From the NCBI GenBank assembly GCA_017849575.1, contig JAFIGV010000020.1, positions 1-61,311 on the forward strand: DNA of 61,311 bases, written 5' to 3'. A program made the position numbers and the translations under genes. The DNA is from Flavipsychrobacter sp. Lineage in GTDB: Bacteria; Bacteroidota; Bacteroidia; Chitinophagales; Chitinophagaceae. Of the stretch, positions 1 to 61,311 are shown piece after piece (the stretch's first letter is position 1; the number at the start of each line of letters is the position of its first letter). The notes beneath the pieces are model-generated. The model saw only the letters and a list, made by a program, of their open reading frames with translations, ran no database searches and had not been told where the DNA came from.

Positions 1-380
1 CCAGAAGCATTACCGTAAACGTAACCAGCATGTATAACTGTAAAAGCACCGGCGAAATATGGGTAAATGCCCAGCCCTGCTGTCAGGTCTATTTCCCCAC
101 TGCCTTTACACCCAACAACGATGGAAATAACGATCACTTCCGCATGCTGACACTCAACAAAGACCGCAATGCGCAGACACAGGCACACCAGATCGCCATC
201 TTCAGAGTAGCCAACCGATGGGGACAGACCGTGTTTGAAACCACTGATGAAACCAAAGGCTGGGATGGTACCTACAACGGTAAGCCACAAGACATGGGCA
301 CTTACTACTTCTACGTGAAATACAAATGTGCCGATGGAAACTTCTATGAAGAAAAAGGTGAAGTGACTTTGGTGAGGTAA
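1..380 (+). CDS. C-terminal fragment of a T9SS type B (gliding-motility-associated C-terminal domain) secreted protein
   Basis: The reading frame is open to the left edge, so this is only the 3' end of a larger gene that begins outside the window. What is visible is almost exactly one type B T9SS sorting domain: the entry motif FTPNNDGNND, then a VANRWGQTVFE strand, a GWDGTYNGK turn and a final YYFYVKYKC strand, ending EVTLVR. This domain carries outer-membrane-translocated proteins to the T9SS attachment complex. The upstream passenger cannot be judged. The stop is followed 20 bases later by a perfect intrinsic terminator, so it is the last gene of its transcript. Confidence 0.9.
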   Translation, partial: RSITVNVTSMYNCKSTGEIWVNAQPCCQVYFPTAFTPNNDGNNDHFRMLTLNKDRNAQTQAHQIAIFRVANRWGQTVFETTDETKGWDGTYNGKPQDMGTYYFYVKYKCADGNFYEEKGEVTLVR

Positions 381-400
381 GCAATAAAAAAAAACTCCTG

Positions 401-430
401 AAAAAGCCGTCGAATTGAGACGGCTTTTTT
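401..430 (+). terminator. Rho-independent terminator of the T9SS type B gene
   Basis: A perfect 11-base stem (AAAAAGCCGTC with GACGGCTTTTT) encloses a 7-base loop and ends in a T tract. It lies 20 bases after the stop codon. Confidence 0.85.
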
Positions 431-937
431 GTTGACTATCGCATTGACGCGGACGTTAAGCAACGCACGATCCAACCCCTTTTTCAGCGAGAAAAAAGCG
501 AGACCATTTCCCTGGCATACCCAATGGGGCCAAAAAATTTTGAAGAAAAACCGATCGAAAACGGGGCGTTTCGTCTTCCATACTTCGACCTGCAAGGATG
601 TTGCCGACAGCGGCTTTCTTTTGGCGTCTGAATGCTTTTCGTCTTCAATCCAATTCCTGCAAACCCAACTTACCGAATAATAGCAGGATTAATGAGACCG
701 GCAAACTGATGACAAATCATTGAAAACACGTACCTGAGCCCAAGCCCGGGCTACATGGGAATAGATGAGCGTTAATCAGCGAAGGCCGGAACCGAAGGAA
801 ACACGCAAAGGCCCAAGATGAGACCTGGAGACAACTGTGCGGGCAGACGAAAAGCACCCCCATCCCGTTGCAACACATGTCTATCAAATTCTGTAGAAAC
901 AAGAGCTTTCAGAAAAAGGGCGGCAACCAAAGGTCAC
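431..937. other. Gene-free stretch of about 500 bases
   Basis: I find no convincing coding frame, tRNA or repeat here. Short open frames on both strands have no start context, no signal peptide and no recognisable family. The neighbouring genes converge on it (plus-strand T9SS gene ending at 380, minus-strand gene ending at 938), so no promoter is required. Confidence 0.5.
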
Positions 938-2878
938 TTAGCGTATTAACGCGGAATCGCCCTTGATAATCTCTTCCTTACCAAACCTGTTGGTAATACT
1001 TAATACCCAATAATAAGTGCCGATATCCTGAGGAACACCCTTCCAAACGCCATTCCATCCCTCACCAAACTTAGTGGTGTAAAATACCTGCTCACCAAAT
1101 CGGTTATACACCCGGAAGTAATTGATATTTCGATAACCTACGCCCAGAGGCCTAAGCGTTTCGTTGCGTCCGTCACCATTGGGTGAAAAACCTGTTGGTA
1201 CAAATACCGAGGACTGATCCACCACCCAAACCCTGATGCTATCATTGCCCTCGCAGCCGTTGATGCTTCTCACGAAAACATTGTAGGCAAAATGACCTGT
1301 ATCCGGATAGGTAGCGTACGGATTTCCGATGTTTGGGTTCGACAGGAAGGTCGCAGGTGTCCAGAGATACTGTACCCCGCCCAAAGCATTAAAGTTAAGT
1401 GTCTCTCCTTTTACGATGATCGTATCATTGCCGGCAAAGGCTCTGAATTTTTCAATATCCACGGTCTGGGACACCGTGTCCACGCAGTTCCTGGGATTCC
1501 TTGCAACGAGCACTACATTATACGCACCACCCTCTCTGAAGAAATGGGTTGGATTCTGCGAATAAGAAGTATCTCCGTCACCGAAACTCCATTGCCACCA
1601 GTTTGCTGCATTGGTGGTGCTTTGAGAAGAGTCCCTGAAAGAAATCGGAGAATTAGGACAGGGCAAACCATCATAGTTGAAAAACCCGACGAAAGAGGGA
1701 TAGGTCTTCACATACCGCGAAATACTATCAGGACAAGTGCTGCCACGGTTAACGACGAGTTTCACAATGTAGCGACCGGTATCAGGGTAGGTAAACGTGG
1801 GGCTGAACTCATCGGAAGTGTCATCATCTCTATTCTCCACCCCAAAATCCCAAAAATACCGAAAGCCACCTTCGCTGATATTATCGAAGTGAACAGTAAG
1901 GCTGCTGCACTCCACGATGTACGTATTGAACTCCTCAGAATATTGCGGAATATTAGCAATGACGGCCTTAGAACAATTGGTTACTACGAACTGAAATTCT
2001 CTTACCGTTGTATTGATAACGGTTCCATTGCGCCACTCGTGACAATATACAGCGACCACATAGCGACCGGCTAATGTAGGCGTACCCGTGATAACCCCTG
2101 TAGCAGGATTGATTTGTAGTCGTGGATTTCCCCCCATTGGGTTGACTGCGTTGAAAGGGAAACTATAATTTACAGGGTTGTACGGAGGGGGAGTATAGTC
2201 GGCGAATATCTGTCCCCCGGAAGTGGTCACCTGAGCATTGTAGGCCGGTCCGAACTCGTAGGAAAGTGAGTCGCCATCCGGATCCACCGCAGAATGATCA
2301 TAAACAAAAGGGTTGTTGATACAAATTATCTGTGGAGGGAAATTCTTAAAGACGGCACTGTTGTTTTTAAGGGGTAATGGCGGCAAATAGGTATAATAGC
2401 TGGCCCCGGTTGTGTTTGGGTTGTTTATATTCACGATCGAACCATTGCGACAGCAGTTGTTGGTCGCCAGATAGTAACCACCGGCTATATTGGGAGCCAC
2501 TACATCAAACTTATAGACATTCATCAACAAACAAGTACTTGGAGGATTGTTGATACACTCATTTTTAAACCCCGGAGGAATGATCTGAGAGAGTAAGGGT
2601 TGCTTGGGTACCCGATACGTATCGATCACTTGCTTTGGCGCAGTGTTGGAATACAAAACAAAATATCCATCGTTTTCTCTCTGTATTGCCTGAGGATCTC
2701 CCTGAATACAATCCATGTATAAACGAAACTCCACGTGATAGCGCAGCATTCCCGTTTCGCCTGCCTGATTAAAATTAATGAGCGTGTACTCGCCGCCAAT
2801 AATGTGGGTGGCCCGGGCAGGTGTAATGATACCAACCAAAAATAAACAAAGGCTACCGATATAAGCTGCGATTCTCAT
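938..2878 (-). CDS. PKD-domain secreted protein with T9SS type B sorting domain
   Basis: A large secreted protein of about 646 residues. I place the start at the ATG at 2878, because it gives a clean signal peptide (MRIAAYIGSLCLFLVG, cleavage near ARA/THIIGGEY); a longer frame would overlap the upstream gene. THIIGGEY is a typical beginning of these gliding-motility-associated proteins. An Ig/cadherin-like stretch with DPDGDSLSYEF lies near residue 210. Two PKD domains follow (YFWDFG and WQWSFGDGD cores, roughly residues 330-480). The C-terminus is a type B sorting domain (FSPNGDGRNE). It is the last gene of an operon, 13 bases after the hydrolase gene. Substrate or adhesion partner is unknown. 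Confidence 0.88.
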   Translation of the reverse strand: MRIAAYIGSLCLFLVGIITPARATHIIGGEYTLINFNQAGETGMLRYHVEFRLYMDCIQGDPQAIQRENDGYFVLYSNTAPKQVIDTYRVPKQPLLSQIIPPGFKNECINNPPSTCLLMNVYKFDVVAPNIAGGYYLATNNCCRNGSIVNINNPNTTGASYYTYLPPLPLKNNSAVFKNFPPQIICINNPFVYDHSAVDPDGDSLSYEFGPAYNAQVTTSGGQIFADYTPPPYNPVNYSFPFNAVNPMGGNPRLQINPATGVITGTPTLAGRYVVAVYCHEWRNGTVINTTVREFQFVVTNCSKAVIANIPQYSEEFNTYIVECSSLTVHFDNISEGGFRYFWDFGVENRDDDTSDEFSPTFTYPDTGRYIVKLVVNRGSTCPDSISRYVKTYPSFVGFFNYDGLPCPNSPISFRDSSQSTTNAANWWQWSFGDGDTSYSQNPTHFFREGGAYNVVLVARNPRNCVDTVSQTVDIEKFRAFAGNDTIIVKGETLNFNALGGVQYLWTPATFLSNPNIGNPYATYPDTGHFAYNVFVRSINGCEGNDSIRVWVVDQSSVFVPTGFSPNGDGRNETLRPLGVGYRNINYFRVYNRFGEQVFYTTKFGEGWNGVWKGVPQDIGTYYWVLSITNRFGKEEIIKGDSALIR

Positions 2879-2891
2879 TCCGATTTTAAAA

Positions 2892-3701
2892 TTAGCGATT
2901 ATAACAGTAGTCAACGAAAACCGCCAGGTCATTTGCCAATGCTTCCGGCGCTTCGAGCATGCTCATGTGCCCGCAATCTTTATAAAGCGAGACAAAGTTT
3001 ACCTCTGCCAAAAAACACTGTTCCATAGCGACGTTCAGAGGTATTAGAGCATCTTCCTCACCCACAATCCACTGCACTGGAAAAGATAGCTCCATCAGGC
3101 TGTTCGTATGGTCAGCACGCTTTATCATGGCATTGTAAAAAGAAATCATACTGTCTCCTTCCATATCCATTGCCCGATCAATCTGTTCTGCGACAATCGC
3201 GGGGCTCCTTTGCCGGAACCGCTCTGAAAACAAATTAGGGATCATGCCTTTTACAAACGCCTCTTTTCCCCCTTTTCGTATGAGCTGAATGGATTTTAAC
3301 CGGGTTTGAATCTTCTCCTCACTGTCTGCCTTCGCTGTTGAGTGTACAAGCGACAAACCTTTAATCAGATCCGGGTAGAGAGCAGCCACTGCCAAAGCTA
3401 CATAGCCACCCATAGAATGCCCGGCAATAACAGCGCCTGTAAGCCCTTCCCTCTGCAAAATCACAGCAATCACCTCTGCCATATCTTCCATACTCAGGTT
3501 CTCCGAAGTGGTGAGACTACCGCCTGCACCCGGCAGATCCGGTACCATCACCGTGAATTGCTCAGCCAGCTTTTTCCCGACACGATCCCAAAGCGTGCCG
3601 CTCTCCGGAAAACCGTGGATCAACAAGACCGGATCTCCCTGTCCGTAACGCGCATACCGCAGGGTGGAAAATTTTGCTGTGCTAAAAAGGATGCTTTCCA
3701 T
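2892..3701 (-). CDS. Alpha/beta-fold hydrolase
   Basis: A 269-residue protein of the alpha/beta hydrolase superfamily. Visible features are the oxyanion HGFPE motif at residues 29-33, the nucleophile elbow GHSMGG (Ser96), a late acid in GEEDALIP and the catalytic His in CGHMSML near the C-terminus; the complete triad suggests an active esterase or related enzyme. The ATG at 3701 shares one base with the TGA of the upstream gene (TGATG), pointing to translational coupling; an in-frame TTG just before it is less likely. There is no signal peptide, so it is probably cytoplasmic. The substrate cannot be told from the sequence. Confidence 0.88.
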   Translation of the reverse strand: MESILFSTAKFSTLRYARYGQGDPVLLIHGFPESGTLWDRVGKKLAEQFTVMVPDLPGAGGSLTTSENLSMEDMAEVIAVILQREGLTGAVIAGHSMGGYVALAVAALYPDLIKGLSLVHSTAKADSEEKIQTRLKSIQLIRKGGKEAFVKGMIPNLFSERFRQRSPAIVAEQIDRAMDMEGDSMISFYNAMIKRADHTNSLMELSFPVQWIVGEEDALIPLNVAMEQCFLAEVNFVSLYKDCGHMSMLEAPEALANDLAVFVDYCYNR

Positions 3702-4852
3702 CAATGATTTCTGGTTTCAGACTTCCTATAAATCGTGCCATATACCAATAGGAGCGATAGCAATAACGGACTGAGCTCTAGTAAAGGCATCTGCTGTATA
3801 TGTAAGAGATGCAAAACAAGTGCTGCAAACAATAACAACATAGCCACCAAGGCGTATTTATTCTTATTGCGCTTCGGTGCAAAAGCCAGCAACAGATTTG
3901 TGGGAACCGCCCAAAGCAAGCTATAATTGTTCTGACAGGCCTGATGATCGGTACCGAACCACATGAACAATACAAACCAACCTAATAGACCGGAAATTAG
4001 CAATAAAAGAAAGCTCATGACCTTACCAAAGACTTCGAATTTTTTGAACAGGAGCCCGGTAAACGTGAGTAGCATGACCAGCACCATGACCCAAAAGGGC
4101 CAGTTTGTGCCGGCAGGGGCAGGCAGCGTTTGGGGCACGATCAGGTTCACGGGTCCGGCAATACTCTTCCCTTTGTACGTCGATGTTGCGATTCCTTTTT
4201 GCAGATAATCGGGCAGGAACATGATATCTTCGTTACTCATGACCCGGTCAACTTTACGACCCAATAGGATATTGACCCCCAGCCGTTGCCAGTGCACCCT
4301 ATAGAAGTACTGATTGATAATATCGCGGAAGCTCATGTGCTGCTGCTTGTCTATGGCACGTCCCAGCACAAATTTTTTTCCCAGCGCTCTTGAAAATACA
4401 TCCCGGATCCGCGTGGCGCAATTGTCAAAAAAGAAATCGTACTTATAATACTTGTTTTCGTCGCGCGCATTCCACACCAGATATTCATACAAAGCTTGTT
4501 TTGCAGCACCGGGAAGAAGCAGTTCCTGCTCGGTAACACTTCGGCCTGCCTCCTGATATTCTAATATGAATTGCCGGAAAGAATAGTAAGACAAATAGTA
4601 GAGCAGTTTGCCACGGGTAAAATTCCAGACAAAATTTTCGTCATAGCCGTTAAAAGTGCCGTAGTTATACACATTATCCGTGCCGCGTACGCTGTCGGTG
4701 ATTCTTATGCCCGAATGACCAAAGGTTTCCCAGGCTTGCAATCCCGTGCCGCAGGTAAGCAGACTAATACGTAGATGAGAGGTGTCGGGCTGTGCAATCG
4801 CTGCACTCTGGAAAGAAAAAAGGATGCTAAAAAAAACAAGCAGGCGCAACAT
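3701..4852 (-). CDS. DUF4105 / Lnb-type N-terminal periplasmic domain membrane protein, possible lipoprotein N-acyltransferase
   Basis: 383 residues: a signal peptide (cleavage near AIA/QPDT), a periplasmic domain of the DUF4105 (Lnb N-terminal domain) family to about residue 240, then four or five hydrophobic helices from about residue 245 to the end. The family signatures WETFGHSGIRI (His46) and FFDNCATRIRD (Cys145) are both present, and these are plausible catalytic His and Cys. From family knowledge, Bacteroides Lnb proteins of this type have been reported to N-acylate lipoproteins, a role filled by Lnt elsewhere. That this protein does so is inference. It is first in an operon with the hydrolase and the T9SS cargo. 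Confidence 0.75.
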   Translation of the reverse strand: MLRLLVFFSILFSFQSAAIAQPDTSHLRISLLTCGTGLQAWETFGHSGIRITDSVRGTDNVYNYGTFNGYDENFVWNFTRGKLLYYLSYYSFRQFILEYQEAGRSVTEQELLLPGAAKQALYEYLVWNARDENKYYKYDFFFDNCATRIRDVFSRALGKKFVLGRAIDKQQHMSFRDIINQYFYRVHWQRLGVNILLGRKVDRVMSNEDIMFLPDYLQKGIATSTYKGKSIAGPVNLIVPQTLPAPAGTNWPFWVMVLVMLLTFTGLLFKKFEVFGKVMSFLLLLISGLLGWFVLFMWFGTDHQACQNNYSLLWAVPTNLLLAFAPKRNKNKYALVAMLLLFAALVLHLLHIQQMPLLELSPLLLSLLLVYGTIYRKSETRNH

Positions 4853-4861
4853 ACGGTAAAA

Positions 4862-4895
4862 TTAAAAAGTCCCGACTGGTAAAAATCGGGACTTT
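4862..4895 (-). terminator. Terminator of the sdh operon
   Basis: On the minus strand a 10-base stem (AAAGTCCCGA with TCGGGACTTT) with a 10-base loop is followed by a T-rich run. It lies 17 bases after the sdhB stop and just before the DUF4105 gene start. Confidence 0.85.
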
Positions 4896-4911
4896 CAGAA
4901 GAAATCATTTT

Positions 4912-5685
4912 TTAGGCATTGTCGGATCCGCCGGAGAAAACAGCGCCGATATATTCGCGATTGAGACGTGCAATATTTTCTACGGAGATACCTTTAGGAC
5001 ATTCTGCCTCACAGGCGCCTATGTTGGTGCAGCTTCCGAAACCTTCTTTATCCATTTGAGCCACCATGTTTATAGCGCGGATCTTGCGCTCAGGATCGCC
5101 CTGTGGCAACAAAGCCAGGTGAGAGGCTTTGGCACTTACAAACAACATAGCTGAAGCGTTGGGACAAGCGGCTACGCAGGCTCCGCAACCAATGCAGGCA
5201 GCAGCGGCAAAAGCTTCGTCAGCTTTATGTTTTTCTATGGGTATGGCATTGGCATCCACAGCATTACCTGTGTTTACGGAGACGTATCCACCGGCTTGTA
5301 TGATACGGTCGAAAGCCTGACGATCCACTACCAGATCTTTGATCACCGGGAAAGCATTGGCTCTCCAGGGTTCTACAACAATGGTGTCGCCGTCTTTATA
5401 CTCCCGCATATGGAGCTGGCAGGTAGTGGTTTGATGCCACGGTCCGTGTGCCCTGCCGTTGATATACATAGAGCACATACCGCAGATGCCCTCGCGGCAA
5501 TCGTGGTCGAATGCTATCGGCTCTTTACCTTCTGCAATCAACTGCTCATTCAAAACATCGAACATCTCGAGGAAAGACATCTCTGACGAAATGTTCTTTA
5601 CCTGATAGGTCTCAAACTGACCTTTACTCTTCATGTTCTTTTGCTTCCAAACCTTAAGTGTAAGGTTCATTGTATAGTGTTCCAT
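4912..5685 (-). CDS. sdhB: Succinate dehydrogenase/fumarate reductase iron-sulfur subunit
   Basis: Electron-transfer subunit that passes electrons between the flavoprotein SdhA and the membrane cytochrome b. The N-terminal ferredoxin-like domain has the [2Fe-2S] ligands Cys63, Cys68, Cys71 and Cys89. The C-terminal domain has [12 protein letters not shown] (Cys164/167/170/174) and [12 protein letters not shown] (Cys219/225/229), which bind the [4Fe-4S] and [3Fe-4S] clusters. Length (257) is normal for the b558-type enzyme. An alternative start is the ATG at 5670 (MNLTLKVW). The start codon at 5685 lies only two bases after the stop of the inserted four-helix-bundle gene, next to an inverted repeat, so its translation may depend on that element. 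Confidence 0.96.
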
Positions 5686-5687
5686 CT

Positions 5688-6047
5688 CTAATTTGATGAT
5701 TTGGAGATTTGAAAATTTGAAGATGCTTTTGAAGTTGCAATAATTTTCGAAAGCACCTTTTGAATAGTCTCTATATTTTTTAAAAGTTCACCACATTCCG
5801 GGTAGTTTTCTGCAGCCGAGCACAACATCAACCAATACTCGGTTTCATCAGCTTCCTTAGCAGCGACCTTCATTTTATGAATAAAGTCGCTTTTACTCTC
5901 AGCGTTTTGAGCCTCTCTTACGTTTGCACCAATTGCAGTTCCTGATCTGAACAGTTGATTTGATAAATTGAACTTTCGGACAGTCTCAAGCTTTTCGGAA
6001 TAATTGATAATAGCCTTTGAAAAATCAAAAGTTAAATCAACAATCAT
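5688..6047 (-). CDS. Four-helix-bundle protein of the 23S rRNA intervening-sequence (IVS) family
   Basis: 119 residues with the family core [20 protein letters not shown], followed by [16 protein letters not shown]; helices are predicted throughout. Proteins of this family (TIGR02436) are known as the open frames inside intervening sequences of some 23S rRNA genes and are related to the Avd accessory protein of diversity-generating retroelements; their biochemical role is poorly known. I chose the ATG at 6047 (MIVDLTFDF); the frame could extend to a TTG at 6077, but that part is repeat sequence. The last dozen residues (NFQISKSSN end) are encoded by the left inverted repeat. The gene sits between sdhA and sdhB, interrupting an otherwise standard operon. 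Confidence 0.88.
5690..5725 (+). repeat. Left inverted repeat of the IVS-like element
   Basis: Imperfect 8-base repeats of the form GAnnATTT make up 5695-5725. The 19 bases 5706-5724 (core GATTTGAAAATTTGAAGAT) occur exactly inverted at 6086-6104, and the outer AATTTG (5690-5695) matches CAAATT at 6108-6113 inverted. The repeat overlaps the 3' end of the four-helix-bundle gene and stops five bases before the sdhB start. Confidence 0.85.
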
Positions 6048-6072
6048 ATTTTGCTTATTCGGCTGCAAAATC

Positions 6073-6113
6073 CTCAAATCTTCAAATCTTCAAATTTTCA
6101 AATCGCCCAAATT
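6073..6113 (-). repeat. Right inverted repeat of the IVS-like element
   Basis: Four tandem octamers on the plus strand (CTCAAATC, TTCAAATC, TTCAAATT, TTCAAATC; 6073-6104) followed by GCC and CAAATT. The last two octamers and the two bases before them form the exact 19-base inverted partner of 5706-5724. The outer end coincides with the sdhA stop codon (6112-6114). Confidence 0.85.
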
Positions 6114-8088
6114 ACTTATAGCTCCGCTGTGTCGGGTGTACCACGTCGTAATTCAACTCTTCTTTGTGCAATTCAAAACTGCTGTCGCCCTTATATTCCC
6201 ATGCGGCTACGTACATAAATTGATCGTCTTGTCGCAACGCTTCACCATCTTCTGTTTGATATTCTTCGCGGAAGTGACCACCACAGCTTTCATTGCGGTT
6301 GAGCGCATCCATACACATCAATTCGCCAAGCTCCATGAAATCTGCTACACGGTTGGCTTTGTCAAGCTCAGGGTTAAATTCTTCCACATTACCGGGTATC
6401 CGCACATTGGACCAGAATTCTTTTCTTAATGCCCGGATCTCATCAATTGCTTCTTTCAGTCCTTGTGCATTACGCGCCATTCCGCACTTGTCCCACATGA
6501 TCTTGCCCAGACGCTTATGAAAACTTTCAACACTTTCTGAGCCCTTTATGTTCATGAGCTTTTCAATTCGCTCGCGCACGGCTTTCTCAGCCTCCTCAAA
6601 TGCGGGGTGAGATGTAGGAATAGACTTTGTACGAATATCGTCTGCCAGATAGTTACCAAGTGTATAAGGAATTACAAAGTAACCATCCGCCAAACCTTGC
6701 ATTAGTGCCGAAGCTCCGAGGCGATTTGCACCGTGGTCGCTAAAATTGGCTTCTCCGAGTGCATACAGACCGGGAACAGTAGTCATGAGTTCGTAATCCA
6801 CCCAAAGGCCGCCCATGGTGTAGTGCACCGCAGGATAGATGCGCATAGGGACTTCGTAAGGATTTTCACCGGTGATCTTTTCGTACATCTCGAAAAGGTT
6901 GCCATACTTTTCTTTAACTACAGCCTTTCCAAGTTCGCGTACCAGCGCAGCATCAGGATTGTGATTACCTTGTTTGCCCGCCTCTATTTTTCCATAGCGG
7001 TCTATTGCCGACGCATAGTCGAGATACACGGCCTGCTTGCTCGCTCCCACTCCATAGCCGGCATCGCAACGTTCTTTTGCGGCACGGCTCGCTACATCGC
7101 GGGGCACAAGGTTACCAAATGCAGGATATCTTCTTTCCAGATAGTAATCTCTTTCTTCTTCGGGTATGTCGTTGGCTTTGCGATTGTCGCCTTGTTTTTT
7201 TGGCACCCAGATACGACCATCGTTGCGCAAGGATTCTGACATCAGCGTAAGCTTCGACTGATGGTCTCCACTCACAGGAATGCAGGTTGGGTGAATTTGC
7301 GTAAAGCAAGGGTTTCCGAAAAATGCACCTTTCTTGTGTGCTTTCCATGCCGCGGTAACATTGCTGCCCATGGCGTTGGTAGAAAGGTAAAAAACATTAC
7401 CATAACCACCCGAACACAGCAGTACTGCATGACCGAAATGTCTTTCCAGTTCGCCAGTCACCAGATTGCGAACAATCACTCCACGCGCCTTACCGTCTAT
7501 CATGACGATTTCAAGCATTTCGTGACGCGAATATTGTGTTACATTGCCCAAAGCCACCTGACGCTCCAGCGCCTGATAAGCACCTATAAGCAATTGCTGT
7601 CCGGTTTGTCCGGCGGCATAAAACGTACGCTGTACCTGAGTACCTCCAAACGAACGATTGCTGAGCAGTCCGCCATATTCGCGGGCAAAAGGAACGCCCT
7701 GCGCTACGCACTGATCTATAATATTTGCGCTCACCTCAGCCAGACGATGCACATTGCCTTCTCTTGCACGGTAGTCGCCCCCTTTTATTGTATCATAAAA
7801 CAAACGGTAAACGCTGTCACCATCGTTCTGATAATTTTTTGCAGCATTGATCCCTCCTTGCGCAGCTATGGAGTGCGCACGGCGTGGACTATCCTGAAAG
7901 CAGAACGTCTTTACCTTATAACCCAGCTCACCAAGGCTTGCGGCAGCCGAAGCGCCGGCAAGACCCGTTCCGATGATGATCACTTCCAACTGTCTTTTGT
8001 TCGCAGGGTTCACCAGCTTGCAGGTGGACTTGTAAGTGGTCCACTTTGCAGCAAGTTCGCCTTGAGGTATTTTGGAATTGAGTGGCAT
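6112..8088 (-). CDS. sdhA: Succinate dehydrogenase/fumarate reductase flavoprotein subunit
   Basis: Catalytic FAD subunit interconverting succinate and fumarate. The dinucleotide-binding motif [10 protein letters not shown] is near residue 40. The FAD-linking region [13 protein letters not shown] is near residue 72, and [13 protein letters not shown] is the second FAD contact. The length of 658 residues is normal for this family. I use the ATG at 8088 ([11 protein letters not shown]); the longer frame starts at a TTG inside the preceding DUF1569 gene. The C-terminus HPTQRSYK is intact, so the insertion downstream has not truncated it. The gene belongs to the sdhC-DUF1569-sdhA-sdhB operon. Confidence 0.96.
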
Positions 8089-8116
8089 TGATTCTATAAT
8101 TGAACTGTTATCTAAA

Positions 8117-8578
8117 TTATACTCCAAATTGTTTCAGGTGATGGTCCAGATGCTTCCATTGAAGCAGGTCCCATTCTTCGTGGGTCATGGGTCCGAAAAA
8201 CGGATGGCGTTCACCAAGATGATGCTTCGATCCCATTTCAGAAAATTTCTCGACCCGGGCTATCAGCTTTTTCCTTTCCGTTTCAAAATCTCGCTGATCG
8301 GTTATTTTAAAAGTCTTCGCAGTGGGGCTGTTTTTGTCCAGATTTTCGTTTCTGATGAATTTGTTTTTCACAGACTTTCCAAAGAGCAAGCTGAGCATTT
8401 TCATCACAAACCCATTTTCAAGTTCACCATCACCGGTGGCTACGTCAATAGGTTTTTGAGCATGTGCCAACATCTGGCTTACCGACATCTTTCCCCATAC
8501 GGGTTTATGTTGCGGCGTCAGTTGCTCTATACGACGGATAATCTCTCCCTTTCCTTCTTCTGTGAATAAAGTCTTCAT
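8117..8578 (-). CDS. DUF1569 domain protein (DinB-like fold)
   Basis: 153 residues resembling DUF1569, a DinB/YfiT-like helical bundle family. Visible conserved parts are [16 protein letters not shown] near the N-terminus and [28 protein letters not shown] at the end; the histidines could bind a metal as in DinB-like proteins. Function is unknown. It lies between sdhC (gap 5 bases) and sdhA in the same direction, an unusual place, as sdhCAB is normally uninterrupted in this phylum. No signal peptide. Confidence 0.8.
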
Positions 8579-8583
8579 ACGCC

Positions 8584-9264
8584 TTAATTAACCCAACCCA
8601 TAAACATGGACACCGGCATAGCTGCAAACAGCAGACAAATGATCACAGAAAATGCGATACCGATGTTGCGAATCATCTTCTTGTACTTATGTGTGGTAAG
8701 CCCCATGGTCTGAAAGGCACTGTAGAAGCCATGGATCAGATGCCATGCTAATGAAAACACGCCCAGCAGATAAACTACCACCACGATGGGCGATTGAAAT
8801 ACATCGACCATGCGCTGATACAGATCATGCATTTCACGGTCGCGAACCATTACTTCATTCAGGTCGCCTGTGATGCGTGAAGGCACCCAGAAATGAGCGA
8901 TATGTACTACCAGAAAAAGCAAAATCAACGTGCCCAATAAACCCATGGAGCGGCTGTACCAGGCACTTGTCTTATTACCTGCTTTCACAGCATAACCTTC
9001 CTTTCGGGTACCGCCATTTTTACTAACGAGCATATACCCCTGAACTATATGCAGTAAAATACCCGCAAACAGTCCGATCTCCATAATGCGGATGATGATA
9101 GTCGTTCCCATAAAGTCGGCGGCTGCATTGAAGGCATCGCGACTTACGAAAATCATAGCGTTGATGTAACAGTGAACGATGAGGAAAGAGATAAGAAATA
9201 ACCCTGTGAAGCCCATTACCAGCTTCTTTCCGATAGAAGTGGTAAAGTAATGTTTCCAATTCAT
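8584..9264 (-). CDS. sdhC: Succinate dehydrogenase cytochrome b subunit (b558 family)
   Basis: Membrane anchor of the complex that binds heme b and quinone. The ATG at 9264 gives MNWKHYFTTSIGKKLVMGFTG, the usual beginning; a GTG at 9297 is in frame but less likely. Five hydrophobic helices can be followed through 226 residues, with histidines in IVHCYINA, GILLHIVQG, VVHIAHFW and SLAWHLIHGF as likely heme ligands. First gene of the operon; a candidate promoter element lies about 100 bases upstream. No separate sdhD is present, as expected for this type. Confidence 0.94.
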   Translation of the reverse strand: MNWKHYFTTSIGKKLVMGFTGLFLISFLIVHCYINAMIFVSRDAFNAAADFMGTTIIIRIMEIGLFAGILLHIVQGYMLVSKNGGTRKEGYAVKAGNKTSAWYSRSMGLLGTLILLFLVVHIAHFWVPSRITGDLNEVMVRDREMHDLYQRMVDVFQSPIVVVVYLLGVFSLAWHLIHGFYSAFQTMGLTTHKYKKMIRNIGIAFSVIICLLFAAMPVSMFMGWVN

Positions 9265-9362
9265 CTTAGAATGTTTGAATTTTCGTGGTTCTGACACCGC
9301 TCAGGAAGTTAAAGCCTGGCAACATCAACTGTATTTGAAATAACTCGAGGTAAAAATCCCCG

Positions 9363-9370
9363 CAAAGATA
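9363..9370 (-). promoter_or_regulatory. Candidate -7 element of the sdh operon promoter
   Basis: On the minus strand the sequence reads TATCTTTG, an exact match to the Bacteroidota -7 consensus TAnnTTTG. No clear TTTG is found 19-21 bases upstream, so the -33 box is weak. The predicted leader before the sdhC ATG is about 90 bases. Confidence 0.45.
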
Positions 9371-9594
9371 ATCGCCCTTGCTTAAAAACATAAACATATT
9401 CAGCGCGAATTCATTAAGCATGGAACAAATGATGGCTGGAAAAGTTGAACAGCCTTCTGCGCAGACAGAACAGATTTTGAAAATATAGGTTTACTGCGGG
9501 AAAAAGTCAATCGTTCTTCGTCAACCTCAGCATTGTTCGCTGTCATCATATTTTCCCTAACGATGTGCTGACTTTGTATCGAAAATTTCTGCTC

Positions 9595-11073
9595 ATGAAA
9601 AAGATTCTTCTCTGTGGAATAGCATCAGCAGTAACGCTGGTGTCCACAGCATTGCCGCCCACGGAGCCACAGGTAGCTCAGACCAGCATCAACTCCGTTT
9701 CTGTTAACCTCCGCACCACAAGTCCTGTAGTGCTGGGACAGCTTGCTTTTAATGTGCCCGAAGCCGGAAAGGTTTCCGTGCGTTTCGATGGTTATTGTGT
9801 TTCTGATTCTGCTGACCTGATTGTACTGGCTGCCAGCGACGACAGAAACTGGACGCCGAACGAAGGAAACATCGGCATTTACGCAGCCCACAATTCTTCT
9901 GCAGGCCGCTCCTTCAGTCACACGCGTGTTTACGATGTTTTACCTGGGCTCGATACTTTCTTTGCAGTAGGACAGAACTTTGTCACTACCAACGGTAGCG
10001 GACTGGCAAGTGTGTACGGACAGCTAACGGTAGAATTCTTTCCTGCAAGCTCCAATGCGCTGCTCATTCATAACGACATTTACTATTCCGGAGACGTGCG
10101 TTCCACACAAAAAGTGTTGCAGAAAGTTTGGCCGGTATCCGAACCTGCCGGAATGGTAGCCTTGCACATCGATGGTCAGACCTGGTCGGATGCGGGCGAC
10201 CGGATCATGGTGACCACCTATCATAGTCCCTCCTGGATGGTAGGTAGTGGTAGTGTGGTCGTGATGGCCTATAACAATAATCAAAAGATCGGCGTATTCA
10301 GCCACAGCGGTGTGTATAATACCAATTCTACCGACACGCTCTATGCCGTAGCCAGAAATGTAGTCGATGTAAGCGGTTCAGGTTCGGCATCTTTTTATGG
10401 TAGTCTGAGCGGCGAATATTTCCCTTCTGCAGGTGTTGCCCAAATCGCTTATAAAGATGTGGAGCTCAATGATGTTTTCATTCGTAGAGCACCGGTATCG
10501 TTAGATTCTATTACCATCAATGCGCCGGTAGCGGGTTTTGCGCTGGTGCAATGGGATGGCTATATCACCTCGCAGGCTGGCGATCGTATGGTGCTGGCTG
10601 TAAGTGCAAACAGAGGCTGGGCAAGTGGACCGGGCAGCGTACAGCTTTCCATGCCCTATATGAACAATAAATACAACCTTTTCTCCCACTCCCGGCTGTT
10701 TCCGGTCAGTGCGGGAGCTAACACCTTTTATTGCGTTGCAGAAAACTGGCAGGATACACTTGGCGACGGAAAACTTGACATCGCCAGCAACTTCATTGTG
10801 AAATATTTCAACAGTTCGCTTACTGCCATCAACGACCTTACACAGGCAGCAGCGTTTTCCATGTATCCTAATCCGGCAGGCAACCTTTTGAATATTCAAA
10901 CAGGTCAGCAATTCGGCAGCCTGCCTCTAACAATTTATGACTTAGCCGGACGTAGCCTGCTCCAAACCGAGGTAAAGGGCGGAACTCTGAAACAACTGGA
11001 CATCTCAGGACTGCCGTCTGGAGTACTTTTAGTGAAGTGCGGACAGGTTGTGAAAAAACTGGTTAAGTACTGA
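9595..11073 (+). CDS. Three-repeat secreted protein with T9SS type A sorting domain
   Basis: 492 residues from the ATG at 9595, which gives the signal peptide MKKILLCGIASAVTLVS; a GTG at 9565 is less likely. The passenger consists of three similar units of about 120-130 residues. Each has a D/DG-strand, a D-(L/R)IV/MVL core, a FSH(S/T)-R/G-Y/F segment, an (F/Y)-AV/VA-N element and an ending near VEFFP, GEYFP or VKYF. The end is a type A sorting domain (FSMYPNPAGNLLNIQ ... LDISGLPSGVLLVK). I do not recognise the repeat as a named family; a beta-sandwich is likely. Single-gene transcript ended by a terminator. Confidence 0.88.
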   Translation: MKKILLCGIASAVTLVSTALPPTEPQVAQTSINSVSVNLRTTSPVVLGQLAFNVPEAGKVSVRFDGYCVSDSADLIVLAASDDRNWTPNEGNIGIYAAHNSSAGRSFSHTRVYDVLPGLDTFFAVGQNFVTTNGSGLASVYGQLTVEFFPASSNALLIHNDIYYSGDVRSTQKVLQKVWPVSEPAGMVALHIDGQTWSDAGDRIMVTTYHSPSWMVGSGSVVVMAYNNNQKIGVFSHSGVYNTNSTDTLYAVARNVVDVSGSGSASFYGSLSGEYFPSAGVAQIAYKDVELNDVFIRRAPVSLDSITINAPVAGFALVQWDGYITSQAGDRMVLAVSANRGWASGPGSVQLSMPYMNNKYNLFSHSRLFPVSAGANTFYCVAENWQDTLGDGKLDIASNFIVKYFNSSLTAINDLTQAAAFSMYPNPAGNLLNIQTGQQFGSLPLTIYDLAGRSLLQTEVKGGTLKQLDISGLPSGVLLVKCGQVVKKLVKY

Positions 11074-11092
11074 CACGAATTAGCTTTTGTAC

Positions 11093-11122
11093 AAGGGCTG
11101 CCAGAACACGGCAGCCTTTGTC
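11093..11122 (+). terminator. Terminator of the three-repeat T9SS gene
   Basis: Stem GGCTGCC/GGCAGCC with a 7-base loop, followed by TTTGTCTT. It lies between two converging genes and may serve both. Confidence 0.7.
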
Positions 11123-11689
11123 TTATCCGGCATTGAGCCGTAGCATTTTATTGTCAATCACCTGAAAAAGATGTTGGGGTTGAAAGGTCCGCCAGTTGTC
11201 GCTATCCAGAAGGTGAACATAGTAATCCAGATGAGAGCGTTCAAAATCATAACGGGTTTGTGAAGGCATATTGAGCGAAACAATCCACCCTCCTTCATCC
11301 TTAATGTCTTCATACCACTCTTCATAATAATCACTATCGCTGCTATGAAAATTGAGCACATTCTCTGTGATCAATATAAACTTTGAAATTCCCTTGGCCG
11401 TCATCTCGTCAATGATGCTGCGTTTTAGTTGCATGATGTCATTTTCGATAGCATCATTCCATTCGCCGATCATTTCTATAATAACAAAGCTGTGCTCATA
11501 GTCTGCAAAAAGCACCTTCATGTATAGCGTTCTACTGCCAAACTCGTCCCACTGTGGATGTATATAGTAGTTGTAAACTGTATTGGTAAATTCAAACTCG
11601 CTGTGTTCTTTACCGTAGAAAGGAGAGTATTCATCTTCTTCAGCGGTATAGAGATGCCGCCAATTGTAGTATGGTTCTATTTCATGCAT
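11123..11689 (-). CDS. Conserved hypothetical protein, acidic and aromatic-rich
   Basis: 188 residues from the ATG at 11689 (MHEIEPYYNWRHLY). I do not recognise a family. The protein is rich in Tyr, Trp, Asp and Glu, has no signal peptide or membrane segment, and shows an alternating beta/alpha pattern (VLFADYEHSFVIIEMIGEW, then KGISKFILITENVLNF), suggesting a soluble alpha/beta fold. It follows the rhodanese gene by 22 bases in the same direction and is the last gene of the ddl-containing run. Confidence 0.75.
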   Translation of the reverse strand: MHEIEPYYNWRHLYTAEEDEYSPFYGKEHSEFEFTNTVYNYYIHPQWDEFGSRTLYMKVLFADYEHSFVIIEMIGEWNDAIENDIMQLKRSIIDEMTAKGISKFILITENVLNFHSSDSDYYEEWYEDIKDEGGWIVSLNMPSQTRYDFERSHLDYYVHLLDSDNWRTFQPQHLFQVIDNKMLRLNAG

Positions 11690-11711
11690 GCTTTTAGTTC
11701 CTTTCTCTCCC

Positions 11712-12020
11712 CTACCTTCCAAACTTCGCTTCCCAGGCTACCATGCCGCCCACCAGATTTTTACACCGGCTATAACCCATTGTCTCCAAAAAAAGACAGG
11801 CTTGTGTGCTGCGGCTGCCTGCTCTGCAATGCACAATCAGCTCCTGATCTTTATAGTCCTCCAGTTCGTCGGTCTGCATGGAGAGGATGTTGCCCAGCGG
11901 CACCAACTTGCCGCCAATATTGAACTCCTGATATTCATGAGGTTCGCGCACATCGATGATGTTGAGCTTTTCGCCGGCATCCATGCGGCTTTTCAATTCT
12001 TCTACCGTAATGTTCTCCAT
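11712..12020 (-). CDS. Rhodanese-like domain protein, single domain
   Basis: 102 residues forming one rhodanese domain: IIDVREPHEY, then the active-site loop HCRAGSRS with Cys65, then GGMVAWE. Such single-domain rhodaneses carry sulfane sulfur as a cysteine persulfide, in the cytoplasm. No signal peptide. It follows the T9SS cargo gene by only six bases, which implies co-transcription, although no functional link is evident. Confidence 0.93.
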   Translation of the reverse strand: MENITVEELKSRMDAGEKLNIIDVREPHEYQEFNIGGKLVPLGNILSMQTDELEDYKDQELIVHCRAGSRSTQACLFLETMGYSRCKNLVGGMVAWEAKFGR

Positions 12021-12026
12021 ATTCTT

Positions 12027-13856
12027 TTAGAGCTTAATAAATTTTTTAGGCGTGCCCGCGCGTTCTTCTGTAAAAATACGTACGAGATAAACGCCGGGCG
12101 TAAGTGCCGCAATATCTACTTCTTTTTGTCCCCGCGCTTCTCCGCTGCGTAGCACACGACCGTCCAGGTCAGTAAGCTGATAAATATACCGCGTGCCGCC
12201 CGCAACCACGAGCGTCAAAGAATGGCGGGCGGGATTGGGGAAAAGATCCCAGCTCAAGGCCTCTGGATCGGGAGCGACAGGAGTGCCTGCTACGTACTCA
12301 CCGAGTATAGGGCGAATCATCAGCGCGCCGCTTATTATGCTCGACTCCCAGTAACCATTTGCATTGAAGTACAGATGGTTTCCACCCTGACGGTTAACAT
12401 CCAAACCAAAATAAAGGCTGTCACTGCCGCTTTGTGCGGGTTGTATGGTACCAATATAAAATGTGCCTGCATTCATTGCCAATGCACTATCGAAACGATA
12501 GATCCAAAAATGATTGATGGTATCTACATAGGCAGGAGAATAAAGATCCTGCTGATACCGTACCGTGTCAAAAATGCTTCCGAGGGTAAGGTTGTTATAG
12601 ACAGCTATGGAAAAATATTTGCTGAAAGCCAAGGGCGACTGTCTGCCGAAGTAAATGGCGAGACCTCTGAGTGTATCAGGCTGGTTGAGATGAAACTCCA
12701 CCGCAATCTTTGCCGGAAGCGTATTACTTTGATGTAGGAAATAGCTTTTTTCGGCAGTGCCATCGTCGTAAGCCAGATAGTTGTCAAACACTTGCTGGTG
12801 TACGATCGTGTCGTTCTCAGTCGGCTCTACGGTGGTGGGAATACGCGCAAAGTATTTGTCTTCAAAAACAACTTTTGCCTGCGGCCCTCCGGCAGAAAAA
12901 CCGATTGTGTACAGCGGAAACTGATATTTTTTTGAGGTGAAACCCGCTACATTGTCGCTATTGCTGATCCAGGGCGAAAGTATTGAACCGGTGGTCGTCT
13001 CGCGGGCAGAATACCCGTAATTTATTGTCTGAGAAAAAAAATAGTGGTTCGCCACTGTAAAAGAATGATCGGTGGCGAGCTCGCTGCTCATATTGTTGAC
13101 AAACTGCCGGTAAGGCATCGAAGTGTAGTCGTTAAGCAGATTGGAAGGTGGTAAGGTAGTGACCAGATCCTGAACTGTGGTGTCATAAAGGTTACGGTTT
13201 GCATTGAGGCGGATATAGTCCAGATTCCAAACATCGTCGTTAATGTTGATGGAGGCCTTATTGACAAAACGGAACTGAAACCCGGCATGAAGATAACTGG
13301 TGTCTGTGATACCGATCATTACCTGACGGAAAGGCTGCACTGTGGTTCCTTCCTGTGCCCACACACGGTTCCATTTGCTGGTACTCGCCCTGAAGAAGAG
13401 CAGAAGAGAATCCTGCGTTTCGGGAGCAAAGCCATTGCCCTGAGGCTGATAGAAAAAGCTGAGATAAATACTATCGGAAGGCTGCCGGTTGCTGAGGTCT
13501 AAAGGTTGGCTGGTAAGGCTATCAGCATAACGATAGTTATTAGGGTTAGTGGAATCATAGGGGGCACCCTGCGCGTTCAAAGCATCGAAGGTGGCAACGC
13601 CCCGGCTTATGGGGTTTTGGGCCATTGTGTTGTTGATGTACACACTTCGGTCGGTCCACCGTGCTATATCCGGAATGGGATCGTAACCCGTAAAATCTTC
13701 AAAAAAAGGCAGCGTGAGCGTTGTGGTCTTGAGCATCGGTTGCTTTCGGCTCATGCGAAGCACAGGGTTAACCTGAAGTGGTGCTACATACTCCTGAGCT
13801 ACGGCTGCTCCATAGCAAAAGAACGAGATGAGAATAATAAGACACTTCCGTTTCAT
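12027..13856 (-). CDS. Secreted protein with T9SS type A sorting domain
   Basis: 609 residues with a signal peptide (MKRKCLIILISFFCYGAAVAQ) and a type A sorting domain (LFPNPARHSLTLVV ... IAALTPGVYLVRIF). The passenger has a PFFEDFTGYDPIPD segment near residue 50 and long beta-rich regions; proteins of this kind are common in Chitinophagaceae, and no enzyme motif is visible. The start is three bases from the stop of the PASTA gene, so the two are likely coupled. Role unknown. Confidence 0.88.
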   Translation of the reverse strand: MKRKCLIILISFFCYGAAVAQEYVAPLQVNPVLRMSRKQPMLKTTTLTLPFFEDFTGYDPIPDIARWTDRSVYINNTMAQNPISRGVATFDALNAQGAPYDSTNPNNYRYADSLTSQPLDLSNRQPSDSIYLSFFYQPQGNGFAPETQDSLLLFFRASTSKWNRVWAQEGTTVQPFRQVMIGITDTSYLHAGFQFRFVNKASININDDVWNLDYIRLNANRNLYDTTVQDLVTTLPPSNLLNDYTSMPYRQFVNNMSSELATDHSFTVANHYFFSQTINYGYSARETTTGSILSPWISNSDNVAGFTSKKYQFPLYTIGFSAGGPQAKVVFEDKYFARIPTTVEPTENDTIVHQQVFDNYLAYDDGTAEKSYFLHQSNTLPAKIAVEFHLNQPDTLRGLAIYFGRQSPLAFSKYFSIAVYNNLTLGSIFDTVRYQQDLYSPAYVDTINHFWIYRFDSALAMNAGTFYIGTIQPAQSGSDSLYFGLDVNRQGGNHLYFNANGYWESSIISGALMIRPILGEYVAGTPVAPDPEALSWDLFPNPARHSLTLVVAGGTRYIYQLTDLDGRVLRSGEARGQKEVDIAALTPGVYLVRIFTEERAGTPKKFIKL

Positions 13857-13859
13857 CAG

Positions 13860-14693
13860 TTACAGTTCTGTGGGTTGTACATCTCTATCAACTGAAGTTC
13901 CAGGCCTTCTATTGTTCTCGAGCTCTTCATTGGTCGGTGCCTGCATGATACGAATATCGATTACATCACCCTCTTTGATCCGGTTAGGAATATCAAGTTC
14001 ATTGTAGGGAGCCGGAGTTTGCATATAAATAATAGCATTGGCCGAGTCGTCAATGTATCCATCCCAAATGGTGGTTACAATCAGCCCGTTGCCATTCAGA
14101 ATCGCGATTCCCTCGTCGGCACTCATCCCGATCACATCGGGCACATTGGTTTCTACATTGCCAAAACCCTCGCCAATGACCAAATCAATTTTGCTGCCCT
14201 GAGGTACCATATCGCCGGGTGTAATGACGTTCCCGTTAAAATGCATTTCCAGTACTGTGCCCTTTGCATAGTCGGGTTTATGTATCGTATCACCCAACAT
14301 CAGTCTGCTGCTGCCGAGGATCAGTACCGCACTGCGATAGGAAAGATCCGTAAGCTTCGGCATGGGCGTAAGCGGGGGTAATGCCTTATTGACCGTAAGA
14401 AATATCGTCCTTCCCTCTTTGACAATGGCGTTCACATCCGGCATTTGGGCCAGCACGGTAAAAGGTTTTTGTTTGGGATCGAACGAAGAATCTACGGCCA
14501 CTTCAAAACCCATAGCCTCGAGGCGCTTCACCGCGTCCTTCATCGGCTTTCCTGTCATTTTCGGCACCTTGGCTTCGCTGCCATGATGCGTAAGCAAGCT
14601 AAGGCTGGAAAAAAACAAAACGTAAAATCCGGCGCAGAGCGCTAAAACGAGCAACAGGTTAAACCAAAATCTATTCTTAAGCGTTTTATCCAT
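13860..14693 (-). CDS. PASTA-domain membrane protein (no kinase domain)
   Basis: 277 residues: a short cytoplasmic N-terminus, one membrane helix (about residues 11-33), then three PASTA domains (KVPKMTGKPMKDAVKRLEAMGF, MPKLTDLSYRSAVLILGSS, NVPDVIGMSADEGIAILNGNGL). PASTA domains bind peptidoglycan fragments or beta-lactams in Ser/Thr kinases and penicillin-binding proteins; here there is no kinase or transpeptidase part. It follows ddl by 35 bases, which fits a role at the cell wall. Ends with a hydrophilic, proline-containing tail. Confidence 0.92.
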   Translation of the reverse strand: MDKTLKNRFWFNLLLVLALCAGFYVLFFSSLSLLTHHGSEAKVPKMTGKPMKDAVKRLEAMGFEVAVDSSFDPKQKPFTVLAQMPDVNAIVKEGRTIFLTVNKALPPLTPMPKLTDLSYRSAVLILGSSRLMLGDTIHKPDYAKGTVLEMHFNGNVITPGDMVPQGSKIDLVIGEGFGNVETNVPDVIGMSADEGIAILNGNGLIVTTIWDGYIDDSANAIIYMQTPAPYNELDIPNRIKEGDVIDIRIMQAPTNEELENNRRPGTSVDRDVQPTEL

Positions 14694-14728
14694 AGACCGA
14701 CGTCAGCAAAGGTCGCAAAGTAGAATTT

Positions 14729-15730
14729 TTATTGTGAATTGTTCTTTAAACAATCATCGAGCAGTGTGCCATAGAAGTCCATAAGCGACTTGCCTGCCGC
14801 ACGCACCTGCTGCGGTACAATGCTGTTTTCACTTTGGCCGGGCATTGTGTTCACCTCCAGAAAATAAAGTTTGTTGGAAGACTTCTGTAAAATGAAGTCC
14901 ATGCGCACGATGCCTCGGCAATTGAGATGGCGGTAGATATAAGTAGCTTTCGATTTTAGCTGTTCATGAATATCTTCTTTGATCTCTGCAGGAGTAATTT
15001 CATTAGTGACACCGGGCGTGTATTTTGCTTCGTAATCGAAGAACTCATTTTTGCTTACAATTTCCGTAGGCGGAAGAGTCTCCACCACGCCACCCATCCG
15101 ATAGACGCCAATGGTAAGCTCACGGCCCTCAATAAATTCTTCGATTAATACCTGATTATCCTCTTTAAAGGCCTTCTCAATGGCAGGCATTAGTTGCTCT
15201 ACCGATTTCACTTTGCTGACGCCAAGACTCGACCCGCTCTCGTTAGGTTTTACAAACAACGGAAATTTTAACTGCTCGAGGATGGCACCCACACTATACG
15301 TCTCGCCCTTTATCAGGTGTACCGAATTGGCAATGCCGACAATATTGAAGTGCTTTACTACCTTGTTGCAATAGCTTTTATTGAAGGTAAGCGCTGATAC
15401 TATTGAATTGCAGGTGGTGTAGGGAATGCGCATCATGTCAAGATAGCCCTGCATCTTCCCGTCCTCGCCCGGCGTGCCGTGTATGGCGATAAAGGCACAG
15501 TCGAACTGAATCTTTTCTCCACTTAGTTGTAGCGAAAAATCGTTCTTGTCCACATCAATCTTTTCACCGTTTTCCGTTTCGAACCACCAGCCATCACGAC
15601 TCACGAGTATCTTATAACAATTGTACTTTTCGGTATCAAGGTTTCTTTCAATTGTGGTAGCCGTTTGAATGGAAATCACGTATTCGCCGGAGTAACCACC
15701 CGCCAAAAGGGCAATGTTTTTCTTGCTCAT
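14729..15730 (-). CDS. ddl: D-alanine--D-alanine ligase
   Basis: Joins two D-alanines with ATP hydrolysis to make the dipeptide that ends peptidoglycan precursors. 333 residues, normal length. Visible are the N-terminal glycine-rich segment AGGYSGEYVISIQTA, the ATP-grasp lysine region LFVKPNESGSSLGVSKV, EEFIEGRELTIGV, and the metal-binding end RMDFIL ... FLEVNTMPGQSENSIVP. Cytoplasmic. It is first in a run with the PASTA protein. No promoter match to TAnnTTTG was found directly upstream. Confidence 0.96.
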   Translation of the reverse strand: MSKKNIALLAGGYSGEYVISIQTATTIERNLDTEKYNCYKILVSRDGWWFETENGEKIDVDKNDFSLQLSGEKIQFDCAFIAIHGTPGEDGKMQGYLDMMRIPYTTCNSIVSALTFNKSYCNKVVKHFNIVGIANSVHLIKGETYSVGAILEQLKFPLFVKPNESGSSLGVSKVKSVEQLMPAIEKAFKEDNQVLIEEFIEGRELTIGVYRMGGVVETLPPTEIVSKNEFFDYEAKYTPGVTNEITPAEIKEDIHEQLKSKATYIYRHLNCRGIVRMDFILQKSSNKLYFLEVNTMPGQSENSIVPQQVRAAGKSLMDFYGTLLDDCLKNNSQ

Positions 15731-15953
15731 GAAAAGGATAAAATCTGGTCGCTAAGGTAATAGTTTCGTCGGTACATCTGCCATGCAGATCCAGATAAAT
15801 ATACCGGCTAAGGTGAGCGTGCAAACCGAAACGATGCCCACAGGGCTGATTGCCGGATGGTCATGGATCGGCATGGCAATTTCTATACGGAATGAGTTCG
15901 TTATTTAACGCCGGAAAACTGTGTGAATGGGCTAAATTGCGGGTTATCTGCTT

Positions 15954-16820
15954 ATGATCACGATACAAAACGAACAACTAAGCGTAGCCATCAGCGACCA
16001 TGGCGCAGAACTCACAGGTATCCGCAGTTGTGATACGGGAATAGAATATCTCTGGGATGCCGACCCGGCTTTTTGGGGGAAACATGGACCGGTTCTTTTC
16101 CCGATTGTCGGCACCCTGAAAGACAATAGCTATCTATACAAAGGCAAATCGTACAGCATGCTCAGGCATGGCTTTGCGCGCGACAAGGTGTTTACGCTAA
16201 AGGAGCATACAGCCACGGATGCTTGCTTTGAACTCACAGAAGATGATGAGACATTTGCCCGCTATCCCTTCCTTTTCAAATTTCAGGTTCGATATCGGCT
16301 TGAAGGCAACCAGTTATGGAATGAATATTCCGTGTTGAATCGGGGCAAGGAACTGATGTATTTTTCTTTGGGCGGACATCCTGCATTTCGCGTTCCGCTC
16401 GAAGAAGGCCCCGAATACCGTGACTATTTTTTGGAGTTCAGCGAAGCAGAAACTGCAGACCGCTGGCCGCTTTCCCGAAACCTTGTGAGTACCCACCCGA
16501 AGCCGTTTTTGCAGAAGGAACGGATTGTTCCCCTAAGCCACGACCTTTTTCTGGAAGATGCGGTGATACTCAAAAACCTGCGGTCTTCCTCTGTAAGTCT
16601 CAGGTCTCGGGCTTCACATCATGGCGTTACCCTTCATTTTACTGGCTTTCCATATCTGGGCATCTGGGCCCCGCCGGAAGCACCTTTCGTATGCCTTGAG
16701 CCCTGGCAGGGCATAGCGGATTCGCTTTACCACAATCAGCAGATAAGCGAAAAAGAAGGTATCTGTGTTTTAAAGCCGGGTGAAAGCTGGTTGCGGGGAT
16801 GGGCGGTAGAATGCTGGTGA
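15954..16820 (+). CDS. Aldose 1-epimerase family protein (LacX-like)
   Basis: 288 residues of the galactose-mutarotase-like fold. Features seen: DHGAELTGIR, YLWDADPAFWGKHGPVLFPIVG, MLRHGFARD (first catalytic His) and SLGGHPAFRVP (second catalytic His), with WAPPEAPFVCLEPW near the end. It probably converts alpha and beta anomers of a hexose or hexose phosphate. No signal peptide. Its TGA directly abuts the reverse-strand TGA of the corA-like gene (TGATCA at 16818-16823), so the two genes converge with no spacer. Confidence 0.92.
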   Translation: MITIQNEQLSVAISDHGAELTGIRSCDTGIEYLWDADPAFWGKHGPVLFPIVGTLKDNSYLYKGKSYSMLRHGFARDKVFTLKEHTATDACFELTEDDETFARYPFLFKFQVRYRLEGNQLWNEYSVLNRGKELMYFSLGGHPAFRVPLEEGPEYRDYFLEFSEAETADRWPLSRNLVSTHPKPFLQKERIVPLSHDLFLEDAVILKNLRSSSVSLRSRASHHGVTLHFTGFPYLGIWAPPEAPFVCLEPWQGIADSLYHNQQISEKEGICVLKPGESWLRGWAVECW

Positions 16821-17717
16821 TCAGAGCCAACGCTTTTTTCGGAAGTATAGAAAAATAACCAACGATACCAGCAACATGGAGATAAGCACTGCGGGATATC
16901 CATATCGCAGCGAGAGCTCGGGCATTTGCTGAAAATTCATTCCATAGATACCGGCAATAAAGGTTAGCGGCATAAAGAAAGCCGAAAAGATGGTAAGCAC
17001 TTTCATCACCTCATTGGTCTTCTGCGCAGTGAGGGAAAGATAAGTGTTCAGCAGATTGTTGACGTCGTCGAGCACCTGATCGTAGAGTAAGATCAATTTG
17101 GTATAAAGATCGCGCGCATCCTGCACGGCGGATTTATCTTTCGTCACCGACTTCAAAAAGCTCAGCAGGTCATCCGTTAGCAGCAGCACTTTTTTACAGG
17201 CGGCTGCCTTTCTTTTGATGTAATAAAGTCCATGCAAAAGGGCCGGCCGGGTATGCTTTAGTAACACTGTCGATTCATAAACATCAATCTGTTCTCCCAG
17301 CTTCATGACGGGCTCCTCATAGCGCTGCAACACTGCTCGCAACATGCGAATCACCAAAGCGTCCGTGCTGCATTGCTCTCCTTCTCCCTGCGCGTTTGCG
17401 ATCTCCTTTAAAAAGCATTGTTGATTTCGGTGTATTGTGATGAGCAAACGGTCGTTAAAAAATACCGCGATCTTCGTAGTCAGCTCTTGTAAAGAGTCAA
17501 GATGCGCGTTGACATTGGCATCAAAGACCCGGGTAATCAGAAAATTAAAATGATCAAGCTGTTCCTGTTTGGGAAGGTGGTCCGGATCGAGACAATCGCG
17601 TACCACGTGGCTGTTGATGTGATGCTCTTTCGCCAATGCATCGAGTTCCTCGCGACTAGGATCAGTAATGTCCAGCCACTCAAAACCTGACCATGTGCCC
17701 ATGCGTTGAAGTTCCAT
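16821..17717 (-). CDS. corA: CorA-family magnesium/divalent cation transporter
   Basis: 298 residues. A long cytoplasmic N-terminal domain with helices (VVRDCLDPDHLPKQEQLDHF) is followed by two C-terminal membrane helices. The signature YGMNFQQMPE sits between them, as required for the pore mouth, and a basic tail (FRKKRWL) closes the protein. CorA proteins work as pentamers in the inner membrane and take up Mg2+ or other divalent ions. Single gene, with its start at 17717. Confidence 0.94.
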   Translation of the reverse strand: MELQRMGTWSGFEWLDITDPSREELDALAKEHHINSHVVRDCLDPDHLPKQEQLDHFNFLITRVFDANVNAHLDSLQELTTKIAVFFNDRLLITIHRNQQCFLKEIANAQGEGEQCSTDALVIRMLRAVLQRYEEPVMKLGEQIDVYESTVLLKHTRPALLHGLYYIKRKAAACKKVLLLTDDLLSFLKSVTKDKSAVQDARDLYTKLILLYDQVLDDVNNLLNTYLSLTAQKTNEVMKVLTIFSAFFMPLTFIAGIYGMNFQQMPELSLRYGYPAVLISMLLVSLVIFLYFRKKRWL

Positions 17718-17761
17718 CGGCTACTGGCACAATAACAATGATGCCACTACTCTATAAAATG

Positions 17762-18544
17762 CTAGCGCATACCGAAGGTGTATCCCTTTGTGCTGATAAC
17801 AACATGGGCATTCATATCCGCCCTGGTCACCTGCATCTTCATCTCCAGCTCGTCGTCCTTGTAAAATTCAGCTTCCATCACTAATCCGTTCATCCCCGAG
17901 AGTCCGTTAAAGTAACCCGCCAGCGGCCCCTGCAGACTAGCTTTTGAAAAATCGAATACAGCTTTTTTCGTCAGCCATATTTCACTGCGCCGGTTGCGTT
18001 CCTGATCGGTGCAGATATACAGCTCGCAGGTATAGCCCAATATTTCCTTAGTTTTCCCGGTAGCCTGACAATCGTTGCTGCCATTGGCCGTTCCCTGCCT
18101 GGTGTCTTTTGCTCCCGCGGCGGCCTCCCTGCTTCTAAATGCGTTTAGGTTCATCGCCATCCCCGTCTTTTCCTGCTCGTTCAGCATAATCAAAGAACCT
18201 GCAGCATAATCATAGATGATCAGCATTGGTTCACGGCGCCGGCTGCTCCCTTCCTCAGTGGCACGCATGGCAAAATAATTTTTCTCTGCATGAGTGTAGT
18301 AACTGATCTCATTCGTTCCATTCTCCTTGCCCCGCCGGTAGCGTGTGGTACGCATCACAATCATTCGGGGGAAAATGTACTCTGGCTCCACTTTGCCGCT
18401 GCTGGCATTGCGCAACCAATCTTCGCCTTTCTTTTCATTGTCCTTTCCATATTTGCCATACATGGCATCTTTCACATAGCGGTGCTGTGCATAGCAAACC
18501 ACATTCAGCAACAGCAGGATGAGCAGGAACAGTAGCTGTTTCAT
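17762..18544 (-). CDS. DUF4412-domain secreted protein
   Basis: 260 residues from the ATG at 18544 (MKQLLFLLILLLLNVVCYAQ signal peptide); a TTG six bases earlier is unlikely. The central part has the DUF4412-like pattern TGKTKEILGYTCELYICTD ... SEIWLTKK, where the two Cys could form a disulfide. Predicted periplasmic or outer-membrane-associated; function unknown. It lies 44 bases upstream of corA in the same direction. Confidence 0.82.
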   Translation of the reverse strand: MKQLLFLLILLLLNVVCYAQHRYVKDAMYGKYGKDNEKKGEDWLRNASSGKVEPEYIFPRMIVMRTTRYRRGKENGTNEISYYTHAEKNYFAMRATEEGSSRRREPMLIIYDYAAGSLIMLNEQEKTGMAMNLNAFRSREAAAGAKDTRQGTANGSNDCQATGKTKEILGYTCELYICTDQERNRRSEIWLTKKAVFDFSKASLQGPLAGYFNGLSGMNGLVMEAEFYKDDELEMKMQVTRADMNAHVVISTKGYTFGMR

Positions 18545-18688
18545 AGGCAATCAATCTGGATAATGCAATGACTATTGATCTAAACTTAAAAAGAATATCG
18601 TATTTCTCCAAGATATTTTGGCATGCATTTAACTACTAATTGAGCAGCAAATATTTATTTTCAGGCAGAGAAACTCTTCCTGCAGCGC

Positions 18689-20080
18689 ATGAATCGCAAA
18701 TCCCTGAAATGGCGAATACGGTATTACCTTCAGTACTTTCCCCTCACACTCAATGCATTTGTTTTTGCAGCCCTGTGCCTGCTTTTTTACAAGTTGCTCT
18801 ACCGCCCGCTGCCTCGTAGCGGTGAAGAACCATCCGCCTTCCTTCCTTTTGTGTTGCTGATGGCGAAAATGGCCTTCTGGTTTGTGCTGGTTGTGGTCTC
18901 AGTTTCTGCGCTGAGCACGCTGTTCGTCTGGGTTCATTTTCTCTGGCTCAGGCACAATAAGGGTGTCCGTCTTGAACTCTCTTTTGTACAGGAAAAAAAG
19001 GATCGCACTGCGGGGCGAAGCATCATGCAGGCTACGCTACACGGAGCCCTGCGGCCCATACTGGGATTTGTAAACGGCCGACTTTATTACGACGATCACC
19101 AGCTTACCGGGCACTTCGCTCTGCTGTCTGACAAGAAAAAGGAAAATTCGCTGTTCCTTCGTTCGGCTATCTCCGGCAAGAGCAGGCTGCTGCTCCCCGA
19201 CATTCGGGAGTATCAGCTACGGGATGGCTTTATTTATTTTCGGGATATGCTCCATCTGTTTTCGCTGGCGGTAGAACAACAAATCAGCGGTTCGTTCTTC
19301 CAACCACCGGAAGTGCAGTCTGCGGCGGAAAAAGATGTCTTCCCTAAAAAAACTGAGACGACCGATGTACGCATAGAACAGATGCGACGTGTGGACGGAG
19401 AATATCTGAATTATAAAGACTTTGAACACGGAGACGATGTGCGCAGGATCGTGTGGAAGGTATATGCCAAAAACAGAGACCTTGTGGTGAGGATACCCGA
19501 ACGGTTCGAACCTTATGCGTCCCACTTGTACTTCTACGCCAGCTTCCACGCGTTGGCCAATGAAAACCGGCTGAATAGTGACTATGCAAAAGAAATGCTG
19601 AACTACTATAAAAACCGCGTATGGACTGTTTACGACACTCTCGCTAAAAAAGATTGGCAGATGCGCTACATACCCGATCAAAACTTCAACCTTCCGGACA
19701 CCCTGACACCCGCAGAGCGTAGCGCCAGAATCATTAGCGCCAGCGGCTGGCATCAGGACCATGATCTGTTACAATACTTTCACCCCGCTCAGGGTGCAGT
19801 ACTATGTGTATCATCGTTTACCGACCCTCATCAGCTCAGTCAACTACTGGAACAGTGCGACGCGTCCACTGTGGTTTATCTGGTTCGATGCTCACGGGTG
19901 TTCCGCCATCTGGTAGCGTGGAACTGGATGAAACGGTTGGTATTGCTCCCCCCAAAGGACCGGCTCAACAGGTTGCGGAGCCAATGGACCTTTGCACCGC
20001 TACGTTTGCAGGTGACGAAACGGGAGAAACAACTCGAAGAAATACTGAAAAAGAGTGCGGTGATCAGCGAGGTGTTATAA
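18689..20080 (+). CDS. DUF58-domain membrane protein
   Basis: 463 residues. Two membrane helices lie near residues 18-38 and 55-85, followed by a beta-rich part and then the DUF58 core around residue 240 (YLNYKDFEHGDDVRRIVWKV, with the typical GDD-RR-W and a downstream RIPERFEPY). DUF58 proteins usually sit beside a MoxR ATPase and von Willebrand A proteins; here those partners are absent, and a Crp/Fnr regulator follows by 33 bases. Role unknown. Confidence 0.87.
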   Translation: MNRKSLKWRIRYYLQYFPLTLNAFVFAALCLLFYKLLYRPLPRSGEEPSAFLPFVLLMAKMAFWFVLVVVSVSALSTLFVWVHFLWLRHNKGVRLELSFVQEKKDRTAGRSIMQATLHGALRPILGFVNGRLYYDDHQLTGHFALLSDKKKENSLFLRSAISGKSRLLLPDIREYQLRDGFIYFRDMLHLFSLAVEQQISGSFFQPPEVQSAAEKDVFPKKTETTDVRIEQMRRVDGEYLNYKDFEHGDDVRRIVWKVYAKNRDLVVRIPERFEPYASHLYFYASFHALANENRLNSDYAKEMLNYYKNRVWTVYDTLAKKDWQMRYIPDQNFNLPDTLTPAERSARIISASGWHQDHDLLQYFHPAQGAVLCVSSFTDPHQLSQLLEQCDASTVVYLVRCSRVFRHLVAWNWMKRLVLLPPKDRLNRLRSQWTFAPLRLQVTKREKQLEEILKKSAVISEVL

Positions 20081-20100
20081 ACAAGCTGCATTTCCCCAAT

Positions 20101-20108
20101 TATCTTTG
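20101..20108 (+). promoter_or_regulatory. Candidate -7 element before the Crp/Fnr gene
   Basis: TATCTTTG matches TAnnTTTG exactly and ends five bases before the ATG at 20114. If used, transcription would begin at or within one or two bases of the start codon, giving a leaderless or nearly leaderless mRNA. No -33 TTTG at the right distance. Confidence 0.35.
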
Positions 20109-20113
20109 AGGCA

Positions 20114-20743
20114 ATGACTTACAATGAACAATTTAAAGATGTCTTTGAAGAAGCGCTCCTGGAAGAAATAGGAGAAAAGGCACAATTCGTCACCGTGCCC
20201 GCCGACACGGTCATTCTCGAAATCGGACAGATGGTGCGCGTCATGCCAATTGTGCTCTCGGGCTCCATAAAAGTATCGAGAATGGATGATGATGGCAGGG
20301 AACTGCTTCTTTACTATCTCAGCGCCAGCGAGGGGTGTGCTATGACCTTCACCTGCTGCATGCAACAATACCCGAGTGAAATAAAAGCGGTAGCAGAAGA
20401 AGAAAGCGAACTGATGGTCTTTCCGATTTCTGTAATGGACGAGTGGATTGTGAAATATGCCACCTGGAAGAGCTTTGTCATGAAAACGATCCGGGCAAGA
20501 TTCCATGAACTTCTGAAGACGATTGATCAAATTGCTTTCCAAAAGCTTGATGAACGACTGGTTCATTACCTGAAAGAAAAATCGAAAAATACCGGATCTA
20601 CCCTGATCAACCTTTCCCACGAACAAATTGCACATGACCTTGCAACTTCAAGGGTCGTCATATCCCGATTGCTCAAAAAGCTGGAACAGGATAACAAACT
20701 CCTGCTCTACCGAAACCAGATAAAGCTGCTTCGGGATTTGTAA
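20114..20743 (+). CDS. Crp/Fnr-family transcription regulator
   Basis: 209 residues. The N-terminal cyclic-nucleotide-binding-type beta barrel runs to about residue 120 (TVILEIGQMVRVMPIVLSGSIKVSR), a long helix follows, and the C-terminal winged helix contains LSHEQIAHDLATSRVVISRLLKKLEQ as recognition region. It lacks the cAMP-binding RXS pattern but has three closely spaced cysteines (CAMTFTCCM near residues 76-84), which might sense redox or sulfur state; that is inference. It heads a same-strand cluster of redox genes and is a likely local regulator. Confidence 0.92.
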   Translation: MTYNEQFKDVFEEALLEEIGEKAQFVTVPADTVILEIGQMVRVMPIVLSGSIKVSRMDDDGRELLLYYLSASEGCAMTFTCCMQQYPSEIKAVAEEESELMVFPISVMDEWIVKYATWKSFVMKTIRARFHELLKTIDQIAFQKLDERLVHYLKEKSKNTGSTLINLSHEQIAHDLATSRVVISRLLKKLEQDNKLLLYRNQIKLLRDL

Positions 20744-20753
20744 CTTTTGTAAC
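20737..20753 (+). promoter_or_regulatory. Tandem TTTGTAAC direct repeat, candidate operator
   Basis: TTTGTAAC (20737-20744) is followed at once by TTTTGTAAC (20745-20753), giving two equal half-sites about one helical turn apart. They overlap the end of the Crp/Fnr gene and lie about 23 bases upstream of the TAATTTTG element. A binding role is inference. Confidence 0.3.
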
Positions 20754-20775
20754 CAAGGCAAGGGAACAACCACCG

Positions 20776-20783
20776 TAATTTTG
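20776..20783 (+). promoter_or_regulatory. Candidate -7 element of the DUF2892-OsmC-rhodanese-thioredoxin operon
   Basis: TAATTTTG is an exact TAnnTTTG match 10 bases before the first ATG of the DUF2892 gene. The nearest TTTG upstream (20746-20749) is 26 bases away, longer than usual, which would suit an activator-dependent promoter. Confidence 0.45.
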
Positions 20784-20793
20784 CTGTACAAAA

Positions 20794-21009
20794 ATGTTTT
20801 CACTTATGAAGAAAAACATAGGTACGGCCGACAAAATTGTTCGCCTGCTCATCGCCATCGTCATTGGCATTTTATTCTTCACCCATCGCATCGAAGGCAC
20901 TACGGCTGCGGTGTTGCTGGTGGTAGCTGCTGTAATGCTGCTCACTGCGCTGGTGGGTATCTGCCCGCTATATATTCCTTTCAAGATCAGAACAAACAAA
21001 AACCATTAA
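20794..21009 (+). CDS. DUF2892 small membrane protein (YgaP-type membrane domain)
   Basis: 71 residues (67 if the ATG at 20806 is used). N-terminal MKKNIGTADKIVRLLIAIVIG and the final LVGICPLYIPFKI are characteristic of the DUF2892 family, which also forms the membrane part of the rhodanese YgaP. Two membrane helices with a short loop (FTHRIEGTT). The conserved Cys-Pro pair in GICPLY is typical. Followed after three bases by the OsmC gene. Confidence 0.9.
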   Translation: MFSLMKKNIGTADKIVRLLIAIVIGILFFTHRIEGTTAAVLLVVAAVMLLTALVGICPLYIPFKIRTNKNH

Positions 21010-21012
21010 AGT

Positions 21013-21477
21013 ATGACACATGAGGTCGAAACCCAGTGGATGGGAAAGATGCAATTTAACGCTTTGGTCAACGGACACACCATAGTGATGGATGCTCCGG
21101 AACGCGTTGGCGGCGAAGATCACGGCCCTATACCCAAACCCTTTGTACTTTCAGCGCTATCCGGCTGCACGGGTATGGATATAGTAGCCATTCTGCGAAA
21201 AGCAGAAAAAGAAGTAGATGATTTTGATATAAAGGTGACGGGAGAGATCAGCAAAAAAGCACCGATAGAATATGTGGCGATCAATATTGTTTACGAATTC
21301 AAAGGTGCTGATGCACACAAAGATGCCGCTCTGCAGGCTGTTACCGACTCGCAGGAAAAATATTGTGGTGTGAGCCATATGCTTAAGAAAATACTTCCGG
21401 TTACCTGGCAGGTAGTTTACAACGGAAACACCATTTTCGATAATCGCCAGACTGTGGCAGAAACTAATCTTATCTGA
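21013..21477 (+). CDS. OsmC-family protein
   Basis: 154 residues. The OsmC/Ohr fold is marked by the two cysteines in ALSGCTGMD (Cys52) and EKYCGVSHML (about Cys118), which form the peroxidatic/resolving pair in thiol peroxidases of this family. Members reduce organic hydroperoxides or persulfide-type substrates using thiols. Cytoplasmic. Between DUF2892 and the rhodanese gene, with two bases to the next start. Confidence 0.93.
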   Translation: MTHEVETQWMGKMQFNALVNGHTIVMDAPERVGGEDHGPIPKPFVLSALSGCTGMDIVAILRKAEKEVDDFDIKVTGEISKKAPIEYVAINIVYEFKGADAHKDAALQAVTDSQEKYCGVSHMLKKILPVTWQVVYNGNTIFDNRQTVAETNLI

Positions 21478-21479
21478 CA

Positions 21480-21794
21480 ATGTTCCAATCTATAAAAAAT
21501 CTTTTCGGAATCGGCCCGCAAACAGACTTTGCGGAATTGATGAAACGCGGTGCACAGATCGTGGATGTGCGCACACGGGGTGAATACGCTTCGGGCAACA
21601 TCAAAGGATCTGTAAACATACCGCTCGACACGTTGAAGGCCGGCATGTCGAAACTAAAAAAAGACAAGCCCGTCATTACCTGTTGCGCCTCTGGAATGAG
21701 AAGTGCGTCTGCAAAGGGAATGCTGAAAGCTGCGGGTTTTCAGGAAGTTCATAATGGTGGCGGATGGATGAGTCTGCAACAAAAACTAAGATGA
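21480..21794 (+). CDS. Rhodanese-like domain protein
   Basis: 104 residues, one rhodanese domain: VDVRTRGEYASGNIKGSVNIP and active loop TCCASGMRS, with Cys69 in the catalytic position preceded by a second Cys68. Likely a sulfane-sulfur carrier or persulfide-handling enzyme. Its TGA overlaps the next ATG (ATGA), so translation of the two is probably coupled. Confidence 0.93.
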   Translation: MFQSIKNLFGIGPQTDFAELMKRGAQIVDVRTRGEYASGNIKGSVNIPLDTLKAGMSKLKKDKPVITCCASGMRSASAKGMLKAAGFQEVHNGGGWMSLQQKLR

Positions 21795-22051
21795 ACATGA
21801 AGCAAAGAATGCTGCAAAACTGGACCGTTATCCGGGCTTTCTACCTGCTCATCGGGCTGTTCATTGTCGTACAGGCCATTACGAATCACGAGTGGTTCGT
21901 GGCTTTCATCGGAATATACTTCGCCTCTATGGGATTGTTTAACTATGGTTGTGCCGCCGGAAACTGCGGAGTTCAGCCCCGTACGCAACGATCGTTTCAA
22001 AAGACCGAAGAGGTGGAATACGAAGAAGTAAAAGAAACAAATCATGAATAA
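21791..22051 (+). CDS. Small membrane protein of the redox cluster, Cys-rich motif
   Basis: 86 residues from the ATG at 21791. Two hydrophobic helices ([18 protein letters not shown] and [16 protein letters not shown]) are followed by YGCAAGNCG, with two cysteines at the membrane face, and an acidic tail. The family is not one I can name; similar small proteins occur next to rhodanese genes in this phylum. The paired cysteines suggest a thiol exchange partner for the rhodanese or thioredoxin (inference). It overlaps the thioredoxin gene by eight bases. Confidence 0.8.
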
Positions 22052-22343
22052 TAACTTTCAGGAACTGATCAACTCAGAAAAGCCTGTGCTGGTCGATTTT
22101 TCAGCAGAATGGTGCGGCCCCTGCAAAATGATGGGCCCGATATTACAGGAACTCAAATCAAAAGTGGGCGAACAAGCCACGATTGTAAAAATCGATGTCG
22201 ATCGCAACCCCGGTCTGGCAAGTGTCTTTCAGATACAGGGCGTTCCCACCCTCATACTTTTTAAGAAAGGGGAAGTGAAATGGAGACAATCGGGGGTGGT
22301 GCCCGCTAACAGACTGCAGCAGGTTATCGGCGAGCACGCATAA
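22044..22343 (+). CDS. trxA: Thioredoxin
   Basis: 99 residues, a complete thioredoxin fold without signal peptide. Active site WCGPC at residues 23-27; cis-proline in QGVPTLILF; the usual [10 protein letters not shown] surroundings. Cytoplasmic disulfide reductant. Being last in the OsmC-rhodanese operon, it probably recycles oxidised or persulfidated products of those proteins. Followed by a strong terminator. Confidence 0.95.
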
Positions 22344-22374
22344 ACGCAGCTTTGAGTTTTTAACGCTACGGGAG

Positions 22375-22403
22375 ATAGCAGGTTTTACGGCCTGCTATTT
22401 TTC
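22375..22403 (+). terminator. Terminator of the redox cluster
   Basis: Stem ATAGCAGG/CCTGCTAT with an 8-base loop, followed by TTTTTC, 32 bases after the thioredoxin stop. Confidence 0.85.
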
Positions 22404-22580
22404 ATTTGCCCAAAATACTCTCTTTGCAAAGTTCTGGTTAATGGATTGTAAAACAGGGGTTAAGCGCTCTGCTTTCCTTGCCGTCCATGAAAAGAAAAAT
22501 GACCTTTACATCATCAAACAAACAAAAACAAAAACAAAAAAACCAATCACCGGATCTTCTTTCTGACTATAACAACAAAC

Positions 22581-22610
22581 GGCTCCCTGTTCAGGGGGCT
22601 TTTGTTTTTC
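22581..22610 (+). terminator. Second intrinsic terminator, not assigned to a gene
   Basis: The hairpin GCTCCCTG-TT-CAGGGGGC (one G-T pair) is followed by TTTTGTTTTTC on the plus strand. It lies about 180 bases after the previous terminator with no coding frame between. On the minus strand the T tract is weaker, so it fits a plus-strand transcript better; it may also end the DUF6048 transcript. Confidence 0.55.
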
Positions 22611-22612
22611 TG

Positions 22613-23281
22613 CTACCATCGTAGCGCGTATTGCAGATAGAAGTTGAAGTCGAAGCTAGTGGTCTTTTCCCCTTTGCCATAGCCAGCTACATAGGCAGGG
22701 GGTAGCTCTCTGAAAACAGACTGGGTGATCAGAAATTTCGCTCGTACGGTATATCCCGCAAAAAATCCCTTCAGTAATTCCACCCGAAGTCCCGCAGTGA
22801 GTTCGGCCCAGTGTGCCGAAACTTTTTTGCCTTCAATACTACCGCTTGTACTGCCCCAGACAGGATCGACAGTAGTGTACACCGCGTCGCTCCGTTCCAC
22901 CAGGCCTACGCCATAACGGAGCCCGACAAACAGATAGTCCCAGTCGCTGGGAAATAGGCGCTGCAACATGCTCTTGTCAATACCAGCGCGAAAAAAACTA
23001 TTGTTGCTCGTGTATCTAAGATCCTCATAGGCGACATCCGAGCCGCCAAACCCTCCTTCTGCTACCAGATAAATGTCTTTCGGCAGGCTGTAATCGAGCG
23101 AGAATTCGTAGCTGCGCCGGTTTCGAAAGACCTGGTTTAATACCGGCCTGGAAATGTCGATACCTACGCGTATCTGTTTTGCATCGGGTCGGGCCACGGC
23201 AACGGTATCGTTGCTCCCCTCTTGTGCCCGGGCCCAAAAGCCGATCGCCAAAAGCAATATGCTACAAAAAAACCTGTACAT
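22613..23281 (-). CDS. DUF6048-family protein, likely outer-membrane beta barrel
   Basis: 222 residues from the ATG at 23281, which gives the signal peptide MYRFFCSILLLAIGFWARAQ; an ATG at 23305 is also in frame. Beta-rich throughout (YEFSLDYSLPKDIYLVAEGGFGGSD, LFVGLRYGVGLV) and ends in an aromatic strand (FDFNFYLQYALRW), as outer-membrane barrels do. It overlaps the DUF6452 gene by 20 bases; in Bacteroidota these two families are often found together. Function unknown. Confidence 0.82.
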   Translation of the reverse strand: MYRFFCSILLLAIGFWARAQEGSNDTVAVARPDAKQIRVGIDISRPVLNQVFRNRRSYEFSLDYSLPKDIYLVAEGGFGGSDVAYEDLRYTSNNSFFRAGIDKSMLQRLFPSDWDYLFVGLRYGVGLVERSDAVYTTVDPVWGSTSGSIEGKKVSAHWAELTAGLRVELLKGFFAGYTVRAKFLITQSVFRELPPAYVAGYGKGEKTTSFDFNFYLQYALRW

Positions 23282-23741
23282 GCTCCGGTGTGTTTGCATT
23301 TCCATTCACTTCGTCATTTTTCAGCAGAACAGAGTCAATATGATGTTGGGTAAACCTGACATTCTGCAGGGAAAAGTAATAAGTGAAGCCACAGGCATTA
23401 GATAAAAAATGTAGCTGGCGTTCGTAAAAAAATACCACCGTATCAAAACTAAGCACCGCACTATCGGGCTGTAAAGAAAATCTTGCACTATCCGCATGAG
23501 GATTGAGGGGCAGGTTAAAGGCCGCAGTTTTTGGCGCAAACAAAATGACCACTCCGGAATCAACGGCGATCCAGCGGGGTGCTGGCAACAGACTATCCGC
23601 TATGGTTGTATCACCAACGTTCTTCATGCTTCTGGCCCGTAGATAGACGTTTTGCGGCTGAAGGCAAGGATCGCGCTCCTGCTCGCAGGCTACCATACAC
23701 ATTACGCAGGAAACGAGGATAAGTAAAATTAATTTAGTCAT
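23262..23741 (-). CDS. DUF6452-family lipoprotein
   Basis: 159 residues with a lipoprotein-type signal (MTKLILLILVSCVMCMVAC, lipobox VAC with the modified Cys near residue 19). It has paired cysteines (EQERDPC and NACGFTYYF). The size and the C-terminal FTYYFSLQN pattern match DUF6452. It overlaps both neighbours by a few bases (start overlaps the coiled-coil gene by eight), so the three form a tight unit with pheT. Function unknown. Confidence 0.82.
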   Translation of the reverse strand: MTKLILLILVSCVMCMVACEQERDPCLQPQNVYLRARSMKNVGDTTIADSLLPAPRWIAVDSGVVILFAPKTAAFNLPLNPHADSARFSLQPDSAVLSFDTVVFFYERQLHFLSNACGFTYYFSLQNVRFTQHHIDSVLLKNDEVNGNANTPEHVQVFL

Positions 23742-24009
23742 TAAGCGCTATCAGCATTTTATCAATCTCGCGGATCACGGTGTCCAGTTGTTTCCTGATC
23801 TTTTCCTTGTCAGAGAGGGTCAACAAGGTGCGGCTCAACTTGGCAGCTACCATATTTTGCTCCAGGTCCGACAGTTTCATATTCAGCGTGGCCATGCTTT
23901 GGGTTTGCAGCGAAATGGTTTCGCGCAGTTTTTTATTCTCGGCTTGCAGCATAGCATACTTCCTGAGCAGAATGTCAAGTCGGTTGTTCAAAAGCTGCAA
24001 TTCGTACAT
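23734..24009 (-). CDS. Small coiled-coil protein
   Basis: 91 residues, almost entirely a coiled coil with leucine heptads (LQLLNNRLDILLRKYAMLQAE ... LNMKLSDLEQ). No signal peptide. It begins two bases after the pheT stop. In related genomes a ZapB-like or ZapA-associated coiled-coil gene follows pheT, so a cell-division role is possible, but the sequence alone does not show it. Confidence 0.8.
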   Translation of the reverse strand: MYELQLLNNRLDILLRKYAMLQAENKKLRETISLQTQSMATLNMKLSDLEQNMVAAKLSRTLLTLSDKEKIRKQLDTVIREIDKMLIALND

Positions 24010-24011
24010 AA

Positions 24012-26411
24012 CTATCCCCTTATCTGTGCCTGTAAATTCTTTTGATAGGTGTTTACAAGAGTCTGCATCAGCCCGTCAATTTCCTCGTCGGTCAGCGTGC
24101 GGTCACTAAGCTGAAAAGTGTAACTCAATGCCAGCGACTTTTTACCTAACCCTAATTTCTCACTTTCAAAAACGTCAAAAAGGTCAAAGCTTCGGAGCGC
24201 ACCTAATTTCAATTGGCTCGTAGCTTCTGCCACCTGCTGATAACTTACGCTTTGATCGAGCACCAGGGCCAGATCGCGCTGCACGGCCGGGTATTTAGCC
24301 ACTTCAGAAAACCTGATCTTTTCACCCGCGGCAGCATCAACCCAGTTGCTCCACTGTATTGCAGCAAAGTACACATCCTGCTTCAGATCGAACGCCGAAA
24401 GGCGCTGCTCGCCCACCCGCTCTACGGTACAGATTGTCTTACGCTTATAACGATACACCAGACATCCCTCGCTCACTTCACAACGTTCGCCACGAATTCC
24501 GGACCTGCGCAACAAATTATCCAGAATGCCCTTTAGATAGTATAAGTCTGCAGATCGTTCTTTTTGGTCCCAATGGGGCTCATGTACCTTTCCGGTGATC
24601 CAGAGGGCAAGCTGCGCGGTTTCATCATAACGGCCTTCCTGCTGATGATACACATTTCCAAACTCAAATAGCATCAGATCGTTGTTGCGACGGTTGCCAT
24701 TATACTGTATCACTTCAAGACCACTTTCGAGCATAGAAGGGCGCATCACATCCAGTTCACTGCTCAGGCTGTTGAGCATATGTACCAGATCTGCACGATC
24801 AGGATAGTACCGGCTGTTGACAATCGAGTTGGTTACTATCTCCTGAAAACCTTCCCCCACCAGCATTTCGGCCAGTTTTTCTCTCATCTGCCTGTCGTTT
24901 ATCCTGGTGGGCATCAGAGAAATATTCAACCGTTCGGGGAAAGGGATATGGTCGAGTCCGTCAATGCGTAATATCTCTTCAACGATATCGGCGGGCTGAG
25001 CTACATCGGTTTTGTTGCCCGGCACGGCAAGTTGAAGTCCGTTTGCATCTTTCCGCAATATTTCAAATCCCAGGGCCGTCAGGATGCGTTCCACCGCCAC
25101 AGGATTGTACGATTTACCACTTAAACGATTAATAAAATCAAAGCTGACGTCAACGATTTTTTGTGGCAGTACCTGCGGATAGACATCTGTTATTGCCGAT
25201 GCCAGCGCACCACCGGCGATCGCACAGATTAGCCCGGCTGCCCGCTTCAATGCAGGAATGAGATTGTTGATGTCCACACCTTTCTCGAAATGCGTAGCGG
25301 CATCGGTCCTGAGTCCGTGATGCACTGAAGTACGACGGATATAAGTAGCATCGAAAAAAGCGCTTTCCAGAAAAACGTTGGTGGTCTCTGTCGTAATACC
25401 ACTTCCCGCGCCACCAAATACGCCGGCCATACACATGCCCTTCTGCTCGTCGCAGATCATCAGGTCATTGGCGTTAAGCTTTCTCTCGACGCCATCAAGT
25501 GTCTGGAACAAAGAATCCTGGGGCAGAAAACCCACACGCACTTTATTGCCGGCAATCTGGTCAGCATCAAAGGCATGCAGGGGCTGACCATATTCATGAA
25601 GTACAAAGTTGGTAATGTCTACCACATTGTTGATGGGGCGTATCCCAATAGTCTTTAGCCTTTGTTGCAGCCAGTCGGGCGAAGGCTTCACTTCGACACC
25701 GGTAAGACTGAGGCCGGTATAGCGGGCACAGGCTTCGGGGGCTTCAACGGTCACCGTTATTGCCAGCTCTTCCTGCACATCGGGCAACAAAAGTTCCGGC
25801 ATCTGTACCTGAAAATGACCCTCACGATGGTGGGACAAGTAGGCGCACACATCGCGGGCAACACCAATATGACTCATGGCATCCGACCGGTTGGGTGTAA
25901 GCCCTATATGCAGTGCATAGTCGGGCAAAGGCAGCGAAAACCAGGAAGCGGCGGCCATTCCGGGAGGAGCAGTATCCGGCAAGATCAGGATACCGTCATG
26001 ACTTTCGCCCAGTCCTATTTCGTCCTCGGCACAGATCATCCCTTCGCTTTCCATGCCCCGGATTTTAGCTTTTTTGATATCGAAAGCTTCCCCGCTTATC
26101 GGATGTACACGACTTCCTACAGGTGCAACAACTACATGCTGGCCGGCAGCAACATTGGGAGCGCCGCAAACTATCTTAAGCGCCTGGTGGGCGCCAATAT
26201 TCACTGTGGTAACACTTAGTTTATCAGCATTGGGATGTCGCTCGCAGGTCAGCACTTCTCCAATCACCAGTCCTTCCAGGCTTCCGGGAATTGATTCCAC
26301 CTTTTCCACGGCTTCCACCTCCAGGCCTATCGAAGTAAGTATTTCGCTCAACTCCTCCACAGGCAAGGGTTCCGGCAGGTAATCGAGCAGCCATTTATAA
26401 GAAATAATCAT
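24012..26411 (-). CDS. pheT: Phenylalanine--tRNA ligase beta subunit
   Basis: 799 residues from the ATG at 26411 (MIISYKWLLDYLPEPLP, the usual beginning); the frame is open further upstream, but that part is not protein-like. An OB-fold tRNA-binding domain lies at about 40-150 (VIGEVLTCERHPNADKLSV), the B3/B4 editing domain around 210-390, the B5 domain near 400-480 and a FDX-ACB anticodon-binding domain at the C-terminus (FSEVAKYPAVQRDLALVLD). Charges tRNA-Phe together with PheS, which is not in this window. Confidence 0.96.
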   Translation of the reverse strand: MIISYKWLLDYLPEPLPVEELSEILTSIGLEVEAVEKVESIPGSLEGLVIGEVLTCERHPNADKLSVTTVNIGAHQALKIVCGAPNVAAGQHVVVAPVGSRVHPISGEAFDIKKAKIRGMESEGMICAEDEIGLGESHDGILILPDTAPPGMAAASWFSLPLPDYALHIGLTPNRSDAMSHIGVARDVCAYLSHHREGHFQVQMPELLLPDVQEELAITVTVEAPEACARYTGLSLTGVEVKPSPDWLQQRLKTIGIRPINNVVDITNFVLHEYGQPLHAFDADQIAGNKVRVGFLPQDSLFQTLDGVERKLNANDLMICDEQKGMCMAGVFGGAGSGITTETTNVFLESAFFDATYIRRTSVHHGLRTDAATHFEKGVDINNLIPALKRAAGLICAIAGGALASAITDVYPQVLPQKIVDVSFDFINRLSGKSYNPVAVERILTALGFEILRKDANGLQLAVPGNKTDVAQPADIVEEILRIDGLDHIPFPERLNISLMPTRINDRQMREKLAEMLVGEGFQEIVTNSIVNSRYYPDRADLVHMLNSLSSELDVMRPSMLESGLEVIQYNGNRRNNDLMLFEFGNVYHQQEGRYDETAQLALWITGKVHEPHWDQKERSADLYYLKGILDNLLRRSGIRGERCEVSEGCLVYRYKRKTICTVERVGEQRLSAFDLKQDVYFAAIQWSNWVDAAAGEKIRFSEVAKYPAVQRDLALVLDQSVSYQQVAEATSQLKLGALRSFDLFDVFESEKLGLGKKSLALSYTFQLSDRTLTDEEIDGLMQTLVNTYQKNLQAQIRG

Positions 26412-26807
26412 CTGATCGGAATGGAATTTTCGGTAAAGATAGCCTATGATAATAGCAAATCGCATCCTTTCAGAAAAATGGAATCTACCCCATTTTTGTA
26501 CACATGAAAATGTGGAAAGCCAGTGGGCAAAATGTGTGTTTAAAAATCTACTGGGGAAAACCACAAACAATCATCAAATTTGTGTGGATAAACCTGTTGA
26601 TGAGTAGTGACGGACGGGCTGAAAAGAAATTCCATCAAAACTTTTGCGGCGACTCAAAAAGGGGTTTACATTCGTCGCCCTGCCTTCAGCATAACGTTCG
26701 CTTAATATTGGCTTAACAGAAACGGACAATAAAAAAATCGCCCGGGCGAACGGCACTTTGACGGCAGACCAGTACCACAGAAACGCATACTAACCGTAGC
26801 AGTAACA
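26412..26807. promoter_or_regulatory. Divergent pheT/dnaB intergenic region with DnaA-box-like sites
   Basis: 396 bases without a gene. It holds one exact DnaA box (TTATCCACA on the minus strand, 26583-26591) and two one-mismatch boxes: TTGTACACA at 26496-26504 (plus strand) and TTAAACACA on the minus strand at 26535-26543. All lie within about 95 bases in a region richer in A and T than its surroundings. No perfect TAnnTTTG was found. It may regulate dnaB or be part of a replication origin; this is inference. Confidence 0.45.
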
Positions 26808-28520
26808 ATGGCAGTAAATATTAAGAAAGAATTTGGCAATACCCGAAACCGAAAACCCGACCTCACGACGCTCGTTTATGGCAAAATTCCACCGCAGGCC
26901 ACAGAACTGGAAGAAGCGGTGCTCGGTGCTGTGATGCTGGAAAAAGACAAACTTGCGGAAGTACTCGAGATCATTCAGAGCCCTGATTGCTTTTATGTAG
27001 ATGCCAATCAAAAAATCTACGCAGCGATACGCCGGTTGTTCGACAAAGGGATGCCCGTGGATCTGCTTACAGTTACTGATGAACTCCGCAAGAGCAACGA
27101 ACTGGACATTGTTGGCGGCGCATATTACCTCACACGCCTCACGATGAGCGTGGTATCGAGTGCGCACGTTGAAGCGCATGCCCGTATCGTGATGGAAAAG
27201 TTCATACAGCGCGAGCTGATCCGCATCTCCGGAAATGTGATTTCTGATGCGTATGAAGACAGCACCGATGTATTTGACCTTCTGGACCGTGCCGAATCTA
27301 ACCTGTACGAAATTACCGACAAGCACCTTCGCAAAAACTTTAAAAGCCTGAAAGAGGTTCTTGTGACCACCGTGCGCGACATAGAAGAAGCGAAGAACAA
27401 GCAGGAAGATGTGACCGGTGTACCGACCGGCTTTAAGTATCTGGACCGGCTTACCTCCGGATGGCAAAAAAATGCCCTCATCATTGTGGCGGCCCGGCCG
27501 GCTGTGGGTAAAACCGCTTTTTGTCTTAACCTGGCTATGAATGCAGCCATGAACACCGGAAAGCCGTTTCCCGTTGCCTTCTTCTCGCTGGAAATGGGCG
27601 CGGGCGAACTGGTAAAAAGAATGCTGGCAGCCACAACAGAAGTGAGTATGGACGCTATCACCAAGGGGCGGATGCAAGAGCATGAGTTTGTACAGATGAC
27701 GCAGCGAATGAACAAACTGGCCACAGCGCAGATCTTCCTCGATGATCAGGCCGCGTTAAACATCTTTGAACTCAGGGCAAAAGCACGAAGGTTAAAACAG
27801 AAACACGAAATACAACTAATCATCATTGACTATCTGCAGCTTATGCAGGCAGATATCAATAAAGGAGGAAACCGCGAACAGGAGATTTCCAAGATTTCGC
27901 GCGATCTGAAGTCGCTGGCGAAAGAACTGGAAATACCTATCATTGCTCTTTCGCAGTTGAACAGATCTGTAGAATCAAGGAAAGAATCGAAAGTACCCCA
28001 GTTGAGTGACCTCCGGGAGTCGGGTGCGATTGAACAGGATGCGGACATGGTAATGTTCCTCTACCGACCCGAATACTATGGCATCAACAATGATGAAATG
28101 GGCAACCCTATAGAAGGAGAAACCCATGTGCATATTGCCAAAAACCGTAGCGGGCAGACTGACACCGTCAAGGTGCGTTTTATCAAAGAGTACCAGAAAT
28201 TTGTGGACATAGAAGAAGATAACTTTGGCTTCAGCAACTTCGGAGGCGGTGGCAACTTCGGCGGAGGAAGTGGCGGCGGCTATTCTGGCGGCGGTGGCGG
28301 CAATAATCCCGCACCTTTTCAAACCGGCGATAACCCGCAGGCGGGTCTTCGAAACCGCGACCTTAGTGATTTTGGCGGATCGAAAATGTTTATCCCCGGC
28401 GGGTTTCAGACGCTTCCCTCGAAGGCGAACAACTTTAGCTATGATGACGATGACGACATGAACCAAAATTTTAACCGGCCCGGTTCCTCCAGCCAGCCCG
28501 ATGAAGAAACTCCGTTCTGA
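26808..28520 (+). CDS. dnaB: Replicative DNA helicase
   Basis: 570 residues. The N-terminal helical domain (PPQATELEEAVLGAVMLEKD) is followed by a linker and the RecA-like motor domain with Walker A ARPAVGKTAF at about 229-238, Walker B LIIIDYLQLM, and LSQLNRSVESR. No intein. After about residue 475 comes a long tail: a Gly-rich low-complexity part (GGGGNFGGGSGGGYSGGGGG) and an acidic end (DDDDDMNQ). The tail is longer than in the E. coli protein and is probably disordered. It unwinds the fork during replication. Confidence 0.97.
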   Translation: MAVNIKKEFGNTRNRKPDLTTLVYGKIPPQATELEEAVLGAVMLEKDKLAEVLEIIQSPDCFYVDANQKIYAAIRRLFDKGMPVDLLTVTDELRKSNELDIVGGAYYLTRLTMSVVSSAHVEAHARIVMEKFIQRELIRISGNVISDAYEDSTDVFDLLDRAESNLYEITDKHLRKNFKSLKEVLVTTVRDIEEAKNKQEDVTGVPTGFKYLDRLTSGWQKNALIIVAARPAVGKTAFCLNLAMNAAMNTGKPFPVAFFSLEMGAGELVKRMLAATTEVSMDAITKGRMQEHEFVQMTQRMNKLATAQIFLDDQAALNIFELRAKARRLKQKHEIQLIIIDYLQLMQADINKGGNREQEISKISRDLKSLAKELEIPIIALSQLNRSVESRKESKVPQLSDLRESGAIEQDADMVMFLYRPEYYGINNDEMGNPIEGETHVHIAKNRSGQTDTVKVRFIKEYQKFVDIEEDNFGFSNFGGGGNFGGGSGGGYSGGGGGNNPAPFQTGDNPQAGLRNRDLSDFGGSKMFIPGGFQTLPSKANNFSYDDDDDMNQNFNRPGSSSQPDEETPF

Positions 28521-28571
28521 TGAAAGAAAAACTGACAATCTCCGGGAGAAAAATCCGATAAAGCTCAAAAC

Positions 28572-29306
28572 ATGCTTGAAGAAATATCAACGCGGGCGCC
28601 AAAATCGGCCGACAAAGACAAATACAAACAACAGCTACAGGGGATTGTAGCGGAAATATCAGACCTGCAAAACCTGCTGTTTGCTGAAAATAAGCATGCT
28701 ATCCTGGTCGTCATTCAGGGTATGGATGCCAGTGGCAAAGACGGCTTGATACGCGATGTATTTGGAGGCATTAACCCACAGGGCGTTCAGGTACACTCTT
28801 TCAAAGCACCCACACCCGAAGAACTGGAGCATGATTTTCTCTGGCGTATTCACCAGCGTACACCTGCGAAGGGAATGATCAATGTTTTTAACCGTTCGCA
28901 CTATGAAGATGTGCTGATCACCCGGGTACATGGCTGGGTGGATGATGCTACCGCAAAAAAGAGAATGGCAGCCATCAATCATTTTGAAAAACTGCTTGTG
29001 GAGCACAACAACACCCATATCCTCAAGCTATACCTGCACGTCAGCAAAAAGGAGCAACTGGAGCGGCTTAAAGAAAGAATGAGCATACCGGAGAAGATGT
29101 GGAAATACAATGAAAATGATTTTGTGGAGTCGCAGCTCTGGGACAAATACATGATGTACTATGAAGAGGTGCTCCGGCAATGTGATGCACCGCCCTGGCA
29201 TGTGATTCCATCAGATCAAAACTGGTATAAATCTCACGTCGTGGCGGTACTGCTGCGCGACACGCTGCGGAAGCTGAAAATGCAATATCCCGGAATGAAA
29301 AAATAA
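28572..29306 (+). CDS. ppk2: Polyphosphate kinase 2 family protein
   Basis: 244 residues. P-loop GMDASGKDG at residues 50-58, then the family motifs APTPEELEHDFLWRIHQRTP and FNRSHYEDVLITRVHG, and a lid region near KRMAAINHFEKLL. PPK2 enzymes use polyphosphate to phosphorylate nucleotides. Whether AMP or ADP/GDP is the acceptor cannot be decided by eye. It follows dnaB by 51 bases and may share its transcript. Confidence 0.93.
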   Translation: MLEEISTRAPKSADKDKYKQQLQGIVAEISDLQNLLFAENKHAILVVIQGMDASGKDGLIRDVFGGINPQGVQVHSFKAPTPEELEHDFLWRIHQRTPAKGMINVFNRSHYEDVLITRVHGWVDDATAKKRMAAINHFEKLLVEHNNTHILKLYLHVSKKEQLERLKERMSIPEKMWKYNENDFVESQLWDKYMMYYEEVLRQCDAPPWHVIPSDQNWYKSHVVAVLLRDTLRKLKMQYPGMKK

Positions 29307-29333
29307 TCCATCCTTCGCAGCTCTTTGCAGGGC

Positions 29334-29777
29334 TTATTCTGCCGGATGGGATAGCCTTCTGAGCGCTTCAGTGTCCCGGGCAGCTTTGACACTGCTTACC
29401 AACGCCAGAATAAAAAACAGCTTCACAATCCAGCCCGCAGCCACCGATCGCAAATTGAACGACGCCAGGAGCAGAATAAACAAAATGTACAGGATCAACC
29501 CGAGCAGCAGGGAAAAGAATGGCCGTTTTCTCACCCAAAAACCCAATGCAAGAAAAAGGCTTCCGACAAAAGCATCAATACCGAACGCAAACCATGCTAT
29601 CCACGGATCTTCGGTAGAATAATACTCGAATACTCCCACAACGAGCTGCACCCCACCTATGAAGAACAGAAGGTTTCTTCCCTGCCTGATTTTCTTTTCA
29701 CCCGCCAGAAGCTCCGGAGGTATCGAAAACAGTTGCTGGTCTGACTCCGGAGATTCCCTTACGGATTTCGGTTCCAT
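29334..29777 (-). CDS. Hypothetical four-helix membrane protein
   Basis: 147 residues: a hydrophilic N-terminus of about 33 residues followed by four hydrophobic segments (LLFFIGGVQLVVGVFEYY, AWFAFGIDAFVGSLFLALGF, LLLGLILYILFILLLASF, WIVKLFFILALVSSV). No family recognised. It converges with the PPK2 gene, separated by 27 bases without a clear terminator. Confidence 0.75.
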   Translation of the reverse strand: MEPKSVRESPESDQQLFSIPPELLAGEKKIRQGRNLLFFIGGVQLVVGVFEYYSTEDPWIAWFAFGIDAFVGSLFLALGFWVRKRPFFSLLLGLILYILFILLLASFNLRSVAAGWIVKLFFILALVSSVKAARDTEALRRLSHPAE

Positions 29778-29923
29778 AAACTATTGTTAGGTATCTGTAG
29801 TAGTAAGATAGAAGTTTTCTTCAACAACGCGCTTGCTCAGCTCTGTCCCCAAATTGTTTTTTCATATTCCGCTACGGTTCAAGCCTGAAACATGATGTAT
29901 CTTCAAACTTAAATGCACGTTTT

Positions 29924-32152
29924 ATGAGACTTGTTCGTACGCTCGTTTTCGTATTGCTCTCGCTCAACGCTCTGGCGCAAAAACCAGCCGGCCTTTCGCC
30001 ACGCACACAGATTTATCTTCGGGAGCTGGAGGAACATCCGGCGGCATTACCCAAAAACTATGTTTATCGTCAGGTAGGCGGTTCGGTATATGTAGCAGCC
30101 TTTCTCCAGGTCACTAAAGAATTCAGGTCCTCATCACTTCAAAACATCGGGGTTTTGCCGGGAACCCGTGCGGGAAGCATACTCACCGTGTCGATCCCAG
30201 TAAAAAAGGTTGCAACAGTAGCCGGCTTAACGGGAGTGCTTTACCTTCAACTCGACGAGCCCGTGCATCCCAACCTCGATGTAGTAAGAAGCCTTACCAG
30301 GGTGGATACCGTACACGACGGACTTGGAGGGCTCTCACAGCCTTATCATGGAGATGGCGTGATTGTCGGCATCATTGATGCTGGCTTTGATTACCGTCAC
30401 CCTTCACTCTTCGACTCTACCGGCACGCGGTACAGAGTGAAAAAAGTCTGGGAACAAACCAGCACGGGCACACCGCCAACGGGCTACGGCTATGGCCATG
30501 AAATGACCGACTCTTCCACAATGTGGTCAAAAGGCTATGATATGTTTTTTTCTCACGGTACACATGTGGCCGGCATTGCAGCCGGGTCGGGTTTCGGCAG
30601 CCCCAACAATCGTCTCTACAAAGGAATGGCCGATGCAGCAGACCTTGTCTTTGTGAGCATTACTCCACCCGATACAGACTGGACCAGCACAGGAATGACT
30701 TCCATTGTCGATGGCATGAACTACATCTATAATTATGCTGCTCTTGCCGGCAAACCAGCGATCGTAAACCTAAGCTGGGGCTGCACGATCGGCGCACACG
30801 ATGGTCGTTCGTTGTTTAGTCAGGCATGCGACAACCTTACCGGACCGGGAAGAATATTTGCGATATCTGCAGGCAATAACGGTGGCAATAATGTGCATCT
30901 TAAGAAAACCTTTTCTGCTACGGACACCCTGCTCAAATCGTTTGTCAACTTCAGCACCGCGCTATCCGTAAAGCAAACCTGGGTAGATATCTGGGGCGAT
31001 TCTGCGAAAAACTTTTGTGTGCAATTGCTGCTTTATAACGGCAGCACGGTAGCGGATAGTACAGGTTATATATGCCTGGATAACCAACTACACTCCGTAC
31101 AACAAATCGGGAGTAATTACGATACTTTTTTTGCCCGTGTGGTAACGGCAAGTCAGGAAATGAACGGCAAACCCAGGATATTTATTGAACTGAAGAACCA
31201 AAGACCGGAATCCGTGATGATAAGAGTTAAGGCACAGGACGGCACGGTGAATCTCTGGACCGGCTTTGTGCAAAACACTACAGGGTACTACGGCAGTTTT
31301 GCTGCTAACGGCGTTGCCGGTGCTGTGAACGGAGACTATGCAATGACCGTGGGCGATATGGCATCTACCCGGTCTGCACTGGCCGTGGGCGCTTATGTTT
31401 CTAAAACCGCCTATCAGAATGCTAACGGCCAGAATATCACCGTAACCTTCGCCTCTGCCAACGGAGGTCTTGCATCATTTTCGAGCCGCGGCCCGAGTGC
31501 TGACGGACGAATTAAGCCCGACATCACGGCTCCCGGAATGGTCATTGCCTCGGGAATAAACTCCTACGACCCGGAGTATGCCGGAGGCGCCCAATCCTCA
31601 GTAGTCTATAACTGGAATGACCCGGGAAATGGCAGAACGTACAGCTATGCCATGCTGATGGGAACATCAATGTCGTCGCCGGTGGCGGCTGGTATCGTTG
31701 CCTTGATGCTGCAGGCCAACCCGACGCTGACCCCGCAACTGGTGCGCGATGCCCTGGCGCAAACAGCGTTGCAGGACAGCAAGACCGGAGCCATACCTGC
31801 AGGCGGAAATAACAACTGGGGCGCAGGCAAAATCAACGCCCTCGCCGCAGTGAAACGAGCCATGACGATCACCGGAATTTCGGAAACCCCTATGCAAAAT
31901 GCAGACTTTGATATCTTTCCAAATCCTGCCTCGCACCAGACCACGGTTTACTACCCGGGGAGCAGCCATTCGGAGACCCTGCTCACGGTGACGGATATGG
32001 CCGGTCGGATTGTGCACCAAAGCAGCCTTAGCGGACGCCCGGAAAACTTCAGACATACGCTAAACATTGAGAGATGGACAAAGGGAATGTACCTTCTTAG
32101 CCTTCGCAGAACGAACCTCCCCACCCTTACAAAAAAGCTGCTCATTAATTAA
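29924..32152 (+). CDS. Secreted subtilisin-like serine protease (S8) with T9SS type A sorting domain
   Basis: 742 residues. Signal peptide MRLVRTLVFVLLSLNALAQ; a propeptide-like stretch to about 130; S8 catalytic domain with Asp in IVGIIDAGFDYRH (about 152), His in SHGTHVAGIAAG (about 211) and Ser in LMGTSMSSPVAAGI (about 581). A long insertion separates His and Ser, with a NLSWGC oxyanion-side motif in between. The end is a type A sorting domain (FDIFPNPASHQTTVYY ... MYLLSLRR). It is exported by Sec and then T9SS to the cell surface or medium, where it should cut proteins. Confidence 0.95.
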   Translation: MRLVRTLVFVLLSLNALAQKPAGLSPRTQIYLRELEEHPAALPKNYVYRQVGGSVYVAAFLQVTKEFRSSSLQNIGVLPGTRAGSILTVSIPVKKVATVAGLTGVLYLQLDEPVHPNLDVVRSLTRVDTVHDGLGGLSQPYHGDGVIVGIIDAGFDYRHPSLFDSTGTRYRVKKVWEQTSTGTPPTGYGYGHEMTDSSTMWSKGYDMFFSHGTHVAGIAAGSGFGSPNNRLYKGMADAADLVFVSITPPDTDWTSTGMTSIVDGMNYIYNYAALAGKPAIVNLSWGCTIGAHDGRSLFSQACDNLTGPGRIFAISAGNNGGNNVHLKKTFSATDTLLKSFVNFSTALSVKQTWVDIWGDSAKNFCVQLLLYNGSTVADSTGYICLDNQLHSVQQIGSNYDTFFARVVTASQEMNGKPRIFIELKNQRPESVMIRVKAQDGTVNLWTGFVQNTTGYYGSFAANGVAGAVNGDYAMTVGDMASTRSALAVGAYVSKTAYQNANGQNITVTFASANGGLASFSSRGPSADGRIKPDITAPGMVIASGINSYDPEYAGGAQSSVVYNWNDPGNGRTYSYAMLMGTSMSSPVAAGIVALMLQANPTLTPQLVRDALAQTALQDSKTGAIPAGGNNNWGAGKINALAAVKRAMTITGISETPMQNADFDIFPNPASHQTTVYYPGSSHSETLLTVTDMAGRIVHQSSLSGRPENFRHTLNIERWTKGMYLLSLRRTNLPTLTKKLLIN

Positions 32153-32163
32153 ACAACTGAACC

Positions 32164-32570
32164 ATGACCCTTAAAACGATACGCCCGGTTTTGCTCCTGA
32201 CGATCATTTTTTCTGCTCATCATTGCAGCGCACAAACCCAGCAGGAAATGAACGAGCAGGCCGTCGGGATGTACAACACGTCTGACCAAGAACTCAACCG
32301 CGTGTACCGATCTGTGCTTCGGGAGTACAAAGAAGACACCACTTTCCTCCGGAGATTTCGGGAGGCTCAAAGAATATGGCTTCAGTTCCGCGATGCAAAA
32401 TGCTGGCCCGATTTCCCGAACGGGAACCTGGCTACTATGGCAGTATCCACTTTATTTGCCGGTATCAGTACCTTAAGGAACTCACGGATGAGCGTGTGGC
32501 AAAACTAAAACTGTGGCTCACCGGCATTGAAGAAGGAGATGCCTGCGCCGGATCTGTAAAGACCCGATAA
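32164..32570 (+). pseudogene. Frameshifted LprI-like (DUF1311) secreted protein
   Basis: The first frame (32164-32508) codes a signal peptide and the N-terminal half of a lysozyme-inhibitor LprI-like domain (TSDQELNRVYRSVLREYKED ... QRIWLQFRDAK). The expected second half (YYGSIHFICRYQYLKELTDERV ... EEGDACAGS) is in another frame and ends at 32570. The two join if one A is added to the AAAA run at 32397-32400, turning GCA AAA TGC into GCA AAA ATG. So a single-base deletion in a homopolymer explains it; it may be a true mutation or a sequencing error. It lies 11 bases after the protease gene. Confidence 0.85.
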
Positions 32571-32653
32571 GCGAGAAGCGCATACACGGTGTAGTAGAAA
32601 GAGAAACCGATGTGCGGTATGATGCTTGTAGCAGGTCAATAATTATTCTGGTT

Positions 32654-33223
32654 ATGAACAAACATTTTTATGCGATTTGCGTTTGCTTATTCATGGGTAT
32701 GAGTTGCAGTACGCCACCCAAACCTCATAAAAACATCGCCGGCGCGCGGCCACAAAGCCGGCTCGACAGCAACAGTACTGCCCGGCTGATGACACTGCTC
32801 GACCGCTATGACCAGTTAAAAAATGCATTGACCACAGATGATGCCTCAACATCAACTCAGGCCGCTGGACAGGTAAGTACGCAAAGTCAACTTATGATCA
32901 CAGCGCTTCAGGAAGGCGATTCTACCGCCGGTACCGACCTGATTGCCCTACTCGATAGCATCCGGATGCTTGCCGCAAAGCTGGCATTGATAAGCGATGT
33001 CACTACAGAACAGCAAAGGCTGATATTTGCCCCTTTGTCCGACGCAGTTTACCAGCTCGTAAGAAATGTGCAATTAAGAAACGTTGGACTATACCGTCAG
33101 TACTGCCCTATGGCCCTAAACGATTCAGGCGCCTACTGGCTGAGTAGAGAAGAAGAAATACGTAATCCCTACTTTGGCAGCAAGATGCTGGAGTGCGGAG
33201 AAATCTCAGACACCTTAGAATGA
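32654..33223 (+). CDS. DUF3347-type lipoprotein
   Basis: 189 residues from the ATG at 32654. Lipoprotein signal with lipobox GMSC. The C-terminal half matches DUF3347: LDRYDQLKNALTTDDASTSTQ and RQYCPMALNDSGAYWLSREEEIRNPYFGSKMLECGE. DUF3347 occurs on its own and at the end of CusB-like efflux adaptors, and its Cys/Met residues suggest metal binding (inference). Its stop overlaps the first ATG of the TonB-dependent receptor (ATGA), so the two may act together. Confidence 0.88.
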   Translation: MNKHFYAICVCLFMGMSCSTPPKPHKNIAGARPQSRLDSNSTARLMTLLDRYDQLKNALTTDDASTSTQAAGQVSTQSQLMITALQEGDSTAGTDLIALLDSIRMLAAKLALISDVTTEQQRLIFAPLSDAVYQLVRNVQLRNVGLYRQYCPMALNDSGAYWLSREEEIRNPYFGSKMLECGEISDTLE

Positions 33224-35604
33224 TGGAAGGCATGCAGAAAATCCGGTTAGCGGGAAGCAAATTATTCTTGTTGCTCTTTATTTTTCTGGCAACAGGAGCA
33301 TTCGCGCAGAAAAAAGTGACCCTGAGCGGATACATCCGCGACGGCGAAAGCGGAGAAGCCCTGATGGCGGCTACCGTGTTTATCAAAGAACTGGCTATTG
33401 GCACCCAGACCAACAACTATGGTTTTTATTCCATCACCGTGCCACAAGGCAGTTACACCGTCATCTTTTCCTACGTAGGATATGCCACCCGAAACGAAAC
33501 GATCAATCTGATCGAAAGCCGGAGTTACAATGCAGAGCTGGCCAACCAAACTGCGCTCAAAGAAGTGGAAATAAAAGCAAGCACGCGGAAAGACGAAAAT
33601 GTAAAAACTACAGAAATGGGAACGGTCTCGCTATCGATAGACAAGATAAAGACCCTGCCGGTCATCTTTGGCGAAGTGGACATTTTGAAAGCGCTTCAGC
33701 TCATGCCCGGCGTGCAGTCTTCCGGCGAGGGAAATTCGGGATTCTACGTTCGGGGAGGAGGCCCGGATCAAAACCTGGTATTGCTTGATGATGCTGTGGT
33801 GTATAACCCCGGCCATCTTTTTGGCTTCTTTTCAGTATTCAATTCGGATGCAGTGAGAAACATCACTCTTATCAAAGGAAGTATGCCCGCAAACTACGGA
33901 GGACGCCTTTCATCTGTAGTGGATGTATCGATGAAAGAAGGAAACGTGAATGAATATCATGCACAGGGCGGTATCGGCCTGATTGCATCGAGATTAACCC
34001 TCGAAGGGCCCATCGAAAAACACAAAGGGTCGTTTGTGCTCTCCGGCAGACGAACGTATATAGATGTGCTGACCAAGCCCTTCACACAGGGAGGAAATTT
34101 CGGTGGTTCGGGCTACTACTTTTATGACGCTAACCTTAAAGCCAACTTTGCCTTTTCAAAAAAGGACCGGATTTATCTCAGTGGGTATTTCGGCAGAGAC
34201 AAGTTTACTTTTAATAGTGAGACTTCTTCCTTCAGGGCACAGATTCCCTGGGGAAATTCTACGGCAACGCTCCGCTATAACCATCTTTTCAGCGACCGCT
34301 TGTTCATGAACGCTTCGGCCATATACAATGAATACAAGTTTGAGTTCGGTGGCAGTCAAAACGATTTTGAGATACGACTATCCTCCGGCATCAAAGACTG
34401 GAATGGTAAAGTAGATTTTGATTACTACGCGGCCAACAATCATCATTTCAAAGCGGGCATCAACTATACTTATCACAAATTCATTCCAAATCAGATTTCC
34501 GGCAGATCGGGCGAAACCGAGTTTCAACCCGACAATGCACTGATACGGTATGCTCATGAAGCCGGAATCTATTTACTCGACGACTTTGAACTCACCGACT
34601 GGCTAAGGATCAATGCCGGTGTACGCTATTCCTATTTTGGACAAACGGGGCCCTACACAAGGTATCTCTATGACATCAATCAAAATAAAACCGACAGCAC
34701 CCTATACGACGCAGGCCAAATCGTAAAATCCTATGGCGGGCTGGAACCCCGGTTGAATGCTCGTTTTGCCTTAAGCAACACCTCGTCCATTAAAGCCAGT
34801 ATCGTAAAGTCTTATCAATATATCCACCTGATTACGAACAACGGAAGTACCCTACCCACAGACCTCTGGATACCGAGCACCTATACCGTACAGCCTCAGC
34901 AAGCCTGGCAGTACTCGTTGGGATACTTTAGAAATTTTCTGGACAATAAAGTAGAAGCCAGTGTGGAAGTGTATTACAAAGACATGAAAAACCAGATCGA
35001 ATACCGCCAGGGATATACACCCAATTCGGTGACGGACAACCCGGAACTTGATTACGTATTTGGCAACGGTCAGGCCTATGGTGCGGAGTTCTTTATCAAT
35101 AAGACTAAGGGAAAGTTTACTGGCTGGATCGGCTACACACTTTCCTGGACCTGGCGAACCTTTGCTGCACTGAACGGAGGAGAACGCTACCCGGCAAAAT
35201 ATGATCGCCGCCACGATCTTTCGGTGGTAGCCACCTACGAGCATAATAAAAAATGGACCTTTTCCGGTGTATTTGTGTTTGGTTCGGGCAATGCCATAAC
35301 GCTGCCGACAAACTATTATTTTATTGAGCAGCAAATCACTCCCGAATATTCAAAGCTCAATGAATACAGGCTTTTCCCTTACCACCGGCTTGATCTCTCG
35401 GCCGTGTACACGCCAAAGCCCAAACGGCCGCGCCGGTGGAAAAGCAGTTGGGTATTCTCGATTTACAACGTGTATAGCCGGCAGAATCCCTACTTTTTGT
35501 ATGTCGATTCCCGCGGCAATACAAGCGAAGGCGTAGAGGTAAAAGTGAAACAGGTTTCTATTTTCCCGATCCTTCCCAGCATCACGTATAATTTTTCGTT
35601 TTGA
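33220..35604 (+). CDS. TonB-dependent receptor with carboxypeptidase-like regulatory domain
   Basis: About 794 residues. Start chosen at the ATG at 33220, which overlaps the previous stop; ATGs at 33223 and 33232 are equally in frame. Signal peptide (LFLLLFIFLATGAFAQ), then a carboxypeptidase-regulatory-like domain (VTLSGYIRDGESGEALMAATV), a plug domain (VIFGEVDILKALQLMPGVQ ... GFYVRGGGPDQNLVLLDD) and a barrel ending in an aromatic strand (PSITYNFSF). No SusD-like partner is beside it; the DUF3347 lipoprotein is coupled instead, which might point to a metal or metallophore. The ligand is unknown. Confidence 0.95.
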   Translation: MMEGMQKIRLAGSKLFLLLFIFLATGAFAQKKVTLSGYIRDGESGEALMAATVFIKELAIGTQTNNYGFYSITVPQGSYTVIFSYVGYATRNETINLIESRSYNAELANQTALKEVEIKASTRKDENVKTTEMGTVSLSIDKIKTLPVIFGEVDILKALQLMPGVQSSGEGNSGFYVRGGGPDQNLVLLDDAVVYNPGHLFGFFSVFNSDAVRNITLIKGSMPANYGGRLSSVVDVSMKEGNVNEYHAQGGIGLIASRLTLEGPIEKHKGSFVLSGRRTYIDVLTKPFTQGGNFGGSGYYFYDANLKANFAFSKKDRIYLSGYFGRDKFTFNSETSSFRAQIPWGNSTATLRYNHLFSDRLFMNASAIYNEYKFEFGGSQNDFEIRLSSGIKDWNGKVDFDYYAANNHHFKAGINYTYHKFIPNQISGRSGETEFQPDNALIRYAHEAGIYLLDDFELTDWLRINAGVRYSYFGQTGPYTRYLYDINQNKTDSTLYDAGQIVKSYGGLEPRLNARFALSNTSSIKASIVKSYQYIHLITNNGSTLPTDLWIPSTYTVQPQQAWQYSLGYFRNFLDNKVEASVEVYYKDMKNQIEYRQGYTPNSVTDNPELDYVFGNGQAYGAEFFINKTKGKFTGWIGYTLSWTWRTFAALNGGERYPAKYDRRHDLSVVATYEHNKKWTFSGVFVFGSGNAITLPTNYYFIEQQITPEYSKLNEYRLFPYHRLDLSAVYTPKPKRPRRWKSSWVFSIYNVYSRQNPYFLYVDSRGNTSEGVEVKVKQVSIFPILPSITYNFSF

Positions 35605-35660
35605 CAATCGCATTACTCTGAATTTTTTTAGTCTTTATATATTAGTGTAAAATCCAAGTA

Positions 35661-37139
35661 ATGAAATTCCTCAACCTCATCTTCATTTGCTTTTTTTCCG
35701 GTTCCTGTATGGCGCAAGTATCGCTGATACAGGATATCGCAACGGGCTCTTACGACAGTAACCCCACGATGCTTACCGATTACAACAACATGCTTTTTAT
35801 GGCTGCCGAAACACCGGCTTATGGCAATGAACTCTGGTTTTACGATGGTACCAGTGTACAGATGACCCTGGATGTTTATCCTGGTGCGGGATCTACATTT
35901 CAACTGATATTCAACCAACACGGAGCGGTGGCAAATTCCAAATTATACCTTCCGGCAAAAGACAGCCCTACGGGTATCGAATTGTATCAATACGATGGTA
36001 GTCTGCTCACTCTTGCCTATGAGCTGACGCCAGGCACCAATGGGTCTCAGGTTCGTAACCTATTTTCCCACAACAATAAGATCTACTTTACGGCCAGCGT
36101 CTCGGGTGCTTTTAGGCAACTTTTCAAGTATGATCCTGTACAACAAACTTGTAAGCAACTGACGAACGTTATTCCTGGTTCTATCATTGCACCGCCCACA
36201 CAGCCCTTTCTTTTCAACAACAAAATCTTCTTCACCATGGGTCAGGATGTTTCTGACCTATATGCCTATGATCCTGCTTTAGATACCACGACCCAGATTA
36301 CCCATTTCAGTCATACCGCGCATGGATTTTCCGGTCAGCCTTCCTTTGCTATCGCCAACAATCTGCTCTACTTTGGAGCTGCGGACAGCAACTATGGATA
36401 TGAATTATACCGCTACGACCCCGTCGGCAACATCGTCACCCGCCTCACAGACCTCAATGCCGGAGCGGAGAACGGCATCAGCCCGGACAATCGTTCCATC
36501 GAAGCATACAATGGAACAATATATTTTTCCGGTGCAGCTTCCGCAGCAAACTTTCAACTCTATGCGTACGACCCGGTAAGCAACACAACAAACCTCGTAT
36601 CGACCGTAAACCCCGGCGGAAATGCACACCCGGTCAATTTTACCCGGTTTAACAACGCACTTTATTTTGTTGCCGACGACGGAATGCATGGAAATGAGAT
36701 TTGGAAATCTACGGGAAGCAGTACAGCAATGTTGCTCGATCTAAACGCTGGAGTAAATGGCAGCGATGCCGCCGAACTGATGGTCTGGAATAATGCGTTA
36801 TTCTTCAATGCAACGAATGGTGCTTCCGGCTACGAGCTTTTCAGATACGATGAAACGAACGGTATTGCGGACGTCAGGAATGGCGCAAAGCAGTTGCTGG
36901 TCTATCCCAATCCGGTTGCCGAGAAGCTGATGGTGAGCGTTGACCCGAAAACTACGGGAAGCATAGAAATTGAAATAAGGAACACGAGCGGAAGCCTGGT
37001 GTTCACAGGACGATGGACTCATGTGACAGGCCATGAACAGATAGAGATTAACACCCGGGCACTGAGTGCCGGCAGGTACGTTCTCAGCGTGAAGAATATG
37101 AACGGAATGATCGCCAATACTTCGTTTGAGAAACGATAG
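35661..37139 (+). CDS. ELWxxDGT-repeat secreted protein with T9SS type A sorting domain
   Basis: 492 residues. Signal peptide (MKFLNLIFICFFSGSCMAQ). The passenger is built of repeats about 50 residues long with the ELWxxDGT pattern (NELWFYDGTSV, IELYQYDGSLL, YELYRYDPVGN, NEIWKSTGSST, YELFRYDETNG), probably forming a beta propeller. The end is a type A sorting domain (LLVYPNPVAEKLMVS ... LSAGRYVLSV). Predicted to be displayed on the surface; function unknown. Confidence 0.9.
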   Translation: MKFLNLIFICFFSGSCMAQVSLIQDIATGSYDSNPTMLTDYNNMLFMAAETPAYGNELWFYDGTSVQMTLDVYPGAGSTFQLIFNQHGAVANSKLYLPAKDSPTGIELYQYDGSLLTLAYELTPGTNGSQVRNLFSHNNKIYFTASVSGAFRQLFKYDPVQQTCKQLTNVIPGSIIAPPTQPFLFNNKIFFTMGQDVSDLYAYDPALDTTTQITHFSHTAHGFSGQPSFAIANNLLYFGAADSNYGYELYRYDPVGNIVTRLTDLNAGAENGISPDNRSIEAYNGTIYFSGAASAANFQLYAYDPVSNTTNLVSTVNPGGNAHPVNFTRFNNALYFVADDGMHGNEIWKSTGSSTAMLLDLNAGVNGSDAAELMVWNNALFFNATNGASGYELFRYDETNGIADVRNGAKQLLVYPNPVAEKLMVSVDPKTTGSIEIEIRNTSGSLVFTGRWTHVTGHEQIEINTRALSAGRYVLSVKNMNGMIANTSFEKR

Positions 37140-37141
37140 GA

Positions 37142-37315
37142 TTACTGTGCAAGCTCGATCAGTTTCAGCAGTATCATCAGATAAAAAGGAATTCCTGCTG
37201 CAGCCAGTGCAAAGGGAAGGTACAAGGTTGAAAAGCAGCTCTGCCGCGACCGGCGGGACTTAGCCTTCACGTTATTTACTGATGCTTCTTCGGGAATATG
37301 CCATTGATAATACAT
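37142..37315 (-). CDS. Possible 57-residue single-span membrane peptide
   Basis: A short frame on the minus strand from the ATG at 37315. A polar N-terminus (MYYQWHIPEEASVNNV), a basic stretch (KAKSRRSRQS), one membrane helix (LYLPFALAAAGIPFYLMILL) and a short tail (KLIELAQ) give a credible small membrane protein with positive-inside topology. No family recognised and no clear Shine-Dalgarno, although few genes here have one. The sequence GATATTTG about 25 bases upstream is one base off the -7 consensus. It could still be chance. Confidence 0.45.
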   Translation of the reverse strand: MYYQWHIPEEASVNNVKAKSRRSRQSCFSTLYLPFALAAAGIPFYLMILLKLIELAQ

Positions 37316-37421
37316 CTCGTTTCGTTTTTGTCGCTACAAATATCACTGGCCATTCATTAACCGCACGAAACGCAGCCACCGTTAACAAGCCTGTTGCAGT
37401 AGCTTAACATCTGGTTTACGC

Positions 37422-37457
37422 AAAAAGCGGCGATCCGGTGCCGAGGCACCGGATCGC
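37422..37457 (-). terminator. Terminator of ilvE
   Basis: A perfect 12-base stem (GCGATCCGGTGC with GCACCGGATCGC) and 4-base loop; on the minus strand it is followed by CGCTTTTTG. It lies about 28 bases after the ilvE stop. Confidence 0.85.
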
Positions 37458-37484
37458 AATCTTCACAGACATCATATTTTCAGA

Positions 37485-38552
37485 TTAAACCCTGTAAATC
37501 CAGTCGTGTGTATCCGCTTTTCTTCCATAGCGAATTTCAGAAAGCTCCTTTTTCAGCCAGTTGGCTACCTCCCAGGTCTCAACCTGTGGGAGTACCATAT
37601 GGTTGTCCTGATAAGTGAGATCGGCTATGGGTGCAATAGACGCTGCTGTGCCCGTACCGAAAGCCTCTCTAAGCTCACCTGCCTTGTAGGCTGCTACAAT
37701 TTCGTCAATGCTTATCGGTCTTTCTTCTACTGTCATCCCCTTCTCACGCAACAAAGTCACTACGCTATCGCGACTGACACCTTCAAGAATCGTATCGCTG
37801 GTATCGGGCGTTAGCACTTTATCACCCAGCACAAAAAACACATTCATGGTGCCTATTTCCTGCACATATTTATGCTCAAAACCATCTGTCCACAGTATCT
37901 GGTCATATCCCATTTCCCGAATCTTCATGGTTGGATACATGCTTGCGCCGTAGTTGCCGGCTGCTTTGGTAAAGCCGATGCCACCCGGAAAGGCGCGTAC
38001 ATATTGATCCTGTACGTAGATAGAAACCGGCTTGGCATAGTACGGACCTGCCGGGCTTGTGATGATCATAAACGAAAAACGCTCCGCAGGCTTTACGCCA
38101 ATAAATTCATCAGTAGCGACCATGAACGGACGTATGTACAGAGAGGTACCCTCCGATGTCGGCACCCAGTCGCGGTCGAGATCTACAAGGGCGCGGATAC
38201 CTTCTACGAAAATATCCTCGGGAAGCTCTGGCATGGCCATGCGAACGGCTGAACGGTTCATACGCTTCCAGTTGTCGTAAGGGCGAAAGATCAGTGGGTT
38301 CCCCTGAGGATCCTTATAAGCTTTCACACCTTCGAAAATTGCCTGTCCGTAGTGAAAGAACGTGGTAGCAGGGCTCAGACTTACATTACCGAAAGGAATA
38401 ATTTCCGGTTGCTTCCATTCGCCTTTTTCGTAGTGCGCCACAAGCATATGATCGGAGTACAACTTGCCAAACTGAATATTCGCGGGATCGAGCTGATTAA
38501 TTCTACTTTTTTCAACCTTTTTTACTTTGATCTCTAATGTGGAAACACTCAT
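37485..38552 (-). CDS. ilvE: Branched-chain amino acid aminotransferase
   Basis: 355 residues of fold-type IV PLP aminotransferases. The catalytic lysine is in FTKAAGNYGASMYP. Other signatures are FFHYGQAIFEGVKAYKD, SLYIRPFMVATDEF, YVQEIGTMNVFFVL and FGTGTAASIAPI. It transfers amino groups between glutamate and the keto acids of Leu, Ile and Val, the last step of their synthesis and the first of their breakdown. Single gene with its own terminator; divergent from the psi-like gene. Confidence 0.96.
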   Translation of the reverse strand: MSVSTLEIKVKKVEKSRINQLDPANIQFGKLYSDHMLVAHYEKGEWKQPEIIPFGNVSLSPATTFFHYGQAIFEGVKAYKDPQGNPLIFRPYDNWKRMNRSAVRMAMPELPEDIFVEGIRALVDLDRDWVPTSEGTSLYIRPFMVATDEFIGVKPAERFSFMIITSPAGPYYAKPVSIYVQDQYVRAFPGGIGFTKAAGNYGASMYPTMKIREMGYDQILWTDGFEHKYVQEIGTMNVFFVLGDKVLTPDTSDTILEGVSRDSVVTLLREKGMTVEERPISIDEIVAAYKAGELREAFGTGTAASIAPIADLTYQDNHMVLPQVETWEVANWLKKELSEIRYGRKADTHDWIYRV

Positions 38553-38658
38553 AAATACAGATAATTAGAAACAGAATTAAATTACTTTCGCAAAGAAACA
38601 AAAATTTTCCGGTTAGGGTTGTAATCCGCCTGATACGCCCGTCAAATCATCCCAGCGC

Positions 38659-39126
38659 ATGAGTGATTTTCCCGACATTATCAGCCAACAGATCATTAGC
38701 AGCCAATACGATATTTTTTGGTCAACCCCTGCCGCCATTACTGCACTTCCTCCACGAAATGTCCTCGTTATCAGCACGGGCTTTGCAGCGAATAGCGAAG
38801 AAGAAGAGATGCTGAAAAAAATGCTCATGGCCTGTCTGTTGTCGGAGGAGGATTATCATATCGTGCAGATGCAACCCGAAGAGATGATATCCTGGCATGT
38901 TTTGCGCGATCAAATGAAAGTAAGAACGGTGCTGTTGCTGGGCGTGACACCGACCCAACTGGGTGTATCCGCGTTGTTGATGCCACACCAGATCAGCCGG
39001 TTCAACGGTTGCACCTGGATAGTTACGGACTCATTACAGACATTGATACAGCGACCAGAGATCAAGGCCCACCTCTGGAACTACGGACTTAAGCCCGCTT
39101 TTGTAGAAAAAGTATATGGCTCCTAA
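38659..39126 (+). CDS. Conserved hypothetical protein resembling DNA polymerase III psi subunit (HolD)
   Basis: 155 residues, no signal peptide or membrane helix. An alpha/beta pattern with NVLVISTGFAANSEEEEMLKKML, a DYHIVQMQPEEM strand, TVLLLGVTP and a C-terminal DSLQTLIQRPEIKAHLWN. The order and spacing of a hydrophobic strand, an L-L/Q-L-TP-E-like segment and a terminal (D)-L-xNP-xKxxLW helix recall E. coli HolD (psi, 137 residues) as I remember it. Known function is none. It ends 17 bases before recQ, which supports a place in DNA metabolism. The psi assignment is a hypothesis. Confidence 0.7.
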   Translation: MSDFPDIISQQIISSQYDIFWSTPAAITALPPRNVLVISTGFAANSEEEEMLKKMLMACLLSEEDYHIVQMQPEEMISWHVLRDQMKVRTVLLLGVTPTQLGVSALLMPHQISRFNGCTWIVTDSLQTLIQRPEIKAHLWNYGLKPAFVEKVYGS

Positions 39127-39143
39127 AATGTTCCCGTCGCAAC

Positions 39144-41051
39144 GTGCAGTCATTAGAACAAATCCTCGAAAAATACTGGAACTATAAAAGCTTTCGTCCG
39201 CTACAGCGAGAGATCATCAACAGCGTTCTCGACAGAAAAGACACTCTTGCACTGCTGCCTACGGGCAGTGGAAAGTCGCTCTGCTATCAGTTGCCGGCAC
39301 TGGTTTCCGGCGGCTTCTGTATCGTTATTTCGCCGCTGATAGCGCTGATGAGCGATCAGGTTGCCCGCCTCAACACGCTACAGATACCGGCAGCATACCT
39401 CAGCGCTGGCATGCACCTCCGCGACTGTGAACGAACCCTCGATCATGCGATGCAAGGCGTCTATAAACTGTTGTATATATCGCCCGAGCGGTTGCAAAGC
39501 AAAAGCTTCAGGGCCTGGCTCCCTTCATTTGACATCAGTATGATTGCCGTAGATGAAGCGCACTGCATTTCGCAGTGGGGTCACGACTTTCGGCCAGACT
39601 ACCTGAAAATAGCTGAACTAAGGGAGTATTTTCCAAAGGCTCCCGTATTGGCGCTGACTGCCTCGGCTACTTTGCAGGTGCAGGAAGACATACAGCAACA
39701 ACTGAGGATGCGGCAACCGGCATTTTTCCAACAAAGCTTCAGTAGGAAAAATATTTTTTATGAGGTTCGGTATTCGGAAAATAAGGTGGCGGACACTTTT
39801 CATGCGCTAAGCAATGCGGCGGATAACCATATTGTTTACTGCCGAAGCCGGCGAAACACTGAAATGCTGGCCCGGCAGCTCAGCGATCGTGGCCTGGACG
39901 CCGGAGCCTATCATGCAGGCTTGCCCATGGTACGGCGCGGAAGTATCCAACAGCAATGGATGGAAGGGCGTATCCGCACCATGGTAGCTACCACGGCTTT
40001 TGGCATGGGTGTAGACAAAGCCAATGTGCGATCAGTGATCCACTATGATGCTCCGGAACATCTGGAAGCCTGGTACCAGGAAAGCGGTCGGGCGGGCCGA
40101 GATGGAAAGGGATCGGTCGCCCTATTACTGTACAATGCGGGAGATATTGAACGTCTTGAAAACAGCACAGATCTGCTTTATCCCCGCGAACCTTACCTGC
40201 GCGAAGTTTATCAAAAAGTCTGCGAATATCTGCAACTCCCCATCGGTGCTGCACCCGATCGTTATTTCGATTTTGTGCTGAGTGATTTCTGTAAAAAATT
40301 CGGGCTGCAACCCTTACAAGCCAATCATGCCCTACGCCTGCTGCAACAGGAGGGACTCTGGACGCTTAGCGATGCAGTGTTCCATCCGCCTTCGGTAATG
40401 ATACAACTTGGACGCACCGATCTCGACCACCTTATCGCATCACATAAGGATGCGGGTCTGGTACTGACCCATTTGCTCCGGCTCTATGGCAGCCTCTTTT
40501 ATTACCCTACGCCCATCAATGTATTGTCTGTAGCCCGCCATGCAAAACTTCCCAAAGAAAGTGTCCATCAAATTCTGCTTCAACTCAATAAGGCTGGCGC
40601 GATAGAATATTTGCTTCCGCGAGAGGGGGAACAACTCTACTTTCATCACGAACGAGCCGATAGCCGGCATTTGATCATTGACCTGGAAAGAATACGGCTA
40701 CTTCGAAAAAAACATCAGGAACGCACAAACTTCATCATTCGCTTCATGAAGCAGCATACGCAGTGTCGCGAACAGATGGTTTTGAGTTATTTTGGTGAGC
40801 ATAGCCGTCAGCCTTGTGGCCACTGTGATGTATGTGCTACGCAGACATCCACAAAAAAATCCAATAAAACGGTGAAAGAAATAGTAGTTACCGCATTGAG
40901 ATCGCCCCTTTCTCTGCCACAATTGCTGGACAAGTGCAACGAGACCGACCCGGAACTGGTTACGGCTACCGTGCGCGGTTTGTTGGACGAAGGCGTTATC
41001 ATAAAAGATGTTAAAGGTTTGCTCCACCTTAAATATAGGCCAACAGTTTAA
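39144..41051 (+). CDS. recQ: ATP-dependent DNA helicase RecQ
   Basis: 635 residues, starting at a GTG at 39144; the ATG at 39128 is in another frame. Helicase motifs: FRPLQREII, LLPTGSGKSLCYQLPAL (Walker A), AVDEAHCISQWGHDFRPDY (DEAH box), ALTASAT, and YQESGRAGRDG. The zinc-binding region is complete (about CREQMV ... CGHCDVC) and a winged-helix region follows. There is no HRDC domain at the C-terminus, so it is a short RecQ. Unwinds forked and recombination structures, 3' to 5'. Confidence 0.95.
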   Translation: MQSLEQILEKYWNYKSFRPLQREIINSVLDRKDTLALLPTGSGKSLCYQLPALVSGGFCIVISPLIALMSDQVARLNTLQIPAAYLSAGMHLRDCERTLDHAMQGVYKLLYISPERLQSKSFRAWLPSFDISMIAVDEAHCISQWGHDFRPDYLKIAELREYFPKAPVLALTASATLQVQEDIQQQLRMRQPAFFQQSFSRKNIFYEVRYSENKVADTFHALSNAADNHIVYCRSRRNTEMLARQLSDRGLDAGAYHAGLPMVRRGSIQQQWMEGRIRTMVATTAFGMGVDKANVRSVIHYDAPEHLEAWYQESGRAGRDGKGSVALLLYNAGDIERLENSTDLLYPREPYLREVYQKVCEYLQLPIGAAPDRYFDFVLSDFCKKFGLQPLQANHALRLLQQEGLWTLSDAVFHPPSVMIQLGRTDLDHLIASHKDAGLVLTHLLRLYGSLFYYPTPINVLSVARHAKLPKESVHQILLQLNKAGAIEYLLPREGEQLYFHHERADSRHLIIDLERIRLLRKKHQERTNFIIRFMKQHTQCREQMVLSYFGEHSRQPCGHCDVCATQTSTKKSNKTVKEIVVTALRSPLSLPQLLDKCNETDPELVTATVRGLLDEGVIIKDVKGLLHLKYRPTV

Positions 41052-41097
41052 TCCGCGGAACCGTCTTTTTATCCTGATCCTCCTTAATTTGCCATTG

Positions 41098-42525
41098 ATG
41101 AAAAAATTCACACTCATTGCACTGCTTGCAGTTTTTAGTATTCCTGTACTGGCTAAAGATGGTTACAAGATCAAAGTCCGCCTAACGGACAGGAAAGACT
41201 CGATGATCTACCTTGCACACTACTATGGAAAAAATTTCCCTACCGTGTATCAATGCGATTCCGCGAAGATGGACAGTAAGGGCAATGCGGTGTTTACGCA
41301 CAGCGAAAAAATTGTGGGTGGCATCTATATGATCTTGCCGCACGACAGAAATGCTTACATGGAGTTCTTGCTGGATAATGGTGATGAATTTTCTATCACT
41401 GCGGCGATGAACGATTTGAAGCATGAGGTACACTACAAAAACTCACCCGTCAACGACGACTTTCTCAAGTACCAGAACTTTTTGATGAAGCTTGCCGACC
41501 GCGAAAAAGAATACAAAGACCGATTGGCCAGGGCAAAGAACAAAAATGACAGCACGGCGATCTATGAAGAAGCGAAATCGCTGAAGACAAGTGTGGATGA
41601 TTACAGAGAAAACTATACAAAAACCCATCCGTCAAGCCTGCTTTCCGTCATTTTCCAGGCGATGCGTATGCCCGTCGTGCCGGAGGGGCCGCATTACAAA
41701 GATGATGGTAAGACCATAGACAGCGCTTTTGGCTGGCATTACTATAAAAAGCATTATTGGGACGGCTTTGACTTTCAAGATGACCGTCTGATCCATACGC
41801 CAATCTTATCTACCAAGCTCGACGAATATTTCAACAAAGTGGCTTTTCAACAGGAAGATAGCGTTATCATTGAGGCAGATACTATATTGAGCCGGATGCG
41901 CGGCACTACCGACCTTTTTAAATACACGCTCAATTGGCTAAGTACAAATGCTCAGACCACCAAAGTGATGGGTATGGATAAGGTGTTCGTGCACCTGGTG
42001 GAGAACTACTACATGAAGGGCGACGCCGACTGGTTGAGTACGGAAGACCTTAACAAGTATATAGACCGGGCCAAAAAAATAGCACCGAATGTGATCAATA
42101 ATCCCGCACCTGAGTTCACGGCTGAAGATCTCGATAAAAACGAATTTCACTTGTATGATTTTAAGGCCAAATACACACTACTTATTTTTTACGATTCGGA
42201 CTGCGGTCACTGTCAGCACGAGCTACCGCTGGTGGACTCCGCTTATCGTGGGGAACTTAAAGACAAAGGGGTGCGTGTACTGGCGTTCAATGTAGATAAG
42301 GATGAGGTGAAATGGCGGGAGTTTATCAAGAAAAACCATCTAGAAGCCTGGAAGCATATCTGGGATCCGAATTATAAATCGCGCTACTGGGCGCTGTATG
42401 ATACACAACTTGTTCCTGCTATTTATTTGCTCGATGAAGAGAAAATTATTCGTGGCAAAAAACTCGACCATAGCAACATTGGCCGGGTGATAGATTTGCT
42501 GGAACGGAAGGTGGGAAAGAAGTAA
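41098..42525 (+). CDS. DUF5106 thioredoxin-like secreted protein (TlpA/ResA-like)
   Basis: 475 residues from the ATG at 41098 (signal peptide MKKFTLIALLAVFSIPVLA). An N-terminal DUF4369-like beta domain (YKIKVRLTDRKDSMIYLAHYYG) is followed by a helical DUF5106 domain (about 130-330) and a C-terminal thioredoxin-like domain with CGHC in FYDSDCGHCQHELP and a cis-Pro in LVPAIYLLD. Predicted periplasmic thiol reductase. It begins inside the leader of no other gene, 46 bases after recQ. Confidence 0.92.
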   Translation: MKKFTLIALLAVFSIPVLAKDGYKIKVRLTDRKDSMIYLAHYYGKNFPTVYQCDSAKMDSKGNAVFTHSEKIVGGIYMILPHDRNAYMEFLLDNGDEFSITAAMNDLKHEVHYKNSPVNDDFLKYQNFLMKLADREKEYKDRLARAKNKNDSTAIYEEAKSLKTSVDDYRENYTKTHPSSLLSVIFQAMRMPVVPEGPHYKDDGKTIDSAFGWHYYKKHYWDGFDFQDDRLIHTPILSTKLDEYFNKVAFQQEDSVIIEADTILSRMRGTTDLFKYTLNWLSTNAQTTKVMGMDKVFVHLVENYYMKGDADWLSTEDLNKYIDRAKKIAPNVINNPAPEFTAEDLDKNEFHLYDFKAKYTLLIFYDSDCGHCQHELPLVDSAYRGELKDKGVRVLAFNVDKDEVKWREFIKKNHLEAWKHIWDPNYKSRYWALYDTQLVPAIYLLDEEKIIRGKKLDHSNIGRVIDLLERKVGKK

Positions 42526-42611
42526 TTCAGTCCTAAACTTTAAGGCCTGGAATGGGAAGATGCCCAAAGTGTTTAGCACCTACCCGTCCCATATTCCTCA
42601 TAGCTGATTCG

Positions 42612-43658
42612 CTATCGGTGATAATGTAGAAAACAACTATCGAGACTTCCATTTGAATTACGCAACATCAAAATTTCAAGTGTAGTCGCATTCCAGTTTT
42701 TTGCCTGAATAGAATGTATAAAGGCTCCCGGGTTTGCGTAAGTCATATATTCATTGAACTGGCAATTGATATAGGGTACGACAGAATCTCCATTGTTAGC
42801 CACATTTCTGATCGTCACCACGGGATTGTTAGGATTGTAACTAACAATTTCAGAGTTATAATCCATCACCGTATCAGGAAAGACAGCGTGTACCTGCCAG
42901 TTTCCCAGCAGATCTGAAATGCAACCGCCTCCGGAGCTTCCCACAGAAACCTGAAATGAACAGGTGTCGGCAGTGCTATCTTCCGCACGAACAATGAATG
43001 TCAGGTTGTAGGAACCACCCGGCACACCGTTATTCATAAGCGTAATGTGACCTGGCGCTGATGCACCGCCCTCCAAAGTAATTGCAACTACGCTTGAAAA
43101 CACGTCCATATTTACCGGTGCACCTGACACATTGCAGAAAAAAGTGTGAGAATACTGACTGTAATTGTGCAGTGCAAAAGGCAGTTCAACCGTTGCACCT
43201 GATGCAAGCGAAGTATCTGACGGACAGGTTATACCAAAGTTTACTTGTTCCGGTGCTACAATTTTTAAGTTGAGTCTGATCTTGTCCAGACGCCCACCTT
43301 TGCCTTCTACTTCAATCTCCAAAAGTTCATCGCCATAATTTTGACCTGTTGGAAAAGTGTAGTTGCTATCTACTGTAACCGTCAGATCGTGTTTCCTAAC
43401 CTGAGCGAACGTTCCTGTTGGTTTAATAGTGGCCGAAATGAGGGGCGAACTCGGATGGAAACGAAAACTAAGTTCTTCTTGAGAAGAAGCGATATAGCCA
43501 ACTACCCAGTAACTTGTATGACCGACAGATTGTGTTGTAGAAATCTCCACTTCGCGATACTCGTCCCGCATAAAAAAGAAAACATAATCATCTTCATCAT
43601 GGACCTTACAGCCGATGAGCGAAACCAAAAGCAGCCAAAGAAAAAAAGTTCGTTTCAT
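42612..43658 (-). CDS. Hypothetical lipoprotein with beta-sandwich domains
   Basis: 348 residues with a lipoprotein signal (MKRTFFLWLLLVSLIGC). The middle has Ig-like beta strands (ITCPSDTSLASGATVELPFALHNYSQ; GGSYNLTFIVRAEDSTADTC) and the end has a lipocalin-like start (ISDLLGNWQVHAVFPD). No family is recognised with certainty. Predicted to sit in the outer membrane or periplasm. Single gene; AT-rich sequence follows upstream. Confidence 0.75.
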   Translation of the reverse strand: MKRTFFLWLLLVSLIGCKVHDEDDYVFFFMRDEYREVEISTTQSVGHTSYWVVGYIASSQEELSFRFHPSSPLISATIKPTGTFAQVRKHDLTVTVDSNYTFPTGQNYGDELLEIEVEGKGGRLDKIRLNLKIVAPEQVNFGITCPSDTSLASGATVELPFALHNYSQYSHTFFCNVSGAPVNMDVFSSVVAITLEGGASAPGHITLMNNGVPGGSYNLTFIVRAEDSTADTCSFQVSVGSSGGGCISDLLGNWQVHAVFPDTVMDYNSEIVSYNPNNPVVTIRNVANNGDSVVPYINCQFNEYMTYANPGAFIHSIQAKNWNATTLEILMLRNSNGSLDSCFLHYHR

Positions 43659-43868
43659 AGCAAGGCAATTTCTATAAATATATAAAATATATTCCTTTTC
43701 ATGCTTTGCAACTTATTTGGCGGATTGTAAGGTCCGGTCAATTCATACAAAATCAACCATAGCTCGCTTCAGAGGACGGGGGTGAACTTTGACCAGTGGG
43801 TTGTAACCCATCTACAGGAAAGCTCGTAGATAATACGCATGAAACCGGGTTATATCACCTCACTAACG

Positions 43869-43901
43869 AAAAAAAACGTCCCGCAGCCTGCAGGACGTTT
43901 T
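43869..43901 (-). terminator. Terminator of fusA
   Basis: On the minus strand AAAACGTCC and GGACGTTTT form a 9-base stem, and the T run continues for eight bases (GGACGTTTTTTTTCG). It lies about 24 bases after the fusA stop; it may also work in the other direction. Confidence 0.85.
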
Positions 43902-43924
43902 CGTTTTATTTCATCTAAAGTGAA

Positions 43925-46066
43925 TTATGCACTCACTTTACCTTTTGCTTTAGCTACTACTTCTTCTTCGATATTGCGCGGAGCCGGAGCATAGTGGCTG
44001 AACTCCATGGTGGAAGACGCACGACCAGAAGAAAGCGAACGAAGCTGTGTTACATAACCAAACATTTCGCTCAGCGGAACTTTAGCTTTGATTACCTGCG
44101 CGCCGGCACGTGTGTCCATACCTTCCAGCATAGCACGACGACGGTTAAGGTCACCGGTTACATCACCCATGTATTGTTCCGGAGTGATTACCTCTACTTT
44201 CATGATCGGCTCGAGGATGATGGGCTTAGCCTTACGACCTGCTTCACGAAAACCTGCTTTCGCACAAAGCTCAAACGACAGACCATCAGAATCCACCGCG
44301 TGGAAAGAACCATCAAACAAAGTGATCTTGAGGTTTTCTACCGGGAAGCCTGCCAGAGGACCGGTAGTCATAGAGGCTTCAAAGCCTTTTTGAACCGGAG
44401 AGATAAATTCCTTAGGAATCGCACCACCTACAATTTTGTTCACAAACTGATAAGTTCCCTTTCCTTCTTTCAGGAACTCTTCATCAGCAGGTCCGATCTC
44501 AAACTGGATATCGGCAAACTTACCACGACCACCCGTTTGCTTTTTGTAGATTTCACGGTGAGAAACCATAGCAGTAAATGCTTCTTTGTAAGCCACCTGC
44601 GGTGCACCCTGATTTACTTCTACCTTAAACTCACGACGCATACGGTCGATGATAATCTCAAGGTGAAGCTCACCCATACCGCGCAGGATGGTTTGACCGG
44701 TATCTTCATCCGTATTTACACGCAAAGTCGGATCTTCTTCTACCAGCTTCGCAATGGCCATACCCATCTTTTCCATATCCGCCTGAGTTTTCGGCTCGAT
44801 GGCGATAGCAATTACCGGCTCAGGAATGAACATGTTTTCCAGTACGATAGGATGCTTTTCATCGCAAAGTGTATCACCGGTTTTGATGTCTTTAAAACCT
44901 ACAGCAGCTCCGATATCACCTGCCTCGATATAGTCAATCGGGTTTTGTTTGTTGGCATGCATCTGCATGATGCGCGAGATACGTTCGTTCTTGCCCGTAC
45001 GCATGTTGAGTACATACGTACCAGCATCCAAACGACCGGAATAAGCACGGAAAAACGCCAGACGACCTACGAAAGGATCGGTCATGATCTTAAACGCCAA
45101 TGCGGAGAATGGTTCTTTTGCATCAGGCTTACGGAACATGTCCTCACCATTATCAGGATTTGTTCCTTTGATTGCTTCAATGTCAACGGGCGAAGGCAGG
45201 TAACGAATCACGCAGTCGAGCATTTTCTGCACACCTTTGTTTTTGTAAGACGAACCGCAAAGCATTGGGATAATGCTCAGGTCGATCGTAGCCTTACGTA
45301 CCGCTTCATGAATTTCGTCTTCAGAGATGCTGTTGGGATCTTCGAAGAATTTCTCCATCAGCATATCGTCATATTCTGCAACGGCTTCCACCAGTTGTCC
45401 GCGATATTCTTCTGCTTCAGCACGCATATCTTCCGGAATTTCGCTCTCGGTATAAGTCATACCTTGTGTGGCATCATCCCAAACGATTGCCTTCATGGTG
45501 ATCAGATCCACCACACCTTTAAAGTTGTCTTCAGCACCAATAGGCAACTGTAGCGGAACGGCTTTAGCACCGAGCATGTCGCGCACCTGCTGTACCACCA
45601 TCAGGAAGTCAGCGCCGATACGGTCCATTTTATTAACGAAGCCCAGACGGGGAACACGATAGCGATTTGCCTGACGCCATACAGTTTCCGACTGAGGTTC
45701 AACACCATCAACCGCAGAAAACAAAGCCACCAGACCGTCAAGCACACGCATAGAACGTTCTACCTCTACGGTAAAATCCACGTGGCCCGGAGTATCGATG
45801 ATATTGAATTTATATTTTTTTGCGTTGGGCAAAGGCTGTCCCTGAGACGTAGGGAAGTTCCAAAAACAGGTAGTGGCAGCAGATGTAATGGTGATACCAC
45901 GCTCCTGCTCCTGCGCCATCCAGTCCATGGTGGCAGCACCTTCGTGCACTTCACCAATCTTGTGGTTTACACCGGTGTAATAAAGGATACGTTCTGTAGT
46001 TGTGGTTTTACCGGCATCGATGTGCGCTGCAATACCAAAGTTGCGCTGTAAGCGTAAGTCTGCCAT
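43925..46066 (-). CDS. fusA: Elongation factor G
   Basis: 713 residues, full length. G-domain motifs are intact: [13 protein letters not shown] (P-loop, residues 14-26), [23 protein letters not shown]. Domains II-V follow, with the C-terminal [21 protein letters not shown] segment. Promotes ribosome translocation. Notably it stands alone, not beside rpsL, rpsG or tuf. The sequence looks like the main, GTPase-competent EF-G rather than a degenerate paralogue, but a second copy elsewhere cannot be excluded. Confidence 0.95.
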
Positions 46067-46102
46067 TGTTATAGATTATTAAATGCTTTTCAAAATGAGG
46101 TG

Positions 46103-46110
46103 CAAAAGTA
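46103..46110 (-). promoter_or_regulatory. Candidate -7 element of fusA promoter
   Basis: Minus-strand TACTTTTG matches TAnnTTTG exactly, 37 bases before the start codon. The -33 position is poor. Confidence 0.45.
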
Positions 46111-46173
46111 GGGGAATAAAATCAAATTTGGAAAATGTCTGTAGCCAAAATTGATTAACAATTCCCGAGGGTA

Positions 46174-46623
46174 TCAGCAGGGTATTTTCTCTACCCTTCT
46201 TTCATGTCTTCCACCTTCAAACGCCGTTTCAGCAAAGGCTTTCACCATGGCGCTCGCATCGTCCAACGACACGAAACGCGCAGGAAGACACAATACATTT
46301 GCATTGTTGTGCTGACGTGCCAGTTGTGCAAGCTCTGTATTCCAGCACAAGGCGGCGCGGATGCCAGCGTGTTTATTGGCAGTAATGCACACACCGTTAC
46401 CACTGCCACAGATCAGAATACCGAAAGATGCCTTTCCCGTTTCAACGTCTGTAGCTACAGGATGCGCAAAGTCAGGATAGTCAACGCTATCAGCGCTATG
46501 CGTTCCTTTGTCGATAATGCTCCAGCCTTCTACCTGCAACATTTCCTTTATAGCTTCTTTATAGTCAAAACCTGCATGGTCGCATCCTATTGCCACTGGC
46601 AAATTTTTATCAAAGCTTTGCAT
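46174..46623 (-). CDS. rpiB: Ribose 5-phosphate isomerase B
   Basis: 149 residues. Motifs GCDHAGFDYKEAI, YPDFAHPVA, ICGSGNGVCITANKHAGIRAALCW and the terminal RRVEKI are typical of RpiB/LacAB. The active-site cysteine is in CGSGNG. Interconverts ribose 5-phosphate and ribulose 5-phosphate. It follows tatC by two bases in the same direction. Confidence 0.95.
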   Translation of the reverse strand: MQSFDKNLPVAIGCDHAGFDYKEAIKEMLQVEGWSIIDKGTHSADSVDYPDFAHPVATDVETGKASFGILICGSGNGVCITANKHAGIRAALCWNTELAQLARQHNNANVLCLPARFVSLDDASAMVKAFAETAFEGGRHERRVEKIPC

Positions 46624-46625
46624 GA

Positions 46626-47480
46626 TTATCTGTTTTCGAGGTCTTTTCTTTTACGTTCTTTCATGGCGCGCTCACTGATGGTGATACCTGCTTCGTACAG
46701 TACCACCAGGGGTATGGTCACAATCCAAATGGAAAGCCAGTCGGGCGGTGTAATGACCGCGGCAAGTACAAGAATGATAATGAAGGCGTATTTCCGCTTA
46801 TCGCGCATCAGCTTGGGGGTAAGCAAGCCAATTTTAGAAAGAAAAAATACCAGCACCGGTAGTTCAAATACCAGTCCCATTCCTAACACCAGATCGCTCA
46901 TGGTATCGTAGTAATTAGCAATGGTGATGATGTTTTTGAACTGCGGGCTCAATTGATAATTAGCGAAAAAATTGATGGTAAAGGGAGCAATAATATAGTA
47001 GGCAAAAGCTACCCCGAAGAAGAAAAGCAGCGAAGACCAGAATACAATACCCTTTGCATATTTCAGTTCCTTTTCCGTAAGCGCAGGTTTGATAAACCGC
47101 CAGAGCTCCCAGAATACATAGGGAAAGGATACGATAAACCCGATCATAAAAGACGAGGAAAAGCTCATCATAAACTGTCCGCTCAGCTCAGTGTTCTGAA
47201 ACATCAGTTCCATATCACCGAGGCAGAGCACATCGGTTCCGATAAGCTTACCAAGGGAACAAAGCCAGTTGTAGGAGACAAAATCCGACTGAGCAGGGCC
47301 CAGGATTACATGGGTAAAAATCCAGTCTATGTTAAAAAAAACGACGATCGAAGTGATCGCTATAACTGCCACCGCGCGAATAAGATGCCAGCGCAATTCT
47401 TCAATATGATCGGTAAACGCCATTTCGGCGGCCGGGCTCGATCCTTTTCTCTTTTTTAGAAACCTGTCTATTAAGCTCAC
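46626..47480 (-). CDS. tatC: Sec-independent protein translocase TatC
   Basis: 284 residues with six hydrophobic segments. The start is a GTG at 47480, chosen because the positively charged N-terminus (SLIDRFLKKRKGSSPAAEMAF) precedes the conserved DHIEELRWHLIR in relatives; an ATG at 47423 would remove it. FPYVFWELWRFIKPALTEKE is the family's signature cytoplasmic loop. Recognises twin-arginine signals. An extended loop with two cysteines lies between the first two helices. No tatA gene is in the window. Confidence 0.94.
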   Translation of the reverse strand: MSLIDRFLKKRKGSSPAAEMAFTDHIEELRWHLIRAVAVIAITSIVVFFNIDWIFTHVILGPAQSDFVSYNWLCSLGKLIGTDVLCLGDMELMFQNTELSGQFMMSFSSSFMIGFIVSFPYVFWELWRFIKPALTEKELKYAKGIVFWSSLLFFFGVAFAYYIIAPFTINFFANYQLSPQFKNIITIANYYDTMSDLVLGMGLVFELPVLVFFLSKIGLLTPKLMRDKRKYAFIIILVLAAVITPPDWLSIWIVTIPLVVLYEAGITISERAMKERKRKDLENR

Positions 47481-47647
47481 AGTGGTAAGTTGCCGGGCGC
47501 GAAGTTAAGGATTTACTCAGCCTGAGCGATTTTTTTGTGCGACCCGCCACCCTGTGCCTAAGCCTTTACAGCTATAGCGACCCACCCTAAAAACGAAAAG
47601 CAGCGAGACCATTCGCCGCCTTCGTAATATAAATCAATGAGATACAA

Positions 47648-48724
47648 TTAGTTTTTGTAAACTTTTACTGAACAGGTAAAGTTTTCAAGCTTTTCGACCT
47701 GTTGCTCGCGGCTCAGCCGGTTTAACTTATTGCTTTTGGGCAACTTGATATTGACCGCCGAATTATTAATAAGATCAACAATGGCGCGGGTGCTTACAGC
47801 ATACGTAGTGCCGGCAGATTCGGATTCTTTCCCGGTTACGATGGCGATCACATTTCCGCTTTTGTCTATTACAGGTGCGCCGCTTTGTCCGGGATTGGCC
47901 GGCATCTCCAATCTATACTGCATCGAATCCCCTTCAAATCCGTTTTTCGAGCTGATGTATCCTTCATTATACACGATATCATCCTGCGGATATCCAATAG
48001 TAAATACCCTCGTCCCAATTGCTTTTTTAGAGGGTGCGAGCAGGTATGGAATGTCGGTTTTGGAAAAACGGAAGTTTTTGTAATCTACTTTCAGCAACGC
48101 CACATCTGTCTTTTCATTAAAAGTGACCAGGTGGGCTTTAAAATATTCACCATCCTTGTTTTGTATATAAACAGAATCGGCCCCTTCCGTAACGTGGTAG
48201 TTGGTAACAAAATAACCATCGTTGGTCAGCGCAAATCCGGAGCCTGAAAAGTTGGCCGGTGCTACCGGTGAGGCCTGACTACCATTGATATTGCTGATGA
48301 GAGCAGACTGAGAGCGTTTGATGGTTTCGAGTTCCCGCTTCAGTAGTTTGTATTGAGACGACCGTTTGCTTTCATTGTGCGCAACAATCCAAAAAGTAGA
48401 AAGCGTAGTCAGTAAGGCAATAGCCGCAGCCACAGCACCGGTACGCAGATAATGCGTGCGCAGCGGTATGGTGCGTACCTGACGGAAAGAGTTCTTTCCT
48501 TGAGTAGCGTGTTGTTGTTGGATGCTCAACAGCATATTCCTAAACTGTTTCTGTCGTCCGCCATTCTTCAGTGCCTGCAACATATCCAGACACTCCTGAA
48601 AATCAACAGCAAACGCCGGGTCGTCGGCCATTCTTAGATTTAATGCAGATAAGTCACCGGCGGATAAATTTCCCTCCAGATACTCTTCGGCTAATTTCCA
48701 GCTTTCAATATCTCTGTTCATCAT
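47648..48724 (-). CDS. Membrane-anchored fusion: anti-sigma-like N-terminus and trypsin-like (S1C) serine protease
   Basis: 358 residues. The cytoplasmic part (1-90) has the pattern of Bacteroidota anti-sigma factors (SWKLAEEYLEGNLSAGDLSALNLRMADDPAF). One membrane helix at about 94-115 is followed by a short coiled coil and a periplasmic trypsin-like domain with His177 (TNYHVTEGA), Asp207 (KTDVALLKV) and Ser281 (NPGQSGAPV). No PDZ domain. It starts three bases after the sigma factor gene. The arrangement suggests a sigma regulator with a built-in sensor or self-cleaving protease; that is inference. Confidence 0.88.
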   Translation of the reverse strand: MMNRDIESWKLAEEYLEGNLSAGDLSALNLRMADDPAFAVDFQECLDMLQALKNGGRQKQFRNMLLSIQQQHATQGKNSFRQVRTIPLRTHYLRTGAVAAAIALLTTLSTFWIVAHNESKRSSQYKLLKRELETIKRSQSALISNINGSQASPVAPANFSGSGFALTNDGYFVTNYHVTEGADSVYIQNKDGEYFKAHLVTFNEKTDVALLKVDYKNFRFSKTDIPYLLAPSKKAIGTRVFTIGYPQDDIVYNEGYISSKNGFEGDSMQYRLEMPANPGQSGAPVIDKSGNVIAIVTGKESESAGTTYAVSTRAIVDLINNSAVNIKLPKSNKLNRLSREQQVEKLENFTCSVKVYKN

Positions 48725-48727
48725 CTG

Positions 48728-49309
48728 TTACCATTTTGCCTGTGTACCATAAAAAATCTTTCTAAGGCGATTCAGGCATTTGTACTTCTGTGTTTTAGCA
48801 TTGTCAGGATTCGTATAGCCAAATTCGTGCGCTATTTCCTGCATGCTTTTGTCATCATTGTAAAACGCTTTGAGCAGGGAGCTACACGGCTCACCGAGCT
48901 GTTCCATAGCGCTTTGTAGCATCATAAAGTGCGATTCCCGCTCCTGATGTGCTTTTATATCATCTTCATACACCCAATCCCGTCCTTCGTCGCCTCCGGC
49001 ACTATCGCCAAGCGATGAGGGCTGCTTTTGCGCCCGCTGCAATCTTTTGTACCAAAGATGTTTGCAGATAGCAAAGAGATAAGTACCGACTTTGCAGGTC
49101 AGGCGAAAATCCTCCTGCTGGGCCTTCTCAAAAAGCACCACCATCGCCTCCTGAAAAATATCTGCGGCATCGCCTTCCACACCCCCCTGCTGCAACATCC
49201 AGGATTTTACCACCTTATAATGTTGGTGATACAGTAGTTCGGTAGCTGCACGCTCACCCCTGGCCAAACCCCACAATAGCTCCTGCTCTGTATGAAACTG
49301 ATGATACAC
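48728..49309 (-). CDS. ECF-type RNA polymerase sigma factor
   Basis: 193 residues starting at a GTG at 49309; no ATG is available near the N-terminus. Region 2 is seen in LLYHQHYKVVKSWMLQ ... ADIFQEAMVVLFEKA and region 4 in LKAFYNDDKSMQEIAHEFGY ... QKYKCLNRLRKIF. A longer acidic linker (DSAGGDEGRDWVYEDD) joins them. It is directly upstream of the anti-sigma-like protease and is presumably held by it. An exact TAnnTTTG element lies about 65 bases before the start. Confidence 0.93.
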   Translation of the reverse strand: MYHQFHTEQELLWGLARGERAATELLYHQHYKVVKSWMLQQGGVEGDAADIFQEAMVVLFEKAQQEDFRLTCKVGTYLFAICKHLWYKRLQRAQKQPSSLGDSAGGDEGRDWVYEDDIKAHQERESHFMMLQSAMEQLGEPCSSLLKAFYNDDKSMQEIAHEFGYTNPDNAKTQKYKCLNRLRKIFYGTQAKW

Positions 49310-49371
49310 TTGTTTATACCTGCTTTTAAAAAAAGTAACCCGGCTTTTTTTCCGCCTGCCGGTCGGCCCTG

Positions 49372-49379
49372 CAAACTTA
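49372..49379 (-). promoter_or_regulatory. Candidate -7 element of the sigma/protease operon
   Basis: Minus-strand TAAGTTTG matches TAnnTTTG exactly. No -33 TTTG is found at the standard distance, so it could be a promoter of another type or activated. Confidence 0.4.
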
Positions 49380-49509
49380 GCGGCTTATATCTAAGTTACC
49401 GAGGGGTGAGAAAATGCTCCCAAAAAATTTTTTAGATTTTTTTTCGAAAGCTGGGTTACCTTTTTCTTTTAGGGGTATAAATGTGAAATAACCATTTAAA
49501 AAAACAAAC

Positions 49510-49725
49510 ATGAAATTCGTAAAACTGAGCATTTTCGCGCTTTCAATGGGTCTTTTCGTTGCTTCTTGCGGCGATAACGCTACTACCGAAGAAGGTACTA
49601 CTACTGACAGCACTATGACTGCTCCAGCTCCTGAAGCAGCTCCGGCTCCAATGGACACAACCACTGCAATGCCTGCTGATTCTACAGCTGCAATGACTGC
49701 TGATTCTACAGCTGCTGCTCACTAA
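49510..49725 (+). CDS. Small Ala/Thr-rich lipoprotein
   Basis: 71 residues. Signal MKFVKLSIFALSMGLFVASC with lipobox VASC, so the mature protein is about 52 residues attached by lipid. It is built almost only of Ala, Thr, Ser, Pro, Asp and Met (TAPAPEAAPAPMDTT; ADSTAAMTADSTAAAH repeated) and should be disordered. It lies divergent from the sigma factor gene and ends in a strong terminator, so expression as a separate, perhaps abundant, transcript is likely. Confidence 0.85.
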   Translation: MKFVKLSIFALSMGLFVASCGDNATTEEGTTTDSTMTAPAPEAAPAPMDTTTAMPADSTAAMTADSTAAAH

Positions 49726-49754
49726 TCTGAGTACGTTAGAAAAAATAACAAGAG

Positions 49755-49776
49755 TCCCGCTTCGGCGGGATTTTTG
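49755..49776 (+). terminator. Terminator of the small lipoprotein gene
   Basis: Stem TCCCGC/GCGGGA with a TTCG tetraloop and a run of five T, 29 bases after the stop. Confidence 0.9.
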
Positions 49777-49820
49777 GTTTGAAGACGCTTTACGGGGAAG
49801 AAAGGAACAGTTGTCAAACA

Positions 49821-50756
49821 CTAAGAAGACATAGACAGACAGTTCCGGGCTGCCTGTTCATCCTCCGCAAGTTGCCGCTGCAATGCCTCCAGCGTAGCAA
49901 ACTTTTCTTCGTGCCGGAGCCAGGCTACAAAAAATATTTCTATCTCTTGTCCGTACAGCTCGCGGGAAAAATTGAAAATATTGACCTCCAGGTGCAAAAC
50001 CGAACCATCGGATACCGTAGGATTAAAGCCAATACTCATCATACCACCCAGGGTTTCATCCCCAATTCTGATTCTTACTGCATAAATTCCGTTAGCGGGC
50101 ACTATTTGCTCAGGATCAACAGGTTGTAGATTTGCAGTGGGGTAGCCGATCGTTCGCCCCAATTGCTTTCCGGCTATGACCGTTGCCCTTATGCTGTAGT
50201 GACGGTCGAGCATCGAAGCGGCATCCGCCACCCGGCCTTCCTGTAGAGCCCTCCTTATTTTTGTAGAGCTCACCGTGGCCTCATCTATCACCTGAGGCGG
50301 AATTTCTATCACTTTGTAGTTCCATTCCAGCTCCTGCGATCTTAGTAAAGCTATGTCTCCCCCTCGGTCAAAGCCAAAATGGTGGTCATAGCCAATAATG
50401 ATACAGGTCGGCCGGAATAATCTTACAAGAAAGTTCTCAATATATTGGGCGGCCGTAAGTTCGGAGAAAGCTTTGGTGAAGGGCACAACAACAATATGCC
50501 GGATGCCCGTTTGTTCTATCAAGCGGATTTTTTCGTCGAGGGGTGTAATGAGCCGGATAGGCTGATCCGGAAAAAGCAGCTTTCGCGGATGTGGATGGAA
50601 GGTAATGACCACGCTCTCGCTGCCATGCTCCCACGCATAGCTGGCTACTTCTTTCAATATTTCCTGATGTCCATGATGCACACCATCAAACGTGCCGATA
50701 GTGACCACAGACCCTGAAAGATCAGGCAGATTGTCCAGTTCAAAATACACTGCCAT
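49821..50756 (-). CDS. ribF: Bifunctional riboflavin kinase/FAD synthetase
   Basis: 311 residues. The N-terminal adenylyltransferase domain has the nucleotidyl motif VTIGTFDGVHHGHQEIL and IIGYDHHFGFDRGGD, and ATVSSTKIRRAL. The C-terminal kinase domain starts at about residue 185 (VIAGKQLGRTIGYPTANL). Makes FMN and FAD from riboflavin. It begins four bases after kynU, an interesting pairing because kynureninase's neighbour kynurenine monooxygenase needs FAD, though kmo is not here. Confidence 0.95.
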   Translation of the reverse strand: MAVYFELDNLPDLSGSVVTIGTFDGVHHGHQEILKEVASYAWEHGSESVVITFHPHPRKLLFPDQPIRLITPLDEKIRLIEQTGIRHIVVVPFTKAFSELTAAQYIENFLVRLFRPTCIIIGYDHHFGFDRGGDIALLRSQELEWNYKVIEIPPQVIDEATVSSTKIRRALQEGRVADAASMLDRHYSIRATVIAGKQLGRTIGYPTANLQPVDPEQIVPANGIYAVRIRIGDETLGGMMSIGFNPTVSDGSVLHLEVNIFNFSRELYGQEIEIFFVAWLRHEEKFATLEALQRQLAEDEQAARNCLSMSS

Positions 50757-50760
50757 GTGT

Positions 50761-52023
50761 TCAGATGCCTCTCAGGATTTCGTAGAAACGATATGCGTCT
50801 TCAAACGTGTTGTAAAGTGGTACAGGAGCAATGCGAATGACGTTGGGTTCGCGCCAGTCGGCTATAACGCCCTGTGCCGTCAACGCATCAAAAACTTCGC
50901 GTCCGCGATCTTTAAACAACAGGGAAAGCTGACACCCTCTCCTTTCCTTATCTTTTGGAGTAATGATTTCAAAAGGCAGGTTCGTCACTTGCAGCAATAG
51001 CCACTCAAGATATGCGGTCAGTTGTACACTTTTTGTACGGAGTGCCTCCATGCTCGTTTTCTCAAAAATATCCAGCGATGCATGATGCGCCACCATATTA
51101 AAGACTTGTGCATTGCTCATTTGCCAGCTTTCAGCCGTTGGCTTAGGAACAAATCCTTTCTCCATCTTAAACCGCGTCTTTTCATCGTTTCCCCACCAAC
51201 CTGCCAGCCGGAAGGTTTTAGGATTGCTCGCATGGTGTTCGTGAACATAAATGCCGCCCACGCCACCGGGCCCGCTGTTCAGATATTTATAGGAACACCA
51301 GCAGGCGAAGTCCACATTCCAATCGTGCAGTTGCAGGGGGACATTGCCCACCGCGTGCGCAAGGTCGTAGCCCACGTATGCACCTGCTTTGTGTGCGGCG
51401 GTGGCAATTCGTTTCAGATCAAAAAACTGACCTGTGTAATAATTTACACCTCCCATCATCACCAGAGCCAGCGAACTGCCGGCCTGTTCAATTGCAGCTA
51501 AAATATCCTCCTCCTCCAGAATATGGGACCCTTCTCTGGGAGCAATCTCAATAATAGCTTCGGCAGGATCGAAGCCATACATACTCACCTGTGTTTCCAC
51601 GGCGTACTGATCCGATGGGAAAGCACCTGCTTCCATGATAATCTTGTATCGGCCACCGGCAGGGCGGTAAAACGAAAGCATGAGCAGATGAAGATTTACC
51701 GTAAGGGTGTTAAGTGCAACGACCTCATTGCTATTAGCACCGACGATCTTCGCCAGCCTGCTGGTAAAAAGATTATGATAGGAAAACCAGGGATTTCTCG
51801 CCTTGAAATGGCCTTCAACACCGTGGGCTGCCCAGTCTTCCAGCTCAGCATCCATCAGATACTTCACACTTTTAGGCTGCAGGCCCAGGGAGTTACCACA
51901 AAAATAATAGACGTCTCTGCCCCCATGCTGCGGAAACAGAAATCGTTCACGAAAAGGAAATAATACATCTACCCGGTCCAGGCTTTGAGCATATTCAAGC
52001 GTAGCTGCAAACGTTGCGGACAT
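50761..52023 (-). CDS. kynU: Kynureninase
   Basis: 420 residues, PLP fold type I. Features: YYFCGNSLGLQPKSV, WFSYHNLFTSRLAKIVGA, MGGVNYYTGQ, GYDLAHAVGNVPL and the lysine loop CWCSYKYLNSGPGGVGGIYVH. Splits kynurenine or 3-hydroxykynurenine to anthranilate or 3-hydroxyanthranilate plus alanine, in tryptophan breakdown or NAD synthesis. Preceded by a good TTTG-N21-TATTTTTG promoter. Confidence 0.95.
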   Translation of the reverse strand: MSATFAATLEYAQSLDRVDVLFPFRERFLFPQHGGRDVYYFCGNSLGLQPKSVKYLMDAELEDWAAHGVEGHFKARNPWFSYHNLFTSRLAKIVGANSNEVVALNTLTVNLHLLMLSFYRPAGGRYKIIMEAGAFPSDQYAVETQVSMYGFDPAEAIIEIAPREGSHILEEEDILAAIEQAGSSLALVMMGGVNYYTGQFFDLKRIATAAHKAGAYVGYDLAHAVGNVPLQLHDWNVDFACWCSYKYLNSGPGGVGGIYVHEHHASNPKTFRLAGWWGNDEKTRFKMEKGFVPKPTAESWQMSNAQVFNMVAHHASLDIFEKTSMEALRTKSVQLTAYLEWLLLQVTNLPFEIITPKDKERRGCQLSLLFKDRGREVFDALTAQGVIADWREPNVIRIAPVPLYNTFEDAYRFYEILRGI

Positions 52024-52040
52024 GCAAAAAATTTTGTGCG

Positions 52041-52073
52041 CAAAAATAGGGGCTATTGTTAATGATTTTCAAA
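52041..52073 (-). promoter_or_regulatory. kynU-ribF promoter
   Basis: On the minus strand TTTG (52073-52070), a 21-base spacer and TATTTTTG (52048-52041) match the Bacteroidota -33/-7 consensus. The predicted transcription start is only about 10 bases before the kynU ATG at 52023, so the leader is very short. Confidence 0.6.
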
Positions 52074-52151
52074 ATCGTGCTTTTAAATGTTCCTACGGGT
52101 CCGGGCTGGCACACTTGTTTTTTGTGTAAATCAATAAAAACCGGACTTGAG

Positions 52152-52664
52152 ATGAAAAAGCTATTACGAATCGCAGGCATACTGTTGACAGGACTCATGA
52201 TTAGCGCTCCGGCATCGGCACAACCCGGGCGCACCGGCCTTGGCCTACGCCTTTCGCCCGACGGTGCAGGCTTTACAGGCAAATTCTTTGTGGATCGAAA
52301 CCTTGCAATAGAAGCACAATTGAATGCGGGCGGCGCCTTTGCCGGCGATGGCCAAAGTGTTACTGCTGTTGGGTTATTAGAATATCATATACCGCTGCCC
52401 GACCCAAGCTGGCGCGTATTTTTCGGAGGTGGTGCCCACATGGGTACCTGGGATCACCGATACAAAGCCTACGAAGGAAGGCATGACCAACACGACCGTG
52501 AGTTTATTGCGGGCATTGATGGCGTAGGCGGTGTGGAATATCTTTTTAAGAAAATTCCCTTAGGGTTGAGCGCCGATTTCAAACCTGCAATCAATCTTGC
52601 GTCAGAAGTTGATTTTTTCCCGCACAATATGTTTGGCATTAGTGCGAGGATCTATCTGAGATAG
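52152..52664 (+). CDS. Outer-membrane beta-barrel-like protein
   Basis: 170 residues from the ATG at 52152 (signal peptide MKKLLRIAGILLTGLMISAPASAQ); the frame is open further upstream, but the peptide there is not protein-like. The mature part has alternating beta strands (GLGLRLSPDGAGFTGKFFVDRN, LLEYHIPLP, VFFGGGAHMGTWDHR) and ends FGISARIYLR, as small eight-stranded barrels do. A His-rich loop (DHRYKAYEGRHDQHDRE) is notable. Function unknown. Confidence 0.85.
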   Translation: MKKLLRIAGILLTGLMISAPASAQPGRTGLGLRLSPDGAGFTGKFFVDRNLAIEAQLNAGGAFAGDGQSVTAVGLLEYHIPLPDPSWRVFFGGGAHMGTWDHRYKAYEGRHDQHDREFIAGIDGVGGVEYLFKKIPLGLSADFKPAINLASEVDFFPHNMFGISARIYLR

Positions 52665-52698
52665 TATCGAAACAAGACACAACAAAAACGGGTAATCG

Positions 52699-52722
52699 AA
52701 TGCCGGACTTCTCCGGCATTTT
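52699..52722 (+). terminator. Terminator of the beta-barrel gene
   Basis: Stem AATGCCGG/CCGGCATT with a 6-base loop and a short TT tail, 35 bases after the stop. Confidence 0.65.
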
Positions 52723-52772
52723 CCATTTTCGGGAGTCTGGGCTACCCTACTCGTCCCATTTCAGGATTTACT

Positions 52773-52780
52773 TACTTTTG
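52773..52780 (+). promoter_or_regulatory. Candidate -7 element of the lemA operon
   Basis: TACTTTTG matches TAnnTTTG exactly, 20 bases before the lemA ATG. No -33 TTTG at the usual distance. Confidence 0.45.
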
Positions 52781-52800
52781 GTACTCAAAATCACACAACG

Positions 52801-53391
52801 ATGAAAAAAGGCTCAGTAATTCTTTTAGTAGTGCTCGGCTTGTTACTTATTGGCGGTTGCATGACCTGTAATGTGCAGAAAAGTCTGGTGACGCTCGATG
52901 AATATGCAAAAAGTAAATGGGGCGAAGTTCAAAATCAGTATCAACGTCGCGCCGATCTTGTACCCAACCTCGTGAATACGGTGAAAGGCGCAGCCAATTT
53001 TGAAAAATCAACGCTCGAGGCAGTAACGCAGGCACGTGCCAATGCTACGGCCATAAAAGTGGATCCCAATGATCTTTCTCCTGAAAAAATCAAAGAATTT
53101 CAGGCTCGCCAGGGCGAACTTTCTCAGGCCATAGGCAGATTATTAATGGTAACCGAAAACTATCCGGAATTGCGTGCTACGCAAAACTTTCAGGACCTGC
53201 AGGTACAGCTTGAGGGCACTGAGAACCGTATTGCTGTTGCGCGCAAGAACTTCAATAATGCTGTTCAGGAATACAATACCAAACTCAGGGTATTTCCTAA
53301 CAATATTTTTGCAGGCATGATGGGCTTCCAACGTAAAGGCATGTTTGAAGCGGACCAGAATGCTCAAAAAGCGCCCGAGGTTCAGTTTTAA
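52801..53391 (+). CDS. lemA: LemA-family membrane protein
   Basis: 196 residues. An N-terminal membrane helix (VILLVVLGLLLIGGC) is followed by a helical bundle with the family motifs VQNQYQRRADLVPNLVNTVKG, LEAVTQARANA and LLMVTENYPELRATQNFQDLQVQLEGTENRIAVARKNFN. Anchored with the bundle outside. It is first in a lemA-TPM-TPM operon, a common arrangement; the joint role is not established. Confidence 0.95.
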   Translation: MKKGSVILLVVLGLLLIGGCMTCNVQKSLVTLDEYAKSKWGEVQNQYQRRADLVPNLVNTVKGAANFEKSTLEAVTQARANATAIKVDPNDLSPEKIKEFQARQGELSQAIGRLLMVTENYPELRATQNFQDLQVQLEGTENRIAVARKNFNNAVQEYNTKLRVFPNNIFAGMMGFQRKGMFEADQNAQKAPEVQF

Positions 53392-53415
53392 GTTCAACAT
53401 TTAGACCCATACGGT

Positions 53416-53874
53416 ATGTTCTCTTTGTTCAGAAAAAAAGACCTGCTCGACAGGGACGATCAGGAACGCATTGTAGCGGCGATTCGCGCAGCCGAACTGG
53501 GCACTACTGGCGAACTGCGTGTATTTATTGAATCGCATTGCACTTATATGGATGCCATGGATCGGGCCAAAGAAGTCTTTGTGAACCTTGGAATGGTGAA
53601 GACTGAACGAAGAAATGCCGTAATTGTTTACATGGCTTTGCTCGACCACCAGTTTGCCATTTTCGGCGACGAAGAGATATATAATAGAGCTGGCGGCCCC
53701 GAATTTTGGTCGGGCGCCGCCAGCCATCTTAAGGCACTGCTGAGTGAGGGAAAGGTAGTTGAGGGCTTGGTGACCTGCATCAATGAGCTCGGTGCGGCAC
53801 TTGCACAGCATTTCCCGCACGACCCTGCCATCAGCAGAAATGAGTTACCCGACGAAATAGTTTTTGGAAAATGA
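53416..53874 (+). CDS. TPM-domain protein, soluble
   Basis: 152 residues without signal peptide. TPM (TLP18.3/Psb32/MOLO-1) domain: DDQERIVAAIRAAELGTTGELRVFIE, RRNAVIVYMALLDHQFAIFGDEEI, EGLVTCINELGAALAQHFP. Its last codons overlap the next ATG (ATGA), so translation is coupled with the second TPM gene. Confidence 0.9.
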   Translation: MFSLFRKKDLLDRDDQERIVAAIRAAELGTTGELRVFIESHCTYMDAMDRAKEVFVNLGMVKTERRNAVIVYMALLDHQFAIFGDEEIYNRAGGPEFWSGAASHLKALLSEGKVVEGLVTCINELGAALAQHFPHDPAISRNELPDEIVFGK

Positions 53875-54680
53875 CAGGCTTAAGACGTTCCTTTAATCGC
53901 ACTTTGTTTCTGTTGCTGGTGGTACTCCAGTCGATAACCGGCCTGGCACAGGAAATACCGGAAGCCCCTAACCCCCCGAGGCTGGTCAATGATTTTGCCC
54001 ATGTCATGACTGCCGGGCAAGTGCAGCAACTGGAAGAGAAACTCGTGAACTTTGAAAAGACTTCCTCTACGCAGATTGCTGTGGTCACGATCAAAACCCT
54101 GAATGGCTACGACATATCGAGCTATGCTGTGGAACTTGCCAACAAGTGGAAAATCGGGCAGGGAAACAAAGATAATGGCGTGCTCGTGCTCGCGGCTATA
54201 GAGGACCGGCTGCTTAATATTTCTACAGGCTACGGACTGGAAGGTGCACTACCCGACATTACGACGGGGCATATCCGCCGCGAGCAAATGAACCCGTATT
54301 TCAAACAAGGTGACTACTACACCGGTTTTGACAAAGGCACCGATGCAATTATAGCAGCCACCAAGGGTGAGTACAAAGCTGAAAGCCAGGACGGCAAAGC
54401 CGATGTGTCTATTGGCGGCATTGTCATGACGATACTCATCATCTTCTTCATCCTCTGGATCTTAAGCAAGATGGGCGGCGGTGGCGGCGGAAACTATATG
54501 AGCCGCAGAGGTTCGCGCGGACTTGGCGGGGCTTTCTGGGGAGGATTTTTGGGAGGAAGCATGGGCAGTGGCTGGGGCGGGCGCGGCGGAAGCAATTGGG
54601 GCGGAGGCAGCTCTGGCGGCGGGTTTGGTGGATTTGGTGGCGGTAGCTTCGGTGGTGGCGGCTCCAGTGGTAGCTGGTAA
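53871..54680 (+). CDS. TPM-domain membrane protein (YgcG family) with Gly-rich tail
   Basis: 269 residues: signal peptide (FLLLVVLQSITGLAQ), TPM domain (VNDFAHVMTAGQVQQLEEKLVNFEKTSS; NGVLVLAAIEDRLLNISTGYGLEG), a membrane helix near residues 182-200 (IGGIVMTILIIFFILWIL) and a Gly/Ser-rich tail of about 60 residues ending SFGGGGSSGSW. The domain order is that of YgcG. The tail is low complexity and probably disordered. Confidence 0.93.
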   Translation: MTGLRRSFNRTLFLLLVVLQSITGLAQEIPEAPNPPRLVNDFAHVMTAGQVQQLEEKLVNFEKTSSTQIAVVTIKTLNGYDISSYAVELANKWKIGQGNKDNGVLVLAAIEDRLLNISTGYGLEGALPDITTGHIRREQMNPYFKQGDYYTGFDKGTDAIIAATKGEYKAESQDGKADVSIGGIVMTILIIFFILWILSKMGGGGGGNYMSRRGSRGLGGAFWGGFLGGSMGSGWGGRGGSNWGGGSSGGGFGGFGGGSFGGGGSSGSW

Positions 54681-54726
54681 GCGATAAAGTAAAAAATGTC
54701 ATTACCCTCTCCATTATCCGACATTA

Positions 54727-54787
54727 AACTTGAGTAGTTACGACCTAGTGACACAAAAAGTGATAGAACAATGTATTGACTCAAGTT
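54727..54787. repeat. Nine-base inverted repeat upstream of the DUF1919 gene
   Basis: AACTTGAGT (54727-54735) and ACTCAAGTT (54779-54787) are exact inverses separated by 43 bases; the right arm ends 25 bases before the ATG at 54813. It may be a regulator site pair or chance. Confidence 0.4.
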
Positions 54788-54812
54788 GCGGAATTTATAA
54801 AGTAGATTATTA

Positions 54813-55469
54813 ATGTTGGATCATCTTAAATATCTCATTCTTAGCCGATATAAGCGCCCGGGAACAGTTTATATACGGTCAAAAACCAAGTACGAAGGAT
54901 CGCCTTTTGTGGTAATCTCTAACAACTGCTGGGGCGCGGAGATCTATAAACTCCTGAATTTGCAGTACAATACCCCGTTTGTAGGCCTGTTTCTGACAGG
55001 ACCCGATTTTGTGAAACTGCTGGAAAACTTCGACAAGCTCATAAGGACCCAAGTCATTTTTACAGAAGAATCGCGCCAATTAGCCCAATCGCTCGGTTAC
55101 CCGGTGGGTACAATTGACGACATCAAGATCCATTTTATGCATTATAAAAGCGAAAATGAAGCGCGCGAGAAATGGGAGCGGCGGGTCAACAGGCTTCTGG
55201 AAGTACAAGACCGGAGTCGTATTCTTGTAAAGATCTGTGACCGGGACGTTGCATCGCCTGAGCTTTTCAGGAAATTCCATTCGACCCACTTTCAGCACAA
55301 AGTTTCATTTGCACACTTTGCTTTCGATCATAACGATCATATCAGCGTACAGGAAACCGACAATGGAAAAACCGTAATGGACGGAGTAAAACTTTTCAAT
55401 GTTTCTAATCGCTACTTTGATATTATCCACTGGATAAACACAGGAGAATTAAGACGAACACGGAGATAG
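54813..55469 (+). CDS. DUF1919-family protein, probably polysaccharide-related
   Basis: 218 residues. Family features FVVISNNCWGAEIYKLLNLQYNTPFVGLFL and HYKSENEAREKWERRVNRLLE, then ILVKICDRD and HWINTGE. DUF1919 members are found among exopolysaccharide genes and have been thought to modify sugars, but the reaction is unknown. No other polysaccharide genes are nearby, so it stands alone here. Confidence 0.9.
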   Translation: MLDHLKYLILSRYKRPGTVYIRSKTKYEGSPFVVISNNCWGAEIYKLLNLQYNTPFVGLFLTGPDFVKLLENFDKLIRTQVIFTEESRQLAQSLGYPVGTIDDIKIHFMHYKSENEAREKWERRVNRLLEVQDRSRILVKICDRDVASPELFRKFHSTHFQHKVSFAHFAFDHNDHISVQETDNGKTVMDGVKLFNVSNRYFDIIHWINTGELRRTRR

Positions 55470-55499
55470 AACAATTTGCACGTCAGACCATTCCAAAAG

Positions 55500-55529
55500 A
55501 AAAGGGCTTCATTTCTGAAACCCTTTTTT
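55500..55529 (+). terminator. Bidirectional terminator between DUF1919 gene and tRNA-Arg
   Basis: Stem AAAAGGG-x-TTC with GAA-x-CCCTTTT, followed by TT on the plus strand and by TCTTTT on the minus strand, so it can end both the DUF1919 and the tRNA transcripts. Confidence 0.8.
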
Positions 55530-55540
55530 CTTGCTTTGAG

Positions 55541-55614
55541 TGACTCCGTCAGGATTCAAACCTGAAACCTTTTGATCCGTAGTCAAATGCTCTATTCAGT
55601 TGAGCTACGGAGCC
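55541..55614 (-). tRNA. tRNA-Arg (anticodon ACG)
   Basis: 74 bases on the minus strand fold into a full cloverleaf: acceptor GGCTCCG/CGGAGTC with discriminator A, D arm GCTC/GAGC, anticodon stem TTTGA/TCAAA with loop CTACGGA (anticodon ACG), T arm TCAGG/CCTGA with loop TTTGAAT. The first anticodon base A is expected to be edited to inosine by TadA, reading CGN codons. The CCA end is not encoded. One G-T pair at position 2 of the acceptor stem. Confidence 0.96.
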
Positions 55615-55631
55615 ATCCCGTTTTGGGACTG

Positions 55632-55662
55632 CAAAGATAGCATCTCTGATAAATCCGCCAAA
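55632..55662 (-). promoter_or_regulatory. tRNA-Arg promoter
   Basis: On the minus strand TTTG (55662-55659), a 19-base spacer and TATCTTTG (55639-55632) exactly match the Bacteroidota promoter. The predicted start leaves about 10 bases before the mature tRNA. It is the best promoter in the window. Confidence 0.75.
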
Positions 55663-55725
55663 TAGTTTTCAGAGATTTTTCGAAGAATCTTTCCTGCGTT
55701 TTACCTTAGCCTGCAACACATTTAT

Positions 55726-56199
55726 ATGCAGGTAGAAATCTGGAGTCTGGGAAGAGAGAGTGATGCTTATATTGACGAAGGTGTAAAGCTCTATCTTCAA
55801 AAACTTCGTCCGTATTGTTGGGTTGAACTCATTACGATCAAGCCGCCTAAGAAACTGGCCACCACAGAACCAGAAAAGGTGAAACAACAGGAAGAAGCCC
55901 TTATTCTAAAGCGACTACAGCCTCATCATTACCTCATTTTACTCGATGAAAGAGGCCGGCAGCTTAGTTCTCCGCAGTGGGCATCGGCTATGCAGGAGCT
56001 GATGAACCGGGGTACCAAGACGCTGATCCTGCTCATTGGAGGCGCTTTCGGAGTCAGCGATCAGGTTCGGGAACGGGCCAGACAAGTATGGTCATTATCC
56101 ACGCTTGTGTTTCCGCATCAGTTGGTAAGGCTTATTGTTGCGGAACAGTTATATCGATCTTTTAGTATCCTCAACAACTCCCCCTACCATCATGCATAA
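55726..56199 (+). CDS. rlmH: 23S rRNA pseudouridine(1915) N3-methyltransferase
   Basis: 157 residues, normal for RlmH. SPOUT fold with LLDERGRQLSSPQWA, LILLIGGAFGVSD and the C-terminal SLSTLVFPHQLVRLIVAEQLYRSFSILNNSPYHH knot region. Methylates pseudouridine 1915 in helix 69 using S-adenosylmethionine. Near the tRNA-Arg gene but in the opposite direction. The start is the ATG at 55726. Confidence 0.97.
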   Translation: MQVEIWSLGRESDAYIDEGVKLYLQKLRPYCWVELITIKPPKKLATTEPEKVKQQEEALILKRLQPHHYLILLDERGRQLSSPQWASAMQELMNRGTKTLILLIGGAFGVSDQVRERARQVWSLSTLVFPHQLVRLIVAEQLYRSFSILNNSPYHHA

Positions 56200-56235
56200 G
56201 GCTTATATTCGTGCGCAAATTGCTCCAGGCTGCCT

Positions 56236-56850
56236 ATGAGTTATACGCTGATTATCGTTGTCCTTACCGTGCTTATTTCGCTTGCGGCTTTTAATAACGA
56301 AGAGACTTATCATAAACTCATACTCTGGCCCAGAAAGATGGACCAGCCGGCAGAATATTACCGTTTGCTTACATCCGGCTTCATTCATGCGGACTATATG
56401 CACCTTGCCTTCAATATGCTGGCGTTGTTTCTTTTTGGTAGAATTGTCGAGATTCAGTTTGCTTTTTCGGGCATTCCTGTAATGCTTTTTCCGGTGCTCT
56501 ACCTTTCAGGCATTGTAGCCGCCTCCCTGCCCTCTTTTGCCCGCCATAGAAACGACCCTTATTATCGCTCGCTCGGAGCGTCGGGTGGCGTGGCAGCCGT
56601 ACTTTTCTCCTTTGTTTATTTTGCGCCCTGGGAGATCATCCGGGTTTGGTTTGTGCCCATCCCGGGCATCATTGCTGCCGTGGCTTATCTTGCCTATTCG
56701 GCCTATATGTCGCGACAAAAAAGAGATAACGTAAATCATGATGCTCACTTTTGGGGAGCTGTTTTCGGATTTGTGTTTACGCTTTTATTCGCGCCCGATC
56801 ATGGTGCGGGATTTCTCGACCAGCTCATGCATCCTTACTTCCACTTGTAA
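56236..56850 (+). CDS. Rhomboid-family intramembrane serine protease
   Basis: 204 residues with six hydrophobic segments. Catalytic Ser116 in SLGASGGVAAV and His171 in DAHFWGAVFG form the dyad; Asn60 in MHLAFNMLALFLFG is the usual oxyanion helper, and HADYMH precedes it. Cleaves membrane proteins within or near the bilayer. Its last 66 bases overlap the converging tilS gene, so the two coding ends use both strands of the same DNA. Confidence 0.94.
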   Translation: MSYTLIIVVLTVLISLAAFNNEETYHKLILWPRKMDQPAEYYRLLTSGFIHADYMHLAFNMLALFLFGRIVEIQFAFSGIPVMLFPVLYLSGIVAASLPSFARHRNDPYYRSLGASGGVAAVLFSFVYFAPWEIIRVWFVPIPGIIAAVAYLAYSAYMSRQKRDNVNHDAHFWGAVFGFVFTLLFAPDHGAGFLDQLMHPYFHL

Positions 56851-58149
56851 TACTTTGCGGGTCTTTTCCAACAGCTTGAAGCGTTCATCGATGCGGTGCC
56901 CGATCACCCATGCCATGCGTCGCTGCGACTCCAAAACCCAGATGCGCTCCTTTTCATGAAGCGGCACTTTCTGATCTATAAGAAACCGGCTTAGCTTTTT
57001 CTTTTTCCGTGCCATGCCAAGCGGATAGAAATAGTCGCCTGTGCGCCAGGGTCGCAGGGTAAGGGGCCATGAAACCGCGTCTGCATCCAATAGAGCAACA
57101 CTTGCCTTGCTATCGGTACTGCCATCAAAATCTTTGAAAGCTCCACTTATGGTGAAGTGTTCAGTGCGTATCTCGAACGGAGCACTCTCGATCCTTATAA
57201 AATCCGTTTGTTGTACTGACGCGGTAGTAACTATAAGGAAGTCACGATCTCTGATCATCCGGTGGGTAGCCGAGGCTATATGCTTTCCGGAAGAAGCTTG
57301 CATCAGGGTTACAGCCTCGCTTGCCTGGCTTGCTGAGAAGTTATATTCCCGCAGCAATTCATAAAAAAGTGTTTCGGCAAAGGGAAGTTTCATCCACTTT
57401 TTTACCGGCAGGTACAGATCGCGGCCCCGCAGTTCCACAAGTTTCTTCAACTGACGTTGCACCTCAAGCCGATAAATCATTTCCGATTGTGAAAAACGAC
57501 GAATGTTTTCTGAGAGATGAACGGAGGCACCGGGAAAGTATTTTTCGATAGTGGGAATGATGACATGGCGTACGTTATTCCTAAGGTATTTTTCACTGGC
57601 GTTTGATGCGTCCTCACGAAAAATAATGCCACGTGCCCGCGCATAATCTGCAATCTCCTTTCGGCTCCAGGGAAGCAGGGGGCGTATGATCTTATTCTGT
57701 CGTTCCGGAATGCCATGCAATCCGGCAAGCCCCGTACCCTTAAAAAAGTTCATCAGCAGGGTCTCTATAGAATCATCTGCATGATGTGCTGTAGCGATAC
57801 GGTCGAATCCATGCTGCTGACGCAATTGTTCAAACCATGTATATCGAAGATCCCGCGCGGTCTCCTGAATCCCTTTTTTCTGCTGCGCGGCAATAAGCGC
57901 TGTATCAAAGTGAACTACAAAAAATTCTGTGCGATACGATGCTGCACGCTCCTGAACCCATAGCTCATCTTGTAAGGAATCTTCTCCGCGCAGTTGAAAA
58001 TTAACATGGGCTATCGCAAAAGGGATACGACTTTCATAAAGCAGATGACATAGGGTCATCGAATCGAGCCCGCCACTCACACCCACCAGCACACGACGAC
58101 AGGACGATGCAAACTTCCGGTTCCAGTTTTCTAAGAAAGTAGTTTGCAT
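56785..58149 (-). CDS. tilS: tRNA(Ile)-lysidine synthetase
   Basis: 454 residues from the ATG at 58149 (MQTTFLENWN); an upstream ATG at 58188 would overlap the TPR gene. The PP-loop SGGLDS is at residues 25-30; then FAIAHVNFQLRGEDS, RIATAHHADDSIETLLMNFFKGTGLAGLHGIP, and the C-terminal RPWRTGDYFYPLGM ... KLSRFLIDQKVP. Adds lysine to C34 of tRNA-Ile(CAU) so that it reads AUA. Starts one base after the stop of the TPR gene. Confidence 0.96.
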   Translation of the reverse strand: MQTTFLENWNRKFASSCRRVLVGVSGGLDSMTLCHLLYESRIPFAIAHVNFQLRGEDSLQDELWVQERAASYRTEFFVVHFDTALIAAQQKKGIQETARDLRYTWFEQLRQQHGFDRIATAHHADDSIETLLMNFFKGTGLAGLHGIPERQNKIIRPLLPWSRKEIADYARARGIIFREDASNASEKYLRNNVRHVIIPTIEKYFPGASVHLSENIRRFSQSEMIYRLEVQRQLKKLVELRGRDLYLPVKKWMKLPFAETLFYELLREYNFSASQASEAVTLMQASSGKHIASATHRMIRDRDFLIVTTASVQQTDFIRIESAPFEIRTEHFTISGAFKDFDGSTDSKASVALLDADAVSWPLTLRPWRTGDYFYPLGMARKKKKLSRFLIDQKVPLHEKERIWVLESQRRMAWVIGHRIDERFKLLEKTRKVLQVEVRMHELVEKSRTMIGRE

Positions 58150-58150
58150 A

Positions 58151-58465
58151 TTAATAAACCAGATCTTCGTAGGCAGCCTGTAGTTCATTGTAGGTATGTT
58201 GATCGCCGGCCTTTTTTGCTTCCGTCATACCCTGTTCATACAGCAGCACGGCTCGGTCGTTCTCGCCCATACGCTCCAGTAATTTACCGAGGTGATAGTA
58301 TGTAGCAATGTAACCCGGGTCGTGATGCAGGTTTCGTTCAAAAAGGATTCTTGCCTGCTGATCATCGTTAAGTTTTATCCATTCCAATGCGAGTGCATGG
58401 TTCAAAAAGCAGTCATCCGGACTTTGTTCCAAAAAACGTTTCAGCTTCTCAATCCTTTCGTTCAT
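58151..58465 (-). CDS. Small tetratricopeptide-repeat protein
   Basis: 104 residues. Three TPR-like helical pairs (DCFLNHALALEWIKLNDDQQARILFERNL, YIATYYHLGKLLERMGENDRAVLLYEQGM, TYNELQAAYEDL). No signal peptide, so cytoplasmic. It is 28 bases downstream of the DUF6263 gene and one base before tilS, in one run of minus-strand genes. Confidence 0.9.
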   Translation of the reverse strand: MNERIEKLKRFLEQSPDDCFLNHALALEWIKLNDDQQARILFERNLHHDPGYIATYYHLGKLLERMGENDRAVLLYEQGMTEAKKAGDQHTYNELQAAYEDLVY

Positions 58466-58493
58466 AAGGACCCAAAAATACAGCGTTAATCAG

Positions 58494-59333
58494 TCATTGT
58501 TCTACAGTGCCGGTGATCCGTATTTCGGCGCCCTGTGTAAAGGGTACCTTTAGCCCGCTCATATCCATCTCACCCGACAGGAACTGCACAAAACTACTGC
58601 TGGTAACGATGCCATCTTTTAGCCGGATTTCTATTTTGCCCTTCTGATATCCGCTGCCATTGGCTACAAACAATTTCTGCCCTGCGGTGTGGAGCGAGGT
58701 CTTTAGGTGAGCGTCTATGGCCAGGGTAGCCTTTCCGTCCCTGACCGAAAGTAAGGTATAGTCACAATGAACCTGAAGTGGTATAAAGCCCATAATGCTG
58801 GTATAGTCTGCTCCCCATCGATTGCCCACGGAGACAGCGGCATCCGGCAATCTGCAGAATAATGGTGTAGTAAGTGCGAATGCCTCGGAATCTACGGCAG
58901 ATGTATTCAGGGAGTCGTTCATTATTTGCGTGTAGCCATTGGATTGCACCCTGAGCCTTCCTTGACGGCTAACGAAACTGGCCATACCAGGTACGCCGAA
59001 TTGCTCATGCAAACTGTCTTCACTATCATAGGTAATGTCCATGTCCTTTCCTCGCGACCGGATAAAAAATTGGTCGCATTGCATCAGTAACACGGTAGCA
59101 GAATCTCTTGCAATGGCCTGGCAACGCCATGTCAATTTCATGTCCTGCACAAAGGCAGACGGTATCGAACGGACTTGTTGAGACATGATCTGCTTCGCGC
59201 GCAGGGTGTAGGTAATATTGGCATTAAGCTGCGGCGAGAACTGAAAACTATAAGAAGCCTGTCTGTGACCGGAAGGTTCGGTGCAGGCTGATAACAAAGA
59301 CTGAAAACATACGGCAGACGATATATAGATCAT
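58494..59333 (-). CDS. DUF6263-like lipoprotein
   Basis: 279 residues from the ATG at 59333 (MIYISSAVCFQSLLSAC, with a lipobox LSAC); a GTG at 59399 lies upstream. The mature protein is beta-rich with long strands (YSFQFSPQLNANITYTLRAKQ, LQVHCDYTLLSVRDGKATLAIDAHL) and ends with AEIRITGTVEQ. The pattern agrees with DUF6263, of unknown function. It lies between pth and the TPR gene in a same-strand run. Confidence 0.8.
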   Translation of the reverse strand: MIYISSAVCFQSLLSACTEPSGHRQASYSFQFSPQLNANITYTLRAKQIMSQQVRSIPSAFVQDMKLTWRCQAIARDSATVLLMQCDQFFIRSRGKDMDITYDSEDSLHEQFGVPGMASFVSRQGRLRVQSNGYTQIMNDSLNTSAVDSEAFALTTPLFCRLPDAAVSVGNRWGADYTSIMGFIPLQVHCDYTLLSVRDGKATLAIDAHLKTSLHTAGQKLFVANGSGYQKGKIEIRLKDGIVTSSSFVQFLSGEMDMSGLKVPFTQGAEIRITGTVEQ

Positions 59334-59402
59334 TACATGCAGCAAACGAAGGGGGAAATTCCGTCCCTCAATAGGTGCACGATAGCTTTGACACGACACA
59401 AA

Positions 59403-59963
59403 TTACTTGTTGTAGTTGTTCATTGTTCGTTCCAGGCCCTGCGTCGCAAAACTTTCGATAATCTCAACCGATTTTAATATGGTCTGCTTCACCAAAGGGA
59501 GTTCTTCTTCGCTCCATCTCCCCAGCACATATTCCACTTGTCTGCCTTTGGGAAAATTATTACCGATTCCAAAACGTAGGCGCGAGTATTGTGCCGACTG
59601 CAACATGAGCTCAATATTCTTCAACCCATTATGACCTCCGGCACTTCCACTGCCGCGCACCCTGAGCGTTCCGAGGGGCAAGGCCAGTTCATCCATCATT
59701 ACCAGCAAATGCTCCTGCGGTATTTTTTCTTTTTCCAGCCAGTATCTCACCGCCTTTCCGCTTAGATTCATATAGGTGGAGGGTTTGATCACGACAAAAA
59801 CCTTTCCCTTCCAGCGAATCTCTGCCACGCTTGCATACCTGTCGACGGAAAAATGACCACCATGCTTGATTACAAAGGCATCAGCAATATCAAAACCAAT
59901 ATTGTGGCGTGTGGCGTCGTATTCGTAACCTATGTTACCCAGGCCGGCGATCAGAAATTTCAT
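59403..59963 (-). CDS. pth: Peptidyl-tRNA hydrolase
   Basis: 186 residues. Catalytic His20 in TRHNIGF, Asn10 in GLGNIGYEY, Asp91 in MMDELALP; FVVIKPSTYMNLSGKAV and GSAGGHNGLKNI follow. Releases tRNA from stalled peptidyl-tRNA. First gene of the run pth-DUF6263-TPR-tilS, so two tRNA-related genes bracket the set. Confidence 0.97.
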   Translation of the reverse strand: MKFLIAGLGNIGYEYDATRHNIGFDIADAFVIKHGGHFSVDRYASVAEIRWKGKVFVVIKPSTYMNLSGKAVRYWLEKEKIPQEHLLVMMDELALPLGTLRVRGSGSAGGHNGLKNIELMLQSAQYSRLRFGIGNNFPKGRQVEYVLGRWSEEELPLVKQTILKSVEIIESFATQGLERTMNNYNK

Positions 59964-60114
59964 TGCCTGCGAAGATAATTTTCCAAGCGTATTTCAGGGC
60001 AATATTCCAACGAAAACGTAGCATTAGCTGTCTATACATTGCAAATTCTTTCTAAGAATACTTTAAGCTCTCATTTTTGTTTCTTATTTTTCGAAGTACG
60101 CTCACAATACGAAC

Positions 60115-61311
60115 ATGAAAACATTCCTTTACCACTTTGTGCTATGCATGGCACTGTTGCTACCCACGTTGGATTGCTTTGCCCAGCCGCCGCAGTACTA
60201 CAACAATTTCAATGGAAACTCCAACAACAACTTTCCTTTGAACAGTACGACGAACAAGGTACAGTGGATCTATGCTCCCAATGTCTTCCACGCCAATGGC
60301 ACAACCGGTCTGGCCTCGCCTCCGGGCGTCATTACCAAGGTGTATATCAAGATGGGTTCTCCTGTTAACCCGGGTTCGGTGTATTCAGGATTCACTTTAT
60401 CCTTGGGTCAGAATATGGGAACCGTCGTTACCTTTCCCAATACAACGTTTGTGACCGGTCTCACGCCCGTACTGTCATCTAATGCTTTTTCTTTTACAGG
60501 TGCAGTAGCCAATCAATGGTTTGGGTTCACACTTCCGACACCATTTTACTATGACCCAAACAGTTCACTGGTTTTTGAGATCAAGACTACCTCAACCTCC
60601 GGTGGAAATCTGGTAAGTCAGGCGCTGGGCAGCGGTAATGAGCGGATATGGGGTGCCAATACGGCTACCTCGGGCTCTTCGGGTGTGGGTCTCGTCAATT
60701 TCGGATTCGACATCATCAGCGTTGCGCCGCCACCGATCGTGAGCGGCGAAGGTTCCTTTTGCGCGGGTAGTAATGTAACGCTTTCGGCAGTACCAAGTTA
60801 CCCAACTGCCAACCCCACTTATATCTGGTCTGGACCTGGGTTTTCAGGAACCGGACCTTCAATTACCATTAACAACATTCAGCTTTCGCAAGCGGGTATA
60901 TATACCTGTGCTATTGTCGCTCCTTCCCTAACAGGTTCGGGACTGGATACTTCTGATCCGGTACCGGTATTTATTACGGTCAACCCAATTCCTAATGCCC
61001 CTATTGTGTCGCCGGTGGTGACCTATTGCCAAAATGATATCTTCGATTCGATAAAAGTTTTTGGTGAGAATTTGAAGTGGTACACGGTGCCTACCGGGGG
61101 CGTTGTTGGTCCGAAGCCTAATATCAATACAGCACAGCCGAGCACCCTGACTTATTACGTTTCGCAAACGGTTGACGGCTGCGAAGGGCCAAGGGCTCCG
61201 GTCACTATTTCGGTGGCGCCCAAGCCTCCTGTGCCTGCAGCCTCTACTCCTGTAGGTTATTGCCAGGGTGTGCCTGCGGCTCCGCTCGTAGCTCAGGGCC
61301 AAAACCTCAGG
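60115..61311 (+). CDS. N-terminal part of a large secreted protein with Ig-like repeats (partial)
   Basis: From the ATG at 60115 the frame stays open to the window edge, 399 codons. Signal peptide (MKTFLYHFVLCMALLLPTLDCFAQ) followed by a beta-rich domain of about 170 residues starting QYYNNFNGNSNNNFPLNS. Ig-like repeats of the kind met in large T9SS and adhesin proteins follow: SGEGSFCAGSNVTLSAVP, and later VTYCQNDIF ... TYYVSQTVDGCEGPRAPVTI and a second YCQG unit. The C-terminus, probably with a T9SS sorting domain, lies outside. Confidence 0.9.
   Translation, partial: MKTFLYHFVLCMALLLPTLDCFAQPPQYYNNFNGNSNNNFPLNSTTNKVQWIYAPNVFHANGTTGLASPPGVITKVYIKMGSPVNPGSVYSGFTLSLGQNMGTVVTFPNTTFVTGLTPVLSSNAFSFTGAVANQWFGFTLPTPFYYDPNSSLVFEIKTTSTSGGNLVSQALGSGNERIWGANTATSGSSGVGLVNFGFDIISVAPPPIVSGEGSFCAGSNVTLSAVPSYPTANPTYIWSGPGFSGTGPSITINNIQLSQAGIYTCAIVAPSLTGSGLDTSDPVPVFITVNPIPNAPIVSPVVTYCQNDIFDSIKVFGENLKWYTVPTGGVVGPKPNINTAQPSTLTYYVSQTVDGCEGPRAPVTISVAPKPPVPAASTPVGYCQGVPAAPLVAQGQNLR

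Follow-up and report, generated by a model that had tools for sequence, protein, structure and literature searches.

A four-helix-bundle gene between inverted octamer arrays at an sdhA-sdhB junction: a candidate one-gene mobile cassette

The locus and its gene

The window, by which we mean the whole stretch of 61,311 nt of Flavipsychrobacter DNA that was analysed, carries a small gene between sdhA and sdhB, neighbours whose names come from their translations and from the preliminary description, without a family search. Read along the minus strand, on which all three genes lie, sdhA (6112..8127) ends in a TAA stop codon and is followed by an array of ATTTGARR-type octamers (6070..6113), by a gene for a four-helix bundle (FHB) protein of the PF05635/S23 type (5688..6047), by an array of the same octamer in inverted orientation (5690..5724) and then by sdhB (4912..5685). 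The FHB gene starts with an ATG at 6047 and encodes 119 aa, and its frame is open from a TTG at 6077 (129 aa). The outer end of the sdhA-side arm overlaps the sdhA stop codon; the sdhB-side arm also encodes the C-terminal tail of the FHB protein, making up its last codons and TAG stop (5688-5690), and sdhB starts 2 nt past that stop. The inverted repeats of the preliminary description, built of octamer units, are real: GATTTGAAAATTTGAAGAT at 5706-5724 is the exact reverse complement of 6086-6104 (19 bp), and an outer AATTTG (5690-5695) is complementary to CAAATT (6108-6113), which runs 2 nt into the sdhA stop (TTA on the plus strand, 6112-6114). A repeat search returned a pair of 34 nt (5691-5724 and 6070-6103) that is 85% complementary. 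Arms were scored by aligning the 300 nt on the upstream side of the FHB core to the reverse-complemented 300 nt downstream, with a threshold of 14; those of the window score 21.5, above all 244 shifted brackets scored alike, of which the maximum is 14.

The gene between the arms matches the Pfam family 23S_rRNA_IVP (PF05635; E 2.5e-20), the only domain found in it, as well as TIGR02436 (four helix bundle protein), and so belongs, as had been described, to the intervening sequence (IVS) family, with codirectional neighbours on both sides. Its predicted structure (mean pLDDT 92.4) matches 2rld, a five-chain S23-family protein of Bacteroides, which it also matches in sequence (E 2.5e-21). We know of no role for PF05635/FHB genes. 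Neither the ORF list nor the domain search of the cassette gene gave a transposase encoded in the cassette. Eighteen sources, the window and 17 other loci, were scanned for rRNA and gave no match, and an rRNA location of the cassettes is ruled out for these eighteen. At gathering thresholds Rfam yields one match in the window, a tRNA at 55541-55614 on the minus strand.

FHB genes are very common, with up to 16 per genome among the 60 genomes of the same family that were searched, and the window's own genome has PF05635 matches in eight places. These include an accB-like/accC-like junction, with AATTAGCC-type arms, and an rfbB-like/rfbA-like junction (names again taken from translations). Six of the eight copies pass the arm threshold, the others being a copy on contig C25 (13.5) and a broken copy on C16 (11), and the repeat units differ among the copies. 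The ATTTGARR-type octamer of the window also occurs elsewhere in this genome in arrays without an FHB gene: with up to two mismatches allowed there are 42 matches, four of them in the arms of the present element, and a reversed-pattern control gives none. The preliminary description had looked to further copies of the array accompanied by the same gene; the arrays were found, the gene beside them was not. One such place, C32:114058-114589 (L047:4059-4590), holds five tandem units of about 127 bp in which an ATTTGAAR array stands beside AATGAGCC-type octamers, and the FHB gene is absent from the stretch examined. ATTTGAAR arrays also lie near contig ends (C10:109, C17:118, C19:159999, C23:226 and C26:188), and because C23 and C26 start with identical sequence, the assembly was probably interrupted at these points by a longer repeat. 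A scan of 400 kb of contig C1 accepted 17 inverted repeats, and two Markov shuffles gave 4 and 3. The idea that hairpins without a gene abound across the genome was considered and rejected, the only two repeats with tandem-period arms in these 400 kb being two FHB cassettes.

Inverted arrays, repeat units and operon position

The generality of this bracketing was examined at 126 loci, comprising 37 from a first analysis (the eight of the window's genome included), 29 from an order-wide search and 60 fetched places; two were dropped for short flanks, leaving 124 usable loci from the own genome, family and order. Inverted arms reached the threshold at 101 of these 124 loci, direct repeats at only 12. 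Among the controls, a single shifted bracket out of 244 did so, as did 2.6% of the 4000 mismatched flank pairs. An independent collection scan gave a mixed-phylum set of 80 loci, or 79 once L342 was dropped for a short flank, of which 59 pass compared with two of 141 shifted brackets. Mismatched pairs from this set reach 14 or more in 15.6% of cases because the loci share units. Loci below the threshold number 23 of 124 and 20 of 79 respectively. All 12 loci on named plasmids (11 cyanobacterial, one from Bernardetia) also pass, the maximum in 24 shifted brackets being 12; mismatched plasmid pairs score high too (95th percentile 23), again because units are shared among loci. The titles of the mixed-phylum records name Spirochaetales, Chloroflexi, Planctomycetes, Verrucomicrobia, Betaproteobacteria, Acidobacteria, Nitrospirae, Patescibacteria and others. 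The case in the window is therefore one instance of a design that is widespread across many bacterial phyla and is best known from rRNA genes. Searches of open-licence papers gave none that connects PF05635 genes with repeat arrays at operon junctions.

The same bracketed outline surrounds genes of an unrelated family, PF13366, with a PD-(D/E)XK fold: 21 of 30 such loci pass, compared with one of 60 shifted brackets. Their arms are made of units that differ from the FHB ones (CACAGAGG, ACGCAGAT and CGCAAAGA types). Either two families have reached the same design, or a shared factor moves the arms of both.

The arms consist of a short repeated unit, inverted from one arm to the other, that measures 8 bp in the window and 7 bp in most of the lineages sampled. 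Among 113 bracketed loci, 65 have period 7, 31 period 8, 11 no clear period and six another one. A frequent unit of the mixed-phylum loci is [CT]AGCNNT: 24 of the 79 are flanked on both sides by strict inverted arrays of it, and the wrong orientation is seen upstream in nine and downstream in two; the more distant flank holds 27 matches in 328 kb (both strands), and 400 kb of the window's own genome none. Units of period 8 approximate to AT[TG]NGNN[AG], with free positions, and the upstream, sense-side arm is G-rich in 89 of 101 cases. Both the length and the sequence of the unit go with the lineage of the FHB protein, also where the sites are unrelated. For 90 of 96 genes the nearest protein from another genome has arms of the same period (7 or 8), compared with a mean of 53.8 and a maximum of 69 in 1000 shuffles, and when pairs with homologous flanks are left out the period is still shared by 79 of 96 (null mean 53.6, maximum 70). 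With homologous flanks likewise excluded, arm similarity drops with protein distance (Mantel r -0.27, none of 500 permutations as low), and does so within period 7 (-0.21) and within period 8 (-0.52). Between close proteins the correspondence is less strict: the window gene and its accB-accC paralogue are 61% identical and have unlike arms (arm score 5).

If one considers that the unit tracks the protein lineage, and that the arrays lie at gene ends near the next start codon, they could be operators, bound by an FHB protein that regulates itself and its operon as a resident gene rather than an element. We think this very improbable, since the occupied junctions differ between relatives, the plasmid copies lie in unrelated operons and, at sdhA-sdhB, four of the seven FHB genes have interrupted frames, unlike a regulator that is needed.

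The position of these genes within operons is strongly biased. Of 113 bracketed FHB genes, 100 are codirectional with both neighbours, four are opposite to both and nine are mixed, and the arm starts at a median of 0 nt from the upstream stop codon. ORFs were called mechanically. As a baseline, 400 kb of one contig of the own genome hold 76 genes no longer than 160 aa, of which 29 are codirectional with both neighbours and 15 opposite to both. The 79 mixed-phylum loci divide into 52 codirectional, seven opposite, 12 mixed and eight with a neighbour missing. This sense bias may reflect the avoidance of polar effects on the host operon. On cyanobacterial plasmids, FHB genes were also seen inside CRISPR operons, in the cas6-cas4 gap in two genera and the cmr2-cmr3 gap in one (L294, L302 and L299); the cmr2-cmr3 gap of Picosynechococcus PCC 7002 is free of an FHB gene. 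A survey of CRISPR-linked genes includes the PF05635 family (PMC10910872). Caution is needed here, as neighbourhood within an operon, such as that of the FHB genes in the cas6-cas4 and cmr2-cmr3 gaps, should not be taken for function.

Pairing of the arms and occupancy of the sites

It had been proposed that the sdh transcript would fold into a long stem, and a predicted fold does pair the arms of the window (-113 kcal/mol, z -2.76). The arms might then constitute an IVS-like RNA element, in which RNase III cuts the stem, frees the FHB message and parts sdhA from sdhB. The precedent is the IVS in the 23S rRNA of Coxiella, which has the same kind of ORF and arms and is cut by RNase III (PMC4990558), and the strong sense bias is also what such an element would lead one to expect. 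Three tests of an RNA-stem function were carried out, and none was clearly positive. Shuffling whole units of one arm leaves the pairing at least as good as that of the real arms of the window (p = 1.0), and among 96 loci treated in this way nine fall below p 0.05, the real mean being about 3 points above the shuffled one in a comparison that is biased towards the real arms. The free positions of heptamers match between arms at 0.517 compared with 0.537 when shuffled (38 loci). G-U mismatches exceed A-C ones by 103 to 77 in the Bacteroidota set (p 0.06), whereas the other two sets show no such excess (12:14 and 19:19). Several plasmid cassettes moreover lie opposite to their neighbours. An RNase III stem as the reason for the repeat is therefore not supported, and we set it aside and hold the RNA element to be improbable as an account of the locus; given that the arms pair in the predicted fold, cleavage may occur as a by-product. 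Since pairing is untuned, free positions are unmatched and the G-U excess is weak or absent, the arms are better read as inverted arrays of a recognition unit, to which the FHB protein would be the likely binding partner.

Comparison of relatives reveals both filled and empty sites, as a mobile unit would leave. From 30 same-family loci at sdhA-sdhB, three without sdhA in the stretch, 27 junctions could be read: seven hold an FHB gene (six confirmed by Pfam, L102 by similarity only), one a PF13366 gene and three another gene, and the remaining 16 are gaps of 28-174 nt, the short gene-free junctions that the preliminary description had looked for. It had also named in advance, as counter-evidence, that all relatives carry the gene here, and this is not the case: among seven genomes of the window's genus, only its own (G000) has an FHB gene at sdhA-sdhB, and none of the six congeners does. 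One of them, G334, has a PF13366 gene at this junction, with arms that score 25.5, and the other five have neither cassette, with gaps of 30 nt (G020), 141 nt (G331), 143 nt (G332) and about 100 nt between BLAST pieces (G333 and G335). These empty congeners are too diverged for the insertion ends at the window's own site to be read. A PF13366 gene also lies at sdhA-sdhB in G013 and, in G030, where the sdhB side was examined, 77 nt upstream of sdhB. At accB-accC, which is filled by an FHB cassette in the own genome, many relatives have a hairpin without a gene, in which 7- or 8-bp units can in some cases be seen. Of 20 correctly placed gaps, 12 pair better than shuffles (p <= 0.03); beyond these 20, one gap was misplaced, three were too short and five were not located. 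Five gaps at this junction measure 21-41 nt.

The clearest comparison comes from plasmids. Site A is filled in Trichormus and Scytonema and empty in Nostoc linckia, Aulosira laxa and Nostoc carneum, and the 300-nt flanks of the empty plasmids are 97.7-99.7% identical to those of Trichormus. The insert measures 428 bp, one copy of GTAAT included; this 5-bp sequence, in which the upstream gene has its TAA stop, is single in the empty site and doubled in the filled one, and represents the only clear target-site duplication that we found. Two further plasmids have, at site A, a gene-less hairpin of similar heptamers (L311) and a remnant (L308). Site B is filled in L300 and empty in L313 and L319, and at site C (L298) the upstream ORF is cut short by the insert; neither shows an unambiguous duplication. 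TTCTA was considered as a target duplication at site B and rejected, because L298 and L300 share ATTCTA ends, which are probably part of the cassette. Another FHB gene lies at the next junction of the site B operon in L314. Site D exists in three states, with an FHB gene (L297), with a gene-less hairpin (L317) and without an insert (L318).

The gene-less arrays at junctions that are elsewhere filled (accB-accC in relatives; plasmid loci L311 and L317) raise the possibility that a host transposase, for example of the Y1/HUH type, acts in trans on the inverted arrays, much as for a MITE, with the FHB gene as cargo that has some other role. A cassette without a transposase, and the presence of PF13366 genes in the same outline, are in line with this. 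Across the 60 genomes of the same family, FHB copy number also correlates with that of Y1_Tnp (rho 0.56, p 2.7e-6), no correlation being seen for RVT_1 (0.09) or genome size (0.14), although this may merely mark genomes that are rich in mobile elements. However, nine of 45 FHB-bearing genomes have no Y1_Tnp match, and action in trans leaves the match between unit and FHB lineage unexplained, so we regard this explanation as unlikely, whilst giving it appreciable weight. Reverse transcription was rejected as a route of movement, RVT_1 having no matches in the own genome and being absent from 34 of the 45 FHB-bearing genomes.

A probable one-gene cassette and its relation to known systems

Taken together, we consider it on balance probable that the locus is a one-gene mobile cassette of about 430 bp, in which an S23/IVP-type FHB gene lies between inverted arrays of a short direct repeat and works through a complex of FHB protein and arrays. 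The preliminary proposal of an IVS-like mobile unit in a protein operon gains support from the empty sites, the filled and empty plasmid pairs, the co-variation of gene and arms, and an architecture found in many phyla. The cassette would insert into DNA; it occurs mainly at the stop/start junctions of operons and in sense orientation, where it would break no ORF and be read by the host transcript. Because the arrays accompany the gene and their unit changes as the protein diverges, the FHB protein, whose solved relatives consist of five chains, most likely binds the arrays, forming a complex that may move, copy or protect the cassette; the enzyme that cuts and joins may be the host's. Self-mobility is unproven, since PF05635 has, to our knowledge, no recombinase motif. 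If PF05635 genes are indeed mobile cassettes, this would link the origin of S23-type rRNA IVSs, the heptamer arrays known from cyanobacteria and others, and stray small genes inside conserved operons.

Several known systems share features with this cassette. The resemblance of PF05635 to Avd has been noted (PMC10053308), and the FHB model appears to have the same fold as bAvd of diversity-generating retroelements (4dwl; TM 0.61-0.65 on the query, but Foldseek E 0.37-0.69), yet the window's genome is without an RVT_1 match. Insertion sequences and MITE-type elements depend on a transposase, which the cassette does not encode. REPIN/RAYT systems, in which REP sequences accompany a Y1 transposase, are similar in having one gene, flanking inverted repeats, gene-less intercistronic hairpins and repeats that follow the protein; the cassette differs in having no Y1/HUH domain, arms made of 7-8 bp unit arrays and a four-helix bundle as its protein. 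The PF13366 genes, which we take to be of the GxxExxY type, share the bracketed one-gene outline, also at sdhA-sdhB, with an unrelated protein and other units.

The short tandemly repeated repetitive sequences (STRRs) of cyanobacteria are heptamer repeats. TAACTGA repeats are found in Beggiatoaceae, Cyanobacteria and Bacteroidetes with a patchy spread, for which the paper describing them found no mechanism (PMC4679880). Both resemble the arms described here in unit length, in intergenic position, often near start codons, and in patchy spread across phyla; they are described as direct repeats with no gene attached, whereas the units here are the inverted arms of an FHB gene. Also close is the S23-type IVS. 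The Coxiella IVS is reported to have 428 nt, a 28-bp terminal stem, an S23 ORF and, directly before that ORF, three tandem heptameric repeats whose number varies between strains (PMC4990558). Protein family, similar length, terminal inverted repeats and short tandem repeats beside the ORF are thus held in common. The IVS lies in 23S rRNA and is cut by RNase III, whereas the cassettes described here lie between protein genes, in the window sdhA and sdhB, and the pairing of their arms does not clearly point to an RNA stem under selection. That the Coxiella IVS has this architecture suggests, by analogy, that rRNA IVSs may be cassettes of this class that landed in rRNA. More tentatively, and with some doubt on our part, PF05635 may define a separate class of minimal mobile element without a known recombinase, in which an oligomeric FHB protein would recognise its own inverted arrays of a 7- or 8-bp unit with a fixed skeleton and free positions; the operon junction would then be its usual home and the rRNA IVS a special case, and many of the heptamer repeats that are so far unexplained in cyanobacteria and other bacteria would be its debris.
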